Positions 1 through 55,997 of a stretch of 55,997 bases of DNA are shown in pieces. The position numbers and the translations under genes were made by a program. The notes under the pieces are model-generated. The model had not been told where the DNA came from, ran no database searches, and worked only from the letters and a program-made list of their open reading frames with translations. This DNA comes from Chloroflexi bacterium TSY (lineage in GTDB: Bacteria; Chloroflexota; Anaerolineae; Caldilineales; Caldilineaceae): contig JAHBNG010000100.1 in NCBI GenBank assembly GCA_019217005.1, positions 1-55,997 on the forward strand. The letters are read 5' to 3'. How positions within the stretch are numbered: position 1 is the first letter of the stretch; each line of letters starts with the position of its first letter.

Positions 1-16
1 TGAAAGGAAAGCATTT

Positions 17-1003
17 ATGACAGACCTTAAAGTTGGCGTGATAGGCTGCGGTAGACACGCTCGCAGTCACTTTGAAATGATTGCCGCCGAGCCGCGCATG
101 AGCCTGATTGCCATTGCCGAAATGAATGAAGAGAGGCTGGCTCAAGCCAAAGCGGCCCATCAGCCAGAGTTCGCCTTTCGGGATTACCGCGATATGCTGG
201 ACCAGGCGGAGCTGGATGTGGTCTATGTTGTCACCACGCCGGGTCCTCTGCTGCAAATCGTACTGGACTGTTTGGCGCGCGGCCTGCATACCTCGGTCGA
301 GAAACCACCGGGTATGAACATTGGCGCAACGCGGCAGATGCGCGATGCCGCCCGCAAGAGCAAAGGTAAAGCGATTTTGTCGGTCAACCGGCGCTATAAG
401 CCCGAGATTTTAGCCGTGCGACACCTGCTGCAAGAGCGGGGCAGCGCGGTTCATGTGGCGGCCAACTATCACAAGGGTGTGTCAGGTTTTGCTCGTCCCG
501 AACATCGAGACTCCGCTCCGCCTGCAATTGTGTACGACGCTATTCACCATGTTGATTTGCTGCGCTGGCTGGCTGGTCGCAGCCTGACCGAGGCCGCCAC
601 AGTCAGCGAGGTCTACGCCCAATCCTGGCATGGTGCGCGCGAGGGGACGCCGCGCTACAACGCCATCATCGGCTTTGACAATGGCTGCCGCGGCACGATG
701 ATGAGCCAGTACGGGGTGGGCTACCGCATCCAAACCGCCGAAGTCCATGCCGAGGATATGTCGGCCTATTTGGACCTGACCCAAACGCCCAAAATTGCGC
801 TCTATCTGGATGGCCAGCCCTACAACGAGCCGCTTGATATCGAGGCGGTGGTCCCTGCACATTTCAACGAAACCCGTCACTTTGCCGATTGCATTTTGAA
901 CGATACCACACCCTGGAGCGATTTGGAGGATGCGATGCAGACGATGGCTTTGTGTGAAGCGATTGAGCAAGGCCATCAAGGCTCATTGGCTAAAGGCATC
1001 TAA
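17..1003 (+). CDS. Gfo/Idh/MocA family oxidoreductase
   Basis: 328-residue NAD(P)-dependent dehydrogenase of the glucose-fructose oxidoreductase/inositol dehydrogenase family. The Rossmann motif VGVIGCGRHARSH is at residues 6-18 and the family EKP motif (VEKPPG) is near residue 95. The second half is the usual alpha/beta substrate domain, with DAIHHVDLLRW as the catalytic-helix motif. Length is normal for the family. The start is preceded by an AAAGGAAA ribosome site. The substrate, a sugar or polyol, cannot be told from sequence. It is the only plus-strand gene in the first 19 kb and faces the convergent sugar-transport cluster. Confidence 0.9.
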   Translation: MTDLKVGVIGCGRHARSHFEMIAAEPRMSLIAIAEMNEERLAQAKAAHQPEFAFRDYRDMLDQAELDVVYVVTTPGPLLQIVLDCLARGLHTSVEKPPGMNIGATRQMRDAARKSKGKAILSVNRRYKPEILAVRHLLQERGSAVHVAANYHKGVSGFARPEHRDSAPPAIVYDAIHHVDLLRWLAGRSLTEAATVSEVYAQSWHGAREGTPRYNAIIGFDNGCRGTMMSQYGVGYRIQTAEVHAEDMSAYLDLTQTPKIALYLDGQPYNEPLDIEAVVPAHFNETRHFADCILNDTTPWSDLEDAMQTMALCEAIEQGHQGSLAKGI

Positions 1004-1107
1004 TGGACCAATTATTTCATGCGACCACAATGGGCTTTGTCGGATGGTAAATGAGCGGAACTTGTGAGTCATCGTCAATCAAGTCGCCGATTTCAAGTCT
1101 TGCCGCC

Positions 1108-1660
1108 CTATCCAGCGATTTCGAAAGTGGTGCTCACGACGATCTGAATGGGCGGCGGATCCTCGCTCAATCGTGGTAGAGGGCCAAGATCTTGCCGCTG
1201 TCCAACACAACCAGTGACGGGTAGCCGATGTGCTGAAAGACGCCCGGGTTGTGCCAGTCGATCCCAAACTTTTGCCCAGTGAAGCGGTTGACGGTCTCCG
1301 TATCGCCTCCGTCAGGGACGCCGCCCTCTCGGATGACAAACTCGTTCTTGATATCCCAGTTTATGCCGTCCTCCGAGATGCAGCCGCGGACACCATAGGA
1401 GGGCTGCCGGTAGCCGTAGATCATCAGCACCTGGCCATCGGGGAGATACTCCAGCTCGGCCGGGAAGCCCCAGATATTCGTCCGCTTGGGCGGCGACCAG
1501 GTATAGCCTTCGTCCTCGGAGACGACTACGGCCATGTTCATGGCATCACCGCTGGGGTTTGAGTGGGTATGCATCACGCACACCAACCGTCCATCCTTGA
1601 GGCGCAACAGGGCAGGCTCTTCATAGTCGACGATGAATGCCGGATCGTATCCTAGCTATG
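1108..1660 (-). pseudogene. Sialidase/BNR-repeat protein remnant
   Basis: C-terminal part of a sialidase-like (BNR/Asp-box) hydrolase. The readable segment has SEDEGYTWSPP and SEDGINWD, both Asp-box-like. It begins immediately after the stop of the upstream permease gene with no start codon, so the N-terminal half is missing. Near 1167 the frame breaks: the reading ...LYHD-stop continues one frame over as SEDPPPIQIVVSTTFEIAG then stop. This is explained by loss of one base that turned a TGG codon into TGA. It was probably the enzyme gene at the end of the sugar-transporter operon. Confidence 0.7.
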
Positions 1661-1663
1661 GCC

Positions 1664-2548
1664 CTAGCCTTTGACGGCCCCTCTGGTGATGCCTTCGACA
1701 AAGTACCTCTGCAGGAAAAGGTAAAGGATGACGATAGGCATACTCAAGATCGTCACGGCTGCCATGGCCGGTGCAAAACCCTGAATTTGGGTATGGCCGC
1801 CGACGACCGGTGCAAAATAGGCAGCCCCCACGGTCAACGTCTTCATACTCTCCTCAAAGGCGATCAGCAGCGGCCAGAGAAAGGCATTCCAGTTGGCGGC
1901 AAAGATCAGGATCGCGGAGGCGACGGCAGCTGACCGTGCTAGCGGCAAGGCAATTCTAGTGAATATCGTGAAACGGCTCGCACCGTCGATGAGGGCTGCA
2001 TCTTCGAGCTCGACGGGCAGGTTCAAAAAGAACTGGCGGAAAATGTAGAGGGTCAGAACGTTGGCGATGCCGGGGGCGATGAGGGCTGGATAGTTGTTGA
2101 TCCAGCCCAGTTTCAAAAAGCCCACAAAGAGCGGGACTAGGGCAATCTGCTCTGGGACCATGATGGTGGCCAGGGTGAGGAAGAACAAGGCATCCCGTCC
2201 GGGAAAGTTTAGGCGTGCCATGCCATAGCCCGCCATGGCGCCAAAGAGGATACCCGTTAAGGTGGTCGTGCCCGCGACGATGATACTGTTTAGCACCCAG
2301 CGCAGGATGGGGTGGTTTTCGATTACAAACCGGTAGTTGTCGAGCGTGAACTCCCGGGGTATCCACTGGATCCCTTCGATCATGACCTGATTGGATGGCT
2401 TTACGGAGGTACCAATCATCCACACAAAGGGCGCGATCCAGGCCACGGCCAGAATCATGCCAAACAGCCAGATGGGGATGGCGGCCAAGGAGAGACGGTG
2501 TCGCTGCCGCAGCCAACGGTCTGTTTGTGTGATCAGACTAAACTCCAT
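1664..2548 (-). CDS. Sugar ABC transporter permease, MalG type
   Basis: 294-residue inner-membrane permease of the carbohydrate uptake (CUT1) type. It has six predicted membrane segments and the cytoplasmic EAA loop ELEDAALIDGASRFTIFTRI near residues 190-210, which contacts the ATPase. Its start overlaps the stop of the MalF-type permease, so the two are translationally coupled. No ATPase gene is near; CUT1 systems often share one encoded elsewhere. The transported sugar is unknown. Confidence 0.9.
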   Translation of the reverse strand: MEFSLITQTDRWLRQRHRLSLAAIPIWLFGMILAVAWIAPFVWMIGTSVKPSNQVMIEGIQWIPREFTLDNYRFVIENHPILRWVLNSIIVAGTTTLTGILFGAMAGYGMARLNFPGRDALFFLTLATIMVPEQIALVPLFVGFLKLGWINNYPALIAPGIANVLTLYIFRQFFLNLPVELEDAALIDGASRFTIFTRIALPLARSAAVASAILIFAANWNAFLWPLLIAFEESMKTLTVGAAYFAPVVGGHTQIQGFAPAMAAVTILSMPIVILYLFLQRYFVEGITRGAVKG

Positions 2549-3477
2549 CAGTCCACCTCCCTGATCAACCGTCGATTCACGACTGTGACAACTAAGGTCA
2601 CGGCCAGCACCAGGACGGCCACTGCCGCCGCGTAGCCGAACCGAGAGTCCTGCAGACCGCGCTGGTAGAGATAGTGGATGGCCGAGGTGGAAGAACCGGC
2701 CGGTCCGCCAGAGGTCATGACCACTATCTGGCTAAAGATGCGCAAAGAGGCGATAGTCTGCAGAGTAATGACCATACTTATGACCGAGCGCAAATGTGGC
2801 AGAACCACATGCCGGATAACCTGCCAACGATTGGCGCCATCGACCGTGGCTGCTTCCTCCAATTCTACCGACACATCCTGCAAGGCGGCCAGGAAGAGGA
2901 TGAAAGAGAAACCGGTATCCCACCATATGGTGGTCAAGCTAACCCCTACCCAGGACCAGTCCGGGCTGGTGAGCCAGGGGACGTTTGGGATGCCGATCAT
3001 GCTCAGATACTGGTTGATTAGCCCGAACTGCGTGTCCAGCATCCAGACCCAGACCAAGCCAATCACCGTAGGGGCGCAGACAAAGGGAGTAAAGAACGCT
3101 ATGCGCGCAAAGTTGTGCCCGGGCCATCGCCGATGAACGAAAACGGCAAAACTGAAGGCAACGACGGTGACGCCAGGCACGATGACCAGGACATAGCGAA
3201 AGGTGTTCAGAAAGGCTTGGCGCGCAAATCTATCGTCGAGAATCTCCTCGAAGTTGGCCAGTCCTACCCATTCGATGTCCCCCACGATCTCCCACTTGGT
3301 GAAAGCCAAGTACAGGCCAAAAGCCAACGCGCCTATCTTGAGCAGTAGGAATACAATGGCAAATGGTGCCACAAACAAGTAGCCTGACCAGTTGATCCTT
3401 TGACTGCGCCAGGTGGCACGGCGGAATCGGGTCAGCAGATTGCCAGAGATCTTTTCCGTCTGCAGCGCTACTGCCAT
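2548..3477 (-). CDS. Sugar ABC transporter permease, MalF type
   Basis: 309-residue permease partner of the MalG-type protein. It has an N-terminal cytoplasmic stretch, six membrane segments and the EAA loop ELEEAATVDGANRWQVIRHV near residue 230. It lies 65 bp after the binding-protein gene and overlaps the next permease, so the order binding protein-MalF-MalG is the standard CUT1 operon. Membrane location and sugar import are established for the family. The specificity is not visible. Confidence 0.9.
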   Translation of the reverse strand: MAVALQTEKISGNLLTRFRRATWRSQRINWSGYLFVAPFAIVFLLLKIGALAFGLYLAFTKWEIVGDIEWVGLANFEEILDDRFARQAFLNTFRYVLVIVPGVTVVAFSFAVFVHRRWPGHNFARIAFFTPFVCAPTVIGLVWVWMLDTQFGLINQYLSMIGIPNVPWLTSPDWSWVGVSLTTIWWDTGFSFILFLAALQDVSVELEEAATVDGANRWQVIRHVVLPHLRSVISMVITLQTIASLRIFSQIVVMTSGGPAGSSTSAIHYLYQRGLQDSRFGYAAAVAVLVLAVTLVVTVVNRRLIREVD

Positions 3478-3542
3478 AGCCTTGCCCTTTCATCATGGGA
3501 GGGGAAGGGGCACTTCCCCTTCCCCTCCCAACTGTGCTCACC

Positions 3543-4900
3543 CTATTGAGCGTCTAGGTCTTCTTGCCACTCCTCGCAAAGTATGTCCATGGCTTCCTCA
3601 GGCGTCATCTGACCGTACCACACACCGTCCAAGGTCGTGGCCAGGATGTTGTCGCCGGAGTAGATGACAAAGTCGGAGACACCTTCGGTGAGGCCATAGC
3701 CCATAGGGGTGGTGGCCATCTCCATCGCCTTTTCATCCACGAACGCGCCGCGCTTCTCCCAGGGCAGCCCGGTGGTCGAGTACTCCTCCGTGGCTATGAT
3801 CGACTTGCGCGGTGAGCCGCCACGGCCGATGGTGACCCACTTCATGCTGTTGTCAGACAGCCATTTGATGGCCTCCATGGTGTGCGCATAGCGGCTTTCG
3901 TCTTCCTGCGCGTATATCTCCAACGAACCGACCTCGAGGTAGGTGGTCTGTTCGTCGCCGATTTTGGGCACATGGATGGTCTGGAAGTTCAGGCCCTGGT
4001 CGTGATAGCCTATGACCGTCCAGGGGCCGGTCATGAACATTGAGCCCTGCCCCACGCCAAATGCCTTGTAGCGGTCGGTGACCTCCAACGTCGAGACGTT
4101 GTGCGTGTTGTAGGCGTCCAGGATCCAGTTCATGGCCTTGATGCCGGCCTCGGGGTTGATGCAGGCCGTCGTCAAGTCATCGCTTGCCCGCTGGAATCCC
4201 ATCTGCGCTGACACGACGCCCCAGGTGACCGTGTTCTGGATGGCCGGCCCCAGCAGCAGGCCGGACCTCGTGACCGTATCGCCCTCGCGGACGGTCATCG
4301 CCTTGGCCCACTCGATCAGCTCCTCCCCGTCTGGGGCGGATTGTTGATGTCCAGGCCCGCCTCCTCCGCGTGGTCGACGTTGATCTCAAAGGCCATGGTC
4401 ATCACGTCCAACGGGATCTCGTAGAGCTGGTTGCCAAAGGCCGCATAGCGACCATTGTTCAGGATCGGCTCGACGAAATCGTCCAGATCCAGACCTACCA
4501 GCTCGGCCAGGTCATCCAGGGGGACGACGAGGCCGTCTTCAACCCACTCTGCGTGCAGCCCGCCCCCGGGGTAGACCCAACCAAAGTCGGGCCCTTGGCC
4601 TGCCGCCACAGCGGCCTTGACCTTGGTGTCCCACTCTTCACTGGGGAAGGACTCAAACTTGATCTGGATGTCGTCGTGAGCGGCATTAAAGTCGTTGATC
4701 AGCTCCTCCCAGACTGGCGCATCCGACGCCCCGAGCCAGCTCCAGTGGACTATCTCGATCGGCCCCTCAGCGGCAGGTGCCTCCTGCGCCTCTGTAGCTT
4801 CCGGCCCTGGTGTTGTAACACAGGCAGCTAGGGCTACAACTGTTGTTACAATGAACAGCACTCTCCAGAAATCACGCGACGACAGCTTCTTTTCAGACAT
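3543..4900 (-). pseudogene. Sugar ABC transporter substrate-binding protein, frameshifted
   Basis: Extracellular solute-binding protein (family 1) lipoprotein. The N-terminal piece (4316-4900) starts MSEKKLSSRDF and has a lipobox VALAAC near residue 27. The C-terminal piece (3543-4298) ends in a typical EEAMDILCEEWQ. The two are joined by a one-base shift at a G run near 4327: ACGGGGAGGAG reads TGRS then stop, whereas one extra G gives TGEELIEWAKAMTVREG. Because everything else is intact, this may be a homopolymer sequencing error and not real decay. It is first in the CUT1 operon. Confidence 0.85.
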
Positions 4901-5062
4901 TGGTGCTCCTCCTTTTTAATCCTCAGTTAGGTTGAAATAATTGGACTTTACCAGAAAAGCTTGATTTTTATTCGATCAACACCCCTTTCATGAAAAGTTG
5001 CAGGGCTGCAGGGTTACAACGTGGCAGGGTAACAGAGACCTTGCCGCTTTGCCACCGTGCCA

Positions 5063-5230
5063 CTATGCGATATCAGACAACTTTCTCAAAATATGGAAAC
5101 GAACGGCTTCCGCACATTCATCCGGATCTCGCCTGCGGAGAACGTCCAGCAGCTCTTCATGATGGATAATCCAGGCCGTCAATACCTGCCCAACCAAAGG
5201 ATAGAGCTTGATACTCGAAGGGCCAAATCA
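5063..5230 (-). pseudogene. GntR-type regulator FCD-domain remnant 1
   Basis: A short minus-strand reading ends IIHHEELLDVLRRRDPDECA...FHILRKLSDIA then stop. It matches the last helices of the FCD ligand-binding domain of FadR-subfamily GntR regulators (the H-x3-L-x3-R-x2-D pattern). An in-frame stop lies about 55 codons upstream and no DNA-binding domain is present. It is probably the relic of the regulator of the neighbouring transport operon. Confidence 0.5.
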
Positions 5231-5303
5231 AATTGGACAACCCAGTAACCTGGCACGTTCGGGTCAAACTACGATTCCGAGCCGCATCAATCAGCAATCT
5301 ATG

Positions 5304-5400
5304 TCACTCGACATCGAACTCGATGGCCGCAACCGGGTCGTTTCTGGCCAATGCCTGGCGGATACCGTCCAGCAAGTCTTGATATTGGGTAAAGACTCAA
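5304..5400 (-). pseudogene. GntR-type regulator FCD-domain remnant 2
   Basis: A second fragment, TQYQDLLDGIRQALARNDPV then AAIEFDVE and stop, looks like the same final FCD helix region as the remnant just downstream on this strand. Only about 30 residues are recognisable, so the call rests on pattern alone. The rest of the 600-bp gap between the binding-protein gene and the isomerase gene shows no gene. Confidence 0.35.
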
Positions 5401-5509
5401 CTATGTAATGTATACAAGATACCACAAAACTATTTAAGGGCAAATTAGTGGTGCGATGATCTAAATTGACCAGGAAGTGGGTACTACAGCCAAGCTATTG
5501 ATCTCCCTT

Positions 5510-6436
5510 TCAATCATCCGTTTCAGCCAGAATCGTGTCCAGATACGCCTTGGCTTGCCGTACGTACCGTTCAGGCTCACGGCAATTCTCCCCTAACTCG
5601 ATCGAGATAAAACCGTCGAAACCGATTTGCTGCAAGCTTTTAATGATGGCTGGCCAGTCGAGTATGCCTGATCCAACGGGGACGCTGTAGTTCAACGCAC
5701 CGTCCGTGTCTCGGGCATGAACGTGGAAGAGTTTCTGGCCCAATTTGTGAATCGAGATGGGCGGGTATTCGCGGTGGATTGCCGCTTGCATGGCCATGTC
5801 GAGATTGACCCCAAGCTGGGGCGCGGGCATCTGGTCGAACAGTCGCAGAAAGCTGTCTGTATTGCTCAAAATCGTCAAGGGGTGTCCTTCCAAGGCCAGG
5901 CGAACCTCGGCTTCAGCAGCAATCGAGACACAGGCCTCTAACGACCGAACATAGTTGTCCCAGATGGTTGACCAGACAAAAGACTCAGGTAAATCTAAAC
6001 GCCAGGTCGGTCCAGCGGTACTCAACGCACCATTGACGGCAGGATGAATATACAGAGGTAAGTATTGATGGGGTGCGACAAGCCCCTCAGGCCAGGCCGG
6101 TACAAAGCTGACTAGGTCAGCCCCCAAATCACGCGCCACCGTTGCACCCAAAGCAAAAGCATCCAGCGCGCTCTGTTGATTCTCCGGCTCAAATTGGGCC
6201 AAGGCTTGGAGCGGATATGAACCAATCGCAAAGCGGGAGAGAAGCAAACCCTGTGATTCGTAGTTGTTGCGCAAGTGACGCACGCGCGCTGGGGTGTAAT
6301 AGTCACGCAACTCCTCTGTGGATAACACGATCAGCTCAAAACCATCAAAACCCATCTCGGCAATCTGAGCGATGGCCTCATCAGGTGGTGATGGGAATTC
6401 GGTGAAGAAATTCCAGGTGCAACAGCCGAGCTTCAT
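5510..6436 (-). CDS. Sugar phosphate isomerase/epimerase (TIM barrel)
   Basis: 308-residue protein of the xylose-isomerase-like TIM-barrel superfamily (AP endonuclease 2 fold). MKLGCCTWNFF opens the barrel. FDGFELIV, LALEGHPL, LGVNLDMAMQ, FHVHARDTDG and FDGFISIELGE carry the acidic and histidine residues that usually bind the divalent metal. It lies 96 bp after the DppC-type permease on the same strand and may be the last gene of that operon. The substrate is unknown; related genes act on keto-sugars or inositols. Confidence 0.8.
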   Translation of the reverse strand: MKLGCCTWNFFTEFPSPPDEAIAQIAEMGFDGFELIVLSTEELRDYYTPARVRHLRNNYESQGLLLSRFAIGSYPLQALAQFEPENQQSALDAFALGATVARDLGADLVSFVPAWPEGLVAPHQYLPLYIHPAVNGALSTAGPTWRLDLPESFVWSTIWDNYVRSLEACVSIAAEAEVRLALEGHPLTILSNTDSFLRLFDQMPAPQLGVNLDMAMQAAIHREYPPISIHKLGQKLFHVHARDTDGALNYSVPVGSGILDWPAIIKSLQQIGFDGFISIELGENCREPERYVRQAKAYLDTILAETDD

Positions 6437-6532
6437 AGAAAATACTCCTTAATGCTTATCCGAAAAGTTCTGTGACGACGTATTCTCGCTCGAGTAATTG
6501 CCTGGACTCACAACCACTTTTCGGATAGATTC

Positions 6533-7717
6533 TTATTGGAGGTAGCTACGTTCACGCGGGTCGAGTGCATCCCGCAAACCGTCTCCCACGAAGTTATAAA
6601 CCAACACCGTCAGAATCACGAATAGTGCCGGGATGACGAACCAGGGTGTATACCGTAACGCCCGTACATTCTGAGCTTCCTCGAGCAGCACCCCCCAGCT
6701 TGTAAGCGGTGGCCGAATGCCCAGCCCCAAGAAGGAGAGGGAGGTCTCGGCCAGAATGATCCAGGGAATAGTCAAAGTGGCAATGACCACCACGTGATTC
6801 AGGACGTTTGGGATAAGATGCTGAAACACAATGCGGACATTGCCAGCACCAATTGCCCGAGCGGCTTCGACGAACTCTTGTGAACGCAAGGCCAGCACCT
6901 TACCCCGTACCTGCCGAGCGAGACTGCCCCAGCTCAACAGCCCCAACAGCGTCGTGATTGCAAAATAGACCCGGATCGAACTCCAATCTGGCGGCATCGC
7001 CGCGGTCAAAGCCATCCATAGTGGAATGGCCGGAAACGACATCATAACCTCGATGAAGCGCTGGATGATCGTATCAGTCCAACCACCCAGATAGCCGGAC
7101 ACGGTACCCAAGATCGTTCCCAACGTCATACTGATAGTCACGCCTAGCACGCCCACGGTGAGAGATACCCGGCCTCCGTAAATAATACGCGACAAAATAT
7201 CGCGGCCCAGCCGGTCGCCCCCGAAAAGGTAGGCAAAACCATCTGGCGTGCCAAAGAAGTGTCGGTCTGATTCAATGAACCCCCAAAGCTTATAGGGTTC
7301 CCCACGCACAAAGAAGTGGAGCGGGAGCCGTGTGGTTGGGTCAACGGTATAGATCCGGCGCACGGTTTGCTGGTCCAACTCGCTTGTCCAGCCGTAGACA
7401 AAGGGCCGTAGGTGAAAGTTTCCTTCGGAGTCGATGAAGCGCGGCATTTGCGGTGGCGCGGCGATGTTCACATCCGAATAGGTGGTCAGGCCATACGGCG
7501 CAAAGAATTCGGCAAACAGCACGCAGACGATGTATAGCGCTAACAACAGCCATAGGGAAAGCATTGCCAGGCGATGCTTGCGAAAGCTTCTTTGGAACAG
7601 ATGCCAGGGTGAGAGTTTAGGAATGGCCTGCTCTCCGGCAGGTTGAGCTTCTGGGCCGATAGCAGGCCCGGTGCTATCAATCCGGTCATCACGGCTTTTT
7701 AGTTGCTCTTTTTGCAT
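6533..7717 (-). CDS. ABC transporter permease, DppC/OppC type
   Basis: 394-residue inner-membrane permease. The first membrane segment is near residues 50-70. The five-helix BPD domain from about residue 180 has the EAA loop EFVEAARAIGAGNVRIVFQHLIPN. Between them is a roughly 90-residue external insertion (about 85-175), longer than in E. coli DppC. The C-terminus DGLRDALDPRER is typical. With the DppB-type gene and the family-5 binding protein it would form a peptide, opine or glycoside importer, but no ATPase genes lie in the window. Confidence 0.9.
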   Translation of the reverse strand: MQKEQLKSRDDRIDSTGPAIGPEAQPAGEQAIPKLSPWHLFQRSFRKHRLAMLSLWLLLALYIVCVLFAEFFAPYGLTTYSDVNIAAPPQMPRFIDSEGNFHLRPFVYGWTSELDQQTVRRIYTVDPTTRLPLHFFVRGEPYKLWGFIESDRHFFGTPDGFAYLFGGDRLGRDILSRIIYGGRVSLTVGVLGVTISMTLGTILGTVSGYLGGWTDTIIQRFIEVMMSFPAIPLWMALTAAMPPDWSSIRVYFAITTLLGLLSWGSLARQVRGKVLALRSQEFVEAARAIGAGNVRIVFQHLIPNVLNHVVVIATLTIPWIILAETSLSFLGLGIRPPLTSWGVLLEEAQNVRALRYTPWFVIPALFVILTVLVYNFVGDGLRDALDPRERSYLQ

Positions 7718-7895
7718 AGTCCGAATGCCTTACGCCTATCCCTGAGTAGCCGTTTTAAAAGTGTGATCAGTGCCGGTTGAGTAGCCGAAGGCATATCGAA
7801 ACCAAACGGGGCGACCCGCAAACGCTGGTTTCGATACCACTTCGTGACTTAATCGGCGTTTGCTAACCCTTTCGTCAGACTCTTAAAACACCCTC

Positions 7896-8906
7896 TCAAC
7901 CATAACTGATGCGCGGATCGCTCCAGGCCAACAGCAGATCGGCGATGAAGTTACCAAGGACGAGCATGATGGCCATGATCATCAGCAAGGCACCGGCCAG
8001 ATGCATGTCCTGATGACGCAACGCTTCGAGAAAGAGCGGCCCCGTTGTCGGCAAGTTGAGCACGACCGCCACCAAAATTTCCCCGGCAATAATCTCCGGA
8101 ATCTGCAAGCCCGCAATCGTGATCATTGGATTGATCGCGACTTTAAGAGCATGCCGCACAACCACGCTGGCTTGCGTCAGACCACGCGCCCGGGCAGCCA
8201 AGATATAGTCCTGGCCAAGCACCTCTAGTAGACTGCCACGCATAATGCGCATGAGGCCCGCGACCCCAGAAGCACCGATGATCAAAACCGGTAGCCAGAT
8301 GTGCTGGGCCAGATCGACCACTTTGGCAATACTCCAGGGCGCGTCCTGAAATTCTCGTGAAAAAAGACCCGTCACTGAGCCTGTGTTGAAATAAAAAACT
8401 GCGACCACTAAGGCAATGAGCGCCAGCAGAAAGTTTGGTGTCGCCAGGCCAAAAAAGGCCAACGTTGTCAATATATGATCGGAGACCGAATATTTTTTAA
8501 GCGCGGAATATGTCCCCAAAATGAGGGCCATTATCCACGAGGAGGCGAGGATTGAAACGCCCAGAATGAGGGTAAGGTTCAGACGTTGGCCGATCAACTC
8601 ACGCACCGGCCGATCGTGCAGGAATGAGTCCCCCAAGTCACCTTGAACGAAACGGGTGATCCACAGCCAATACTGTTCGGGATAGGATCGATCCAGTCCG
8701 TAGTAACGACGCAGGCGATCGGCCATCTCTTGATTGACGCGGGTACCCCGCTGTTCCAGGAGGTCGATGTGCCGTTCCAAAAAGTCGCCTGGGGGCAATT
8801 GGATGGCAATAAATGATACCACCGAAATGACCCAAAGGGTGAAGATCATTTGTAGAACACGCTTAATCAGGTAGGTTCTCATTTGTTGTCTGGGATTCCA
8901 ACTCAC
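7896..8906 (-). CDS. ABC transporter permease, DppB/OppB type
   Basis: 336-residue permease with the characteristic N-terminal helix YLIKRVLQMIFTLWVISVVSF. A large external domain contains RRYYGLDRSYPEQYWLW, and the EAA loop is YILAARARGLTQASVVVRHAL. The ATG at residue 9 (MRTYLIKR, position 8882) is an equally good start. It precedes the DppC-type permease by about 180 bp. The IS701-like element inserted just upstream separates it from the promoter-proximal genes, so present expression is uncertain. Confidence 0.9.
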   Translation of the reverse strand: MSWNPRQQMRTYLIKRVLQMIFTLWVISVVSFIAIQLPPGDFLERHIDLLEQRGTRVNQEMADRLRRYYGLDRSYPEQYWLWITRFVQGDLGDSFLHDRPVRELIGQRLNLTLILGVSILASSWIMALILGTYSALKKYSVSDHILTTLAFFGLATPNFLLALIALVVAVFYFNTGSVTGLFSREFQDAPWSIAKVVDLAQHIWLPVLIIGASGVAGLMRIMRGSLLEVLGQDYILAARARGLTQASVVVRHALKVAINPMITIAGLQIPEIIAGEILVAVVLNLPTTGPLFLEALRHQDMHLAGALLMIMAIMLVLGNFIADLLLAWSDPRISYG

Positions 8907-8992
8907 TCACTCTGTTACCACCACCCCTTTGCTCGAGGTGAGCCCCATCCTTTGTACATCACCCGTGTAAAAATAAAACTGCTATATAGCCT

Positions 8993-10607
8993 TAATACTA
9001 CTGTGCATCAAGTAAAGGCTCGATAATGTTCGATTTTTGCACAAGATAATGCGAGCGTTTAGCGGAAGCAAGACGACGTTGCTTGTAGCGAAGGCGCTCG
9101 ATAGTCTCAGCGAGTGTCAAGACAGGTTTAGGCAGAACGGCATGGAGAAGTTCAACAACCTGTGGCAAAGTGAGAGCGGGGGCATCATATTTGAGGAAAA
9201 ACTGAGAACGAGCCAAGAAACCAAAGGCCAAAATGACTAAGGTCATATGATGATGCCAACCGAGCCAACTGCGAGTTTCATATTCGTTGAGTCCGAGAAA
9301 CTGCTTGGCTTGTTCAAAAATGGTTTCAATGGGCCAACGCAAAGCAGAAACAGTGGCGAAGTCATCCAAGGAAGTCTCAAGGGGTGCATTGGAGAGAAAG
9401 TATTGCAGAGAGCAATCGGGATTGCGGCGGACGATGAGCCAGAGAGCAGAACCGGGGAGCCCATTGCGGACAGAGACAATGCGGCGACAAGCAATGGAAG
9501 CAACGATGAAGCCCTTGGAGCCCTCTTTGAGAACATGCTGTTGCCACTCATGCTCCTGGAAGGTGTCAGCGAGTTGAGCAACGGTGAGAGGCGTAGGTTC
9601 ACCAGGCCGGACGCGGAGCTTGAGCTTTGCGCCCGCGTCCAGATGATGCGGGCAGATAGGTCTGGGGCTGGAGGTCCAGACACGAGTCTCTTTGGGCACT
9701 TCAGCAAAGTAGCTGTAAGCGGTTTGGCCATCAATGCAGTCAAGCAGATGAGTATCTTTGCCAAAGGCTTCATCCATAGTGATCCAGCGGATGGGCAACG
9801 CACCCAGGGCGTGCGTCTGCTCAATCATGGACCAAGCCAATTCATTTTGTTTGGAAGGTCAGGTCAGTGGGAAGACCGGTTTTGTACCGCTTCTCTGCAT
9901 ACTCATCACTAAACCATTCTTGGGGGATATACAACCGACAGTTCAGTAAGGTATAGCCATGAGAGCTATTATATCCCAGGAAGACTCCGGCTTGACAGTT
10001 GGCGATCTTGCCCAGTTCGCCACACCGCTGCCGCTTGACGCCCACTGACTCTTCTCCTTGCTTGGGAATGTCGCTCCCATCCAGGAGTAAGACGCCATTT
10101 GCGTCTCCCAACAACTCACCTGTCTGTCGAGTATGTTCCGCCAGCATCGCTTCACCGCTCCAGCGGCTCTGACCCACAAAGCTTTGCAGGGGGGCGTACA
10201 CCCGATTCTCCTACTGTCGCCAGCGCGATGTTCTCGGCCGATTTGCGTTTGATTTCGGGGTCTAACAAGCCTCGCATGTAGTGGTACGCATGCTCTCTCT
10301 GAGCCACATGGCTGAAGTATGGACTATATATGGCATGATACTCCTGGAGTTGGTCGGCCAGTGCCGCCAGTTGCTCTTCTGTCAGTTCCAGCAGCGGCGG
10401 GCTTTCCAGTTGGCTGTAGTCATATTGATTGACTGCTTGAGCAAGTTTCATCTTGATTTCCTTTCATCGAAGACTGCTTCATTTTATTGGCTCTTCAGTC
10501 TATCTCATTTTTCCTTTGCATTCTGTTTGCGTTTTGTTAGCAATATGCCCAGAAATATAACGAATTTCCTTTGTGTTTCACAATATATTGCTGCACAGTA
10601 GTATTAA
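8993..10607. mobile_element. IS701-like insertion sequence
   Basis: Bounded by a perfect 17-bp inverted repeat, CTTAATACTACTGTGCA at 8991-9007 and its complement at 10592-10608. A GCC triplet just outside both ends may be a short target duplication. It carries one minus-strand transposase in three frames. It sits between the DppB-type gene and the methyltransferase gene and probably split one transport operon. Confidence 0.85.
8998..10451 (-). pseudogene. IS701-family transposase, frameshifted
   Basis: DDE transposase readable in three pieces: 10152-10451 (N-terminal MKLAQAVNQY), 9842-10201 (SFVGQSRWSGEAM, LLLDGSDIPKQGEESVGV, CGELGKIANCQAG) and 8998-9840 (WITMDEAFGKD, LRWPIETIFEQAKQFLGL). 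The pieces are collinear and together give a full-length IS701-type protein of about 450 residues. The breaks are near 10200, in a C run, and near 9841, where K-stop should read K-W/E-LAWSMIEQ. As written it is not translatable. Confidence 0.85.
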
Positions 10608-10616
10608 GCCGAGGTG

Positions 10617-11468
10617 CTACGCCTTCCAACCAATAGCTTCACACCAGGTTAAGGCGAGGAAGGAGTCCGGACTCTTCCCCCATTCGGTCCATCCTTGACT
10701 GAATCTCTTCAGGGTTTCTCTGTCGGTTAAGCCCAGTTCAATCGCCTTTTCGACGAAATCGGTCTCCTGGAATCGGGTGGACTGAATTCTGCTGATCCAT
10801 TCGACACCCTCTGGCGTCCCAAAGTATTCACAGGATGCAGAACCCGCAACGCGTTCAAATTCGGCTTTTTGTAGCAATGCCCTGAGTTGTCTTGCCATTC
10901 GTGAATGACCACTTTGCGAGTCCCAGTAATCCACATAGATACTGACAGACTGCTCCAAAAAATCCTGACGTGGGCCAGCCATAACCCAGCTTCCTATGTC
11001 GGCGTCACGTATTCCAACCACTCCCCCTGGTCTCAGCACCCTTCGCATCTCTTTGAGCGCCTTTAATGGGTCATTCAGGTGCTCTAGCATAGCATGAGAG
11101 AATACAGCGTCAAACGAGTCGTCTGGGAATGGAAGCTCATAGGCGCTGGTCAACTTGAATTCGATGTTGGAGACATTGTTTTCGGTCGCGTGAGCCATCG
11201 CTGCATCTATTTCAGTCTCTCCAACGTCAATCCCCACGACGCGCCCAGGATCAACCGCCTGAGCAAGGCCCACAGTGATCGTTCCATAGCCGCATCCACA
11301 ATCTAGCAGGGACATACCTGGATGCAAATACGGGAGAAAGAAGCTAGCGTGAGTGACGACCGTTCTGGTCGTATGAACCTGACGAGTCAAAACAGAGTCA
11401 TGTCCGTGAGCATACTGTTCTGCTTCGTAGGCATGTTCGTCGGGACGCTGTGTCGCGGCATCTACCAT
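10617..11468 (-). CDS. Class I SAM-dependent methyltransferase
   Basis: 283-residue methyltransferase of the UbiE/type-11 group. The SAM-binding motif LLDCGCGYGTITVGLA is at residues 54-69, VVGIDVGETEI follows, and the post-I motif DSFDAVFSHAMLEHLNDP is near residue 118. The acceptor substrate cannot be inferred. It ends 9 bp from the IS701-like terminal repeat, so the element has landed immediately behind its stop codon. Confidence 0.85.
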   Translation of the reverse strand: MVDAATQRPDEHAYEAEQYAHGHDSVLTRQVHTTRTVVTHASFFLPYLHPGMSLLDCGCGYGTITVGLAQAVDPGRVVGIDVGETEIDAAMAHATENNVSNIEFKLTSAYELPFPDDSFDAVFSHAMLEHLNDPLKALKEMRRVLRPGGVVGIRDADIGSWVMAGPRQDFLEQSVSIYVDYWDSQSGHSRMARQLRALLQKAEFERVAGSASCEYFGTPEGVEWISRIQSTRFQETDFVEKAIELGLTDRETLKRFSQGWTEWGKSPDSFLALTWCEAIGWKA

Positions 11469-11654
11469 ACTTCACCTCCTCGCCAAAGTAGGAGCAGCAA
11501 GTTCATGCTTCCCTCCCTGCGCTTCGCCGTAAGCAACCACAACGAACGCATCAGGATATCCTGGCCAGACCAGCAAGGCTGACTTCACCTGGACCAAAAA
11601 TGTGTCCGAGCACATTGTTTTCTCCTTCTGTTAATTTCTCTGGCGTCACTCATC

Positions 11655-12572
11655 TTATTGTTCGCCACTGACATACGGCTTTAAGCAAGCATATATAAAA
11701 TCGTTGACAGGTGTAGGCACACCCACCTCCCGCCCAATGCGGGAGAGTACACCGTTGAGAGCTTCAACTTCGATGCGTCGGCCACTCTCTAGGTCCACAA
11801 GCATTGATGGTTTGATATGTGGAGGTGCCCCCTCAAAAATTTCCTTGGCATCGTCAATTAACGAAAAATCAAGCGGAATCCCCTTGGCCTGGGCCACCTC
11901 CACCGTTTCGGACATTGCTTGCCAAATTAAGTCTACCGCCTCTGGGGACCGCCACACAACTTCTTTTCTTCCTTTTACCACAGAGAAAACGCCAGCCCCA
12001 CAAACACCGGCAAATTTCCACCACATTCGCTCTTCAATGTTGGGGATGAGCGTACCCTTAATGCCATCTATATTCAACGTTTCCTGGATTTCCCTACAGC
12101 GGGTAGAAAGCTCGCCCTGCATTTCGCCAAATTCGAGGACACCATGGTCACCCATCCGTTCTACAACGCCAGGCTCAACAATATGGGCAGTAATAATTGT
12201 CATCCCCCCCAGTACGTGATTCGCCCCCAGAACCTGACTGAGCAGCTCGATATGCTGGATCCTGTTCAAAACAGGGATTACAGCCGTTTGTGGCCCAACC
12301 ATCGGCCGCATAGCCTCGGCGGCCGGGACAACATCATAAGTTTTGACACTGAAGAGAACCAGATCAACCGAACCTACCTCGGCAGGGTTATTGGTAGCTT
12401 GGACCTGTTGAATGTGGAAATCACCCTGCAGACTCTTTACCTGCAATCCGTTCTGCTGTATGGCCTCTAGTTGCGCTCCCCTGGCAATGAAGGTAACATC
12501 TTGCCCGCCGTGGGCCAACTGCCCACCAATATAACCGCCTAACCCGCCCGTACCCATAATCGCAATTTTCAT
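11655..12572 (-). CDS. panE: Ketopantoate reductase (2-dehydropantoate 2-reductase)
   Basis: About 305 residues. The NADPH-binding motif MKIAIMGTGGLGGYIGG is at the very N-terminus, LVLFSVKTYD is near 75, and the C-terminal ApbA domain includes KFAGVCGAGVF and SMLVDLESGRRIEVEALNG, the conserved catalytic/substrate region. The start at 12572 is chosen because an AAGGAG ribosome site sits just upstream and the Rossmann motif begins at once. The family reduces ketopantoate for pantothenate synthesis, but paralogues in catabolic clusters act on other 2-oxoacids. Confidence 0.8.
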   Translation of the reverse strand: MKIAIMGTGGLGGYIGGQLAHGGQDVTFIARGAQLEAIQQNGLQVKSLQGDFHIQQVQATNNPAEVGSVDLVLFSVKTYDVVPAAEAMRPMVGPQTAVIPVLNRIQHIELLSQVLGANHVLGGMTIITAHIVEPGVVERMGDHGVLEFGEMQGELSTRCREIQETLNIDGIKGTLIPNIEERMWWKFAGVCGAGVFSVVKGRKEVVWRSPEAVDLIWQAMSETVEVAQAKGIPLDFSLIDDAKEIFEGAPPHIKPSMLVDLESGRRIEVEALNGVLSRIGREVGVPTPVNDFIYACLKPYVSGEQ

Positions 12573-12760
12573 AATGCCTCTCTCCTTGCAGTGAGTGTTG
12601 TTATCGAGTCCCCCTGACAAATTTGATGCTGCGAAACCTCTGTTACAGAGAGTGCTCTCCTGCAAGATAGCAACTATAGCCTGTTCTCTATAGCCCTACT
12701 TCCTGACCTACTTTCTCAAGAGAGAAGCAGGCCAGGCGGAACGAACACAATTCTCGCCAC

Positions 12761-14767
12761 TTAATTGTCATTAAAGTACCATAGGGGTGGCTGGGCACTT
12801 CCAGGTGCGCCCGGCGTCCAGGGTGCAGTGATTCCGAAATCAGGAACATTGCGTAAACTGTTGCGAGCCGTCGCCAAGGCCGGCTGGTTGCCGACCAGGC
12901 CGAGCTTGAAAGGTCCGTCATCAATATGGACGCGGACGGCATCAGCCAGCAGTTGACCCCGCGCGATTCGGTCCGGCTCTTGCAGCGTTTGTTGATAAAT
13001 TTGGATTAGCCGATCCTCCGGACCGCCAGGCTCGGGCGCCTGACCCGATTCACCCCCAGAGTTCCACCACTGACCGACCAGCGGAAACGCTTTTGAACCA
13101 TCTAGAGGTTCAAAGATGTGGGAAGGGAAGAGCCACTCGCCGAATGCCCCGCTTTGCGAGAGAAAGACCTGCCACTCAGCGTTCTGGGCGAAGTTGAAGA
13201 AAGCATCACCCGTCGCGGAGGTGGTGATGGAGCGCACACCCACGACATCCCAATCCTCGGCGATCAGGGCCGCCGCCGCCGCGTTGACCTCCTCAAATTC
13301 CCAATCCGTCACCAGAATGTTCATCTCCAGGGGGCTGCCGTCGGGCATGGTTCTGTAGCCCTCATCGTCTCGCTGATCCAGCCCGGCTTCATCCAGCATC
13401 TGATCGGCAAGCTCTACATCATATTCCTTGTACGCATCGCTCCACTCTTGCCAAATTGCCTCCGCGGCGTCGGCATCCCCCATATCAAAGACGAAAGAAG
13501 CCAAGATAGTGTCGCTGTTTGTGGTTTCGCCCAGACCATTCCAGGCCGTGTTCAGAATCCGATCACGATTGATGGCGTGCGACAAGCCGCGTTTGAATTG
13601 TGCATTGCGCAGCAAATCGGCCATGCCCTCGACATCGCCAACGTAGTTGCCGTTGATATACATCAAGGGATTGCTGGCCGCACCCGTGTTCCAATTTAAG
13701 ATGCGGCAGTCGCATTGATCAAGGCTGTCTAGAATAAGTCCTCGATCCCGAGGGTCGAGTTCGCGAATCGAAACATCCACCTCACCATTGACGGTCATTA
13801 AGGTTCGCACCTGCTGGTCCGGCACAAATAGGCTCTCAACGCGATCGATGTACGGCAACTGATTTCCAGCACTGTCCACTTTCCAATAGTAAGGATTGCG
13901 TTCCAGCACGACTTTCTCACCGGGCACCTCCTCGACGGTCATCCATGGCCCCAACACCGGATAATCTGGATCGAAGAACCAGTTATTCTTAACCTGAAGC
14001 AACTCCTCACAATCTTCGATATCGTCATTAAATTCCGGATGGAACTGCTCCAGATAGTGGGACGGGATCATATTTACCTCTTGAAACTCCCAAAATCCGG
14101 AAGCCCAGACCGTGTTGGCCAGATAATTGGGCGCGGGCAGGGTCATGACCAGAGTATAGTCATCGGGCGCACTCAGGCCCATAAGTTGCGGCGGGGTCCC
14201 AGTGGCCGGATCACCCCCGACATAGAAGAATGGATTGGCCGCCGCTTCACAACGCTCGTCATTGACCATATTGTCCCACCACCACATCAGGTCAGCCGAG
14301 GTGAACGGCTCGCCATCGGACCAGCGTACGCCTTCGCGCAACTGCCAGGTCAGTGTCAATCCATCGGCTGAGTAGTCGCCCGTGTTTGCGAACAAGTTGG
14401 GGATGATCTTGCTGTAATCCGGCGTTAGAATAATGGGCGGATCGTTGAGCAGCATCTTCGTCGTTTCCGCCCCCGGCCAGAAGTGCAAGTAGGTCAGGGT
14501 GCCGCCGTACGTGCCGATTTCTTCCAACGGCTCCACGACAGCCGGATTGGTCGGTAAACGCTCTTCTACTGGCGGAAGATCACCAGCGGCCACGCGTTCT
14601 GCGAGCATGGGGGCTTCGTTGCCCATGGATTCCGCCGCTTCTCCTTGCTCGACATCCTCGGCTGGTTCTGGCTCTGGCGCGGGAGGGGAATCGGCCCCCG
14701 AGCAGGCAGCCAACACCAATGACAATAGCAACGTCATCGTGATGGTCAAGATTAATTTGTGATTCAT
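12761..14767 (-). CDS. ABC transporter substrate-binding protein, family 5
   Basis: 668-residue extracellular lipoprotein of the DppA/OppA type. The signal peptide MNHKLILTITMTLLLSLVLAAC ends in a clear lipobox. It is followed by an acidic linker and the SBP_bac_5 domain, with WQLREGVRWSDGEPFTSADL near residue 140 and FKRGLSHAINRDRI near 400. It is the likely first gene of the peptide-type transporter whose permeases lie 4-6 kb downstream, now separated by panE, a methyltransferase gene and an IS. The ligand is unknown. Confidence 0.9.
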   Translation of the reverse strand: MNHKLILTITMTLLLSLVLAACSGADSPPAPEPEPAEDVEQGEAAESMGNEAPMLAERVAAGDLPPVEERLPTNPAVVEPLEEIGTYGGTLTYLHFWPGAETTKMLLNDPPIILTPDYSKIIPNLFANTGDYSADGLTLTWQLREGVRWSDGEPFTSADLMWWWDNMVNDERCEAAANPFFYVGGDPATGTPPQLMGLSAPDDYTLVMTLPAPNYLANTVWASGFWEFQEVNMIPSHYLEQFHPEFNDDIEDCEELLQVKNNWFFDPDYPVLGPWMTVEEVPGEKVVLERNPYYWKVDSAGNQLPYIDRVESLFVPDQQVRTLMTVNGEVDVSIRELDPRDRGLILDSLDQCDCRILNWNTGAASNPLMYINGNYVGDVEGMADLLRNAQFKRGLSHAINRDRILNTAWNGLGETTNSDTILASFVFDMGDADAAEAIWQEWSDAYKEYDVELADQMLDEAGLDQRDDEGYRTMPDGSPLEMNILVTDWEFEEVNAAAAALIAEDWDVVGVRSITTSATGDAFFNFAQNAEWQVFLSQSGAFGEWLFPSHIFEPLDGSKAFPLVGQWWNSGGESGQAPEPGGPEDRLIQIYQQTLQEPDRIARGQLLADAVRVHIDDGPFKLGLVGNQPALATARNSLRNVPDFGITAPWTPGAPGSAQPPLWYFNDN

Positions 14768-15065
14768 TTTCTAACCTCCTTTTAGTTTTGGGTTGCATCT
14801 AACCATTCGATCTTAGGCCGTTCCACAAAATTAATTACCCAGAGTGCGGCGTGATTCGTGGTGCGTAGTGCGTGTACTGGTCGGGATGATTGTTCTACTA
14901 TTGGGTATTTATTTCTGTGGATTAGCCTTAAACAAGGCTCGTACGCGTGATAATGTACTTGAGAAGCTGTTGCGTGGTGCGTCAAGCGCTCTATACGAAC
15001 CACGCACCACGTACCGCGAATACACAAGTTGTACACTTTGTCGCGAAGACCCTTAAACAATTCAC
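14768..15065. other. Intergenic stretch with short CGTGGTGCG repeats
   Basis: No credible gene. The stretch contains repeated words of the kind CGTGGTGCG and GTGCGTAGTGCG near 14857-14875 and 14973-14985, and the inverted form CCACGCACCACG near 15000-15012. They can pair over about 130 bases. The ORFs crossing the region have low-complexity translations caused by these repeats. Confidence 0.5.
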
Positions 15066-15896
15066 TCACCCACCCGACTGCACCTGCTCTCGAGCCAAAC
15101 CCACAAGGCCGCGCAAGTAGGTTGCGACGTGAGGCAGCACCCGTCCCGCATCTAACTCTGCATCACCAACATCCACGGTCAGATAACCGTGGTAATCACA
15201 TGCCGTCAAGGCCCGAATTAAAGCTGAATAATCCAGATGGCCAAATCCCGGATAGGTCCGCGTCGAGTCAGCGGCGTGAACGTGCCCGACCAGGGAGCCA
15301 ACCTGTCGGAGCGCTGCCGGTAAGTCAGCCTCCTCAATGTTCATGTGGAAGAAATCTGCATTGAGTTTGCAAGCCGGACTGCCTACGTTTTCAATAATTG
15401 TCGCCCCCTCTGCCAGCGTGTTGGCGATAGGTGACTCATAGCGGTTGATTACCTCGAGCCAGAGCATTGTTTTCAATTGTTCGGCCCGTTGAGCCAGCAT
15501 GGCGAGTTGTTCCGTTAACAGCGAGCGGTCATCATCGCGTGAGCGTCCTGTTGAGGGAGCACCGGGGTAGGCATGGGTGTAGCCAAGTATGGGGATAACA
15601 AAGACACCACAATTTCCGATTTCACCAGCCAACTCCAACAATCTAGATATATCGTGCCTGGCGGCTTGCCGGGCATCAGGGTTGGGATCGATCAGCCAAC
15701 CTCGGTGTAAAGCGCAAATCGCACTGACCGCGATCCGTCCGGAAGCGATGATCGCTTTGATCTCAGGCAAGGAGGCGGCGAGTTCGTCCGGAGTGGTCAC
15801 AAGCTCAAAGGCATCATATCCGGCATCTGCCAAAAAGGTAGCCTTATCGGTCAATGTCTTGCCGTTAGCCAGGTTGCTGAAACAGCTAATTTTCAT
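15066..15896 (-). CDS. Sugar phosphate isomerase/epimerase (TIM barrel)
   Basis: 276-residue xylose-isomerase-like barrel protein. Strands can be followed as MKISCFSNLA, YDAFELVT, LWLEVINRYE, KLNADFFHMNIEE, VGHVHAADSTR and YHGYLTVDVGD. The Glu, Asp and His residues in these motifs form the usual metal site. It lies 9 bp after the PhyH-type gene and is probably co-transcribed with it and with the two dehydrogenase genes upstream. It differs clearly from the isomerase at 5510. Confidence 0.8.
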   Translation of the reverse strand: MKISCFSNLANGKTLTDKATFLADAGYDAFELVTTPDELAASLPEIKAIIASGRIAVSAICALHRGWLIDPNPDARQAARHDISRLLELAGEIGNCGVFVIPILGYTHAYPGAPSTGRSRDDDRSLLTEQLAMLAQRAEQLKTMLWLEVINRYESPIANTLAEGATIIENVGSPACKLNADFFHMNIEEADLPAALRQVGSLVGHVHAADSTRTYPGFGHLDYSALIRALTACDYHGYLTVDVGDAELDAGRVLPHVATYLRGLVGLAREQVQSGG

Positions 15897-15905
15897 TGCT
15901 TATCT

Positions 15906-16694
15906 TTAGGCCAACATCATGCCATAGCCTGCCGAGTCATGATGTGCCTGATCAAGGGGTTCATCTGTCGGTGCCCGGAACTGGTAGATGAGGGCGGTCC
16001 GGCGCGCCTCGCTCATGTTTGGCGTCGAGCCGTGGACGCTTAGATAATTGAAGAAAATCACGTCACCGGCGCGGGCCTCCACCCCCACACCTTTTGAAAT
16101 TGGCCACGCTTCAGGATCCAAACGAAAGCCGCTTTCAGGACCACCAAGGTGTTCAATTGGCCCCTGCTTATGGGAACCAGGAACGACATGTATACAGCCA
16201 TTTTCAAGTGATGTATCTACTAACGGCATCCAGGCTGCCGTTACGGTATGATCTCGGTGTGGGAAAAAAGGTTGATCCTGATGTGTACCCACAACCCACC
16301 CTTCACTACGGGCGGTTTTCTTGGCAGAACCCTTCGTGATCATTCTGGTGTGGTGCAGCTGCACACCCGGACCGATCAAATCATCTATCACCTGAATCAA
16401 GGGCTGGAAAAAGAGGAGACGGGTGAAGTTTGCGTGGTAATCCTGCAAATCCATAATTCCGAATACAGCTCCCTGCCGTGGGTCTACCCCCTCCGGAACT
16501 GGTTCGCGAAACACAGCATGGTAGAGCACACCGTCTTGCGGCAGCGGTGCACTCTCTTGCAAATTGTCGATCAGTTCTGCTGATGACTGCTGTAGTGCAG
16601 CCAAAAATTCGCCGTGCAGTAATCCCTCCAGATGGAGGAAGCCGTTATCGTGATAGGAATTGATTTGCTCTTGAGTCAACATATAGATTTCCAA
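15906..16694 (-). CDS. Phytanoyl-CoA dioxygenase (PhyH) family protein
   Basis: 262-residue Fe(II)/2-oxoglutarate oxygenase. The iron ligands are visible as HQD in VGTHQDQPFFPHRDHT (near residue 145) and the distal histidine in FFNYLSVHGSTPN (near 220), with the 2-oxoglutarate arginine in EARRTALIYQFRAP. NGCIHVVPGSHKQGP is the family loop. The likely start is ATG at 16682 (MLTQEQINSYHDNGF), the normal N-terminus for the family. Substrate unknown. Confidence 0.85.
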   Translation of the reverse strand: MEIYMLTQEQINSYHDNGFLHLEGLLHGEFLAALQQSSAELIDNLQESAPLPQDGVLYHAVFREPVPEGVDPRQGAVFGIMDLQDYHANFTRLLFFQPLIQVIDDLIGPGVQLHHTRMITKGSAKKTARSEGWVVGTHQDQPFFPHRDHTVTAAWMPLVDTSLENGCIHVVPGSHKQGPIEHLGGPESGFRLDPEAWPISKGVGVEARAGDVIFFNYLSVHGSTPNMSEARRTALIYQFRAPTDEPLDQAHHDSAGYGMMLA

Positions 16695-16901
16695 CCTCTG
16701 TCAACCTTGAATTCGTAACGCTTTCTCGTGAAGCTTCGCCTCAACCTAACGAGTGGTCGTCCGGGGCGGATAGTTGATTGTGGACAGTTGATTGTGGTCA
16801 CACGAGTTACTATCCGCTATCAACCATCCACTATCAACTGTCTACAAAACTTGACTCATTTGTACGGATTTTCTATATGAGGATGCCTCATGCTGCTTGA
16901 G
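16695..16901. repeat. Intergenic repeat with GTTGAT(A/T)GTGG words
   Basis: The gap contains GATAGTTGATTGTGG, GACAGTTGATTGTGG and, further on, the complementary CCACTATCAACTGTC at about 16828. These pair as an imperfect hairpin. It resembles the degenerate intergenic repeats at 14860 and 21607. No gene is seen. Confidence 0.4.
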
Positions 16902-17996
16902 TTATCCATCCGGATCGATTTCGGCTGGGGCGACCTTCCGTCCGAGTTCGGCCGATTTATAGGCCGCAAAGACGACCTGCAATGTTTTAAGATTATCTTG
17001 GCCGCTGACTGCCGGTTCGCGATCCTGGTCGATGGCGTCCATCAGATCGCCCATCAGCCCAATAAATCCGTCTGTAAATCCGTCGCCTGCTAATTGGGGC
17101 TGGTACCACATCGCCTCTTCGTCTGTTGGACTATAGGCAACACTACCCGGCATCCACAGATCGTCCTGCCGCGCTTTCACAACACCGCCAGTTCCTTCGA
17201 TCCGAATGCGATGCTGCTGCGATTGCGGGTGCGCGGCCATGTTGGCGACATAAGTGGCCCGCAAATCTTCTTTAAATTCCAAAATCATCGTACCGATGGT
17301 CTCACCTTTTACATGCTGTCCCGGTCGCCGCGATAACGAGGCAAATACTTTTTGCGGCTCACGGCCGGTCCACCAGCGGAATTCGTCAATGAAATGGATC
17401 GTCAGAATGATGAGCAAGACACGATCTTGTTGATCGTAGCTGACAGCCAAATCATAGTGCCAGCGTTCGTCGATAGTGAGGAAAAACAGGTCGCCCAAAT
17501 AACCCTGGTCGATCAAATTCTTGATGGCGCGATAGACCGGCATCCAGCGATATTGGTGACAGATCGCCATTTTCACGCCGGCGCGCTGGGCGTGTGCGAC
17601 CACTTCCTTGGCCGTTGCATAATCCATCGCCAAGGGTTTTTCGACCAGAATATGCTTACCCGCCTCAATCGCCTCGTGAATGACTGGGATTTTGGCGGGT
17701 GATGAGTGCGCTATGGTGATATCGACGATGTCGATGTCCTGACGGTCAAGCAATGCACGGTGATCGCTGTGTAGATTGTTCTCACCAAGCCCCAAAACCC
17801 GCTGGCTAAATTGTCGCCGGGCTTCAATCGGATCAGCGACAGCGACGACACGATAGCCGGCTTTTTTGTAGGCCGGTATGTGTCCAACTTCAGCAATGCC
17901 CCCGGCCCCGATCAAGCCAATGCCAAAATCAGCGCAATGCGGTGCTATGGGTATAGTATCTAAGTAAGGTTCTATCATTGTTCCACTGATTCCCAT
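16902..17996 (-). CDS. Gfo/Idh/MocA family oxidoreductase
   Basis: 364-residue dehydrogenase. The Rossmann motif IGLIGAGGIAEVGHIPAYKKAGY is near residues 27-49, and the active-site EKP is in HILVEKPLAMDY near 115. The start given has a 20-residue extension before the Rossmann fold, and ATG at residue 7 is an alternative. It overlaps the preceding dehydrogenase gene by 22 bp, showing coupling. Its position before a PhyH enzyme and an isomerase suggests a sugar, inositol or uronate degradation set. Confidence 0.9.
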   Translation of the reverse strand: MGISGTMIEPYLDTIPIAPHCADFGIGLIGAGGIAEVGHIPAYKKAGYRVVAVADPIEARRQFSQRVLGLGENNLHSDHRALLDRQDIDIVDITIAHSSPAKIPVIHEAIEAGKHILVEKPLAMDYATAKEVVAHAQRAGVKMAICHQYRWMPVYRAIKNLIDQGYLGDLFFLTIDERWHYDLAVSYDQQDRVLLIILTIHFIDEFRWWTGREPQKVFASLSRRPGQHVKGETIGTMILEFKEDLRATYVANMAAHPQSQQHRIRIEGTGGVVKARQDDLWMPGSVAYSPTDEEAMWYQPQLAGDGFTDGFIGLMGDLMDAIDQDREPAVSGQDNLKTLQVVFAAYKSAELGRKVAPAEIDPDG

Positions 17997-19033
17997 CTAC
18001 CCGTTGCGATGGATGTCGTAATTGCCTCAATGATCGCCTGGCCGCGTACGCCATCAGCCAGGGTGGGCACATCCGTCACTGCACCACTCTGTATCCCCTT
18101 TAAAACGCCGGCACAGAAGCTGTCCACAATATCCGCAAACGGTTCAGTTTTGGTCTCCCAGATACGCTCATTGTCGTCGTGGGTGCGTAGCCCTAGCCGA
18201 GTCGTGAGCAGGTCGCCATCCATGTACAATTCATAAAGGATAGCCCCTAGGCTGCCGTGCATTTCGACCCGCAGGAGCAAGTTGTGGGCCAGGTCAACAT
18301 AGCTCATGTGCAGCCCGCCTTGGGCACCATTCTTAAATTGAAGCAAGACATTGCAAGTGTCAAAGACGGTGACCTGTTCTGTTGTTCCCTCTGGCGACTG
18401 CCGGACGGGAAAATGGGTCTTTCCCTGCCCCACGACCCTGTCGATCTCACCGACATAGCACCAGGCCAGATCGACAAGGTGACCGCCGAAGTCAGCCAGC
18501 ACCCCAGCGCCGGCCAACTCAGCCTGACCCCGCCAGCCAAGTGAACTTTCCGCAGAAGCCCAAGCACCAACAGAGAATACCGCCTGATAATCGAAAATCT
18601 GGCCGAGAAAGTCAGACTTCACCAGCCGATCGATCTCTTGAGCATGCGCCGGTAGCCGCCATAAGAAGGGAACGGCGTGCACAATGTTCGCTGTAGTAGC
18701 TACGGTATACATTTCCTTGGCTTGAGTTAGATTCAGCCCCAGCGGCTTTTCGCAAACAACGGCTTTCCCAGCCGCGGCCGCGGCGTGTAAGGTCCGGTAA
18801 TGAAGCGCATTCGGGGTGGCGATGACAACAGCATCAACCGTTTGATCATCAATTAATGCCTGCTCATCGGTGTAAGCGTTTGGGATATTGTGCTGGCGAG
18901 CAAATTCTTGAATTCGTCGCTCTTTTCGTCCCCAAAGAGCCTGCACGGTTGCTCCCTGTCGACGGAAAGCAGGCAGATAAGCATTCAAGGCCATGTATCC
19001 CGTGCCCAATATTCCGATTCCAATCGCTGTCAT
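17975..19033 (-). CDS. Gfo/Idh/MocA family oxidoreductase
   Basis: 352-residue dehydrogenase. IGIGILGTGYMALNAYLPAF is the NAD(P) motif at residues 3-22, AVVCEKPLGLNL is near residue 93, and GVLADFGGHLVDLAW is near 185. The start has an AGGAG site about 10 bp upstream. It is the first gene of a minus-strand set of four (two dehydrogenases, PhyH, isomerase). The promoter should lie in 19034-19200. Confidence 0.9.
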   Translation of the reverse strand: MTAIGIGILGTGYMALNAYLPAFRRQGATVQALWGRKERRIQEFARQHNIPNAYTDEQALIDDQTVDAVVIATPNALHYRTLHAAAAAGKAVVCEKPLGLNLTQAKEMYTVATTANIVHAVPFLWRLPAHAQEIDRLVKSDFLGQIFDYQAVFSVGAWASAESSLGWRGQAELAGAGVLADFGGHLVDLAWCYVGEIDRVVGQGKTHFPVRQSPEGTTEQVTVFDTCNVLLQFKNGAQGGLHMSYVDLAHNLLLRVEMHGSLGAILYELYMDGDLLTTRLGLRTHDDNERIWETKTEPFADIVDSFCAGVLKGIQSGAVTDVPTLADGVRGQAIIEAITTSIATGRWESVEQ

Positions 19034-19364
19034 CGGCTCTTCTCCTTGTTTGCTACTCGGATATCAATTGTTTTAATGGGTAGACCAATTTTAGCACGTA
19101 TTGTAAGAGAGTCAAACAAAGGTCAATGGCTCTTTGGGATTGCAGTAGGGTCAATGAAATTAACCATGAAATTCTTGAAGGACGTTGTCGCGAGCGACCA
19201 TTTCTGAAAGGTGAGCTCAGTCGAGCCGAAATGAAGGTTTGTCACCTTTAGATACGTCGAGGTAGATTGACGCACAAAAATGGGCATGTTAGAATTGCCC
19301 CAACTATTGGAAAATAACGGTGATCTGACATTTCATCTACCAATTAAACTTTACTGAGCACTGC

Positions 19365-19429
19365 CATAGATGAGAATAGAATCCACCAATCTCAGTCGGG
19401 TAGCAGCAGTAAAATTATTCTCATCTATG
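19365..19429. repeat. Inverted repeat, 14-bp arms
   Basis: CATAGATGAGAATA at 19365-19378 and its exact complement at 19416-19429 flank a 37-bp loop. It lies in the otherwise empty gap 19034-19462, just before the E1-beta remnant, and may mark the junction at which that gene lost its 5' part. Confidence 0.6.
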
Positions 19430-19462
19430 AGCGAGTGCGGTGTATATGGAGAATGATCATCT

Positions 19463-19792
19463 TTGGATGGAAACGCTGGAAAATTTCCCATCAATGTTAA
19501 TCGCTTAATCGCTTTGGCTCAAGGTCTAATTCGCATCCCTTCCCTGCCGTGGGAAGAGACGGAAGTGGTTGACCCCCGGACTTTAGCACCACTGGATACG
19601 GAAACCATTCTCAAATCAGTGGCCAAAACCGGGAGCCTAGCCGTGGTCGATGAAGCCCGCGAGCCGTGCAGCGCGGCCAGTGAAATTAGTGCTTGTGTAG
19701 CCCAGTATGGTTTTAGCCCACCACTAGAACAAGCCGTTGTCCCTGGGCCGGAACGCATTGTGCAGACTATTCAAAAAATAATGGATTATTAA
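19463..19792 (+). pseudogene. 2-oxoacid dehydrogenase E1-beta C-terminal remnant
   Basis: The readable part VDPRTLAPLDTETILKSVAK followed by TGSLAVVDEAREPCSAASEI matches the transketolase C-terminal domain of pyruvate/acetoin dehydrogenase E1 beta subunits. About 220 N-terminal residues are missing, and the first 30 residues of the ORF do not clearly belong. The E2 lipoyl-domain fragment 1.9 kb downstream is the other surviving part of the same locus. Confidence 0.75.
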
Positions 19793-19950
19793 AGGTAATG
19801 ATGAAAAATATTGTTGGCGCTCACCTCGTTGGTCAAGGAGGTTTTCAGGGCTATACCACCAAACTGCACCAAAACTCACTGCACCTTTAACCGCAGCAGC
19901 CTACATTTTGCCTCTTGTTTTTTATGCGGCATTGCCGTATAATCAACAGT

Positions 19951-20262
19951 ATGATATTTATCGAAACCACCTCGTTTACGAAACATATCAGTCGATATCT
20001 GAATGATGAAGAATATTCCGGCTTACAGAACTTTCTGTTTTTACGCCCTGATGCAGGAAAGATTGTGCGCGGTTCTGGTGGCGTCCGAAAACTGAGGTGG
20101 GTGGCATCCGGTAAAGGGAAAAGTGGTGGTATACGCGTCATCTACTACTGGAAGGCCGCAGACGACGAAATCTGGATGCTGACTGTTTACGGTAAAAGTG
20201 AGCGAGATACTATTCCTGCTCACCTATTACGTAAGATTGCTGAGGAAATACAAAATGGCTGA
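19951..20262 (+). CDS. RelE/HigB-type toxin
   Basis: 103-residue small basic protein of the RelE/ParE superfamily in its HigB-like form. It shows LQNFLFLRPDAGKIVRGSGG, VRKLRWVASGKGKSGGIRV, then IYYW and LTVYGKSERDTIP, the order seen in ribosome-dependent mRNA-cleaving toxins. The ATG at 19951 is chosen because the antitoxin pairing gives about 100 residues, as usual. Its stop overlaps the antitoxin start by 8 bp, and the toxin-first order is typical of higBA. Confidence 0.85.
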   Translation: MIFIETTSFTKHISRYLNDEEYSGLQNFLFLRPDAGKIVRGSGGVRKLRWVASGKGKSGGIRVIYYWKAADDEIWMLTVYGKSERDTIPAHLLRKIAEEIQNG

Positions 20263-20542
20263 ACGTGATATTGGGTTGGAAATCCTCGAAGGGATTCAAG
20301 AGATTAAAGCATATAAGGAAGGAAAAATAGATTTGCGTGTTCGCAAGTTAAGCGAACCATCTGCGCCAAAGGTCATTCGTCAAAAGTTGGATCTTTCCCA
20401 ATCTGCATTTGCCGGCATGATGGGCGTTAGTCTACGAACGATTCAAGATTGGGAGCAAGGGCGACGAAATCCAAGTGGCCCTGCCAAATCCTTACTGCGC
20501 ATTGCAGAGCAACATCCCAACGTATTTATGGAGTTGGCATAG
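20255..20542 (+). CDS. Helix-turn-helix antitoxin (HigA/NadS type)
   Basis: 95-residue antitoxin. The C-terminal half is an XRE-type helix-turn-helix: IRQKLDLSQSAFAGMMGVSL then RTIQDWEQGRRNPSGPA. The N-terminal part (AERDIGLEILEGIQEIKAYK) is the segment that usually wraps the toxin. It overlaps the toxin gene, so the pair is co-translated. It probably represses the promoter in 19793-19950. The module lies between two remnants of a 2-oxoacid dehydrogenase locus, which suggests acquisition by insertion. Confidence 0.85.
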   Translation: MAERDIGLEILEGIQEIKAYKEGKIDLRVRKLSEPSAPKVIRQKLDLSQSAFAGMMGVSLRTIQDWEQGRRNPSGPAKSLLRIAEQHPNVFMELA

Positions 20543-20764
20543 CAGTTAGGACTCGGCAGACGGTCTCGTTTGCGTCTCCGGTTCTCGGCTCGATGGAGTT
20601 GTTATAGACTTCCTTGTGGTTGATGTTGGTCGTTTGATGGCAGTCTGCGTGGGTGGTTGATAGAAGCCGTATTTGTTCCGTGGCCAAATCCCGGCCGCAA
20701 GACCAGACTAGCGATCAAATCAACAAGGTCATTTTATGAACCGTCGGATATTGAAGAGTGAGCA

Positions 20765-21598
20765 ATGCCTAAAGAGTTAAGCGGACAGGTTGCCATTGTG
20801 ACCGGCTCGGGCCGACGGACGGGTATTGGTTACGCTGTAGCCAAAGAACTGGCGAGGCGAGGTGCCTCTCTAGTCGTCACAGATATTTGCCGTCGCGCAC
20901 AGCCAGATCCCGAATTTGAAGCGTCGGCCTGGTCCGAGCTTGAGTCGATTGCAGATGAGCTTGGGCAATTCGGCGCTCGCTCTCTGCCGATCAAAGCCGA
21001 TATTACAAACCCCAACGACGTTAACGCCCTGCTTGACCAGACTGAAAACAGGCTGGGACCGGTGAATATCGTGGTAAACAATGCTGGCGTTTTTATCGTC
21101 AAACCGCTGCTTGAAACCACCATTGCTGAGTGGGAAATATCAATGAAAGTCAATGCCTTTGGGACGTTTTTATGTAGTACGGTAGCGGCCCGGCGCATGA
21201 TTCGGCAGAAGACCGAGGGCCGCATTGTCAATATTTCATCCATTAGCGGCAAAGAAGGTTGGCCCAACTTTGGGGCCTATACGGCTTCTAAGTTTGCTGT
21301 GTTGGGTTTTACGCAAACCCTTGCCCGCGAACTGGCCCCGCACGCTATCAACGTTAACGCGGTTTGCCCAGGTTTAATTGCGACAGACATGCAAAATTAC
21401 GGTATCACCGAGATGGCCAGACTTCGGGGCGTCAATCCCGAAGAAATTGATAATAGTCAGCTTGATCGCGTACCCATGGGGCGCTATGGTACCCCAGAAG
21501 ACGTAGCCAGGGTCGTTGCCTTTTTAGTATCTCCCGACTCAGCCTACATGACCGGCCAGGCCCTCAATATTACCGGTGGTCTGATGATCAGTCGTTAA
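20765..21598 (+). CDS. SDR-family oxidoreductase
   Basis: 277-residue classical short-chain dehydrogenase. The cofactor motif VTGSGRRTGIGYAVA is near residue 12. NNAGVF is near 107, the catalytic serine is in NISSISG, and YTASK provides the Tyr and Lys near residue 173. PMGRYGTPEDVARVVAFLVS and the C-terminal TGQALNITGG are typical. It is flanked by remnants of a 2-oxoacid dehydrogenase, so it may have belonged to an acetoin or diol pathway, but the substrate cannot be read from sequence. Confidence 0.85.
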   Translation: MPKELSGQVAIVTGSGRRTGIGYAVAKELARRGASLVVTDICRRAQPDPEFEASAWSELESIADELGQFGARSLPIKADITNPNDVNALLDQTENRLGPVNIVVNNAGVFIVKPLLETTIAEWEISMKVNAFGTFLCSTVAARRMIRQKTEGRIVNISSISGKEGWPNFGAYTASKFAVLGFTQTLARELAPHAINVNAVCPGLIATDMQNYGITEMARLRGVNPEEIDNSQLDRVPMGRYGTPEDVARVVAFLVSPDSAYMTGQALNITGGLMISR

Positions 21599-21657
21599 GA
21601 TAGAGTTGGGATACGAGTTACGAATCACGTATTACGAATTCCTAGGAGAAGATCCCG

Positions 21658-21989
21658 ATGCTCGTCGACGTTTTACTCCCTAAAATAGGCATGGCCATGC
21701 AAGATGCGTTGTTCGTTGAATGGGTAAAAAACCGGGAGAATCGGTTACAAAAGGCGAGATATTGTTACAGATGGAAAAAGAAAAGGTGATCAGAGAACTG
21801 GAAGCACCGGAAACCGGCGTTCTGGAAGAAATTTTGGTGGCCGAAGATGAGTATGCTGGTGTGGGAGCGGTTTTAGCCCGAATCCGCGTATCCGTTCAGG
21901 ATGTTTCCAACGTTCAGCAACAAAAGGGTGTTAACGGTATCTGCAAGGGAACGAATTGGGGTCTTGACTTTTACATACATTCGTGTTAG
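21658..21989 (+). pseudogene. Dihydrolipoamide acyltransferase lipoyl-domain remnant
   Basis: Starts MLVDVLLPKIGMAMQDALFV after an AGGAGAA site. It runs into the wrong frame at an A6 run near 21730; with one more A it reads EWVKKPGESVTKGEILLQME followed by KEKVIRELEAPETGVL, a lipoyl/biotinyl domain with the lipoylated lysine in MEKEK. It ends about 110 residues in, with no E3-binding or catalytic domain. It is the N-terminal stub of an E2 subunit of a 2-oxoacid (acetoin-type) dehydrogenase. Confidence 0.8.
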
Positions 21990-21998
21990 TATGTAAAT
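21964..21998 (+). promoter_or_regulatory. tetR promoter overlapping palindromic operator
   Basis: TTGACT at 21964-21969 and TAGTAT at 21987-21992 are separated by 17 bp. The palindrome TTTACATAC (21970-21978) / GTATGTAAA (21989-21997) fills the spacer and -10 region, the usual design for TetR/AcrR autorepression. The gene's ATG begins at 21999, where transcription should start, so the mRNA would be leaderless. Confidence 0.75.
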
Positions 21999-22622
21999 AT
22001 GAAACGAACCGCAGATGAAGCAGCAGAGACCCGAAGTGCCATTCTAGATGCCGCGCTCAGCGTATTTGGGCAGAGTGGTTATCATGCTGCCCGCCTGAAA
22101 GATATCTCTGATCAGGCCGGCGTCACGCGGGGAGCCATCTATCACCATTTTGAAAACAAGCTTGGCCTTTATCAGGCACTGCGCGATGCTGCTAACTCGT
22201 TGATTCAGGACAAAATCATTCCGCAGGCGATTGCCGAGGGCGGTCCATTTCTTGATATCTTGGAGCGCATCATCGTACGTACATTGGTTGCGATTGAAGA
22301 AGACAAGCGGTTGCAGAATACCATGCGCCTCGACCTTTCCCAGTCGGATTTCTCGGGTGAGCTAGAGCCTATTGCGGAAATGATACGAGAATCTGCCGTA
22401 ACAGAGGTCAATAACGTTGCATCTTTCTTCGAGATGGCGATCCAACAAGGCGCGATTCGAGCAGACATCGAACCGGCAATTATCGCGCGCGCGTTGTTGG
22501 CGTTTCAAAACGGCATGATTCGGATTTGGCTTGTCAACCCAGACGCGTTCTCGCTCAAGGCGGATGCACCACAGTTGGCAAGGCTGTTTTTGAGCAGTAT
22601 CGCCGTTGAGGGCGGAAAATAA
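21999..22622 (+). CDS. TetR/AcrR family transcriptional regulator
   Basis: 207 residues. The N-terminal TetR helix-turn-helix reads LSVFGQSGYHAARLKDISDQ, then AGVTRGAIYHHFENKLGLY (residues 22-62). The helical C-terminal half should bind the inducer. The perfect 9-bp-arm palindrome ending one base before its start codon indicates autoregulation. A related palindrome before the next gene suggests that the CPBP protease gene is the second target. No ribosome site is possible upstream because the promoter abuts the ATG. Confidence 0.9.
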   Translation: MKRTADEAAETRSAILDAALSVFGQSGYHAARLKDISDQAGVTRGAIYHHFENKLGLYQALRDAANSLIQDKIIPQAIAEGGPFLDILERIIVRTLVAIEEDKRLQNTMRLDLSQSDFSGELEPIAEMIRESAVTEVNNVASFFEMAIQQGAIRADIEPAIIARALLAFQNGMIRIWLVNPDAFSLKADAPQLARLFLSSIAVEGGK

Positions 22623-22635
22623 AATTTTTTACGTT

Positions 22636-22657
22636 TCATACACACAAGTATGTATGA
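22636..22657. promoter_or_regulatory. Candidate TetR operator before the CPBP gene
   Basis: TCATACA (22636-22642) and its complement TGTATGA (22651-22657) form a 7-bp-arm palindrome. Its CATAC/GTATG cores match those of the operator upstream of the tetR gene. It lies 16 bp before the chosen start of the protease gene, consistent with shared repression. Confidence 0.6.
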
Positions 22658-22673
22658 TAAAAGGGTGAACAAA

Positions 22674-23552
22674 ATGAACAACACAAATATATCCTCTATT
22701 CATCATTTATCCGAATCGCTCGGAGATGAAGTGTCGCCTTCTAAGAAGCAGTTTGACCTACCAAATATGATGAACGTAGATTCTAAGCCAATGTCCGTGC
22801 TTCAATCACTCTGCTTTTTTGGCATTCCCGCTCTGATCTTCTTTGTCAGTGCCAATGTTATCTACCCGTTGCTGATTCAGACACGGCTTTCTGATTTCGA
22901 TAGTACGATTGTAACGCTTACTATACCATTTGCCCTGATGATTCCCGCAAGCATCTATTTCTATCGACGAGATGGATACGCCATGCAGTGGCGGGCTTTT
23001 GGGGCGCGGATGCGCTTCAACCCATTTCACTGGCGCCATGTGCCGTGGGCGATAGTTGTCATTGGTGCCGGTATCCTCATGATGGGTTTGGGTCAAATGG
23101 TCGCTACATGGCTATTGGAAAACGGCTACATGACCATTCCCGCATATGTTCCGCCCCTGCTCAACCAGCTGGGTAGCGAAGTCGATATTAGCAACCCTGA
23201 TGTCTGGAGCGATTTTGTTGGTGGCCCAATCCACAACAATTGGCGAGTGGTCGTCCTCTTTTTTGTCATGCTCTTCTTTAATAATGTTGGCGAAGAGATC
23301 TGGTGGCGGGGTTACATACTGCCCCGTCAGATTGCAACGTATGGACGTTGGGCATGGCTCATTCACGGCACGCTGTGGGCATTCTTTCACATCTTCAAAT
23401 GGTGGGATATTCCAGTCGTCTGGCCATTGAGCTTGGTGCTGTCTTATGTCGCCCAACGGACACATAGTAGCTGGCCAGGATTGATCGCTCATACCATCAT
23501 CAATAGCATCGGATTCTGGATCGTCATTTTTATGGTGATTGGTGAAGGCTAG
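22674..23552 (+). CDS. CPBP family intramembrane metalloprotease
   Basis: About 292 residues with eight predicted membrane segments. The Abi/CAAX-protease motifs are present in order: EEIWWRG (near residue 205), FFHIFKW (near 235) and LIAHTIINS (near 270), which supply the glutamates, histidine and asparagine of the active site. The ATG at 22674 is chosen over 22650 because the earlier one lies inside the operator palindrome and an AGGG site precedes the later one. The role is unknown: prenyl-protein processing or bacteriocin-immunity-like functions are known for the family. Confidence 0.85.
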   Translation: MNNTNISSIHHLSESLGDEVSPSKKQFDLPNMMNVDSKPMSVLQSLCFFGIPALIFFVSANVIYPLLIQTRLSDFDSTIVTLTIPFALMIPASIYFYRRDGYAMQWRAFGARMRFNPFHWRHVPWAIVVIGAGILMMGLGQMVATWLLENGYMTIPAYVPPLLNQLGSEVDISNPDVWSDFVGGPIHNNWRVVVLFFVMLFFNNVGEEIWWRGYILPRQIATYGRWAWLIHGTLWAFFHIFKWWDIPVVWPLSLVLSYVAQRTHSSWPGLIAHTIINSIGFWIVIFMVIGEG

Positions 23553-23581
23553 CTCTATTGAGACTATACTCTGCTCTGCAT

Positions 23582-23633
23582 GAAAACCGGAGTTTGCATC
23601 TTGACTAATTCTATGTAGAAAACTCCGGTTTTC
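23582..23633. terminator. Bidirectional terminator
   Basis: GAAAACCGGAGTTT (23582-23595) pairs perfectly with AAACTCCGGTTTTC (23620-23633) across a 24-base loop. A-rich and T-rich edges suit termination in both directions. It sits between the convergent protease and response-regulator genes. Confidence 0.7.
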
Positions 23634-23681
23634 AGGTCGCAAGCGACGGCTACGCCAACACAACTGTACTATAACATCAGA

Positions 23682-24335
23682 TCACCCACGCCGAACCACA
23701 CCTTTTCGCCATGCGTAAACTGCCGCTTGCGTCCGATCCGCAAGATGTAGCTTGCTCAAAATATTACTCACATGTCCTTTCACGGTACTTTCGCTGATGA
23801 CCAACTGCGATGCCATATCACTGTTGCTCAGACCCTCAGCGATCAGCTTGAGAACCTCAAATTCACGGTCAGTGAGTTCGGTGAATGGATTTAGGTCAAG
23901 ATGACGCGCACCGTGTAACTCCTGGATGACGCGGGACGCCACGCGCGCGTCGCGCGTGGCTTCACCTTGTGCGGCATTCTTGATCGCATCGGCTAGTTCA
24001 TTCATCTTGACATCTTTCAAAATGTAAGATGTTGCGCCAGCCTGTAACGCTGGAAAGATATGCTCATCTTCATGATAAGATGTCAAGACAATGATATGTG
24101 TGCGCGGACTGATGTTTTTCACTTTCCGGGTGGCTTCCACCCCATCCATACCAGGCATAATCAAATCCATTAGAATCACATCTGGTACATGCTCACTTGC
24201 CAACCTGACGGCAGCATCCCCTGATTCAGCCTCAGCCACTACAATAAAATCTGAGCTTGCTTCAAGGGAAGCTCGTAAACCCTGTCTAACAACCTCATGA
24301 TCGTCAACCAGCAATACTGTGATACGTTTATCCAT
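23682..24335 (-). CDS. NarL/LuxR-type response regulator
   Basis: 217 residues. The receiver domain (ITVLLVDDHEVVRQGLRASL, phospho-acceptor in DVILMDLIMPGMDG, lysine in YILKDVK) is followed by the LuxR helix-turn-helix LTDREFEVLKLIAEGLSNSD, then MASQLVISESTVKGHVSNIL. The start at 24335 is chosen because the acidic cluster normally lies at residues 8-10 and the ATG overlaps the upstream kinase stop by 8 bp. Its cognate kinase is destroyed, so it is now an orphan unless another kinase phosphorylates it. Confidence 0.9.
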   Translation of the reverse strand: MDKRITVLLVDDHEVVRQGLRASLEASSDFIVVAEAESGDAAVRLASEHVPDVILMDLIMPGMDGVEATRKVKNISPRTHIIVLTSYHEDEHIFPALQAGATSYILKDVKMNELADAIKNAAQGEATRDARVASRVIQELHGARHLDLNPFTELTDREFEVLKLIAEGLSNSDMASQLVISESTVKGHVSNILSKLHLADRTQAAVYAWRKGVVRRG

Positions 24336-24534
24336 GAAGTTTCTCCCTATCGACTTCCGTTGTTGAATCAATTGGCACCATGCACGTAAGTCGCGTCCCC
24401 TGACCAGGCATACTTTCAATGAGAACCTGGCCGTTCACTGAAGCGGCTCGCTCCTGCATCGAACGTAACCCCAGCCCCTGATTCTTCGCATCGACTTCAA
24501 TGCCTTGCCCATTATCGACTATGGTAAGGCCAAT
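24328..24534 (-). pseudogene. NarX-type histidine kinase, C-terminal remnant
   Basis: The minus strand reads WIGLTIVDNGQGIEVDAKNQ, then GLGLRSMQERAASVNGQVLI, through ATP-binding boxes G1 (DNGQGI) and G2 (GLGLRSM), ending LHG then stop. This is the end of a HATPase domain of a NarX/DegS-type kinase. It breaks exactly at the terminal repeat of the ISAzo13-like element at 24535, and the remaining upstream portion is absent from the window. Confidence 0.85.
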
Positions 24535-24559
24535 CCAAAAAATAAAATATACGCGAGAA

Positions 24560-24714
24560 GGGGTGGTTCATTTTAGCTGGATAGATAGGTTTACACTTTT
24601 AGAAACAGAAAGAACGTTTATATTCTCTGATTTCGCCGGTTCTCAGAGAGAAAACGGTCTCATATAGATTTTTGTCTATATATCAAAAGTGTAAACCTAA
24701 TTTTGAACCACCCC
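24560..24714 (+). mobile_element. MITE family 1, copy A (155 bp)
   Basis: Terminal inverted repeats GGGGTGGTTCA / TGAACCACCCC and a perfect 8-bp target duplication CGCGAGAA (24552-24559 and 24715-24722). It is essentially identical to the copy at 48507. It has no coding capacity. The target is the left end of the ISAzo13-like element, so this is a nested insertion. Confidence 0.95.
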
Positions 24715-24754
24715 CGCGAGAAGGTGTTAAACTAGCTCTCCAAAAGGAGCAAAA

Positions 24755-25969
24755 ATGACAATCTCGCCAGAAATGGTTGAAGTCTTGAAAGAGACGAAGG
24801 CCATGTTAAGTGGATACGAAAGAAGGCACTTCATGGCCCAAACGGTCAAAACGATATGCGAAGGGAGTCCGACGAAAGCAGAACGAGAGTTGGGCTGGAA
24901 TCGGGCGACGATAGCCAAAGCCCTGGAAGAACTAGAAGGCGGCTTCTGTTATGTCGACCAAAGCCACCGACGTGGTCGCAAAAAAGCCGAAGACCATATC
25001 CCCACTTTACTGGCCGATATGGTTGAAATCGCCGATCAATTCAGCCAGACCGATCCCACCTTTCGAACCCCAATTGTACACTCGACTAACCGCCGCCGAA
25101 ATGCGTACCCAGCTCATCGAGCAGAAAGGATACACAGATGAGGAATTGCCTGGCGAAGAGGCCTCCGCTTGAAGCTCAATGAGTTAGGCTATGGCTCAAA
25201 CCGGGTCAAAAAAAGTCAACCAGTGAAAAAGATCCCAGAGACCGATGCGATCTTTGATAGAATTCATCAGATCAATCAAGAAGCGGATGCAGACGAGACG
25301 GTTCTGCGCCTCTCTTGGGATGCCAAAGCGACGATTTTACTTGACCGTTTCTCGAGAGAAGGGATAAGTCGAGTGGTTGTCAAAGCGCTCGATCATGACT
25401 TTCAAGATAAGAAGACCGAGAAAGTCACTCCTTTTGGCATTTACCTCCCTTCAACCAAGGAACTCTTTCTTTACTTGACTCAGTCGAAAGTGACGAGTGA
25501 CTTTATTGTCGACTGCCTGATTGATTTTTGGGAAAGCGTACGTGAACACTTTCCTCACGTCAAGACCCTCGTGATCAATCAGGACAATGGTCCCGAAAAT
25601 CATACCCGTCGGACTCAGTTTATGTATCGTCTCACTCAGTTTGTTGAGCACTATCGTCTCTCTATTCAGCTCGCCTGCTACCCTCCTTATCACAGTAAAT
25701 ACAACCCCATCGAACGGGTTTGGGGCCATCTTGAAAAACACTGGAACGGTTCTCTTCTCGATTCTCTTGAGACCGTTCTCAATTTTGCCCGTTCTTTTCG
25801 CTTTAACCAACTACAACCCTTCGTTCACCTGAATTCCACTCTTTATGAGACCGGCGTCAAACTCACTCAGAAAGAGATGGACCGTTTGGCACAACGCTTC
25901 CAACGTTTACCTGGTTTAGAAAAATGGTTTGTCCTTATTCCCCCTCTCCATTCTCTCGTTCGCGTATAA
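24755..25969 (+). pseudogene. ISAzo13-family transposase, frame-broken
   Basis: The N-terminal part (24755-25080, helix-turn-helix GSPTKAERELGWNRATIAKA) and the C-terminal catalytic part (from about 25165) share a frame. The catalytic part has KKIPETDAIF, VKALDHDF, VTPFGIY, LVINQDNGPENHTRRTQF and CYPPYHSKYNPIERVW. The 80 bp between them (YTRLTAAEMRTQLIEQKGY) read in another frame. The breaks at a C4 run near 25087 and near 25163 compensate each other. The D-D-E motif and the PPYHSKYNPIER block identify the ISAzo13 group. Confidence 0.8.
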
Positions 25970-26001
25970 TTATTTTTTTGGTTTAGCCTTAACTGGTTCT
26001 G

Positions 26002-27504
26002 CTTTACTTTCTGGTAAAAGAAAAGAGATGAGGTGAGAAATGTGACAAAAAGCGGTTAGCGTTTCATCCTAAAGGTAGAGAACCCAAAAAGGAGGAAGGA
26101 ATGCTAACCGCGCCAGAAATAACTATAGCAGTACTGATGAATGTATTGCAAGTAACGCCGGTGGGAACAAACGTAAATGTAATGCGTCTGATGTGGGCGA
26201 TGATGAATGGGTCGTTTCTGAAAAGTCGAGGAGCAATCCATAGTGGATTGAGTGAAAGCGGGTTTGAAGATGAGGAGCTCCGGCGAAGCTGGTGGAGCTT
26301 TCGATATGGATCATGGGATATCACAAGTCTGCTGGGGTCGTGGCAAGAAGAAGTGGAAAGGGGAATGGGAGGCAAAAAAGTTAGAAGGGTACCGAGTGAA
26401 AAGCATAGATATCACAGGGTTCTGGCGACCGAAGCTGCAAGGGAAAGTGAACCGACTCTATAACTCAACGGCTCGTCGGGCATTGCCCGCGCTCATCTTT
26501 GGAGTGATGATAAGCTCGGGGGAGATAGGCGGGAAGCGAGTGCCACTGCTCAAGGCAATCATGAGATGCACGGTTGGAACAAAGGAAAGTGAGTTTCGGA
26601 AAAAGCTGCTGACAGAGACGAAGAAATCACTGGAGTCAGACGAAGTGGCGGTGGTCGATGCCGGGTTTACAATCAGAGAAATGCTAGAAAGCGGCATAGA
26701 CCGATTTGTCCTGCGGGAAGCCATTAACTGCACAGTGCGCCGCAATGAGTTCCCCAAACGCAAAGAAAAAGGCAGACCACCTGAATATGGTGATATTGTG
26801 CGTCCGCTCTCTCGCAGCTATAAGGGAAAGCGACTCGAGGCTACAACTCCGGACTCGTCTGGTCGCTTTCTCTATAGTGGTCGCCTGATTTGCTATCAAG
26901 CATGGCACAATCTCGTCCCCAGAACAACCAAGGTGGATACAGCCAACCGTACCTACTCGATTTACGTCATTCAGGATCCGGCCTACAACACACCTTTGGT
27001 TTTGGCGACCGTTATGACTTTGCAGCCTGAAACCATTTATCTTGTCTACCTGGAACGCTGGCCTGTTGAACCTCCCCCCCCCCTTGGCTTCCAAGCAGAT
27101 GATTGGCTTACATCGTCAATTTGTTCATGCCGATGAGGCTTGTTTCCGCTTACCTGAACTGGGGCTGCTGGCTGGCAATCTTCTTTCCCATTTAGCCGCT
27201 TCTCTTCCTCCCATACCGACTGGCTACTGGGCTCGAGAGCCTCAATCCACTCCCGGCAGGCTGCGCCGCGTTCTCTCGAGTGCTCTTTTTCCAACTCCCG
27301 ACCAACTCGACCCTGACTTTCGGAAAAAGGCCTCGGTTTCACACCATTTACCTAAAGGCGTTCTCGCTCATCGCCGCCTCAATGCCGCTGCTTAAACTAG
27401 CCGAGCACTATTTTTACATTTTATCCCGTTTTTTCAGGGTGGATTCTTTTTTCCGCCCCTTTCGGTTTGCCCTTTGTCACTCAAGCCTTTACCAGAAAGT
27501 AAAG
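26002..27504. mobile_element. 1.5-kb insertion sequence, copy A
   Basis: The perfect 17-bp inverted repeats are CTTTACTTTCTGGTAAA at 26002-26018 and its complement ending at 27504. It is nearly identical over its whole length to copy B at 40898-42398, in the same orientation. Flanks GTTCTG and GTCTGT could be a target duplication altered by one base. Relative to copy B it has G5 instead of G7 near 26518 and C10 instead of C6 near 27073, which accounts for its 2-bp greater length. Confidence 0.95.
26101..27395 (+). pseudogene. DDE transposase of the 1.5-kb IS, copy A
   Basis: Three frames. ORF A (26101-26463) gives the N-terminal domain (LKSRGAIHSGLSESGFEDEE, WWSFRYGSWDITSLLGSW). The second frame continues from about 26367 with GEWEAKKLEGYRVKSIDITG then FWRPKL, VVDAGFTIREML and YIVQDPAYNTPLVLAT-like strands, to the C10 run at 27073. 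The third frame (27042-27395) gives the C-terminal part beginning LASKQMIGLHRQFVHADEAC. ORF A to the second frame is a +1 shift also present in copy B. The IS family is not recognised with certainty. Confidence 0.75.
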
Positions 27505-27535
27505 GTCTGTACAAGTGACATAATATCCCCTGACT

Positions 27536-28006
27536 CTAGCGCGTTGCCTGATTGAAAACTTCCTCTGGCTCTTTCTCATAACGACTAGGACACTTCAGCA
27601 ACAGAGTATCTGCCTTGAAGGATCCGTCCGGCTGCAGCTCCCCCTCGACAATAGCTGAGACAGCACGCTGAAAATTATCGGGTCTCGGACCATAGAAGAT
27701 CACAGGAAGCTCGGCCAGCGAGGTCCCACTGTCAATTACCTGATCAGTGACACCCTCATCGGTGATCGAAAACTTGAGTATAATCTCCTGCGCATTCCAT
27801 TCTTCGCTGTTGGCGACAACAGCGTCGTTGACGCGAATACGCTCGCCTAATAGACTGGGCGCAGAGGATTGAACCTCACCGACCGTCATGTAATAGGCAC
27901 CAGTAGAGACCGCCGCCTGCACAATCAGGGCCAAAACAAGCAGGAGAAGCAGTGCCCCACCGATGATAAATTTAAGATTCTTGTTGCTGCGTGTGCGTTT
28001 GGACAA
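27536..28006 (-). CDS. ccmE: CcmE-type cytochrome c haem chaperone, CxxxY variant
   Basis: 156 residues. One N-terminal anchor helix (LKFIIGGALLLLLVLALIVQ) precedes an exported OB-fold domain with VNDAVVANSEEWNAQEIILK and LPVIFYGPRPDNFQRAVSAI. In the haem-binding segment ADTLLLKCPSRYEKEP, a cysteine replaces the usual histidine (C-x3-Y instead of H-x3-Y). This variant is known from archaeal and Desulfovibrio system I. The start is a TTG, so the N-terminus is uncertain. No other ccm gene is in the window. It is the last gene of the redox set. Confidence 0.85.
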   Translation of the reverse strand: MSKRTRSNKNLKFIIGGALLLLLVLALIVQAAVSTGAYYMTVGEVQSSAPSLLGERIRVNDAVVANSEEWNAQEIILKFSITDEGVTDQVIDSGTSLAELPVIFYGPRPDNFQRAVSAIVEGELQPDGSFKADTLLLKCPSRYEKEPEEVFNQATR

Positions 28007-28080
28007 CTCAATCGGTATGCCCTGACTGAGTTCATTTGTGTGCCATCGTTGTTTACCCTCAGAAAGTTATGTTCAATGAT

Positions 28081-28872
28081 CTACTCGTGCGCAAGCACCA
28101 ATGTGCCCGGATTATCTGTCGTGGGGCGAAACCAGACCGTCTCTTGATCCCAGACAGGTCCGGCCCAATCAAAAAGCCACTTGGCATCAGCATTCGTCAT
28201 ATTGACACAGCCATGACTCTTGGGAATCCCAAAATCATCGTGCCAGTAGGTGCCATGAAACGCATATTCACTATAGAAATATTGCACCCATTTCACACCG
28301 GGTAAATAGAAATCAGCACCTGACATCGTCTGCTCAGAGACTTTCATGCGGATCCGAAATTCGCCTGTAACGGTTGGGTAATTGGCCAAACCTGTCGAAA
28401 CAACAAAAGCTCGGATCGGTTTCGTTCCTTGGTAAGCAATCACCTGTTGATTTCCAATATCAACTCGGATCCAGCGCTCATGCTTGGCAACGGTCGGGAA
28501 AGCAAAATCTTTGGGTAGCTCGATCTGGTCAAGGTCAATCTCTGTCGAGCGGGTATCCATATCATCTGCATTTGACAGAACCTCGCGACCAAAACCAATT
28601 TCACTCTGACCAACAGCATATCCCGTCAACCCAGCGACGGCTCGATTTGTCACCACCGGTGGTAATTGTTCGGCACCTGGCCCAATGCGGGGTATCATGT
28701 CTGGTAACGGAGGTGCGGCTAATGCATCCTTTGCGGTTACTACAGCGACATTCCACCAAAAGAGACTGGTTAATCCTAGGATAAATATGGAAATGCGAAA
28801 TTTGTTGAAATATTGAGAACCCTGAACAGTCGCCGTCAAGAATTGAGGAGAATCGTTCTGAGATAATTTCAT
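28081..28872 (-). CDS. L,D-transpeptidase (YkuD domain)
   Basis: 263 residues. An N-terminal membrane anchor or signal (FRISIFILGLTSLFWWNVAV) is followed by the YkuD domain from about residue 135: WIRVDIGNQQVIAYQGTKPI, VSTGLANYPTVTGEF and the active site HDDFGIPKSHGCVNM with the catalytic cysteine. It acts outside the membrane on cell-wall peptides or lipoprotein attachment. It lies 75 bp upstream of ccmE on the same strand. Its link to the redox genes may be only positional. Confidence 0.9.
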   Translation of the reverse strand: MKLSQNDSPQFLTATVQGSQYFNKFRISIFILGLTSLFWWNVAVVTAKDALAAPPLPDMIPRIGPGAEQLPPVVTNRAVAGLTGYAVGQSEIGFGREVLSNADDMDTRSTEIDLDQIELPKDFAFPTVAKHERWIRVDIGNQQVIAYQGTKPIRAFVVSTGLANYPTVTGEFRIRMKVSEQTMSGADFYLPGVKWVQYFYSEYAFHGTYWHDDFGIPKSHGCVNMTNADAKWLFDWAGPVWDQETVWFRPTTDNPGTLVLAHE

Positions 28873-29049
28873 GGTCTGATTTCTGTTATTGATTTGTGGT
28901 TGATTAGATTGTTGTAGCCTGGTGTTCTGTTAGGCAAATCATGTTAGAAATACGTAGGTGCGGTTTGCAACCGCACGAGCGTCAAAAATCGGTTCGCTTC
29001 TCTTGAAAATGGTGTCCCCTTTGACGAGTACTACACTAGCCAGCATCGT

Positions 29050-29844
29050 TTACAGAGAAAAAAGGTAAATGTATACAAACAAACCTCCAATTAAGATGGG
29101 TTGGTGCAGCAAGTAGATCACGAGCGAATGACGCCCAAGATACTGAAGAGCACGCGTCGGGAATCCCCGTGAAAGATCCGGCAGGTTAAACCTCCGTTGA
29201 CTCCGAGGATAGAGAATATTAGCCATACCGATCCCCAGCAACACCACACCAAACCAGGGAATGATAGGGAAGTAATCGACAGCGGCATAAAACGGTGGTT
29301 TCAAACCCAGCCAAACAAATAACTTCGTGACGACGAGAGGTGCTTGTAGAAACGAACCAACGAAATTCAATAGCATCCAGAGAGCGATGTTAATCCAGGT
29401 GAAGCGCAAAAACGGATACGCTGCCACGATCGAAAAACCAATCAGGTGCAAAACCCCAAAATCAACACTCCCTGTCCCAGCAAACCAAACAACCAAGGTA
29501 ATCACCATTCCCAGACCAAAAATAATGAGACTGCGGCGCAAAAATTTTCGAAATTGACCCGTCTGCTCCTTCGATCCTCGAGTTCGGTTATAGCTGATGA
29601 CGAGAGAAACCCCAACCAGAAACAGAAAAGTCGAGGCTGTCGTGCGCTGGAAATATTTCCAGAATCCACTGTATAAATTGATTGTTGGAACGATCTGCAA
29701 AAAGTAGAGATCCCACACGAGGTGATAGATCACCATCATCACGACAGCCACTCCTCGCAGGGCATCGATCTCCCAAAGCCGTTGAACGGTAGATTGCGTA
29801 TCAGTAGCCCTTGATGGTGCAATGAGTCCCTGAATCACCGCCAT
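29050..29844 (-). CDS. DUF1624/HGSNAT-type membrane acyltransferase
   Basis: 264 residues with about seven membrane segments. RLWEIDALRGVAVVMMVIYH near residue 22 is the signature of the heparan-alpha-glucosaminide N-acetyltransferase catalytic family (DUF1624), and RHSLVIYLLHQPIL near the end is also conserved. A GGGAGG ribosome site lies just before the ATG. It follows the DsbA-like gene by 42 bp and is probably in the same transcript. The acceptor is unknown. Confidence 0.85.
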   Translation of the reverse strand: MAVIQGLIAPSRATDTQSTVQRLWEIDALRGVAVVMMVIYHLVWDLYFLQIVPTINLYSGFWKYFQRTTASTFLFLVGVSLVISYNRTRGSKEQTGQFRKFLRRSLIIFGLGMVITLVVWFAGTGSVDFGVLHLIGFSIVAAYPFLRFTWINIALWMLLNFVGSFLQAPLVVTKLFVWLGLKPPFYAAVDYFPIIPWFGVVLLGIGMANILYPRSQRRFNLPDLSRGFPTRALQYLGRHSLVIYLLHQPILIGGLFVYIYLFSL

Positions 29845-29886
29845 TTCACAAAACCTCCCAGTTGAGCGATCTGAGTTAACCCGATT

Positions 29887-30687
29887 TCATCTCTGCAATA
29901 CCTGTTCGATCACGCTTTGAAATTGTGCAAAAGGAAGTGCCCCCTGAATCGGTTGGCCGTTGATGGCAAATGTGGGTGTACTGCGAACGCCTAACTGCCT
30001 GGAAAACTCGGAGTCTTGTTGCACAACTGTCTCCATACGGCCCGAATCGATGCATTGATCAAACTGCTCGCTATCCAGTCCCAACTCACTGCCGATTCGT
30101 TTTAAGTTTTCAGGATCGAACTGCCGCCAATTCTTGTCTTCAAATAACGCATCGTGATATTCCCAGAACATATCTTGCTCGGCTGCACACTCAGTCGCAG
30201 CTGCAGACCAAGTTGATTCCTGTCCTAGAAACGCAAAATGAACATAACCAAAACGAACCTCACCAGACTCTACATACTGCTCTTCGATCTGACGCCCCGC
30301 GTCAGCAGCGTATTGCTGGCAGTATGGTCACAAAAAATCGCTAAATTCAACAATAACCACAGGCGCATCTGGATTGCCCTTGAAGTGGCGGGTGTTCTGA
30401 ATAATCATCTCCATAATTTCGGCTGAATGATCCGGCGTCGGGGTGATGAGCATTGTCGCAGTATCTTGTGTCTCGTTCCCTTCAGCTACCTCTTCTGCTT
30501 CTCCTCCATTTGCAGTCAAAGCTTCTACTGTTGCGTTGACAGCCGCCTCAACTGTGGCATCGATGTCTGGCTGTAAAGTAGGAGAGAACTCTTCAGCAGC
30601 ACAGCCCGAAATAAAAACAAGACTGGCGAAAAACAGAGCACCAACGTACATTTTCGGTAATCGTAATGGTTGTCTGAAAATGTTCAC
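29887..30687 (-). CDS. DsbA-like lipoprotein, candidate selenoprotein (U-P-Y-C)
   Basis: Read through one in-frame TGA this is a 266-residue exported thiol oxidoreductase. The signal peptide has a lipobox (VFISGC), then an acidic linker, then the DsbA domain: APVVIVEFSDFL-[TGA]-PYCQQYAADAG near residue 120, DMFWEYHDALFEDKNW, and the cis-Pro loop LGVRSTPTFAINGQPI. TGA (30328-30330) replaces exactly the first cysteine of the CPYC motif. The frame is unbroken on both sides, so no indel is involved. A 7-bp stem follows. The start is GTG at 30687. The alternative is a nonsense mutation. Confidence 0.8.
30289..30305 (-). promoter_or_regulatory. Candidate bacterial SECIS hairpin in the DsbA-like gene
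   Basis: In the mRNA, CTGACGC-GGG-GCGTCAG forms a perfect 7-bp stem with a three-G loop, beginning 23 bases after the in-frame UGA. This lies within the range of distances and has the loop guanines expected for bacterial SECIS elements read by SelB. It also lies inside the coding sequence, as bacterial SECIS elements do. Confidence 0.55.
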
Positions 30688-30705
30688 AGATAAAATGTCT
30701 CCGAA

Positions 30706-31440
30706 CTAATATGTATCAATCATTTCTTGCACAATCTGATCCAACCACGGGAAGATCAAAAAGGCCATGCCCCACGCTGCTGGAAATCCGGTAACCAGGC
30801 GCACCCACCAGTTAAAGGTGCCAAAGTGATCCCCTGCATAAAACTCCGGCCAACGATATCCTGTTAAAACTGCTAGCCACTCATTTGTGTTGCGAAATCC
30901 ATTGTTCGGGACACCATAGATCGTGTCGTTGATAAGGTGAGTTTTTCCATCGAGCACCAACGGCAACAGCAGCACGAAAAAGAGTGCCCAACCGATTGGC
31001 TTAACTTGGCCTCGCCATCGCCGTAACAGCGCATAGAGAAGGCCAAAGACCGGCGTCATGGCATAGAAACTGATCATGCGATCGCTCCATGCTACCTTCC
31101 ACCCCATCTCTGGTGTGCCAGTAAAAGTGCGTAGCTGCCACGCACCATCAAACTGATAGACCTGCTCAATTTCTGCCATGCTGTAGGTCAATTTCTCACC
31201 AAAGAAAAACCAGCTTCGCTGCGGAAATTGATGACAAAAGGGACCATACGCGGCATAAATTAACTCACTAAAAGGTGTCCATCCTAAAACCATTGCAACT
31301 GGCGCCAAGAATGGCACAACGACAAAAATCAACATAACCGTCAACAACAATGCCAACCAATGCTGCAAAACGAAACGAATAAACCGATCCACCCGCCAGC
31401 CAACTGATACCTCCATCCGTTGGTATGGGAAGTCGGTCAT
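30706..31440 (-). CDS. DUF2085 family membrane protein
   Basis: 244 residues with about five membrane segments (VMLIFVVVPFLAPVAMVLGW near 40, the last near 225). The family hallmark CHQFPQRSWFFFGEK is near residue 73, and the usual two-gap architecture is present. The function is not established. In this set it lies between two lipoproteins with redox-active centres, so a membrane partner in the same process is possible but only inferred. It starts 3 bp from the DUF411 gene stop. Confidence 0.8.
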   Translation of the reverse strand: MTDFPYQRMEVSVGWRVDRFIRFVLQHWLALLLTVMLIFVVVPFLAPVAMVLGWTPFSELIYAAYGPFCHQFPQRSWFFFGEKLTYSMAEIEQVYQFDGAWQLRTFTGTPEMGWKVAWSDRMISFYAMTPVFGLLYALLRRWRGQVKPIGWALFFVLLLPLVLDGKTHLINDTIYGVPNNGFRNTNEWLAVLTGYRWPEFYAGDHFGTFNWWVRLVTGFPAAWGMAFLIFPWLDQIVQEMIDTY

Positions 31441-31442
31441 AT

Positions 31443-32006
31443 CTATTCAGTTACGCTCATAAAGGTCTCAGTATTGCCAGAGTCATCAAATGTCAATACA
31501 TCGAACGGTTGAACCCCATATCCTTCCATCTCCATACCAGGGGAACCAATCGGCATTCCTGGGACGGCCAGACCAGTGACGTCGGGACGCTCTGCAAGCA
31601 ACTGGTGGATGGCGTCTGCTGGAACATGCCCTTCGATTACATATCCATCTACCAACGCTGTGTGGCAGGACTGTGCTTGGGGCAATACGCCGTGCTCTAC
31701 TTTCACAGCGGACAGATCCGAGACATCTTCTGTGTGCACAGTGAATCCAGCGTCGCGCATATGGTCCACCCATTTACTACAACATCCACAAGTGGGTGAT
31801 TTGTAAACGGTCATCACAGGTACGTTCTCAGTGGAGACCACCTCTTCAATGACCTCTTCCTGCACAGCTTTTTCCGTGACGCTCTCTGATTGAGGGTTCG
31901 TCGAAACATTAGCATCTGGCGCAGGAATAGCTGCAGATGCGCATCCACTCATGAGCAGAACCACTAGAAATAACAAGATAGCAAACCGATGTCTGTGTTG
32001 AACCAT
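31443..32006 (-). CDS. DUF411 metal-binding lipoprotein
   Basis: 187 residues. The signal with lipobox (FLVVLLMSGC) starts at ATG 32006, preceded by a GGAGGG site. After a linker comes the DUF411 domain with MTVYKSPTCGCCSKWVDHMR, QSCHTALVDGYVIEGHVPAD and VPGMPIGSPGMEM. The Cys-x-Cys-Cys and Met-rich motifs are typical of this copper- or metal-associated family. The thioredoxin-like start of the domain suits the redox neighbourhood. An IS lies 31 bp upstream and separates it from the selenothioredoxin gene. Confidence 0.85.
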   Translation of the reverse strand: MVQHRHRFAILLFLVVLLMSGCASAAIPAPDANVSTNPQSESVTEKAVQEEVIEEVVSTENVPVMTVYKSPTCGCCSKWVDHMRDAGFTVHTEDVSDLSAVKVEHGVLPQAQSCHTALVDGYVIEGHVPADAIHQLLAERPDVTGLAVPGMPIGSPGMEMEGYGVQPFDVLTFDDSGNTETFMSVTE

Positions 32007-32036
32007 ATGCACCCTCCAATTTTTTCTAAATACAAT

Positions 32037-33513
32037 TGACACCTTATTTTTGCGCAACGGGAAGGGAATTCTATTCGTTGACGCAATAAGAGCCTGATTC
32101 TATTCGATCAAATTCGTCAAAATGCCGAAAAAAGGATAGCCTCAAAGAAATTCATTAGAGATACCCGATCCAAGGAGGCATTCATGGCAATAGAATTCGG
32201 ACTAACGAACGAGATCAGCAATACTCAGTATGCACCATTAGCTGCGTTGCTGGCACACTACCATCAAGAGAAAGTGCTAACTGCGTTGAAGAAGATCGAA
32301 ATACCGGTCAAAACGTATGAATATACACCAGCAAGTAAGTTGGAACAGGTGCTGGTTAGCATATTATGTGGTTGCGCAACGCTGACTGAGTTCAATACAA
32401 AGGTCAGACCAGAAAGACTCCTTGCGAAAATTTATGGGATGGAACAGCTTAGTGAGCAATCAAATATGTCTCGTACATTAGACGCCCTAACTCTAATGAA
32501 TATCGGTAGAGTGCGGTCAGCGAAATCTGCAAGCCTCTAAGCCAAATACACAACCACGATTGGCGAGGGTTCTTGTGGTTAGACTTTGACCTATCCGGAT
32601 TACCATGCGGCAAAAAAGGCACAGAAAAGTCAAAAAAGGCTATTTTAGCGGCAAAAAAACGCAACGGGACGCCAATTGGTCCGTGTAAGTTCGGTTAAAT
32701 ACCATGAAACGGTTTGGTCAGACCTCTATCCAGGGAGTCAGCATACAGCTCCATCGTTTCAGCCAGCCGTGCTTGCCACGGAAAGTTCATTAGAGTTAGA
32801 CGAGAAAAAACGCGAGCGAGTCGTCTGGCGCACCGATGGCGGTGCAGGTAGTGAAGAAAATATTCGGTGGCTGCTCAACCGCAACTATCAATTTATGATG
32901 AAGGGCAACTCCAACCGTCGTGCCCATCTGTGGGCGCAACAGGTGACTCGATGGGATCCTTGCGGTGACGTCTTTCTGGCTGAAATTCCATCCCTATCAA
33001 GTTTAATCGCCCTGTACGCATTTTTCTCAAAAAAGAGTGAAAACGAGCAAATTTGTGTCAGTTACTACATTTCGACCATCAAATTGCCATCCAAGCGTCA
33101 CTTCATTTCATATTATGACAATCGAGGTGCGGCTGAAATCGAACAATTCCGTAATGATAAAATGGGGTTACACTTAGCTTCTCGTCGCAAGACCCTATTT
33201 CTAGCTCAAAAAATCTCTTATCCTTTTGGCTGATTTGGCGCATAATTTGATAGGCCATTTCCATCAGCAAGCTCTCGTGGATACTAGATTTGAACCTTTC
33301 CGGCAGAAACGAATTGTTCGAGATCTATTACAAATACCTGGTTTTCTCTCTTTTCAGAACGGCTCACTTTCACGGATTGACCTGCTAAGTTCACATCCTT
33401 ATTCTCGTGACCTTCTGATTTGCTTGAAATCCTATCTAGAGGCCGATTAGAAACCCCCTCTAGTTGCATGAACGAATAGAATCACGCTCTCGTTGCGCAA
33501 AAATAAGGTGTCA
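32037..33513. mobile_element. Degenerate IS (IS4/IS1380-like) inside the redox gene set
   Basis: The inverted repeats of more than 20 bp are TGACACCTTATTTTTGCGCA at 32037 and its complement ending at 33513, with further matches inward (ATTCTATTCGTT). No target duplication is visible. It sits between the stop of the thioredoxin gene (10 bp away) and the ribosome site of the DUF411 gene, splitting what looks like one operon. Confidence 0.85.
32184..33450 (+). pseudogene. DDE transposase remnant, IS4/IS1380-like
   Basis: At least four collinear pieces: 32184-32540 (MAIEFGLTNEISNTQYAPLA), a middle piece in another frame (WLDFDLSGLPCGKKAQKSQK), 32676-33233 (VVWRTDGGAGSEENIRWLLN, YDNRGAAEIEQFRNDKMGLH) and 33226-33450. 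The pattern YDxRG-x2-E-x2-F-x2-DK-x-GL is the catalytic-glutamate block of DDE_Tnp_1 transposases. It has several frame breaks and is clearly inactive. Confidence 0.75.
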
Positions 33514-33522
33514 CTTCTCATT

Positions 33523-33924
33523 TCATTGCAAATGCTCGCTGATTGCCTCTCTCAGAATATCTTCCTCAAGAACGCCAGACGCAGACCAAAGCTTTTCCCA
33601 CTGCTGGTCAACAATCACATAGCTGGGATGACCACGTAGGCTGTATTCTCGTAACAGAGTCTTTCCGGGTTCGGCGTTGGCGTCTAACCTATCAAATGCC
33701 AGCCTGTCACCATACTCTTCTTCGAACCCATTCACGATGGGCTGCATTTCTGCTCAAGGTGGTCAATTGTCCGTAAAAAAGAGAAGAAAGGTATTCTGTC
33801 CCTTATCTGCCCCAGCTGGAGGTGGCATAGCTGACTGATCATCTGTGCAGGCCACCAGAAAGAGCGTGCCAAACAATAGGAAAACATAAAGAATCGCAAA
33901 ACTCGTCATATTCATCCATCTCAT
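33523..33924 (-). CDS. Thioredoxin-like lipoprotein, candidate selenoprotein (U-P-P-U)
   Basis: Read through two in-frame TGA codons this is a 133-residue exported thioredoxin. It begins MRWMNMTSFAILYVFLLFGT with a lipobox FLVACT near residue 28. The core is NTFLLFFTDN-[TGA]-P-P-[TGA]-AEMQPIVNGFEEEYG, then RLDANAEPGKTLLREYSLRG, HPSYVIVD (cis-Pro) and a C-terminal helix. TGA codons at 33763-33765 and 33754-33756 stand exactly where the two CxxC cysteines belong. The frame is intact throughout. The start overlaps the cytochrome c stop (ATGA), so the gene is translationally coupled. The alternative, two independent nonsense mutations 9 bp apart at those codons, is much less likely. Confidence 0.82.
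33725..33743 (-). promoter_or_regulatory. Candidate bacterial SECIS hairpin in the thioredoxin gene
   Basis: In the mRNA, AGCCCAT-CGTGA-ATGGGTT forms a 7-bp stem (one G-U pair) with a five-base loop containing G. It begins 10 bases after the second UGA and 19 after the first. Position and loop are compatible with a bacterial SECIS serving both UGA codons. Confidence 0.45.
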
Positions 33925-34340
33925 TGTTGGGCCTCATATTGGTCTGTGATTTGTTCTTGAAAGTCGCGTGGGCGTTTGTCCCAGAATGTCTTAATGTAAG
34001 CCAAAGTTGCTTCCATCTCCTCCTGTGTGAGTTCTCCTTCATAGGCAGGCATCGGGCTATTCGGCACGCCACTTCTCTGGGCAATCATCTGCAAAAGCAT
34101 CTGATCCGGGTGGTGCCATGTATGGCCTGTGCTGTCATGGGGCGGTGCAGGCAGCTTGCCGTCCTGACCCGGCTGTCTCCAATTTGGCTGTCCCTCTCCC
34201 TGCATACCATGACACGATGCACAATTGGCTTCATAGACAGTCTGCCCCAATGCTAAATCCACTGGCGGGCTCTGCTCAACCGGGACACAAGCAATCAGCA
34301 ACAACATGATCAGGAACAACATCCTACTAGGATGAATCAT
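33921..34340 (-). CDS. Cytochrome c lipoprotein (class I, one haem)
   Basis: About 139 residues. The signal with lipobox MIHPSRMLFLIMLLLIAC starts at ATG 34340. The haem motif CASCH is in LGQTVYEANCASCHGMQGEG, and the likely axial methionine is in NSPMPAYEGELTQEEMEATL, as in cbb3/cytochrome c551-like domains. The start overlaps the methyltransferase stop by 14 bp, and the stop overlaps the next start as ATGA. It probably passes electrons at the outer face of the membrane, and co-expression with CcmE would make sense. Confidence 0.88.
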   Translation of the reverse strand: MIHPSRMLFLIMLLLIACVPVEQSPPVDLALGQTVYEANCASCHGMQGEGQPNWRQPGQDGKLPAPPHDSTGHTWHHPDQMLLQMIAQRSGVPNSPMPAYEGELTQEEMEATLAYIKTFWDKRPRDFQEQITDQYEAQQ

Positions 34341-35115
34341 TCGTGACCGCAACGAACGCATAAAGATAGTGTCCAAGTCGTTCATGGGAGTACATCATAT
34401 GCTTGAGATGAAAATGAGCTTTGTCAAAGAGATGGGGATAGTTGTGGGAAAAGGCGAATTCCCGCCCATAGGGTTTCGAGTCCAATTCAGTCGCCAAATT
34501 ATGATCAACTGCCACAGGTTCAATGGCAATAAAGATCGCGGGTGCAAGAGTCTGACCGATATGATTGAGGAGCAGTTCAAGATTCTCCTGCGAAAAATAC
34601 TCCAGCACGCCACCATGTGTGAGATAGATCCAGTTTGGTTGCCCATGCGCTTCAACCCACTCCAGACCACCAGCTGCTACAAATTCAAGTTTGGGATTGG
34701 AATAGGTTTGCTGATTGGTTTTGGTCGTCTCTTCGCTCAGATCAATACCAATACACCGCTCGATTGCAGGAACATTTGCAGCTAGGTAATCGAGTAGCTG
34801 TCCCGAACCAGAACCAATTTCACACAATGTGGTATAGCCTGGTTCTGTCTGGACGAGTGCATTGATCTCATCCACGAGATAGGCATAGTGACGCAGAAAA
34901 ATTTCCTCAAATCGATTCTGTCGCTCGCTGTGGTATTGATGCCCACGCTCGCCTTGCCAAAAGTCGTAGTGATATTGTTCTAATGTAGTGGACTGTCCTT
35001 TGGCCAATGCCTGTTCGATCAGGCCTGCGCGGAGCAGTGAATCAAGCCAGTTGCGCTTCTGTCCCGAGGTAAAGCTAAATTCGTCGCGCTTGATGCTTTC
35101 TGCTCTAGCTGGCAT
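34327..35115 (-). CDS. SAM-dependent methyltransferase
   Basis: About 262 residues. The SAM-binding core is TTLCEIGSGSGQLLDYLAAN followed by CIGIDLSEETTKTNQ. A 90-residue N-terminal region contains YDFWQGERGHQYHSERQNRF. It looks like a type-12/25 class I methyltransferase. ATG at 35115 is chosen over a TTG at 35124. It is the first gene of the redox set and overlaps the cytochrome gene. The substrate is unknown, and a role tied to selenium or thiol chemistry would be speculation. Confidence 0.75.
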   Translation of the reverse strand: MPARAESIKRDEFSFTSGQKRNWLDSLLRAGLIEQALAKGQSTTLEQYHYDFWQGERGHQYHSERQNRFEEIFLRHYAYLVDEINALVQTEPGYTTLCEIGSGSGQLLDYLAANVPAIERCIGIDLSEETTKTNQQTYSNPKLEFVAAGGLEWVEAHGQPNWIYLTHGGVLEYFSQENLELLLNHIGQTLAPAIFIAIEPVAVDHNLATELDSKPYGREFAFSHNYPHLFDKAHFHLKHMMYSHERLGHYLYAFVAVTNDSS

Positions 35116-35215
35116 CAGAACCAATAGTTGTTGACCGAATACCCCCAGTAATTTGATAAATGTACGATAGACTCTAGATAAAATGACCCGAACTGATTGA
35201 GAACGAAGGAAAAAA

Positions 35216-36253
35216 TTGGCTCATATATGAAAGTAGGTGAAAAGTATGTAAAATAGGGAAAGAGGTCAATGAGAAAAAAGAAAAGAGAAAAAGAGCCATG
35301 AAAATGCGATATCCGATCCAAGAACTGATGAGCGAAGAAGGCTGTTATGAGAGATTGTTAGAGATCTTGCATCCAGAAGGGATGCAATGTCCAGATGGAC
35401 ATAGATTGCCAGAAGGGCAAGCGCCTCACAGTCGAGAGCGAGCCCCGGTGAATAAGTACAGATGCCGAGAATGCGGCAAAGTATACGATGCCTTTACGAA
35501 TACAGTCTGGTCTGGAACGCATTACAATTGTGTGACGATAGTCTTAGTGATGCGAGGCATCATTCAAGGGACACCAACGCTGCATCTATCAGAGGAACTG
35601 TCTCTGAACTATAGTACGTTGTTGGAGCGTCGCCATCGGATCCAGAATACGGCGTTGCTCCAAGCCGCAGCCGCTTCCCCCTTTTTCGCGATTCTGTAGC
35701 TGAAGCCGATGAACTGTACCAGAATGCAGGAGAGAAAGGCGATTACCATCCCGATCCAGATGACCCGCCCAGACCTCGAGCCAACAAGCGCCGTGGACGA
35801 GGGACGATGGAGAACGACCGACCACCGATTCTGGGCGTTGTGGGACGAACCTCTGGCCAAGTCCAGTTCACGGTCTGTGACAACACACAACAAGCAACCA
35901 TTGTTCCTTTAGTTGTTGCTTGCTCTCCCTGGCACCACTCTCTATACCGACGAGTGCAACGCCTACAATCCCATTGTGGAGACTGGTCGCTCTCATGCCA
36001 CTGTTTGTCACTCCCGGTACGAATGGGCTCGCGATGATGATGGCGACGGCATTCGGGAAGTTCACTGCAACACCATGGAAGGCATTTGGACTGGTCTACG
36101 CAATTTTCTGCGTCCCTTTCGGGGTGTTCATAAACGTTATCTTGCCCAATATGTTGCCATCTTTGAATGGACTCACAATCTCAAATTCGTCAATGACTCC
36201 TTTCTTCGCTCTCTCATTGACTCCCATTTCACCTATTTTCATTCATGAGCCAA
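35216..36253. mobile_element. ISXO2/IS1595-like insertion sequence
   Basis: The ends share TTGGCTCAT then ATGAAA(G/A)TAGGTGAAA in inverted orientation (left from 35216, right ending 36253), with A/T runs that blur the exact edges. It carries one plus-strand transposase in broken frame. It lies just upstream of the redox gene set and may have displaced its promoter. Confidence 0.75.
35298..36248 (+). pseudogene. ISXO2-like (IS1595 family) transposase, frame-broken
   Basis: The N-terminal zinc ribbon (MQCPDGHRLP...YRCRECGKVYDAFTNTVWSG) at 35298-35699 is followed by a part in another frame, VAEADELYQNAGEKG and RPPILGVVGRTSGQVQFTVC, to about 35920. It then returns to the first frame with GTTLYTDECNAYNPIVETGR and HCNTMEGIWTGLRNFLRPFR. 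The breaks are near a C5T5 run at 35680 and a run at 35920. The DDE-like order with NTMEGIW...LRPFRGVHKRYL fits ISXO2-like transposases. Confidence 0.85.
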
Positions 36254-36476
36254 AAAATTTTTGACTACTTCTTTCATAGCAAACAAACATCCTCATTACG
36301 ACAGATTTTCGTAAAAGAACGACAATCATAAGAACAACAATTAAATAGAGTGGCTGTCTCATCTCTATAATGCACCAGCTAGATAAATCTGAATCTAAAG
36401 TCAGTATAAAAAAATCAGGTATCGAATTTCAAGTTATCTGTCAATCGCCTCCAAATCGGGTCCACAAGACCCGAAA

Positions 36477-36514
36477 AGTGTAGGATATCAGACAGTAGTG
36501 TAGGATATCAGACA
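36477..36514. promoter_or_regulatory. Tandem 18-bp repeat before the kinase gene
   Basis: AGTGTAGGATATCAGACA occurs twice (36477-36494 and 36497-36514) with a 20-bp period, close to two helical turns, about 100 bp before the kinase gene. It may be a regulator-binding site. The rest of the gap 36254-36610 shows no gene. Confidence 0.5.
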
Positions 36515-36610
36515 CTGACACACATCAAATCCACTAAATTGCTCATCAATCGAGCATATAATAGGAGGGGATTGCATTCTTAGTTCGTCCATGCTACGAT
36601 TCCCTACATC

Positions 36611-37813
36611 ATGGACATGACAAAAGCTTTCCCAATAACCACATCCATCCGGCTGACCTATTTCGGCCGTTCTGACTGGCGCAGAGCCATCATTCTCATC
36701 GCCGTCAGCCTTGTGGTAATTGATATTCTTCATTATTCGACAGCGCCCAGCATCAGCCAACTCCATGCCATTTATCGTTACTTCTACTTCTTGCCCATTG
36801 TCTATGCCGCTCTTCGCTTTGGGTTGTGGGGAGGGCTCATTGCAACCATCTCGGCTGGCCTGGTCTTTATCCCGCATATCATGCTTCGCTGGCATGATCA
36901 CCCCGTCGACGCACTCAATGATCTATTGGTCATTGTCGTTCTCTTTGGGGTTGCGATCATCACAGGACGCATTGCTGATCACATGCAACAAGCACAAATG
37001 GAACAGGCAGAGATTGCCAAGGAACTTTCTGCGTCACTCCAGAAGCTGGAGCAGCAAGGAACTGAATTACGGCGAGCTGAACGACTCATTGCATTAGGCA
37101 CGCTTGCTGGTGGTCTGGCACATCAAATCCGAAACCCTGTCGGGATCATCCGAGCCAGTTCCCAACTCTTGGATAGCAAATCAAGCCAGGAAAATGATGA
37201 AATTGCCACAGTCATTCAAGATGAAGCCGACCGTATCGAACAATTGGTGAGTCGATTACTGAATTTCGCAGATGAGCACACGCTTGAATACAGCTCTACA
37301 AATATCGGCCATCTCCTTGCTCAAGTCCAGCGGCGCGTCAAAGTGGCCGCAGAGCCATGCGGCGTTGACATTCTCATCTGTTGTTCAGAGGAGATCACAA
37401 CCTGGCAGCTAGATGCCGAACAGATCGAACACGCACTTGTAAATCTCTGCGTAAATGCCATCCAAGCCATCGACACGGGAGAAAGTACCAACGACGAGCG
37501 CGGCAAGAAAGGCGAAATCCGCTTGACAGCAAAACTGTCCGGAGTCTCAAATACGTGGCTGCAACTAAGCGTTTGCGACAATGGCTCCGGCGTCCCTGAA
37601 TATGTACAGCCTTATATCTTCGATCCATTTTATTCAACAAAAGATCAAGGGGTGGGATTGGGACTAAGCGTGGTGCAACGCATCGTCGAGGATCATGCAG
37701 GTACAATTCGCCTGACTTCGCCAAACCAGTTTGGTGGCGCAACTTTCACCATCCAACTACCCAGTGAGATCTCCGCTTCTCAAAACGGGATCATGAGACG
37801 AACAACGCATTGA
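36611..37813 (+). CDS. Membrane sensor histidine kinase
   Basis: 400 residues. About four membrane helices (residues 25-120) form the sensor and are followed by a coiled-coil linker (QMEQAEIAKELSASLQKLEQ). The H-box is LAGGLAHQIRNPVGIIRASS near residue 170, the N-box HALVNLCVNAIQAI, G1 VCDNGSGVPEY and G2 STKDQGVGLGLSVVQRI. It has the AtoS/ZraS/NtrB-type layout with no PAS or large external domain. It ends 1 bp before the regulator gene, so the pair is an operon. Confidence 0.92.
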   Translation: MDMTKAFPITTSIRLTYFGRSDWRRAIILIAVSLVVIDILHYSTAPSISQLHAIYRYFYFLPIVYAALRFGLWGGLIATISAGLVFIPHIMLRWHDHPVDALNDLLVIVVLFGVAIITGRIADHMQQAQMEQAEIAKELSASLQKLEQQGTELRRAERLIALGTLAGGLAHQIRNPVGIIRASSQLLDSKSSQENDEIATVIQDEADRIEQLVSRLLNFADEHTLEYSSTNIGHLLAQVQRRVKVAAEPCGVDILICCSEEITTWQLDAEQIEHALVNLCVNAIQAIDTGESTNDERGKKGEIRLTAKLSGVSNTWLQLSVCDNGSGVPEYVQPYIFDPFYSTKDQGVGLGLSVVQRIVEDHAGTIRLTSPNQFGGATFTIQLPSEISASQNGIMRRTTH

Positions 37814-37814
37814 T

Positions 37815-39131
37815 ATGGCGCGGACAATTTTGGTAATTGATGACGAAAATAATATGCGCTGGGTGCTGGATCGAGCACTTCAAAAAGCAGGCTACGAAGT
37901 TGTGACCGCTAGCCGCGGCGACGAAGGGTTGCGCCTATTTGCTCGCTATGCAGTCGATCTCGTTCTGCTCGATCTAAAAATGCCGGGGATGGATGGTCTG
38001 AGTGTGCTACGCGAATTACGTCAGCGCAATCGCCAGATTCCAGTCCTGTTGCTGACCGCCTACGCAACCGTTCCCACTGCCGTAGAAGCCCTCAAAATCG
38101 GCGCAATCGACTATGTGCGTAAGCCCTTTGATCTGGAAGAATTACAAACAAAAATCAGCTACGCACTTTATACCAGTAACCCATCTTTTTCTGGCTCCAC
38201 AGATAGCTCCAGCACAACGGAACCGACCTTCGTTGGAATCTCGCTGGCCATTGCCCGAATTCACAGCTTGGTAGAAGCCGCATCAACGAACGACTATCCT
38301 GTCCTGATCTATGGCGAAACAGGAAGCGGACGACGTACGGTTGCTCGATTGATCCACCAACGAAATGCTGCCGCTTCCGAAGTCAATATGGTGCTGATTG
38401 ATTGCGATGCGCTACCTGAGTCAGTCCTGGAGAGCGAGTTAGGACACCTACTCCATGATGCGAAAAGCGAAGTAACTCAGTCCCAAAAAGGAGATATGGA
38501 GCGTTGGGAGCAAGCCCTGGGTGGTACATTCATTTTGGCAAACTTTGATAGATTGCCGTTTGATTGGGCAGACAGATTCCAACACAATATCCAGCCTTAT
38601 TTACGGTCGCCCCAACGACCCCACGGATTGCGTCTCGTCCTCACATCACAAAAGGTTCTTGACAAGCAGTGGTCCAATCTGTCTAATCAATTCATCACAA
38701 TCGAAACACCGCCGTTGCGCAATCACCCCGAAGATATTCCTCTCCTGATTGCCCATTTTGCTCCACATCTCGACTGGAATGCAGCCGCCCGCCAAGCGTT
38801 GAATTCATACAACTGGCCAGGAAATGTTGCTGAACTTCAACAGATCCTCTCCTATGCAGCAACACTCTCAAACGGTCAATCGGTCGAACTCGATCACCTC
38901 CCACCATCTTTGAGTTTACAACCTCTGTCATCAGAAAGTTCCCAAACAGGTCCACAAATTGAACTACCAAAGGAAGGAATCGATCTCGACCAGATCGAAA
39001 AGAACCTGATCAAGCAGGCACTCGATCGGGCTGACAACAAAACACAAGCTGCTCGGCTGTTGAATATCTCTCGCTCAACGCTACTCTATCGATTGGCGAA
39101 ACACGGGTTGTCTGATGACGGCTCTAACTAA
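37815..39131 (+). CDS. NtrC-like response regulator without GAFTGA
   Basis: 438 residues. The receiver (ILVIDDENNMRWVLDRALQK, phospho-site DLVLLDLKMPGMDG) is followed by an AAA+ domain with a weakened Walker A (GETGSGRR) and, where GGTLFLDE is expected, GGTFILANFD. No GAFTGA loop is present. NSYNWPGNVAELQQIL and a Fis-type helix-turn-helix (NKTQAARLLNISRSTLLYRL) close the protein. It should bind DNA on phosphorylation but cannot activate sigma-54 in the normal way. It probably acts with sigma-70-type polymerase. Confidence 0.9.
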   Translation: MARTILVIDDENNMRWVLDRALQKAGYEVVTASRGDEGLRLFARYAVDLVLLDLKMPGMDGLSVLRELRQRNRQIPVLLLTAYATVPTAVEALKIGAIDYVRKPFDLEELQTKISYALYTSNPSFSGSTDSSSTTEPTFVGISLAIARIHSLVEAASTNDYPVLIYGETGSGRRTVARLIHQRNAAASEVNMVLIDCDALPESVLESELGHLLHDAKSEVTQSQKGDMERWEQALGGTFILANFDRLPFDWADRFQHNIQPYLRSPQRPHGLRLVLTSQKVLDKQWSNLSNQFITIETPPLRNHPEDIPLLIAHFAPHLDWNAAARQALNSYNWPGNVAELQQILSYAATLSNGQSVELDHLPPSLSLQPLSSESSQTGPQIELPKEGIDLDQIEKNLIKQALDRADNKTQAARLLNISRSTLLYRLAKHGLSDDGSN

Positions 39132-39159
39132 CTCAGCAGCTCAAGTGCTCCCGTTTGTC

Positions 39160-39411
39160 CTACTGTGGTGAGGTAGTAAACTCGTCTTCGGTGATCGTCT
39201 GACTTCCGCTTTCTTCTATTGCCAACACCTCAAACTTATGTTCTGTCTCTGACTCGAGAAATTCTGGTGGAACCGTTACTTGCGTGGCATCATCAGGAAG
39301 GCTGATATTAAACTCGCCCTCATTCTCGACGATGACCTGGTAGCCAACAATCTCTGACCCTGGTTGATTCGCAATTGATTGCTTCAAAAAATGTGAAAAT
39401 GATTGCGCCAA
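39160..39411 (-). pseudogene. Fibronectin type III-like C-terminal remnant
   Basis: The minus strand reads GSEIVGYQVIVENEGEFNIS, VTVPPEFLESETEHKFEVLA, then IEESGSQTITEDEFTT, a typical last FN3 domain of an exported protein. About 80 residues remain and no signal or upstream domain is seen. It probably is the tail of a larger secreted protein whose front has been lost. Confidence 0.6.
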
Positions 39412-39790
39412 TTCCTTAGCTTACCTCCGGTTCAAATCCTCTAATCAGACAAGGCGAATGCTGGAATAGCCTAATAATCAGCCCTACGAAAATATTCATA
39501 ATCTATCTTCTGGAACAATATCCGTAACAGCGGGAAGTGTTCGAAGTACAACGAATTTACGAATCGGAAGTGGTCACTTGTCGTGTTATGTATCGAGAGG
39601 TATAGTAGGTGGTGTCCCTCAGCATACTGTATTGGGGGCTTTCTGAAACGTGAATAATGTCAATAAAAATAGACTATATTGTAAGCGAGTGTGAAGTCAG
39701 AAAGGGGAATAAAAGTTAAAAAAACTGTCATAAATTGGTTTGTTTCAGAGAGAAAAGTACAAAGACTCAGGAGCAAAAAAAACAGTAGCA

Positions 39791-39878
39791 GCAAAAGTCG
39801 GGTACAAATTTTTCATGCAAACAGAGGGCTGCTCTAGGATTTCACCCCTTATGGTCATTTTTTGTACCCGACTTTTGC
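39791..39878. repeat. Perfect 18-bp inverted repeat
   Basis: GCAAAAGTCGGGTACAAA (39791-39808) and its exact complement (39861-39878) are separated by 52 bp. It lies immediately before the IS1-like transposase remnant, so the right arm may be that element's left end and the left arm the end of a second copy. The remaining gap 39412-39790 shows no gene. Confidence 0.75.
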
Positions 39879-39893
39879 CGTAGCTGAAAAAAA

Positions 39894-40334
39894 ATGAATA
39901 ACAGAACCATCTATTGCCCAAATCGGAACTGTAGCGAATATGGCAGGTGCGGGTTAGGCAGAAATTTGGTCTATTACGGCTACAAAAGATTAATTCGCCA
40001 GCTCTACTGTACCAGATGTAGCAAGGCATTCTCATCTAGAATCGGGACAGCGGACTACAAATTGGAGACAGAAGAACGAATTTTTACAATCGCAATGCGA
40101 GCTTTGGCCGAAGGAAACTCGTTGCGTAGGACCGGACGAACAGTTGGAGTCGATAAGGACACAATCTGCAAATGGCTGGTGCAAGCGAGTGCCCATTGTC
40201 GTTTGGTCACGCTGCATCTCTTTGATCACTTGCACATCAGCGAATGCCAATTAGATGAATTATGGAGCTTCGTCATACTGAGGAACACTACCTGCCGTTT
40301 CTCGCAAAATATAAATGGTGGGAGGATTCTGTAA
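39894..40334 (+). pseudogene. IS1-like transposase, truncated
   Basis: 146 residues. A zinc-ribbon start (YCPNRNCSEYGRCGLGRNLV, LYCTRCSKAFSSR) leads into a helix-turn-helix (GNSLRRTGRTVGVDKDTICK), then HISECQLDELWSFV where the first DDE aspartate/glutamate region begins. The reading is lost after residue 130. This is the InsA-like plus early InsB-like part of an IS1-family protein. The right end of the element is missing. Confidence 0.7.
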
Positions 40335-40553
40335 AAAAATGGTATGGATGTTGTTTGCACGAGAAAGATATCCCTTAAGATGATAGGTTTGTTGCTAAAA
40401 ATTAGCCAATGATGACTCCTTTGGTCCCACCAAAATCAAGAATTCAAAAGATCAATATTCCATCTTTGGATTTGAAGTGGCCGCTTTGCTACCGCTAACA
40501 TTTCGGTGCATCGTGTTAAGAAAATAACATTCCACTTTGGATTCTATGAGGAT

Positions 40554-40584
40554 AAAGGGTCACCATCATTGACGGTGACCCTTT
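40554..40584 (+). terminator. Rho-independent terminator-like hairpin
   Basis: AAAGGGTCACC (40554-40564) pairs with GGTGACCCTTT (40574-40584) around a 9-base loop, followed by GTCTTT. It has no evident surviving gene upstream; the gap 40335-40614 is otherwise empty. Confidence 0.6.
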
Positions 40585-40614
40585 GTCTTTGTGCTAATAA
40601 TCACATCACTTACT

Positions 40615-40769
40615 GGGGTGGTTCAGAATTAGGTTTACACTTTTGATACATAGACAAAAATCTATATGAGGTCATTTTCTGCCTGAGCATGGCTCAAATT
40701 AGAAAATATAAACATCTTTTCTCTTTGCAAAAATGTAAACCTAATTGTCCGCCTAAAATGAACCACCCC
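40615..40769 (-). mobile_element. MITE family 1, copy B (155 bp, diverged)
   Basis: It has the same length and GGGGTGGTTCA/TGAACCACCCC ends as copies A and C but in opposite orientation, and its interior is diverged. The perfect 8-bp target duplication CACTTACT is at 40607-40614 and 40770-40777. It is older than the other two copies. Confidence 0.93.
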
Positions 40770-40897
40770 CACTTACTGAATTTCAAGGACGTCTGAGGAT
40801 AGATGTGCATATTGTCGCTTTTTCGACCGACATTTCCTGATTTGAATAATAGTGCGGTGCTATTTTGCAGTGGATAGTTTTTTACTTAGTATTTGTA

Positions 40898-42398
40898 CTT
40901 TACTTTCTGGTAAAAGAAAAGAGATGAGGTGAGAAATGTGACAAAAAGCGGTTAGCAGTTCATCCTAAAGGTAGAGAACCCAAAAAGGAGGAAGGAATGC
41001 TAACCGCGCCAGAAATAACTATAGCAGTACTGATGAATGTATTGCAAGTAACGCCGATGGGAACAAACGTAAATGTAATGCGTCTGATGTGGGCAATGCT
41101 GAATGGGTCGTTTCTGAAAAGTCGAGGAGCAATCCATAGCGCATTGAAAGAAAGCGGGTTTGAAGATGAGGAGCTCCGGCGAAGCTGGTGGAGCTTTCGA
41201 TATGGATCATGGGATATCACAAGTCTGCTGGGGTCGTGGCAAGAAGAAGTGGAAAGGGGAATGGGAGGCAAAAAAGTTAGAAGGGTACCGAGTGAAAAGC
41301 ATAGATATCACAGGGTTCTGGCGACCGAAGCTGCAAGGGAAAGTGAACCGACTCTATAACTCAACGGCTCGTCGGGCATTGCCCGCGCTCATCTTTGGAG
41401 TGATGATAAGCTCGGGGGGGAGATAGGCGGGAAGCGAGTGCCACTGCTCAAGGCAATCATGAGATGCACGGTTGGAACAAAGGAAAGTGAGTTTCGGAAA
41501 AAGCTGCTGACAGAGACGAAGAAATCACTGGAGTCAGACGAAGTGGCGGTGGTCGATGCCGGGTTTACAATCAGAGAAATGCTAGAAAGCGGCATAGACC
41601 GATTTGTCCTGCGGGAAGCCATTAACTGCACAGTGCGCCGCAATGAGTTCCCCAAACGCAAAGAAAAAGGCAGACCACCTGAATATGGTGATATTGTGCG
41701 TCCGCTCTCTCGCAGCTATAAGGGAAAGCGACTCGAGGCTACAACTCCGGACTCGTCTGGTCGCTTTCTCTATAGTGGTCGCCTGATTTGCTATCAAGCA
41801 TGGCACAATCTCGTCCCCAGAACAACCAAGGTGGATACAGCCAACCGTACCTACTCGATTTACGTCATTCAGGATCCGGCCTACAACACACCTTTGGTTT
41901 TGGCGACCGTTATGACTTTGCAGCCTGAAACCATTTATCTTGTCTACCTGGAACGCTGGCCTGTTGAACCTCCCCCCTTGGCTTCCAAGCAGATGATTGG
42001 CTTACATCGTCAATTTGTTCATGCCGATGAGGCTTGTTTCCGCTTACCTGAACTGGGGCTGCTGGCTGGCAATCTTCTTTCCCATTTAGCCGCTTCTCTT
42101 CCTCCCATACCGACTGGCTACTGGGCTCGAGAGCCTCAATCCACTCCCGGCAGGCTGCGCCGTGTTCTCTCGAGTGCTCTTTTTCCAACTCCTGACCAAC
42201 TCGACCCTGACTTTCGGAAAAAGGCCTCGGTTTCACACCATTTCCCTAAAGGCGTTCTCGCTCATCGCCGCCTCAATGCCGCTGCTTAAACTAGCCGAGC
42301 ACTATTTTTACATTTTATCCCGTTTTTTCAGGGTGGATTCTTTTTTCCGCCCCTTTCGGTTTGCCCTTTGTCACTCAAGCCTTTACCAGAAAGTAAAG
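40898..42398. mobile_element. 1.5-kb insertion sequence, copy B
   Basis: The 17-bp inverted repeats are CTTTACTTTCTGGTAAA at 40898-40914 and its complement ending at 42398. A perfect 6-bp target duplication TTTGTA lies at 40892-40897 and 42399-42404. It is nearly identical to copy A at 26002. It has G7 near 41414 and C6 near 41972, the reverse of the intact/broken pattern in copy A. Confidence 0.95.
40997..42289 (+). pseudogene. DDE transposase of the 1.5-kb IS, copy B
   Basis: ORF A is 40997-41359. The second frame starts near 41263 and stops at 41426 because the G7 run shifts the reading. The frame resumes at about 41430 and runs uninterrupted to 42289 through VVDAGFTIREMLESGIDRFV, GRPPEYGDIVRPLSRSYKGK and LASKQMIGLHRQFVHADEAC. 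Replacing G7 by G5, as in copy A, would restore a single downstream ORF of about 340 residues. The +1 relation between ORF A and the second frame is the same as in copy A. Confidence 0.8.
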
Positions 42399-42401
42399 TT
42401 T

Positions 42402-42511
42402 GTAGCAGTGCAATGCAAAGTCGCAACTGCACTGCAAAATACCCTTAACTGCACTGCAAACTTATATCTATTGCAATGCAAAATCTTACTCACTGCAATG
42501 CAAGCCACAAG
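42402..42511. repeat. Iteron-like array of TGCA(A/C)TGCAA
   Basis: Five direct copies of TGCAMTGCAA (starting with TGCAATGCAAAG near 42408) are spaced 19, 22, 22 and 22 bp apart. Each contains two TGCA words. It lies between the end of IS copy B and the arsM stop codon. The two-turn spacing suggests a protein-binding array; the protein is unknown. Confidence 0.7.
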
Positions 42512-42560
42512 TTACATTAGGCTATCGAATTGACATTGTGTTGGCGGGCCATAAATCCGC

Positions 42561-43412
42561 TTATGCCCGATAGGCGGAGATATTTGCACTGGCAAAACGA
42601 CTTACTAGATTATGAATCACCTCTGGTGCTAACTTGAGGAGAGACGCTGCTTTCATATCCTGGCCAAGCGCTTCGAGCGTGTAATGGGTGCGAATCGAGA
42701 TCTCAATCCGTTCGAAACCGATCTCCGTTAGTATCTCTTGGTAGTCGTTCACTGTAAGCGCACCTGCTACGCAGCCTGCCCAACTCAATGCTTTGCGGAT
42801 TTGCGCCTCGCTGACGGGCAGATCATTCAACGTGCCGTCGACAACAATATCGGAAATGGCCACGCGACCACCGGGTCTGAGGACGCGGAATGCTTCGCTG
42901 AGTACCTGCCTCTTATCTGGCGACAGGTTGATGACACAATTCGAGAGGATCACATCGATCGTCTGATCTGAAATTGGCAACTCTTCAATTTGCCCCTTAC
43001 GAAACTCGACATTGGATAGCCCTGCTTTTTCCAGATTCCGCCGTGCAAGACTGAGCATCTCGTCAGTCATATCCACGCCATAGACAAAACCGGTTGCCCC
43101 CACTCGTTGAGCAGACAGCAACACATCGATGCCGCCCCCCGAACCCAGATCAAGCACAACTTCTCCCTCCTTTAACGACGCCAACGCCGTTGGGTTGCCA
43201 CACCCCAGCCCCAGATCAGCATCATCAGGGATAGAGGATAACTCTTCTGTGGAGTAGCCGTTCCGAGTCGAGGTATTACAACAGCTGGACGCAGCGCAAC
43301 ATGAGTCTTGCGCTTGGGCACGTTGGCGGTAGTGTTTACGCACAGTTTCGTGGATAGATGTGGCATTTTCTTGCTGAACAGAAGCGGGTTCAGCAACGGT
43401 CAAAGTCGACAT
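42561..43412 (-). CDS. arsM: Arsenite S-adenosylmethyltransferase
   Basis: 283 residues. The cysteine-rich N-terminal segment QAQDSCCAASSCC is followed by YSTEELSSIPDDADLGLGCG, VVLDLGSGGGIDVLLSAQRV (SAM site), VILSNCVINLSPDKRQVLSE and LSWAGCVAGALTVNDYQEIL. The cysteines in LGLGCGNP, LSNCVIN and WAGCVAGA are those known to bind As(III). It methylates arsenite in the cytoplasm to volatile or less retained products. An AGGAG site precedes the ATG. No arsR or arsB is nearby, so it is a stand-alone resistance gene. Confidence 0.93.
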   Translation of the reverse strand: MSTLTVAEPASVQQENATSIHETVRKHYRQRAQAQDSCCAASSCCNTSTRNGYSTEELSSIPDDADLGLGCGNPTALASLKEGEVVLDLGSGGGIDVLLSAQRVGATGFVYGVDMTDEMLSLARRNLEKAGLSNVEFRKGQIEELPISDQTIDVILSNCVINLSPDKRQVLSEAFRVLRPGGRVAISDIVVDGTLNDLPVSEAQIRKALSWAGCVAGALTVNDYQEILTEIGFERIEISIRTHYTLEALGQDMKAASLLKLAPEVIHNLVSRFASANISAYRA

Positions 43413-43447
43413 ATAAATCTCCTTTTAAAATTTATATTGTGGTTGTG

Positions 43448-43503
43448 ATGAAAACATGGTCTTTCTTACAGCTCTGCCAAATGGAGCAAAACCATGTTTT
43501 CAT
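43448..43503 (-). promoter_or_regulatory. arsM leader hairpin
   Basis: ATGAAAACATGGT (43448-43460) and its exact complement (43491-43503) give a 13-bp stem with a 30-base loop in the arsM 5' leader, 35 bp before the start codon. It may be an attenuating or stabilising structure, but no known riboswitch is recognised. Confidence 0.5.
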
Positions 43504-43548
43504 ACAGAGCTCAGCTCAGTAGTTCGCAACACAATCACACATAGGAAT

Positions 43549-43577
43549 AGAATACACTATATATCGATGCTTGTCAA
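43549..43577 (-). promoter_or_regulatory. arsM promoter
   Basis: On the minus strand TTGACA (43572-43577) and TATTCT (43549-43554) are separated by exactly 17 bp. The spacer holds ATCGATATATAG, which resembles ArsR/SmtB-type operator sequence. The predicted transcript has a leader of about 130 bases. The rest of the gap up to 43858 shows no credible gene. Confidence 0.7.
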
Positions 43578-43858
43578 TATGTTTGTTTATCGGCTAACTC
43601 ACACCGACAGACTTTTTATCTGACATGGGGGGTAGGATATAATTCGTCCGATCTTGCTCTTACGAATAGAGACGTCGCTTAAACTTCGGGCAATTGGAAT
43701 ATTTTCTGTCGAGGGACGATTGTCCAAAGCTTTTGTTGAGCACTGCCAGAACTTTGAAATAAATTTGACCGATTTCAGTTGAGTAAAACATGCGCACATT
43801 TATGGTAGATGTGTCTTTCAGATAAGCATGAATATTGAGCCAAATCCATGGAAAAGCT

Positions 43859-44377
43859 ATGACTGAAGTGACTACGTATTATCTAGAAATGAAGTCTCCC
43901 TCTTTGCTGATTGACAAGACCGACGCGAGAGGCTTACAAATCCATGAATGCAAAGTGAAGCAATTTCAGGTCAATTGGTTCTTGTATCAGTTTGTTGGTG
44001 AAGATTGGGGGTGGACAGATAAGCTTTCCTGGTCCGATGAACAATGGAAAGCATATGCTGAACATGATAATCTTGGAACATGGGTTGCCTATTTTGCTGG
44101 CTCACCTGCTGGATACTTTGAGTTACAGAAACAGAACGATGGTAACGTAGAAATCGCTTATTTCGGCCTAGCACCGAATTTCATCGGGCAAGGATTTGGT
44201 GGATACCTTTTGTCTGAAGCAATCAAATTTGCCTGGGCGTGGGAGGGAACAAACCGGGTTTGGGTTCATACATGCACGCTTGATCACCCTAGCGCCTTAC
44301 AGAACTATCAATCACGCGGCATGAAAATTTATCGGGTTGAGACTACGCACGAAACGCCAAGGAGAATTCATCTATGA
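43859..44377 (+). CDS. GNAT family N-acetyltransferase
   Basis: 172 residues from ATG 43859 (MTEVTTYYLEMKSPS). The acetyl-CoA site is FGLAPNFIGQGFGGYLLSEA (the Q/R-x2-G-x-G/A pattern), and VWVHTCTLDHPSALQNYQSR followed by GMKIYR is the typical C-terminal strand and helix. The substrate is unknown. It ends 4 bp inside the sulfatase start (overlap ATGA), so the two are coupled. Confidence 0.87.
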   Translation: MTEVTTYYLEMKSPSLLIDKTDARGLQIHECKVKQFQVNWFLYQFVGEDWGWTDKLSWSDEQWKAYAEHDNLGTWVAYFAGSPAGYFELQKQNDGNVEIAYFGLAPNFIGQGFGGYLLSEAIKFAWAWEGTNRVWVHTCTLDHPSALQNYQSRGMKIYRVETTHETPRRIHL

Positions 44378-45834
44378 CTGACGTCACCCGTCCGAACATT
44401 CTCTTTATCTGTGTCGACCAATGGCGCGCCGACTGTCTGGGCTTTACCGGTCATCCAACGGTAGAAACGCCTCATTTGGATCGCCTAGCTCATGAGAGCA
44501 TCAACTTTACGCAAGCATATACGGCAACCCCGTCCTGCGTTCCTGCACGTGCCGCCATCATGACGGGACTGATGCCACGGCATCATGGTTTCGTGGGCTA
44601 CAACGATCGTGTTGATTGGCACTATGATGTGACAATGGCCGGATTGTTGGCTGAGGCTGACTACCATACTCAGTGTGTCGGCAAAATGCATGTCCACCCC
44701 TCACGCAACCTGATGGGCTTTCACAATGTGGTATTGCACGATGGCTATCTTCATCGTGAACGCTCTAAGCCCGATGACTACGGTCTGGTGGACGACTATC
44801 GACCTTGGCTGCGCGAAAAGCTGGGTCAGCACGAGGTTGATTATCTGGATACTGGTGTCGGGTGTAACGGCTATGTGGCTCGACCCTGGAATTACGACGA
44901 AATGCTCCACCCTACCTCGTGGGTAACCACGCAGAGTATCGACTTCCTGCGCCGACGTGATCCAACTAAGCCTTTCTTTCTCATGATGTCCTATCATCGA
45001 CCCCATCCGCCACTCGATCCGCCCGGTCATTATCTGGACCGCTACTATGCAAAAGAACTACCCGAGCCTCTAATGGGCGATTGGGCTGCGCCGCATCTGC
45101 CTGTACGCGGTTTGGACAGCCCGATCCCGACCGACCGCGATCAAATTGACATGGCGCGCCGCGCCTACTTTGCTCAGATTACCCACATCGATCATCAGCT
45201 CAACCGCATGTTTATGGCGCTCTACGAAGCGGGCGAGTTGGACAACACGGCTATTCTATTCACCGCCGATCATGGCGAAATGCTCTATGATCATAACCTG
45301 ATCGCCAAAGCGTTTCCGTTTGACGGTTCAGCCCGCATTCCGTTCTTGTTACGCTTGCCAAAAACCGGAGACTGGAGACAAGCATCTCAATCTGGCGTAC
45401 AAAAAATGGATCGCCTGGTCGAACTACGAGATCTGTTGCCCACATTCTGTGAATTGGCCGGCGCAGAGATACCAGAACAGATCGATGGACGGAGTATCCT
45501 GCCACTCTGTCGAAATGAAGATGTTGCATGGCGTGACTATCTGCATGGTGAGCATACATTAGGCGTCGAGTCTACCCAATGGCTCACCGATGGACGCGAG
45601 AAATATATCTGGTATCCACAGACTGGACGGGAATTGCTCTTCGACTTGGACAATGATCCGACCGAATTGCATGATCTCTCCGTCGTGAAGCATGATCGAG
45701 TCCAGTTTTGGCGCTCTCGCCTCATCAAAGAACTAATGGACCGTCAAGAGGGTTTTGTCCAGGATAATGCATTGGTCGTCGGGCGCCCACAAAGTCCGAC
45801 TTTGTCGAATCCTGGGCGTTATCAAAGACGATAA
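44374..45834 (+). CDS. Sulfatase, Cys type
   Basis: 486 residues. The N-terminal metal site NILFICVDQWRADCLGFTGH is followed by the activation signature CVPARAAIMTG near residue 57 (C-x-P-x-R), in which the cysteine must be converted to formylglycine. MSYHRPHPPLDPP, AILFTADHGEMLYDHNLIAK and the C-terminal subdomain are also typical. It has no signal peptide and is likely cytoplasmic. It overlaps the GNAT gene and precedes a SUMF1-type gene now disrupted by a MITE. Confidence 0.92.
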   Translation: MTDVTRPNILFICVDQWRADCLGFTGHPTVETPHLDRLAHESINFTQAYTATPSCVPARAAIMTGLMPRHHGFVGYNDRVDWHYDVTMAGLLAEADYHTQCVGKMHVHPSRNLMGFHNVVLHDGYLHRERSKPDDYGLVDDYRPWLREKLGQHEVDYLDTGVGCNGYVARPWNYDEMLHPTSWVTTQSIDFLRRRDPTKPFFLMMSYHRPHPPLDPPGHYLDRYYAKELPEPLMGDWAAPHLPVRGLDSPIPTDRDQIDMARRAYFAQITHIDHQLNRMFMALYEAGELDNTAILFTADHGEMLYDHNLIAKAFPFDGSARIPFLLRLPKTGDWRQASQSGVQKMDRLVELRDLLPTFCELAGAEIPEQIDGRSILPLCRNEDVAWRDYLHGEHTLGVESTQWLTDGREKYIWYPQTGRELLFDLDNDPTELHDLSVVKHDRVQFWRSRLIKELMDRQEGFVQDNALVVGRPQSPTLSNPGRYQRR

Positions 45835-45852
45835 ATCGCACTGGAGAATCTA

Positions 45853-46888
45853 ATGACTCTGACTTTCGACTGGAAGGTAATTCCCGCAGGCAAATTTTTA
45901 ATGGGCGGGGATGGGAGACAGCTCGAATCGTTGTTACCCGAGGATGCAGGTAAATTTAGCGACGATGAGCATTTGATGGAACATTCCGTCTATCTTACTC
46001 GGTACGAAATGAGCAGAGTCCCTGTCACAGTCTCGCAGTTTCGAACATTTGTTGAAGAAACAAACTATCAGACAACGGCTGAGCTTGAAGGTTTTGCACA
46101 TATTTGGCACCCCGAAAATCTAAAACAAATCGATGGTGCCAGTTGGCATCAACCCCACGGAACGGAAAGTAATACAGGTGAGTTTGAGCATCATCCAGTG
46201 GTTTCTGTTTCGTGGCATGATGCACAGGCGTTTTGTCAATGGGCTGGCGTCCGCTTACCCACCGAAGCAGAATGGGAAAAAGCGGCTCGTGGAACTGATG
46301 GCCGAATTTTTCCTTGGGGCAACGAGCTACCGGACGCGAATCGCTGCAATTTTCTGATGAAGATCGGGGGGCCAACAGAAGTACATCGATATCCTGCTGG
46401 TGCAAGCCCCTATGATCTGTTAGACATGGCCGGAAATGTTTGGGAATGGACGAATAGTCTCAGTAGATCCAAATTTGGCGTTTTTGGCTATTTTCAGTCG
46501 AGATTGCAGGGATTTTGGAGTCATTTATTCAGATTTCGGTTACAGAAAACAACCTATTTCATATCTGAAAATCGCCCAAATCTAACGCAAAAACTAGATA
46601 TCGACCGGCAAATTTGTATTTATGTCAACTGTTTAGCCAGAATTCTCTCTCAAAACCTGAAATTTGGATCTACTGAGTCTTTGGGGTAGCGAATTTATGC
46701 AGCCAGAATATGGCTATCCCTATGATTCAACGGATGGACGAGAAGATCAAACAGCTTCCAAACATGTCTTTCGGGTTTTACGCGGTGGGTCATTTCATCA
46801 ACATTATGGTGGAGTTCGATGTGCCTACCGTTTTCGACAACATCCATCTTTTCGCTACGATGGCATCGGTTTTCGTGTTGTGCACTGA
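45853..46888 (+). pseudogene. SUMF1/formylglycine-generating-enzyme family gene, MITE-disrupted
   Basis: The N-terminal part (45853-46460) reads FDWKVIPAGKFLMGGDG, VSWHDAQAFCQWAGVRLPTE and DMAGNVWEWTNS. Then a 215-bp MITE plus duplicated AGTCT intervenes. The sequence resumes as LWGSEFMQPEYGYPYD and RVLRGGSFHQHYGGVRCAYR to 46888. Removing the insert restores a 270-residue protein. The two copper-binding cysteines of true formylglycine-generating enzymes are not evident near GGSFHQHYGGVRCAYR, so it may have been a related SUMF1-domain protein. As written only a truncated fusion is made. Confidence 0.85.
46461..46675 (+). mobile_element. MITE family 2, copy A (215 bp)
   Basis: The terminal inverted repeats are CAGTAGATCCAAATTT and its complement, flanked by a perfect 5-bp duplication AGTCT (46456-46460 and 46676-46680). 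It is the same length as copy B and appears identical to it. It is non-coding, though it adds an ORF extension when read through. It interrupts the SUMF1-type gene. Confidence 0.95.
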
Positions 46889-46999
46889 ACGACTTCACCC
46901 GGTAAACTCAGAATTTATACTGAAATCAGCTTCAATCCCAGAACTCCGGATCGCATGTTGAACCGAGTATCAAACTCAAAACGCAAAACAGGAAGTAAC

Positions 47000-48440
47000 A
47001 TGGAGCAAACAATAAAAAGAGCGCTCGAAGGATACCGCATCTTGGATATGACAACTGTTGTCCTCGGTCCTTACGCAACACAAATTTTGGGTGATTTGGG
47101 TGCGGAAGTCGTCAAGATAGAATCGCCAAGTGGTGATATTGTGCGCCGTACAGGGCTCTCGCCGGATCCCGACTTTGGAACGCTCTTTATGACGCTCAAC
47201 CGCAACAAACGCTCGATTGCGCTCGACCTCAAGCGCCCAGAAGCTGCGACCGTCATGCGAGCATTGCTCCAATGGGCCGACGTCTTTGTCCACAATGTAC
47301 GACCGGAGGCGATGAATCGGCTTGGGTTCGACTACGAAAATGTTTGTGAGATTTGTCCTGACATCATCTACGTCAACGCCGTCGGGTTTGATTCGGATGG
47401 ACCCTACAGCGGCGTGGCTGCCTATGACGATACCATCCAGGCCGTCTCGGGTGCGGCGTCCTTAATCACCTATATGGATGGCAATCCACTCCCGCGAAAT
47501 ATGCCGACCATTATCGCAGACAAGGCGGCGGGTCTACATGTTGTTTATTCCATTTTGGCTGCATTGCTCTATCGGGAACGAACCGGCCAGGGGCAACAAA
47601 TTGAGGTTCCCATGTTCGAAAGTACCGTTTCGTTCCTTTTGGTCGAGCATCTTGGAGGGGAGGCTTGGAAACCAGCCCAGGGCCCCATGGGATATCCCCG
47701 CACGTCACATCCCTACAATCGCCCCTATCAGACAAAGGATGGTTATTTGGCGATTATGCCCTATTATGACCAGCACTGGCGCGATATCCTACGGATTGGA
47801 GGATGCCCAGAGCTATACGATCAAGATCCACGTCTTCAAAGCGTCGCCAAGCGGCGGATGAATATGCCTGCGCTCTCCGCCATCATTGAGGAGATCACGC
47901 TCACGCGCACAACGGCAGAATGGTGCCAATTGCTACAAGAGCATGACATCCCCTTTATGCATGTCAACAACCTGGAATCGCTGATGGATGATGAGCATCT
48001 GCATGCGGTCAATTTTTTCGAGTCTCAGTAGATCCAAATTTGGCGTTTTTGGCTATTTTCAGTCGAGATTGCAGGGATTTTGGAGTCATTTATTCAGATT
48101 TCGGTTACAGAAAACAACCTATTTCATATCTGAAAATCGCCCAAATCTAACGCAAAAACTAGATATCGACCGGCAAATTTGTATTTATGTCAACTGTTTA
48201 GCCAGAATTCTCTCTCAAAACCTGAAATTTGGATCTACTGAGTCTCACGAACACCCAGCGACCCAAGAAACCTATGTTTCTGTGCGGCATCCGGTCAAAT
48301 TCTCTGAAACACCAGCCGATATTCGCTATCATCCACCTGGATTGGGTCAAGATGGGCGTGAGGTATTGGTTGCGGCAGGGATAGATGATGAGGAGATTGA
48401 CCAATTAATCAAACAAGGAGTTCTACAAGGGACTGCATAA
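47000..48440 (+). pseudogene. CaiB/BaiF CoA-transferase gene, MITE-disrupted
   Basis: The class III CoA-transferase starts at ATG 47000 after AGGAAG. YRILDMTTVVLGPYATQILG then DLGAEVVKIE is the CoA site, FMTLNRNKRSIALDLK follows, and YDDTIQAVSGAA carries the catalytic aspartate region. The MITE at 48026 ends the reading at 48031, about 343 residues in. The last 60 residues continue after it: HEHPATQETYVSVRHPVKFS, DIRYHPPGLGQDGREVLVAA. The truncated product lacks the terminal segment that closes the fold, so activity is doubtful. Confidence 0.85.
48026..48240 (+). mobile_element. MITE family 2, copy B (215 bp)
   Basis: Same sequence and orientation as copy A, flanked by AGTCT at 48021-48025 and 48241-48245. 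It interrupts the CoA-transferase gene near its 3' end. Apparent identity to copy A implies recent movement. Confidence 0.95.
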
Positions 48441-48506
48441 GCATAGTGTAATCTCCGAAATTTTTCAGGGTTTACTAAGCTCTTTTGGATTTATTTTGAA
48501 AAATCT

Positions 48507-48661
48507 GGGGTGGTTCATTTTAGCTGGATAGATAGGTTTACACTTTTAGAAACAGAAAGAACGTTTATATTCTCTGATTTCGCCGGTTCTCAGAGAGAAA
48601 ACGGTCTCATATAGATTTTTGTCTATATATCAAAAGTGTAAACCTAATTTTGAACCACCCC
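48507..48661 (+). mobile_element. MITE family 1, copy C (155 bp)
   Basis: It appears identical to copy A at 24560, with a perfect 8-bp duplication AAAAATCT at 48499-48506 and 48662-48669. It has landed at the extreme 5' end of the EamA transporter gene and supplies the TTG used as its only start in the present sequence. Confidence 0.95.
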
Positions 48662-49561
48662 AAAAATCTAACAACCAATTTTCTGCTTTTGATTCCGGGC
48701 ACAGTATGGGGAATCTCATTTATCGCGGTCGAACTGATTTTGCCGGCAATTCCGCCGATCAGCCTAACGTTGGGGCGCAGCTTGATATCAATTGTGATGC
48801 TGCTTGGAATGTTGTGGTATGTGGGTGGCACATTACCGAGTCGTCTCTCTGACTGGTCTCCTTTCTTTCTGTTGGCAGCCGTCAACCTTGCAATCCCTTT
48901 TGCGCTTACCGCATGGGGGCAGATCTACATCGACGGGGGGCTTGCTTCAATTCTGTTGTCGGTTATGCCTCTTTTTACAGCTCTATTGGCTTACTGTTTT
49001 ACACCAGATGAAAAACTGACGATCCAAAAGATGCTGGGGATTGGTCTGGGTCTGATCGGAATCGTAGTTTTGATTGGACCTGGCGCTCTTGGAGGGGTAC
49101 GGGCAAATGTTCTGGCGCAGTTGGCGATTGTCGGGGCTGCTCTCTGTTATGCTATTGGTGCAGTCTATCTGCGCTTCGTTTATCCACTTCAACCGGAAGG
49201 ATTGTCAACCTGGGCGCTACGCATGCGCATGACCTCTGCTCAATTTGTCGCATCGGCCATTCTCCTTCTACCCTTTAGCCTTTGGTGGGAAGCCCCTTGG
49301 ACCATTCAACCATCCCTGGAAATTTGGGGCTATATGCTCTTTTTAGGGATTGGCGTGACGCTATTGGCAACTGTAACCTATTTCTACCTTATTGAAGAAC
49401 TTGGCGCAGGTACCGCCTCGACCACAATCTATCTGATTCCTGTTGCGGGGATGATTTTGGGGAACATTGTTCTCGGGGAAGCCATTACAGCGCAGATGAT
49501 ATTTGCGCTGGGGCTGATTCTGTTGGGTATTTTTATTGTGAATCGAACGCTGACTGAATAA
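48650..49561 (+). CDS. EamA/DMT family transporter
   Basis: About 300 residues with ten predicted membrane helices in two EamA repeats. The first begins LTTNFLLLIPGTVWGISFIA. The second is around VLAQLAIVGAALCYAIGAVY and ends IPVAGMILGNIVLGEAITAQ. The family exports small metabolites or amino acids. The reading starts at a TTG inside the right end of MITE copy C, and the native start must have been on the other side of the insertion. Expression may therefore be lost or altered. Confidence 0.85.
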   Translation: MNHPKNLTTNFLLLIPGTVWGISFIAVELILPAIPPISLTLGRSLISIVMLLGMLWYVGGTLPSRLSDWSPFFLLAAVNLAIPFALTAWGQIYIDGGLASILLSVMPLFTALLAYCFTPDEKLTIQKMLGIGLGLIGIVVLIGPGALGGVRANVLAQLAIVGAALCYAIGAVYLRFVYPLQPEGLSTWALRMRMTSAQFVASAILLLPFSLWWEAPWTIQPSLEIWGYMLFLGIGVTLLATVTYFYLIEELGAGTASTTIYLIPVAGMILGNIVLGEAITAQMIFALGLILLGIFIVNRTLTE

Positions 49562-49663
49562 GGGTCATCCGTCGCTACAGGTATCAAATTTATGCAAATG
49601 GGGCTATTACCAAGAAAAACATCACAAAATTGTCAACAGTTCACCTTGCTGTACGGCACGAGG

Positions 49664-49742
49664 AGGTGACAGTCACTTTTTACACAAAATGAGTTGTAAT
49701 TGTTGCTTACCTGCCCATTTGGACGTGAAGTGACTGTCACCT
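49664..49742. repeat. 79-bp hairpin element, 15-bp arms
   Basis: AGGTGACAGTCACTT (49664-49678) pairs exactly with its complement at 49728-49742. The 12-bp direct repeat CAAAATTGTCAA lies outside on both sides (49625-49636 and 49766-49777). It may be a REP-like or MITE-like unit. It occupies the gap between the transporter and kinase genes (49562-49925), which holds no other gene. Confidence 0.65.
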
Positions 49743-49928
49743 GCAGGTATAACGTGAACAGTTACCAAAATTGTCAATCGAGACAGACATGTTGATTTGA
49801 GGAACATCCAATCGAAGATAATCGGTTGTAGCGTGAGCCTGGGTATAGTAAAATGTAGGGGAGATAGCAAGCGGCAAAGAATGCAATATCACGCTTGGTC
49901 TCCGACCATATGCACCATTATTCACATG

Positions 49929-50741
49929 ATGACGCAACCAGTGACAGTTATTAAGCTTGGCGGAGCGTTGCTGACAGACAAACGACAACCTTTTACACTT
50001 CGTCACGCCATTTTGAATCAGGTCGTCAATGAGTTAAAAACATGCATAGAAAGCGGCTTCATTGGACGACTGCTGCTTGTGCATGGGGCAGGCTCTTTTG
50101 GGCATCCACCCGTCGTGCAACACCAACTGCATAAGGGATTTCAGTCACCGACACAGCTCATTCACTTTACTTATGCACACAACTGCGTCATGCAGTTGCG
50201 CTTGGCGATTGCTAAAGTCTGCCACCAAGCGAGTCTTGCAGTTGTGACAATTGCACCCAGCTCCTGCATGACAGCCGACGGTTTCGTTGCCCGAAATCAG
50301 TTTTACGACGCAATTTCGGGCTTTCTAGACCTTGGGATGATCCCGTTGCTGGGTGGCGATCTGATCACCGATCAACAAGTCGGTTTTTGTGTACACAGTG
50401 GTGACATCATTGCAGTCGATCTTGCATTGCATTATAGAGCATCTCGTCTGATTTTTGCGACGGCTGTCGACGGTATCTACGATCGGGACCCAATCCAATT
50501 CCCGCAAGCAAAGCGAATTGGACAATTGAGCTTGCAAGAGCTGGTCGATGGAGCTGCTCAACTTAATGTCCACCAAGATTTGGACGCAAGCGGCGCAATG
50601 GCAGGGAAGTTAGATGCGGTTCGTCAGGCGTCCGACGCCATGCGTGCTGGCTTATGTGTTCACGTACTCTCGATGATGCGGGAGGGTAATTTGCAGGCTC
50701 TGCTGAACGGTAAACCTGTTGGTACGCAACTGGTGCCTTGA
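49929..50741 (+). CDS. ipk: Isopentenyl phosphate kinase
   Basis: 270-residue amino-acid-kinase-fold protein. VTVIKLGGALLTDKRQPFTL at the N-terminus, LLLVHGAGSFGHPPVVQHQL with the GAGSFGH loop and catalytic histidine region of isopentenyl phosphate kinases, IPLLGGDLITDQQVG, and FATAVDGIYDRDP are all present. It phosphorylates isopentenyl phosphate to the diphosphate, the last step of the alternative mevalonate route known in archaea and some Chloroflexota. The start is 49929, or 49926 by an adjacent ATG. It stands alone with no other mevalonate genes in the window. Confidence 0.85.
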   Translation: MTQPVTVIKLGGALLTDKRQPFTLRHAILNQVVNELKTCIESGFIGRLLLVHGAGSFGHPPVVQHQLHKGFQSPTQLIHFTYAHNCVMQLRLAIAKVCHQASLAVVTIAPSSCMTADGFVARNQFYDAISGFLDLGMIPLLGGDLITDQQVGFCVHSGDIIAVDLALHYRASRLIFATAVDGIYDRDPIQFPQAKRIGQLSLQELVDGAAQLNVHQDLDASGAMAGKLDAVRQASDAMRAGLCVHVLSMMREGNLQALLNGKPVGTQLVP

Positions 50742-50821
50742 CGTTCATCATGCTAGTCATGACTGTGGGGTAGGCGATTCCCAAAAATCAATTAACCACA
50801 GATGGACAAGATTTACAGGAT

Positions 50822-53800
50822 ATGTACCCATTTAGTTTCACCTGTTTTGGACCGTTGACCATCACCCTGGATGGAGAACCGATTGCAGGCATGAGCGCGG
50901 ATAAGTCGCGTGCACTGTTGGCGTATCTGGTCGTGGAATCGGATCGTGCTCATAGTCGCAGCTCTCTGATTGGCCTCCTCTGGCCCGATTACCCACAGAA
51001 GGACGCCCTGAGAAGCCTGCGCAACTCCCTCTATCGTTTGCGCCAACTACTGGACAAATCTGCATCTAACGCCAGCGTCAATCTGCTTTCGATTACGCGC
51101 CAAACTCTCCAGTTTCATCCAGTTCAGGCAGCTGTTGATGTGGCCCGTTTTGAAATGCTCCTAGACACCGTAGCCGCCCATCAGCACCAGCAGATAATGC
51201 GCTGTTCAACTTGTTTGAACCAGATGGTGGAGGCAGCGGCGCTTTACAAAGGAGAGCTGCTGGCTGGTTTGCGCGTGGCTGATGCACCGGCCTTTGAGGA
51301 ATGGCTACTGACCAGGCGAGAATATCTGCATCTGCGTGCCCTGTTTACGCTGCAGGTGCTCACTGACGCCTACGAGGCAATGGGGGATGAAGAGAACGCG
51401 TATCGCTTTGCCACCCAAAGGCTGACACTCGATCCCTATCAAGAGTCAGCGCTCCAGGCAGTGATACGGCTAGCAGCCCAACGCGGTCTGCCTGACCAGG
51501 CTCTGGCCTACTACGACCGCTTTCGTCAACTGCTGTGGAAGGAATCGAGTATTGAACCGAGCGCCGAAACCACTGACTTGGCCGAGCAGATTCGGCGCGG
51601 TGAGTTAGACAGAGTGGTAAAGTGGCAGAGTGGCAAAGGAGCGGAGTTGCGTGAGCCCATCGTGAGCTTGCCGAAAGGGGGCAGAGAAACCGAGAAGCAG
51701 GGCAATATGGTGACTGAAGCGGGCCACATCGCCCCCTCATCCCTTCACCCTGTCACCTTGTCACCCCCGTCCTCCGCCTCAACACTGCGCAACGTCCCCC
51801 AACAGAGCATCTTCTTTGGTCGCCGCGCTGAGCTGGCCCAACTCGAACAGTGGCTTGTCGACGACCGTTGTTGTGTTGTCGCCATTCTGGGAATTGGGGG
51901 CATGGGCAAGACTAGCCTCGCTGCGCAATTTGTCCATCAGACGGCATCTCGTTTCGATACCATCGTTTGGTACTCACTGCTCAATGCGCCCCTCCCTCAA
52001 GAATTGCTGCCTTCGCTTCTGCAAACTCTCTCGAACCAGACTGCTGTCACGCTGCCCAATAGCTTGGACAGACAGTTGCAGTTACTCATGCAGTTTCTAC
52101 GCGAGCGACATATTCTGCTCGTGCTGGACAATCTTGAGAGCATCTTCGAGCCAGGTCAGGCTGGCGTTTTTCGTGCTGGCTATGAACCCTATGCGCAGTT
52201 CGTTTCGTTTGTCGCATCCCACGAGCACAATAGCCGTCTGCTGCTGACCAGCCGCGAGCGACCGCAAGGCTATGCCCGTTTGGAAGGAGATCATGCACTT
52301 GTGCGTTCACTGCGGCTTGACGGTTTGGATGATGAAGCAGGATATGAACTGCTGGCGCAACGAGGTTTGGACACGATAGGCGACGACGCTCATTGCACGT
52401 TACTCTGGCAATCCGCTTGCGCTCAAGCTGGTGGCCGATACGGTCGATGAACTTTTTGCGGGGGATATTGGAGAATTTTTGGCCGGCGAATCGCTTGTCT
52501 TTGATGATGTCCGCACGGTACTGGACCAGCAATTTGGCCGGCTGTTGCCGCTGGAACAAGAGATACTCTTGTGGTTGGCGGTTGCACGTGAGCCTATGTC
52601 CCTACCAGAAATACGGACAAATCTGCTTTATGCACCGCAGCAGCGCAAGTTGCTGGAGGCACTGCGAAACCTCCAGCGTCGGTCACTCATCGAGCGTCAT
52701 CAGGCGGGATTTGGTCTGCAAAACGTGATTATTGAATATCTGACTGACCATTTGCTAGAGACAGTTTCTCAAGAAGTGGAATCAGCCGAGTTGGTCATCT
52801 TGCACCAGCAGGCGTTGCTGATGACACAAAGCAAGGAATACACCCGCAAAAGCCAGATCCGTCTTCTCTTGGAACCGCTGATACAAACGCTGAACGCTGC
52901 CTATCCCCCTACACGACTGTTCGAGCATCTAGGGATGCTGGTATCCCACCTGCGTACAACTGTCCCACACAAACCAAGCTATGCTGCTGGAAACATACTG
53001 AATCTACTCTTGCACATGGGGCACGACGTCTCTGGACTCGACTTCTCAGACTTGAGCGTCTGGCAAGTCGATATGCAGACGCGTTCACTTGCTGGTGTAG
53101 ACCTCACACGGGCGGATCTGGCGAAGTGCCTCTTTCGCCAAACCTTTGGGCGGATGGAAGCTGTAGCAATCAGCCCCGATGGTCAGTTCGTTGCAATCGG
53201 TGATGAACATGGCGAGATCCGATTGTGCCGCGTGGCGGATGGACAACTACATATGCAATTGACTGGGCACACCAATATAGTAACGGGTCTAGACTTCAGT
53301 AGAGATGGCCGTTTGCTGGCAAGCTGTGCCCACGATCAGACTGCGCGTATCTGGTCCACAGAATACAACGAATTGATGCACACGCTGGAAATCCAAACCG
53401 GCAGTCAATACGCAGTTGCCTTTAGCACCGATGGTCGTTTGTTGGCGAGCGGTGCAGGTGATGCCACAATTTATATTTGGGACGTTGAAACTGGGCACTG
53501 TCTCCTTGTCCTCGAAAAACATACGGCTACTGTGCGGTCCGTCAAATTTGTACCTGACAGTCGCATCTTGTTCAGCGTCGGCTTTGATGGACGCATCCTT
53601 GTCTGGAACTTGTCAATCGTCGATACGTTACTGAGTAATGACGAGCAAAATGTGCCGACGATTCTGGGAGAGGCTCGCTCAATTCCGGGTAATCGAGAGT
53701 TAAACTACATTTGGCTTGCGATTAGTCAAGACCAGTCGTCTATTGCCGCAGGCACAATGGAAGGCGTGATCTTGGAGTTGGACTATGCAGAAGGTGCGTT

Positions 53801-55091
53801 GCGGCAAACGTTGGAGGGCCATCGGAGCGAAATACGGGATCTGGTATTTTGGCCGGATGATGCAACATTGATTTCAGTGAGCGAAGACACCACTATACGC
53901 ATATGGGATTTAGAGACCAATCGCTGTATAGACGTTCTTGAAGAACATCAAGCGGGTATTTGGTCGCTTGCTTGTTGCCCGACGAATCGCATATTTGTAA
54001 GTGGTGGTGATGACGGTGTGGTTCACATATGGGAGATGACAGAACAGAGGCAGAGCATTCTGACCAGCACCATTCGGGGCAATGTGGAAGCTGTTGAAGC
54101 CGTTGCGTGGAGCACCACGAATTCGATTGTAGCCACGGCCAACGTGCAGGGCTTGATCCATATTTGGGATGTGAGCCAACCAGACGTCGCTTCTCTCTGC
54201 GAGTTTCAGGCAACGGGTCGCATATACGCTATTGCATTCAGCCCCGATGGCCAGCTATTGGCAACAGGAGGCGAAACACAAAACAACATGATACACCTGT
54301 GGGATCTCGCCGGTGGCGAATCTATTGGGGCACTGATCGGTCACGATGATTATTCAAAGGCGCTCCGCTTTTCACCAAATGGGACCATGTTGGCCAGTGG
54401 CACCAACGATGGCCAAATTTGTCTTTGGGACATAACCAATCCTATGCAGAGTGGATTACGCCGTGTGATCGACGGACACGACTTGGATACCACCAGTTTG
54501 GCCTTTTCGTCAGATGGACGACTCTTGGTCAGCGCCGGGAGCGACTACGTTGTCCGCATCTGGAATGTGGATTCAGGTGCCAAAATATACGAGTTGCCCG
54601 CAGCCAAACATAACAATGCCGTAGCCTGTCATCCGACGGACGCAATCATCGCGTATTTGGATCCCGATGAACGGATCGTTATTGCCGACTTGGGTCATGT
54701 TGAATCACACCAAGTATACCAACGGTTGCCCTACCACACCCACATCATCTATGGACTAGTCTTCAGTTCCGATGGAGATCAATTGGCCAGCGTTGGCATG
54801 GATCATGTCGTGCGTGTCTGGGATGTAGCGAGCGGTGAGCAGATCCACTCCATATCTGTCAATCAGCACGTTTATTCAATCGCGTACAGCCCAGATGGAC
54901 ACATGATTGTGACCGCTGCGCAGGACGGTGCAGCGCGTATCTGGGACATTGCTACTGGTCAGTGTCTTAAGATCCTGCGTCCACCCAGACTGTACGAAGA
55001 TACGAACATTACCGGAGTCACCGGTATCTCTGATGCGCAAAAGGCGGCACTCAGCGCATTGGGTGCGGTCGATCATGAACTGGCAGAATGA
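50822..55091 (+). pseudogene. BTAD / NB-ARC / WD40 STAND protein, frameshifted
   Basis: The first part (50822-52450) has an OmpR-like DNA-binding segment and a BTAD domain (LDGEPIAGMSADKSRALLAY, LLWPDYPQKDALRSLRNSLY), then an NB-ARC ATPase with P-loop ILGIGGMGKTSLAAQF near residue 357 and ILLVLDNLESIFEPG near 432. The second frame, from about 52395, continues YSGNPLALKLVADTVDELFA, a short pentapeptide-like stretch (SLAGVDLTRADLAKCLF) and about a dozen WD40 repeats. Together they make about 1,420 residues. A single shift near 52390 is the only break, so a sequencing error is possible. Such STAND ATPases act as regulators or in defence. Confidence 0.88.
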
Positions 55092-55145
55092 TACCACATT
55101 GTTTTTGTAGAAGAACCGAGCCGCGGTAATTGGATTGCCAACCGT

Positions 55146-55973
55146 CTACTCATTTAGATCTATGCTATATGTTCCATCTGCACAGTTCACCCAAACAACA
55201 CCATTTTCGAATGTGCGGGTGAATGTCATGCCGTTGTTCGAAACTTGAACGGCCCCGATTGGACTTCCAGTAACGATATTGTCGTATTGATTGTGGTATT
55301 CCCAGCTGACATCGAACCATCCACCGCCCTCTGGGTTGGACTGCATATCGGAAAACCCAAAATAGCTTCCCTCTCCCATGCTGACCAAAAATGCCGCGAT
55401 GCCAAATTCTAAGAACTCATCTTTCGTGAACGTTTTTGTTGAACCATCAAGTCGAATGCACCCACCCGAACAGCCTCCATCATTTGGGAAATAGGGCATA
55501 TGTACAATGAGCGGTATGCCATTTTCTGCTTCACGAATCGAGTTACGTATTTGTCTTGCGGCAATTTCGCCCAGATTCCACATCCAAAATTCATTGTTCC
55601 GTGCAAACGGGATTCCTTGCAGGGATTGAAGGATTGCCTCTTCGCCTTCCGGGCAATCATTTTCCCACGGCACCTGTGCCCCAATATCTGAGAAGCCATT
55701 TGTGGTCGAAAGAATGGGGTACTTGTTGTTGTTGACCAGTGTTGAAAAGGCTTTTGCATACACGTCCACTGAAGCAGTCATAAAGGACTTGCGTTCCTCA
55801 AAAGACATTGCGCTTAAATGGTTGGCTTCATCGCATGGGACGCTCTGGGCATTGTCAAAAAAGAGACCGTCACTTTTTTCCAAAGCCGCGGCTTCAATGA
55901 TTGCTTGATAGGTGCTTCGTGCGGAGGCTTTCCTGAAGTCCCATCTGCAATACTGCAAATCAGTTTGAAAACC
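55146..55973 (-). pseudogene. Putative glycoside hydrolase (GHL15-like), 5' truncated
   Basis: About 270 residues remain. KSDGLFFDNAQSVPCDEANH, KYPILSTTNGFSDIGAQVPW, GEGSYFGFSDMQSNPEGGGW and the final strand GVVWVNCADGTYSIDLNE resemble the hypothetical glycosyl hydrolase family 15 (a TIM barrel with an acidic residue in FFDN). The N-terminal strands and any signal peptide are missing because MITE family 2 copy C begins just upstream at 55979. The family assignment is tentative. Confidence 0.6.
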
Positions 55974-55978
55974 AGACT

Positions 55979-55997
55979 CAGTAGATCCAAATTTCAG
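55979..55997 (-). mobile_element. MITE family 2, copy C (partial, at window edge)
   Basis: CAGTAGATCCAAATTTCAG matches the complement of the right end of copies A and B, so this copy is inverted. It is preceded by AGACT (55974-55978), fitting the AG(A/T)CT target. It runs off the window and disrupts the hydrolase gene. Confidence 0.85.

What the first reader, a model, noticed from the sequence alone, without database searches (positions are those of the whole stretch)
33523..33924. Thioredoxin lipoprotein with both active-site cysteines encoded by TGA (U-P-P-U)
The ORF from 33924 is uninterrupted except for two TGA codons, nine bases apart, at exactly the two positions of the thioredoxin CxxC motif: ...FFTDN-TGA-CCA-CCT-TGA-AEMQPIV... 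Signal peptide, lipobox, cis-Pro loop (GHPSYVIV) and C-terminal helix are all in one frame, and the start is coupled to the upstream gene by ATGA. UxxU is known from SelL-type proteins. A short exported thioredoxin lipoprotein with U-P-P-U may be undescribed. Ordinary TGA stops elsewhere in the window rule out a general code change.
Basis: partly seen in the sequence, partly recalled or inferred. Interest (0 to 1): 0.95.

Follow-up and report, generated by a model that had tools for sequence, protein, structure and literature searches.

The report
Thioredoxin lipoprotein with two selenocysteines
This bacterial gene encodes a thioredoxin-like protein, predicted to be anchored outside the cell membrane, in which both active-site codons are UGA and are likely read as selenocysteine with the help of one conserved, predicted RNA hairpin; the same layout recurs in dozens of related genomes, and the closest entries found in protein databases hold only its second half.

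Summary
A lipoprotein-thioredoxin frame at 33924..33523 (-) is broken only by TGA at both CxxC positions (UPPU). It is no isolated error: 56 distinct loci (the window and 55 from 51 genomes) carry TGA at exactly both positions. The first protein search returned 20 hits, all 74-78 aa fragments beginning at the Met after TGA2. Twelve bases after TGA2 lies a hairpin with compensatory changes (27 two-sided cells against 5.8 shuffled, 0/500), loop CGUG in 70 of 70 Sec rows, and codons fixed beyond protein need (loop Val GTG 70/70 against 33% elsewhere). Its loop is 17 nt from UGA2 and 26 nt from UGA1, both within the published SECIS range, so one SECIS probably serves two UGAs. Single-Sec (UxxC) kin share it; 3 of 4 CxxC kin lost it. 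The window holds a second likely selenoprotein gene (UPYC). Neighbours (cytochrome c, DsbA, copper ATPase) suggest an outside-facing redox role (inferred). UxxU is known in other families, but a 2026 catalogue lists PF00085 only as UxxC. Against: one single-contig genome has the gene without detected Sec machinery; the window hairpin is weak.

The parts
33523..33924 (-). UxxU thioredoxin lipoprotein gene, 133 aa when TGA is read as Sec
33847..33924 (-). predicted signal peptide with lipobox LVAC ending at Cys26 (judged by a loose regular expression and by eye)
   Evidence: 55 of 56 UxxU rows match the expression; Cys26 invariant in 40 of 40 aligned rows
33763..33765 (-). TGA 1, residue 54, first Sec of U-P-P-U
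33754..33756 (-). TGA 2, residue 57, second Sec
33725..33743 (-). SECIS-like hairpin AGCCCAU-CGUGA-AUGGGUU; core stem 33741-33737 with 33731-33727, loop 33736-33732
33921..34385 (-). cytochrome c gene (CASCH), overlaps the UxxU start by ATGA
29887..30687 (-). second likely selenoprotein gene: DsbA/DsbG-like lipoprotein, U-P-Y-C, close to NF041057
   Evidence: (175.3 bits, cut-off 190)
30328..30330 (-). in-frame TGA of the DsbA-like gene
30289..30305 (-). its SECIS candidate CUGACGC-GGG-GCGUCAG
   Evidence: (z -2.27 for the 76-nt stretch)
31443..32057 (-). DUF411 protein (CGCC motif), same strand

Best explanation
The gene encodes a thioredoxin-like protein, predicted to be a membrane-anchored lipoprotein facing outward, whose two active-site codons are both UGA and are likely both decoded as selenocysteine by SelB and tRNA-Sec guided by one conserved predicted hairpin 12 bases after the second UGA. 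The hairpin loop lies 26 nt from UGA1 and 17 nt from UGA2, so the same element would be used twice in succession as the ribosome moves three codons. The Sec pair would cycle between selenols and a diselenide (or react with partner thiols). From its neighbours I infer that it reduces or exchanges disulfides in an outside-facing cytochrome c / copper / DsbA redox module. Shown: both TGAs, their conservation, the hairpin's covariation and codon constraint, Sec genes in most relatives. Inferred: Sec insertion itself, use of one hairpin for both codons, the diselenide, membrane anchoring and the physiological role.
For: Both TGAs in 56 distinct loci at exactly the CxxC positions; 14 UxxC, 4 CxxC, 0 CxxU (I mostly fetched rows flagged 2 TGA, so these are not frequencies). 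Exact pattern TGA-N6-TGA-N12-CCCATCGTGNATGGG in 39 of 396 class genomes by my count of the zero-mismatch rows; 74 of 396 with up to one mismatch, many of those UxxC; reversed-pattern control 0. Hairpin: all five core pairs standard in 51 of 56 UxxU, 12 of 14 UxxC, 1 of 4 CxxC; 27 two-sided changes against 5.8 shuffled, 0/500; pairing 90.7% against at most 47.2% in slid controls. Codon fixation: loop Val GTG 70/70 (GTG 33% elsewhere in the same genes), Ile ATC 60/60 (47%), Gly GGG 54/55 (21%), Asp GAT 22/22 (49%). Spacing and loop fit the published bSECIS model. Of 51 UxxU genomes, 41 have selB over cut-off and 7 more have selA and/or tRNA-Sec; 0 of 4 CxxC genomes have selA or selB over cut-off. 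A second TGA-containing redox gene with a SECIS candidate lies in the window. Thioredoxin fold. Neighbours: cytochrome c 16, Thioredoxin_4 (DsbA type) 10, E1-E2 ATPase 8, HMA 8 of 124 same-strand ORFs, against E1-E2 ATPase 1 and none of the others among the 25 families listed for 82 opposite-strand ORFs.
Against: G334, a single 5.63-Mb contig, carries the UxxU gene with intact hairpin, but no selA, selB, selD or tRNA-Sec over cut-off was found; G007 likewise has none of the four; G323 has only a 77.7-bit selB piece at a contig edge. selB is common in the class anyway (314 of 396, 79%), so 41 of 51 (80%) is no enrichment. Two of the four CxxC genomes (G014, G166) have tRNA-Sec matches just over the cut-off (52 and 48.6 bits). 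RNAalifold with default settings predicts no structure on all 70 rows or on the 56 UxxU rows, and finds the hairpin only on subsets or with other settings. One of five covariation measures, further pair types, does not beat the shuffles (297/500), and the +1 slide equals it there. 13 of 56 UxxU hairpins are weaker than -7.5 kcal/mol; the window is at -7.5 in a 21-nt fold and -7.0 in 19 nt, and my strict SECIS script rejected it for both UGAs. Energy z-scores of four single family sequences are unremarkable (-0.1 to -1.4). Neighbour ORFs are not independent (four of the downstream ORFs are 76-91% identical to one of the ATPases). The window's own genome is not held.
Confidence: 0.9

Rival explanations
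1. The TGAs are true stops: the gene is a decaying pseudogene, or a short secreted peptide plus a 74-aa protein started at Met60, as the database entries have it.
For: Database hits begin right after TGA2. G334 and G007 have no detected Sec machinery.
Against: Both TGAs hold in 56 divergent loci; signal peptide and first strand are kept ahead of them; covarying hairpin; CxxC kin are open through the same positions.
Confidence: 0.03
2. Only UGA1 is reliably read as Sec. UGA2 is read inefficiently or by another amino acid, so the working form is UxxX or a mixture with truncated product.
For: UxxC kin show that the hairpin at this distance goes with UGA1 alone. The UGA2-to-loop distance of 17 nt is near the lower limit of 16.
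Against: Codon 57 is TGA in 56 loci although a Cys codon is one base away; 17 nt still lies within the published range.
Confidence: 0.07
3. A selenoprotein with two Sec, but each UGA uses its own overlapping recoding element rather than one shared hairpin.
For: The bacterial SECIS is described as following a Sec-UGA directly. At least one row can form a larger alternative fold (L001).
Against: I found only one conserved helix; UxxC and UxxU rows share the same hairpin at the same place. I did not test other helices systematically.
Confidence: 0.08
4. Same protein, different job: an antioxidant directed at peroxides or oxidised methionine, not a cytochrome c or copper maturation partner.
For: A review notes that almost all selenoproteins of known function play roles in antioxidant defence (PMC9312934, passage). 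The neighbour families found cover only part of the 124 ORFs.
Against: No peroxiredoxin domain in the window protein at E<=0.01; neighbour enrichment for cytochrome c, DsbA-type and copper proteins.
Confidence: 0.35

Closest known systems
SelL / Prx-like UxxU selenoproteins (PF00578; GOS 'Prx-like 2')
   Same: UxxU redox motif in a thioredoxin-like fold; SelL is reported to hold a diselenide (PMC2397514, passage); GOS UxxU sequences (PMC2398784, passage)
   Different: Peroxiredoxin-like domain, and the GOS set has low similarity to pfam04592; here PF00085, lipoprotein signal, no PF00578 match in the window protein at E<=0.01
Thioredoxin selenoprotein, PF00085 UxxC (2026 catalogue, PMC13188914)
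   Same: PF00085 domain, Sec at the first active-site position
   Different: Catalogue lists one Sec, UxxC only; here two Sec and a lipobox
NF041057 Rcas_1661 family thioredoxin-like (seleno)lipoprotein
   Same: Trx-like selenolipoprotein; the window's second TGA-containing gene is close to it
   Different: DsbG-like, UxxC; only 1 of 12 members of the UxxU/UxxC set hits it, E 3.3e-5
NF047660 HUIPC-motif thioredoxin-like selenoprotein; NF041115 UxxU metal-binding protein
   Same: Trx-like with Sec, or UxxU motif, respectively
   Different: HUIPC is listed with one Sec and is hit by 3 of 12 members (best E 1.5e-5), not by the window protein; NF041115 is not among the 25 of 27 families listed

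Membership tests
Thioredoxin family (PF00085) | Pfam match over gathering score with TGA read as Cys | tested here: met
   26 bits, cut-off 23.5; 12 of 12 members match at E<=0.01
Thioredoxin family (PF00085) | Thioredoxin fold, active site at the start of a helix, conserved Pro of the cis-Pro loop | tested here: met
   AF2 pLDDT 92.9; best Foldseek matches are thioredoxins; helix 55-71 begins in the UxxU motif; Pro100 invariant in 40 of 40. Whether Pro100 is cis was not checked
Bacterial selenoprotein gene | In-frame UGA at a Cys position of homologues | tested here: met
   CxxC homologues L043, L050, L054, L056
Bacterial selenoprotein gene | bSECIS loop, stem and spacing: loop 3-9 nt, stem 4-16 bp, G in the first two loop bases, 16-37 nt from UGA | tested here: met
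   Loop CGUGA, 5-7 bp, 17 and 26 nt
Bacterial selenoprotein gene | bSECIS energy of -7.5 kcal/mol or lower | tested here: inconclusive
   Window -7.5 in a 21-nt fold, -7.0 in 19 nt, rejected by my strict script; 43 of 56 UxxU rows meet the limit
Bacterial selenoprotein gene | selA, selB, selC, selD in the organism | not testable with these tools
   No genome held for the window; in relatives 48 of 51 have at least one of selA, selB or tRNA-Sec over cut-off
Bacterial selenoprotein gene | Se in the protein | not testable with these tools
   needs 75Se or mass spectrometry
SelL / Prx-like UxxU | Peroxiredoxin-type domain (PF00578) | tested here: not met
   Window protein has no PF00578 match at E<=0.01; 4 of 12 members match, best E 2.7e-6, against 1.2e-15 for PF00085
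SelL / Prx-like UxxU | UxxU motif | tested here: met
NF041057 Rcas_1661 (seleno)lipoprotein, for the second gene 30687..29887 | score over curated cut-off | tested here: not met
   175.3 bits, cut-off 190: near member

The most novel reading that the evidence does not exclude
A widespread family of exported thioredoxins in one Chloroflexota class runs on a diselenide, and a single standardised in-frame SECIS hairpin (mostly CCCAU-CGUGN-AUGGG) drives two successive selenocysteine insertions three codons apart; the hairpin has frozen the codons of the thioredoxin helix (PIVNG) across the family, so the RNA signal has shaped the protein.
Probability: 0.75. Interest if true: 0.85.

Novelty: new variant of a known kind. 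Interest (0 to 1): 0.8.

Why it matters
It would add a two-Sec thioredoxin family, found in at least 39 of 396 genomes of one bacterial class and cut short in the closest database entries found, to a catalogue of 119 families and subfamilies of which only a small subset holds more than one Sec. It offers a natural test of how one SECIS can recode two closely spaced UGAs, which bears on SelB release and rebinding and on making diselenide proteins in bacteria. It also points to a use for diselenide chemistry at the cell surface next to cytochromes and copper proteins.

Tried and rejected
Viral contigs: 12 pattern matches, none a relative. Plasmids: one distant thioredoxin match, 30% identity, in Runella. 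No Rfam family over gathering score and no tRNA in the window. RNAalifold default on all 70 rows gave no structure; kept as a result against, followed up. selB presence as a statistical test was dropped as weak because the base rate is 79%. tRNA-Sec hits of 48-52 bits in G014, G296, G084 and G166 are over the cut-off of 47 but below the 66-75 bits of the clear ones; I treat them as doubtful. A scan for more TGA-containing genes in the window (30+ codons before, 50+ after, strict SECIS) gave two candidates, the DsbA-like gene and one at 22507 without a redox motif; the scan by design cannot see UxxU pairs, and its SECIS test rejected the finding's own hairpin on energy.

Papers. PMC13188914: outline, section 5, part 1 of 3 of section 7, passages. 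Other papers were seen as search listings only. The SelL original (PubMed 17715293) is not held. A search on CopG/DUF411/copper gave none; one on SECIS with 'two UGA' nothing relevant.

Rows dropped before counts: neighbour ORFs were given to Pfam as 58 of 59 upstream, 66 of 79 downstream and 82 of 86 opposite-strand. Each Pfam table shows only the 25 commonest families, so an unlisted family may still have one member. The 56/14/4 split comes from 82 loci, 8 of them repeats, fetched mostly because they were flagged 2 TGA; the listing was itself cut.

Full report
Observation. The minus-strand frame 33924..33523 is open except for two TGA codons at 33765-33763 and 33756-33754, exactly the positions of a thioredoxin CxxC. 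With TGA read as Cys the protein matches PF00085 over its gathering score. It has a lipoprotein-type signal and overlaps the stop of a cytochrome c gene by ATGA.

Relatives in protein databases. A search of about 5.8 billion proteins returned 20 hits, one of them the window's own. All 20 are 74-78 aa and all begin, in the alignment, at the Met three residues after TGA2. The search admits only proteins of at least about 74 aa, so shorter fragments were invisible.

Relatives in genomes. Genome contigs gave 11 loci titled Caldilineaceae, Anaerolineaceae or Anaerolineae: 8 of 11 UxxU, 3 of 11 UxxC, 0 CxxC. A read-through search of 396 genomes of the class of G002 (a Caldilineaceae MAG) gave many more with two TGAs (list cut). 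After fetching, 82 loci gave 74 distinct motif sequences: UxxU 56 (window included), UxxC 14, CxxC 4, CxxU 0. I mostly chose rows flagged 2 TGA, so these are not frequencies. A pattern for both TGAs plus the hairpin, with up to one mismatch, hit 74 of 396 genomes and its reversed control none; by my reading 39 genomes match exactly, the rest being one-base variants, many of them TGA-N6-TGC with the same hairpin.

Tree. 74 rows, 130 columns kept. UxxU rows fall in a group of 46 and one of 8, plus L088 and L085; L085 (UPTU) sits inside the UxxC group, a separate gain or a retained state. The four CxxC rows lie within the UxxC group, compatible with Sec-to-Cys changes there. The root is at the midpoint, so directions are not shown; few columns and long branches limit this.

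Hairpin. Twelve bases after codon 57 comes a five-pair stem, usually CCCAT/ATGGG, with loop CGTG(A/G/C). Variants change both sides: CCCGT/ACGGG, CCTGT/ACAGG, CTCGT/ACGAG, CCTAC/GTAGG, CCTAT/ATAGG. All five pairs are standard in 51 of 56 UxxU, 12 of 14 UxxC and 1 of 4 CxxC rows; the loop begins CGTG in 70 of 70 Sec rows. Over seven pairs and 69 distinct rows, 27 cells change on both sides against 5.8 in shuffles (0 of 500); pairs with a two-sided change 5 against 2.7 (6 of 500); further pair types do not beat the shuffles (297 of 500). Slid controls pair 12.6-47.2% of cells against 90.7%; the +1 slide has 16 two-sided cells. Relatedness inflates such numbers, as the tool warns. RNAalifold with default settings found nothing on 70 rows or on the 56 UxxU rows, but finds this hairpin on the 14 UxxC rows, the first 12 rows, the 63 rows without a core mismatch, and on all rows with RIBOSUM scoring or a lower mismatch penalty. 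Codons inside the hairpin are fixed beyond what the protein needs: the loop Val is GTG 70/70 against 33% GTG elsewhere in the same genes, Ile ATC 60/60 against 47%, Gly GGG 54/55 against 21%, Asp GAT 22/22 against 49%, Pro CCC 58/69 against 31%; Asn is AAT in 32 of 40 against 44%. The one CxxC row that keeps the hairpin (L043) is sister to a UxxC row, as expected of a recent Sec loss.

SECIS model. A 2026 review (PMC13188914; section 5, part 1 of 3 of section 7, and passages seen) gives loop 3-9 nt, stem 4-16 bp, a G in the first two loop bases, 16-37 nt from UGA, and -7.5 kcal/mol or lower. Here the loop is 17 nt from UGA2 and 26 nt from UGA1, with G second. The window hairpin is at the energy limit (-7.5 in 21 nt, -7.0 in 19 nt), my strict script rejected it, and 13 of 56 UxxU rows are weaker than -7.5. 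By position one element fits both codons.

Machinery. Of the 11 first genomes 9 have tRNA-Sec and 9 have selB over cut-off. In the class 314 of 396 have selB. Of the 51 genomes holding the 55 UxxU loci, 41 have selB over cut-off; G001, G163, G199, G200, G217 and G286 have selA, G320 has tRNA-Sec; G323 has only a selB piece at a contig edge; G007 and G334 have no selA, selB or tRNA-Sec over cut-off. G334 is one contig of 5,631,885 bases; it and G007 also lack a selD over cut-off. This is unexplained: recent loss, or a detection or assembly problem. The four CxxC genomes lack selA and selB; two of them have doubtful tRNA-Sec matches. The window's own genome is not held.

Second gene in the window. 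Frame 30687..29887 (-) has one TGA at 30330-30328 in ...FSDFL-U-PYC..., with a DsbA/DsbG-like domain, 175.3 bits to NF041057, a known (seleno)lipoprotein family (cut-off 190), and a SECIS candidate CUGACGC-GGG-GCGUCAG. This supports Sec use in the window's organism independently of the finding.

Fold. AlphaFold2 on 40 aligned rows: pLDDT 92.9, pTM 0.77. Foldseek's best matches are thioredoxins; the profile hits thioredoxins and disulfide isomerases in the PDB by sequence.

Neighbours and role. 55 loci were examined, 53 with same-strand ORFs in range. Of the ORFs scanned, 58 upstream hold cytochrome c 9, cupredoxin 4, E1-E2 ATPase 3, HMA 3, DUF3105 3; 66 downstream hold Thioredoxin_4 10 and DSBA 9 (overlapping sets), cytochrome c 7, E1-E2 ATPase 5, HMA 5, DUF3105 5, DUF411 2. 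82 opposite-strand ORFs: E1-E2 ATPase 1, the others not among the 25 of 54 families listed. Some neighbours are near-copies of each other. In the window the order is cytochrome c, UxxU thioredoxin, an inserted repeat-bounded element, DUF411, DUF2085, DsbA-U. I infer an outside-facing thiol/selenol redox module tied to cytochromes and copper. That DUF411 resembles copper protein CopG is recalled and came from no call (one search empty).

What is known. UxxU exists in SelL (reported to hold a diselenide; PMC2397514, passage; original paper not held), in Prx-like proteins of the GOS set (PMC2398784, passage), in a mercuric-reductase-like family and in FmdB (PMC13188914, table passages), and in two SELENOW proteins of eukaryotes (PMC7539508, passage). 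The catalogue's PF00085 entry is UxxC with one Sec; 'UxxU' occurs three times in it, none for PF00085, and the words lipoprotein, diselenide and any beginning with Chloroflex or Anaerolin do not occur. Literature searches: open-access papers only. No NCBIfam model reaches its cut-off for the window protein. I therefore call it a new variant of a known kind.

Noticed in passing
29887..30687 (-): Second in-frame TGA gene: DsbA/DsbG-like lipoprotein with UPYC and its own SECIS candidate; the table-11 ORF list splits it in two.
   Followed up: partly
32034-32106 and 33444-33516: 73-nt inverted repeats, 79% complementary, bracket an element of about 1.5 kb between the UxxU gene and DUF411; looks like an insertion element with broken ORFs.
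   Followed up: partly
35298..36264 (+): ORFs that look like pieces of a zinc-ribbon transposase (recalled likeness to the IS1595/ISXO2 type; no Pfam hit for 35298..35699).
   Followed up: no
G334:C1 (L048, L108): Single-contig genome with UxxU gene and intact hairpin but no selA, selB, selD or tRNA-Sec over cut-off.
   Followed up: partly
rows with TGA-N6-TGC: The same near-identical hairpin CCCATCGTGNATGGG follows UxxC-type codons in many other places of the class, as if one standard SECIS cassette were shared by several thioredoxin-like selenoproteins.
   Followed up: partly
L144, L145 (G238, G358): selD of these genomes itself carries one in-frame TGA; the 2026 catalogue lists Sec-containing SelD.
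   Followed up: no
L085: UPTU motif inside the UxxC group: a separate gain of the second Sec or a retained state.
   Followed up: partly
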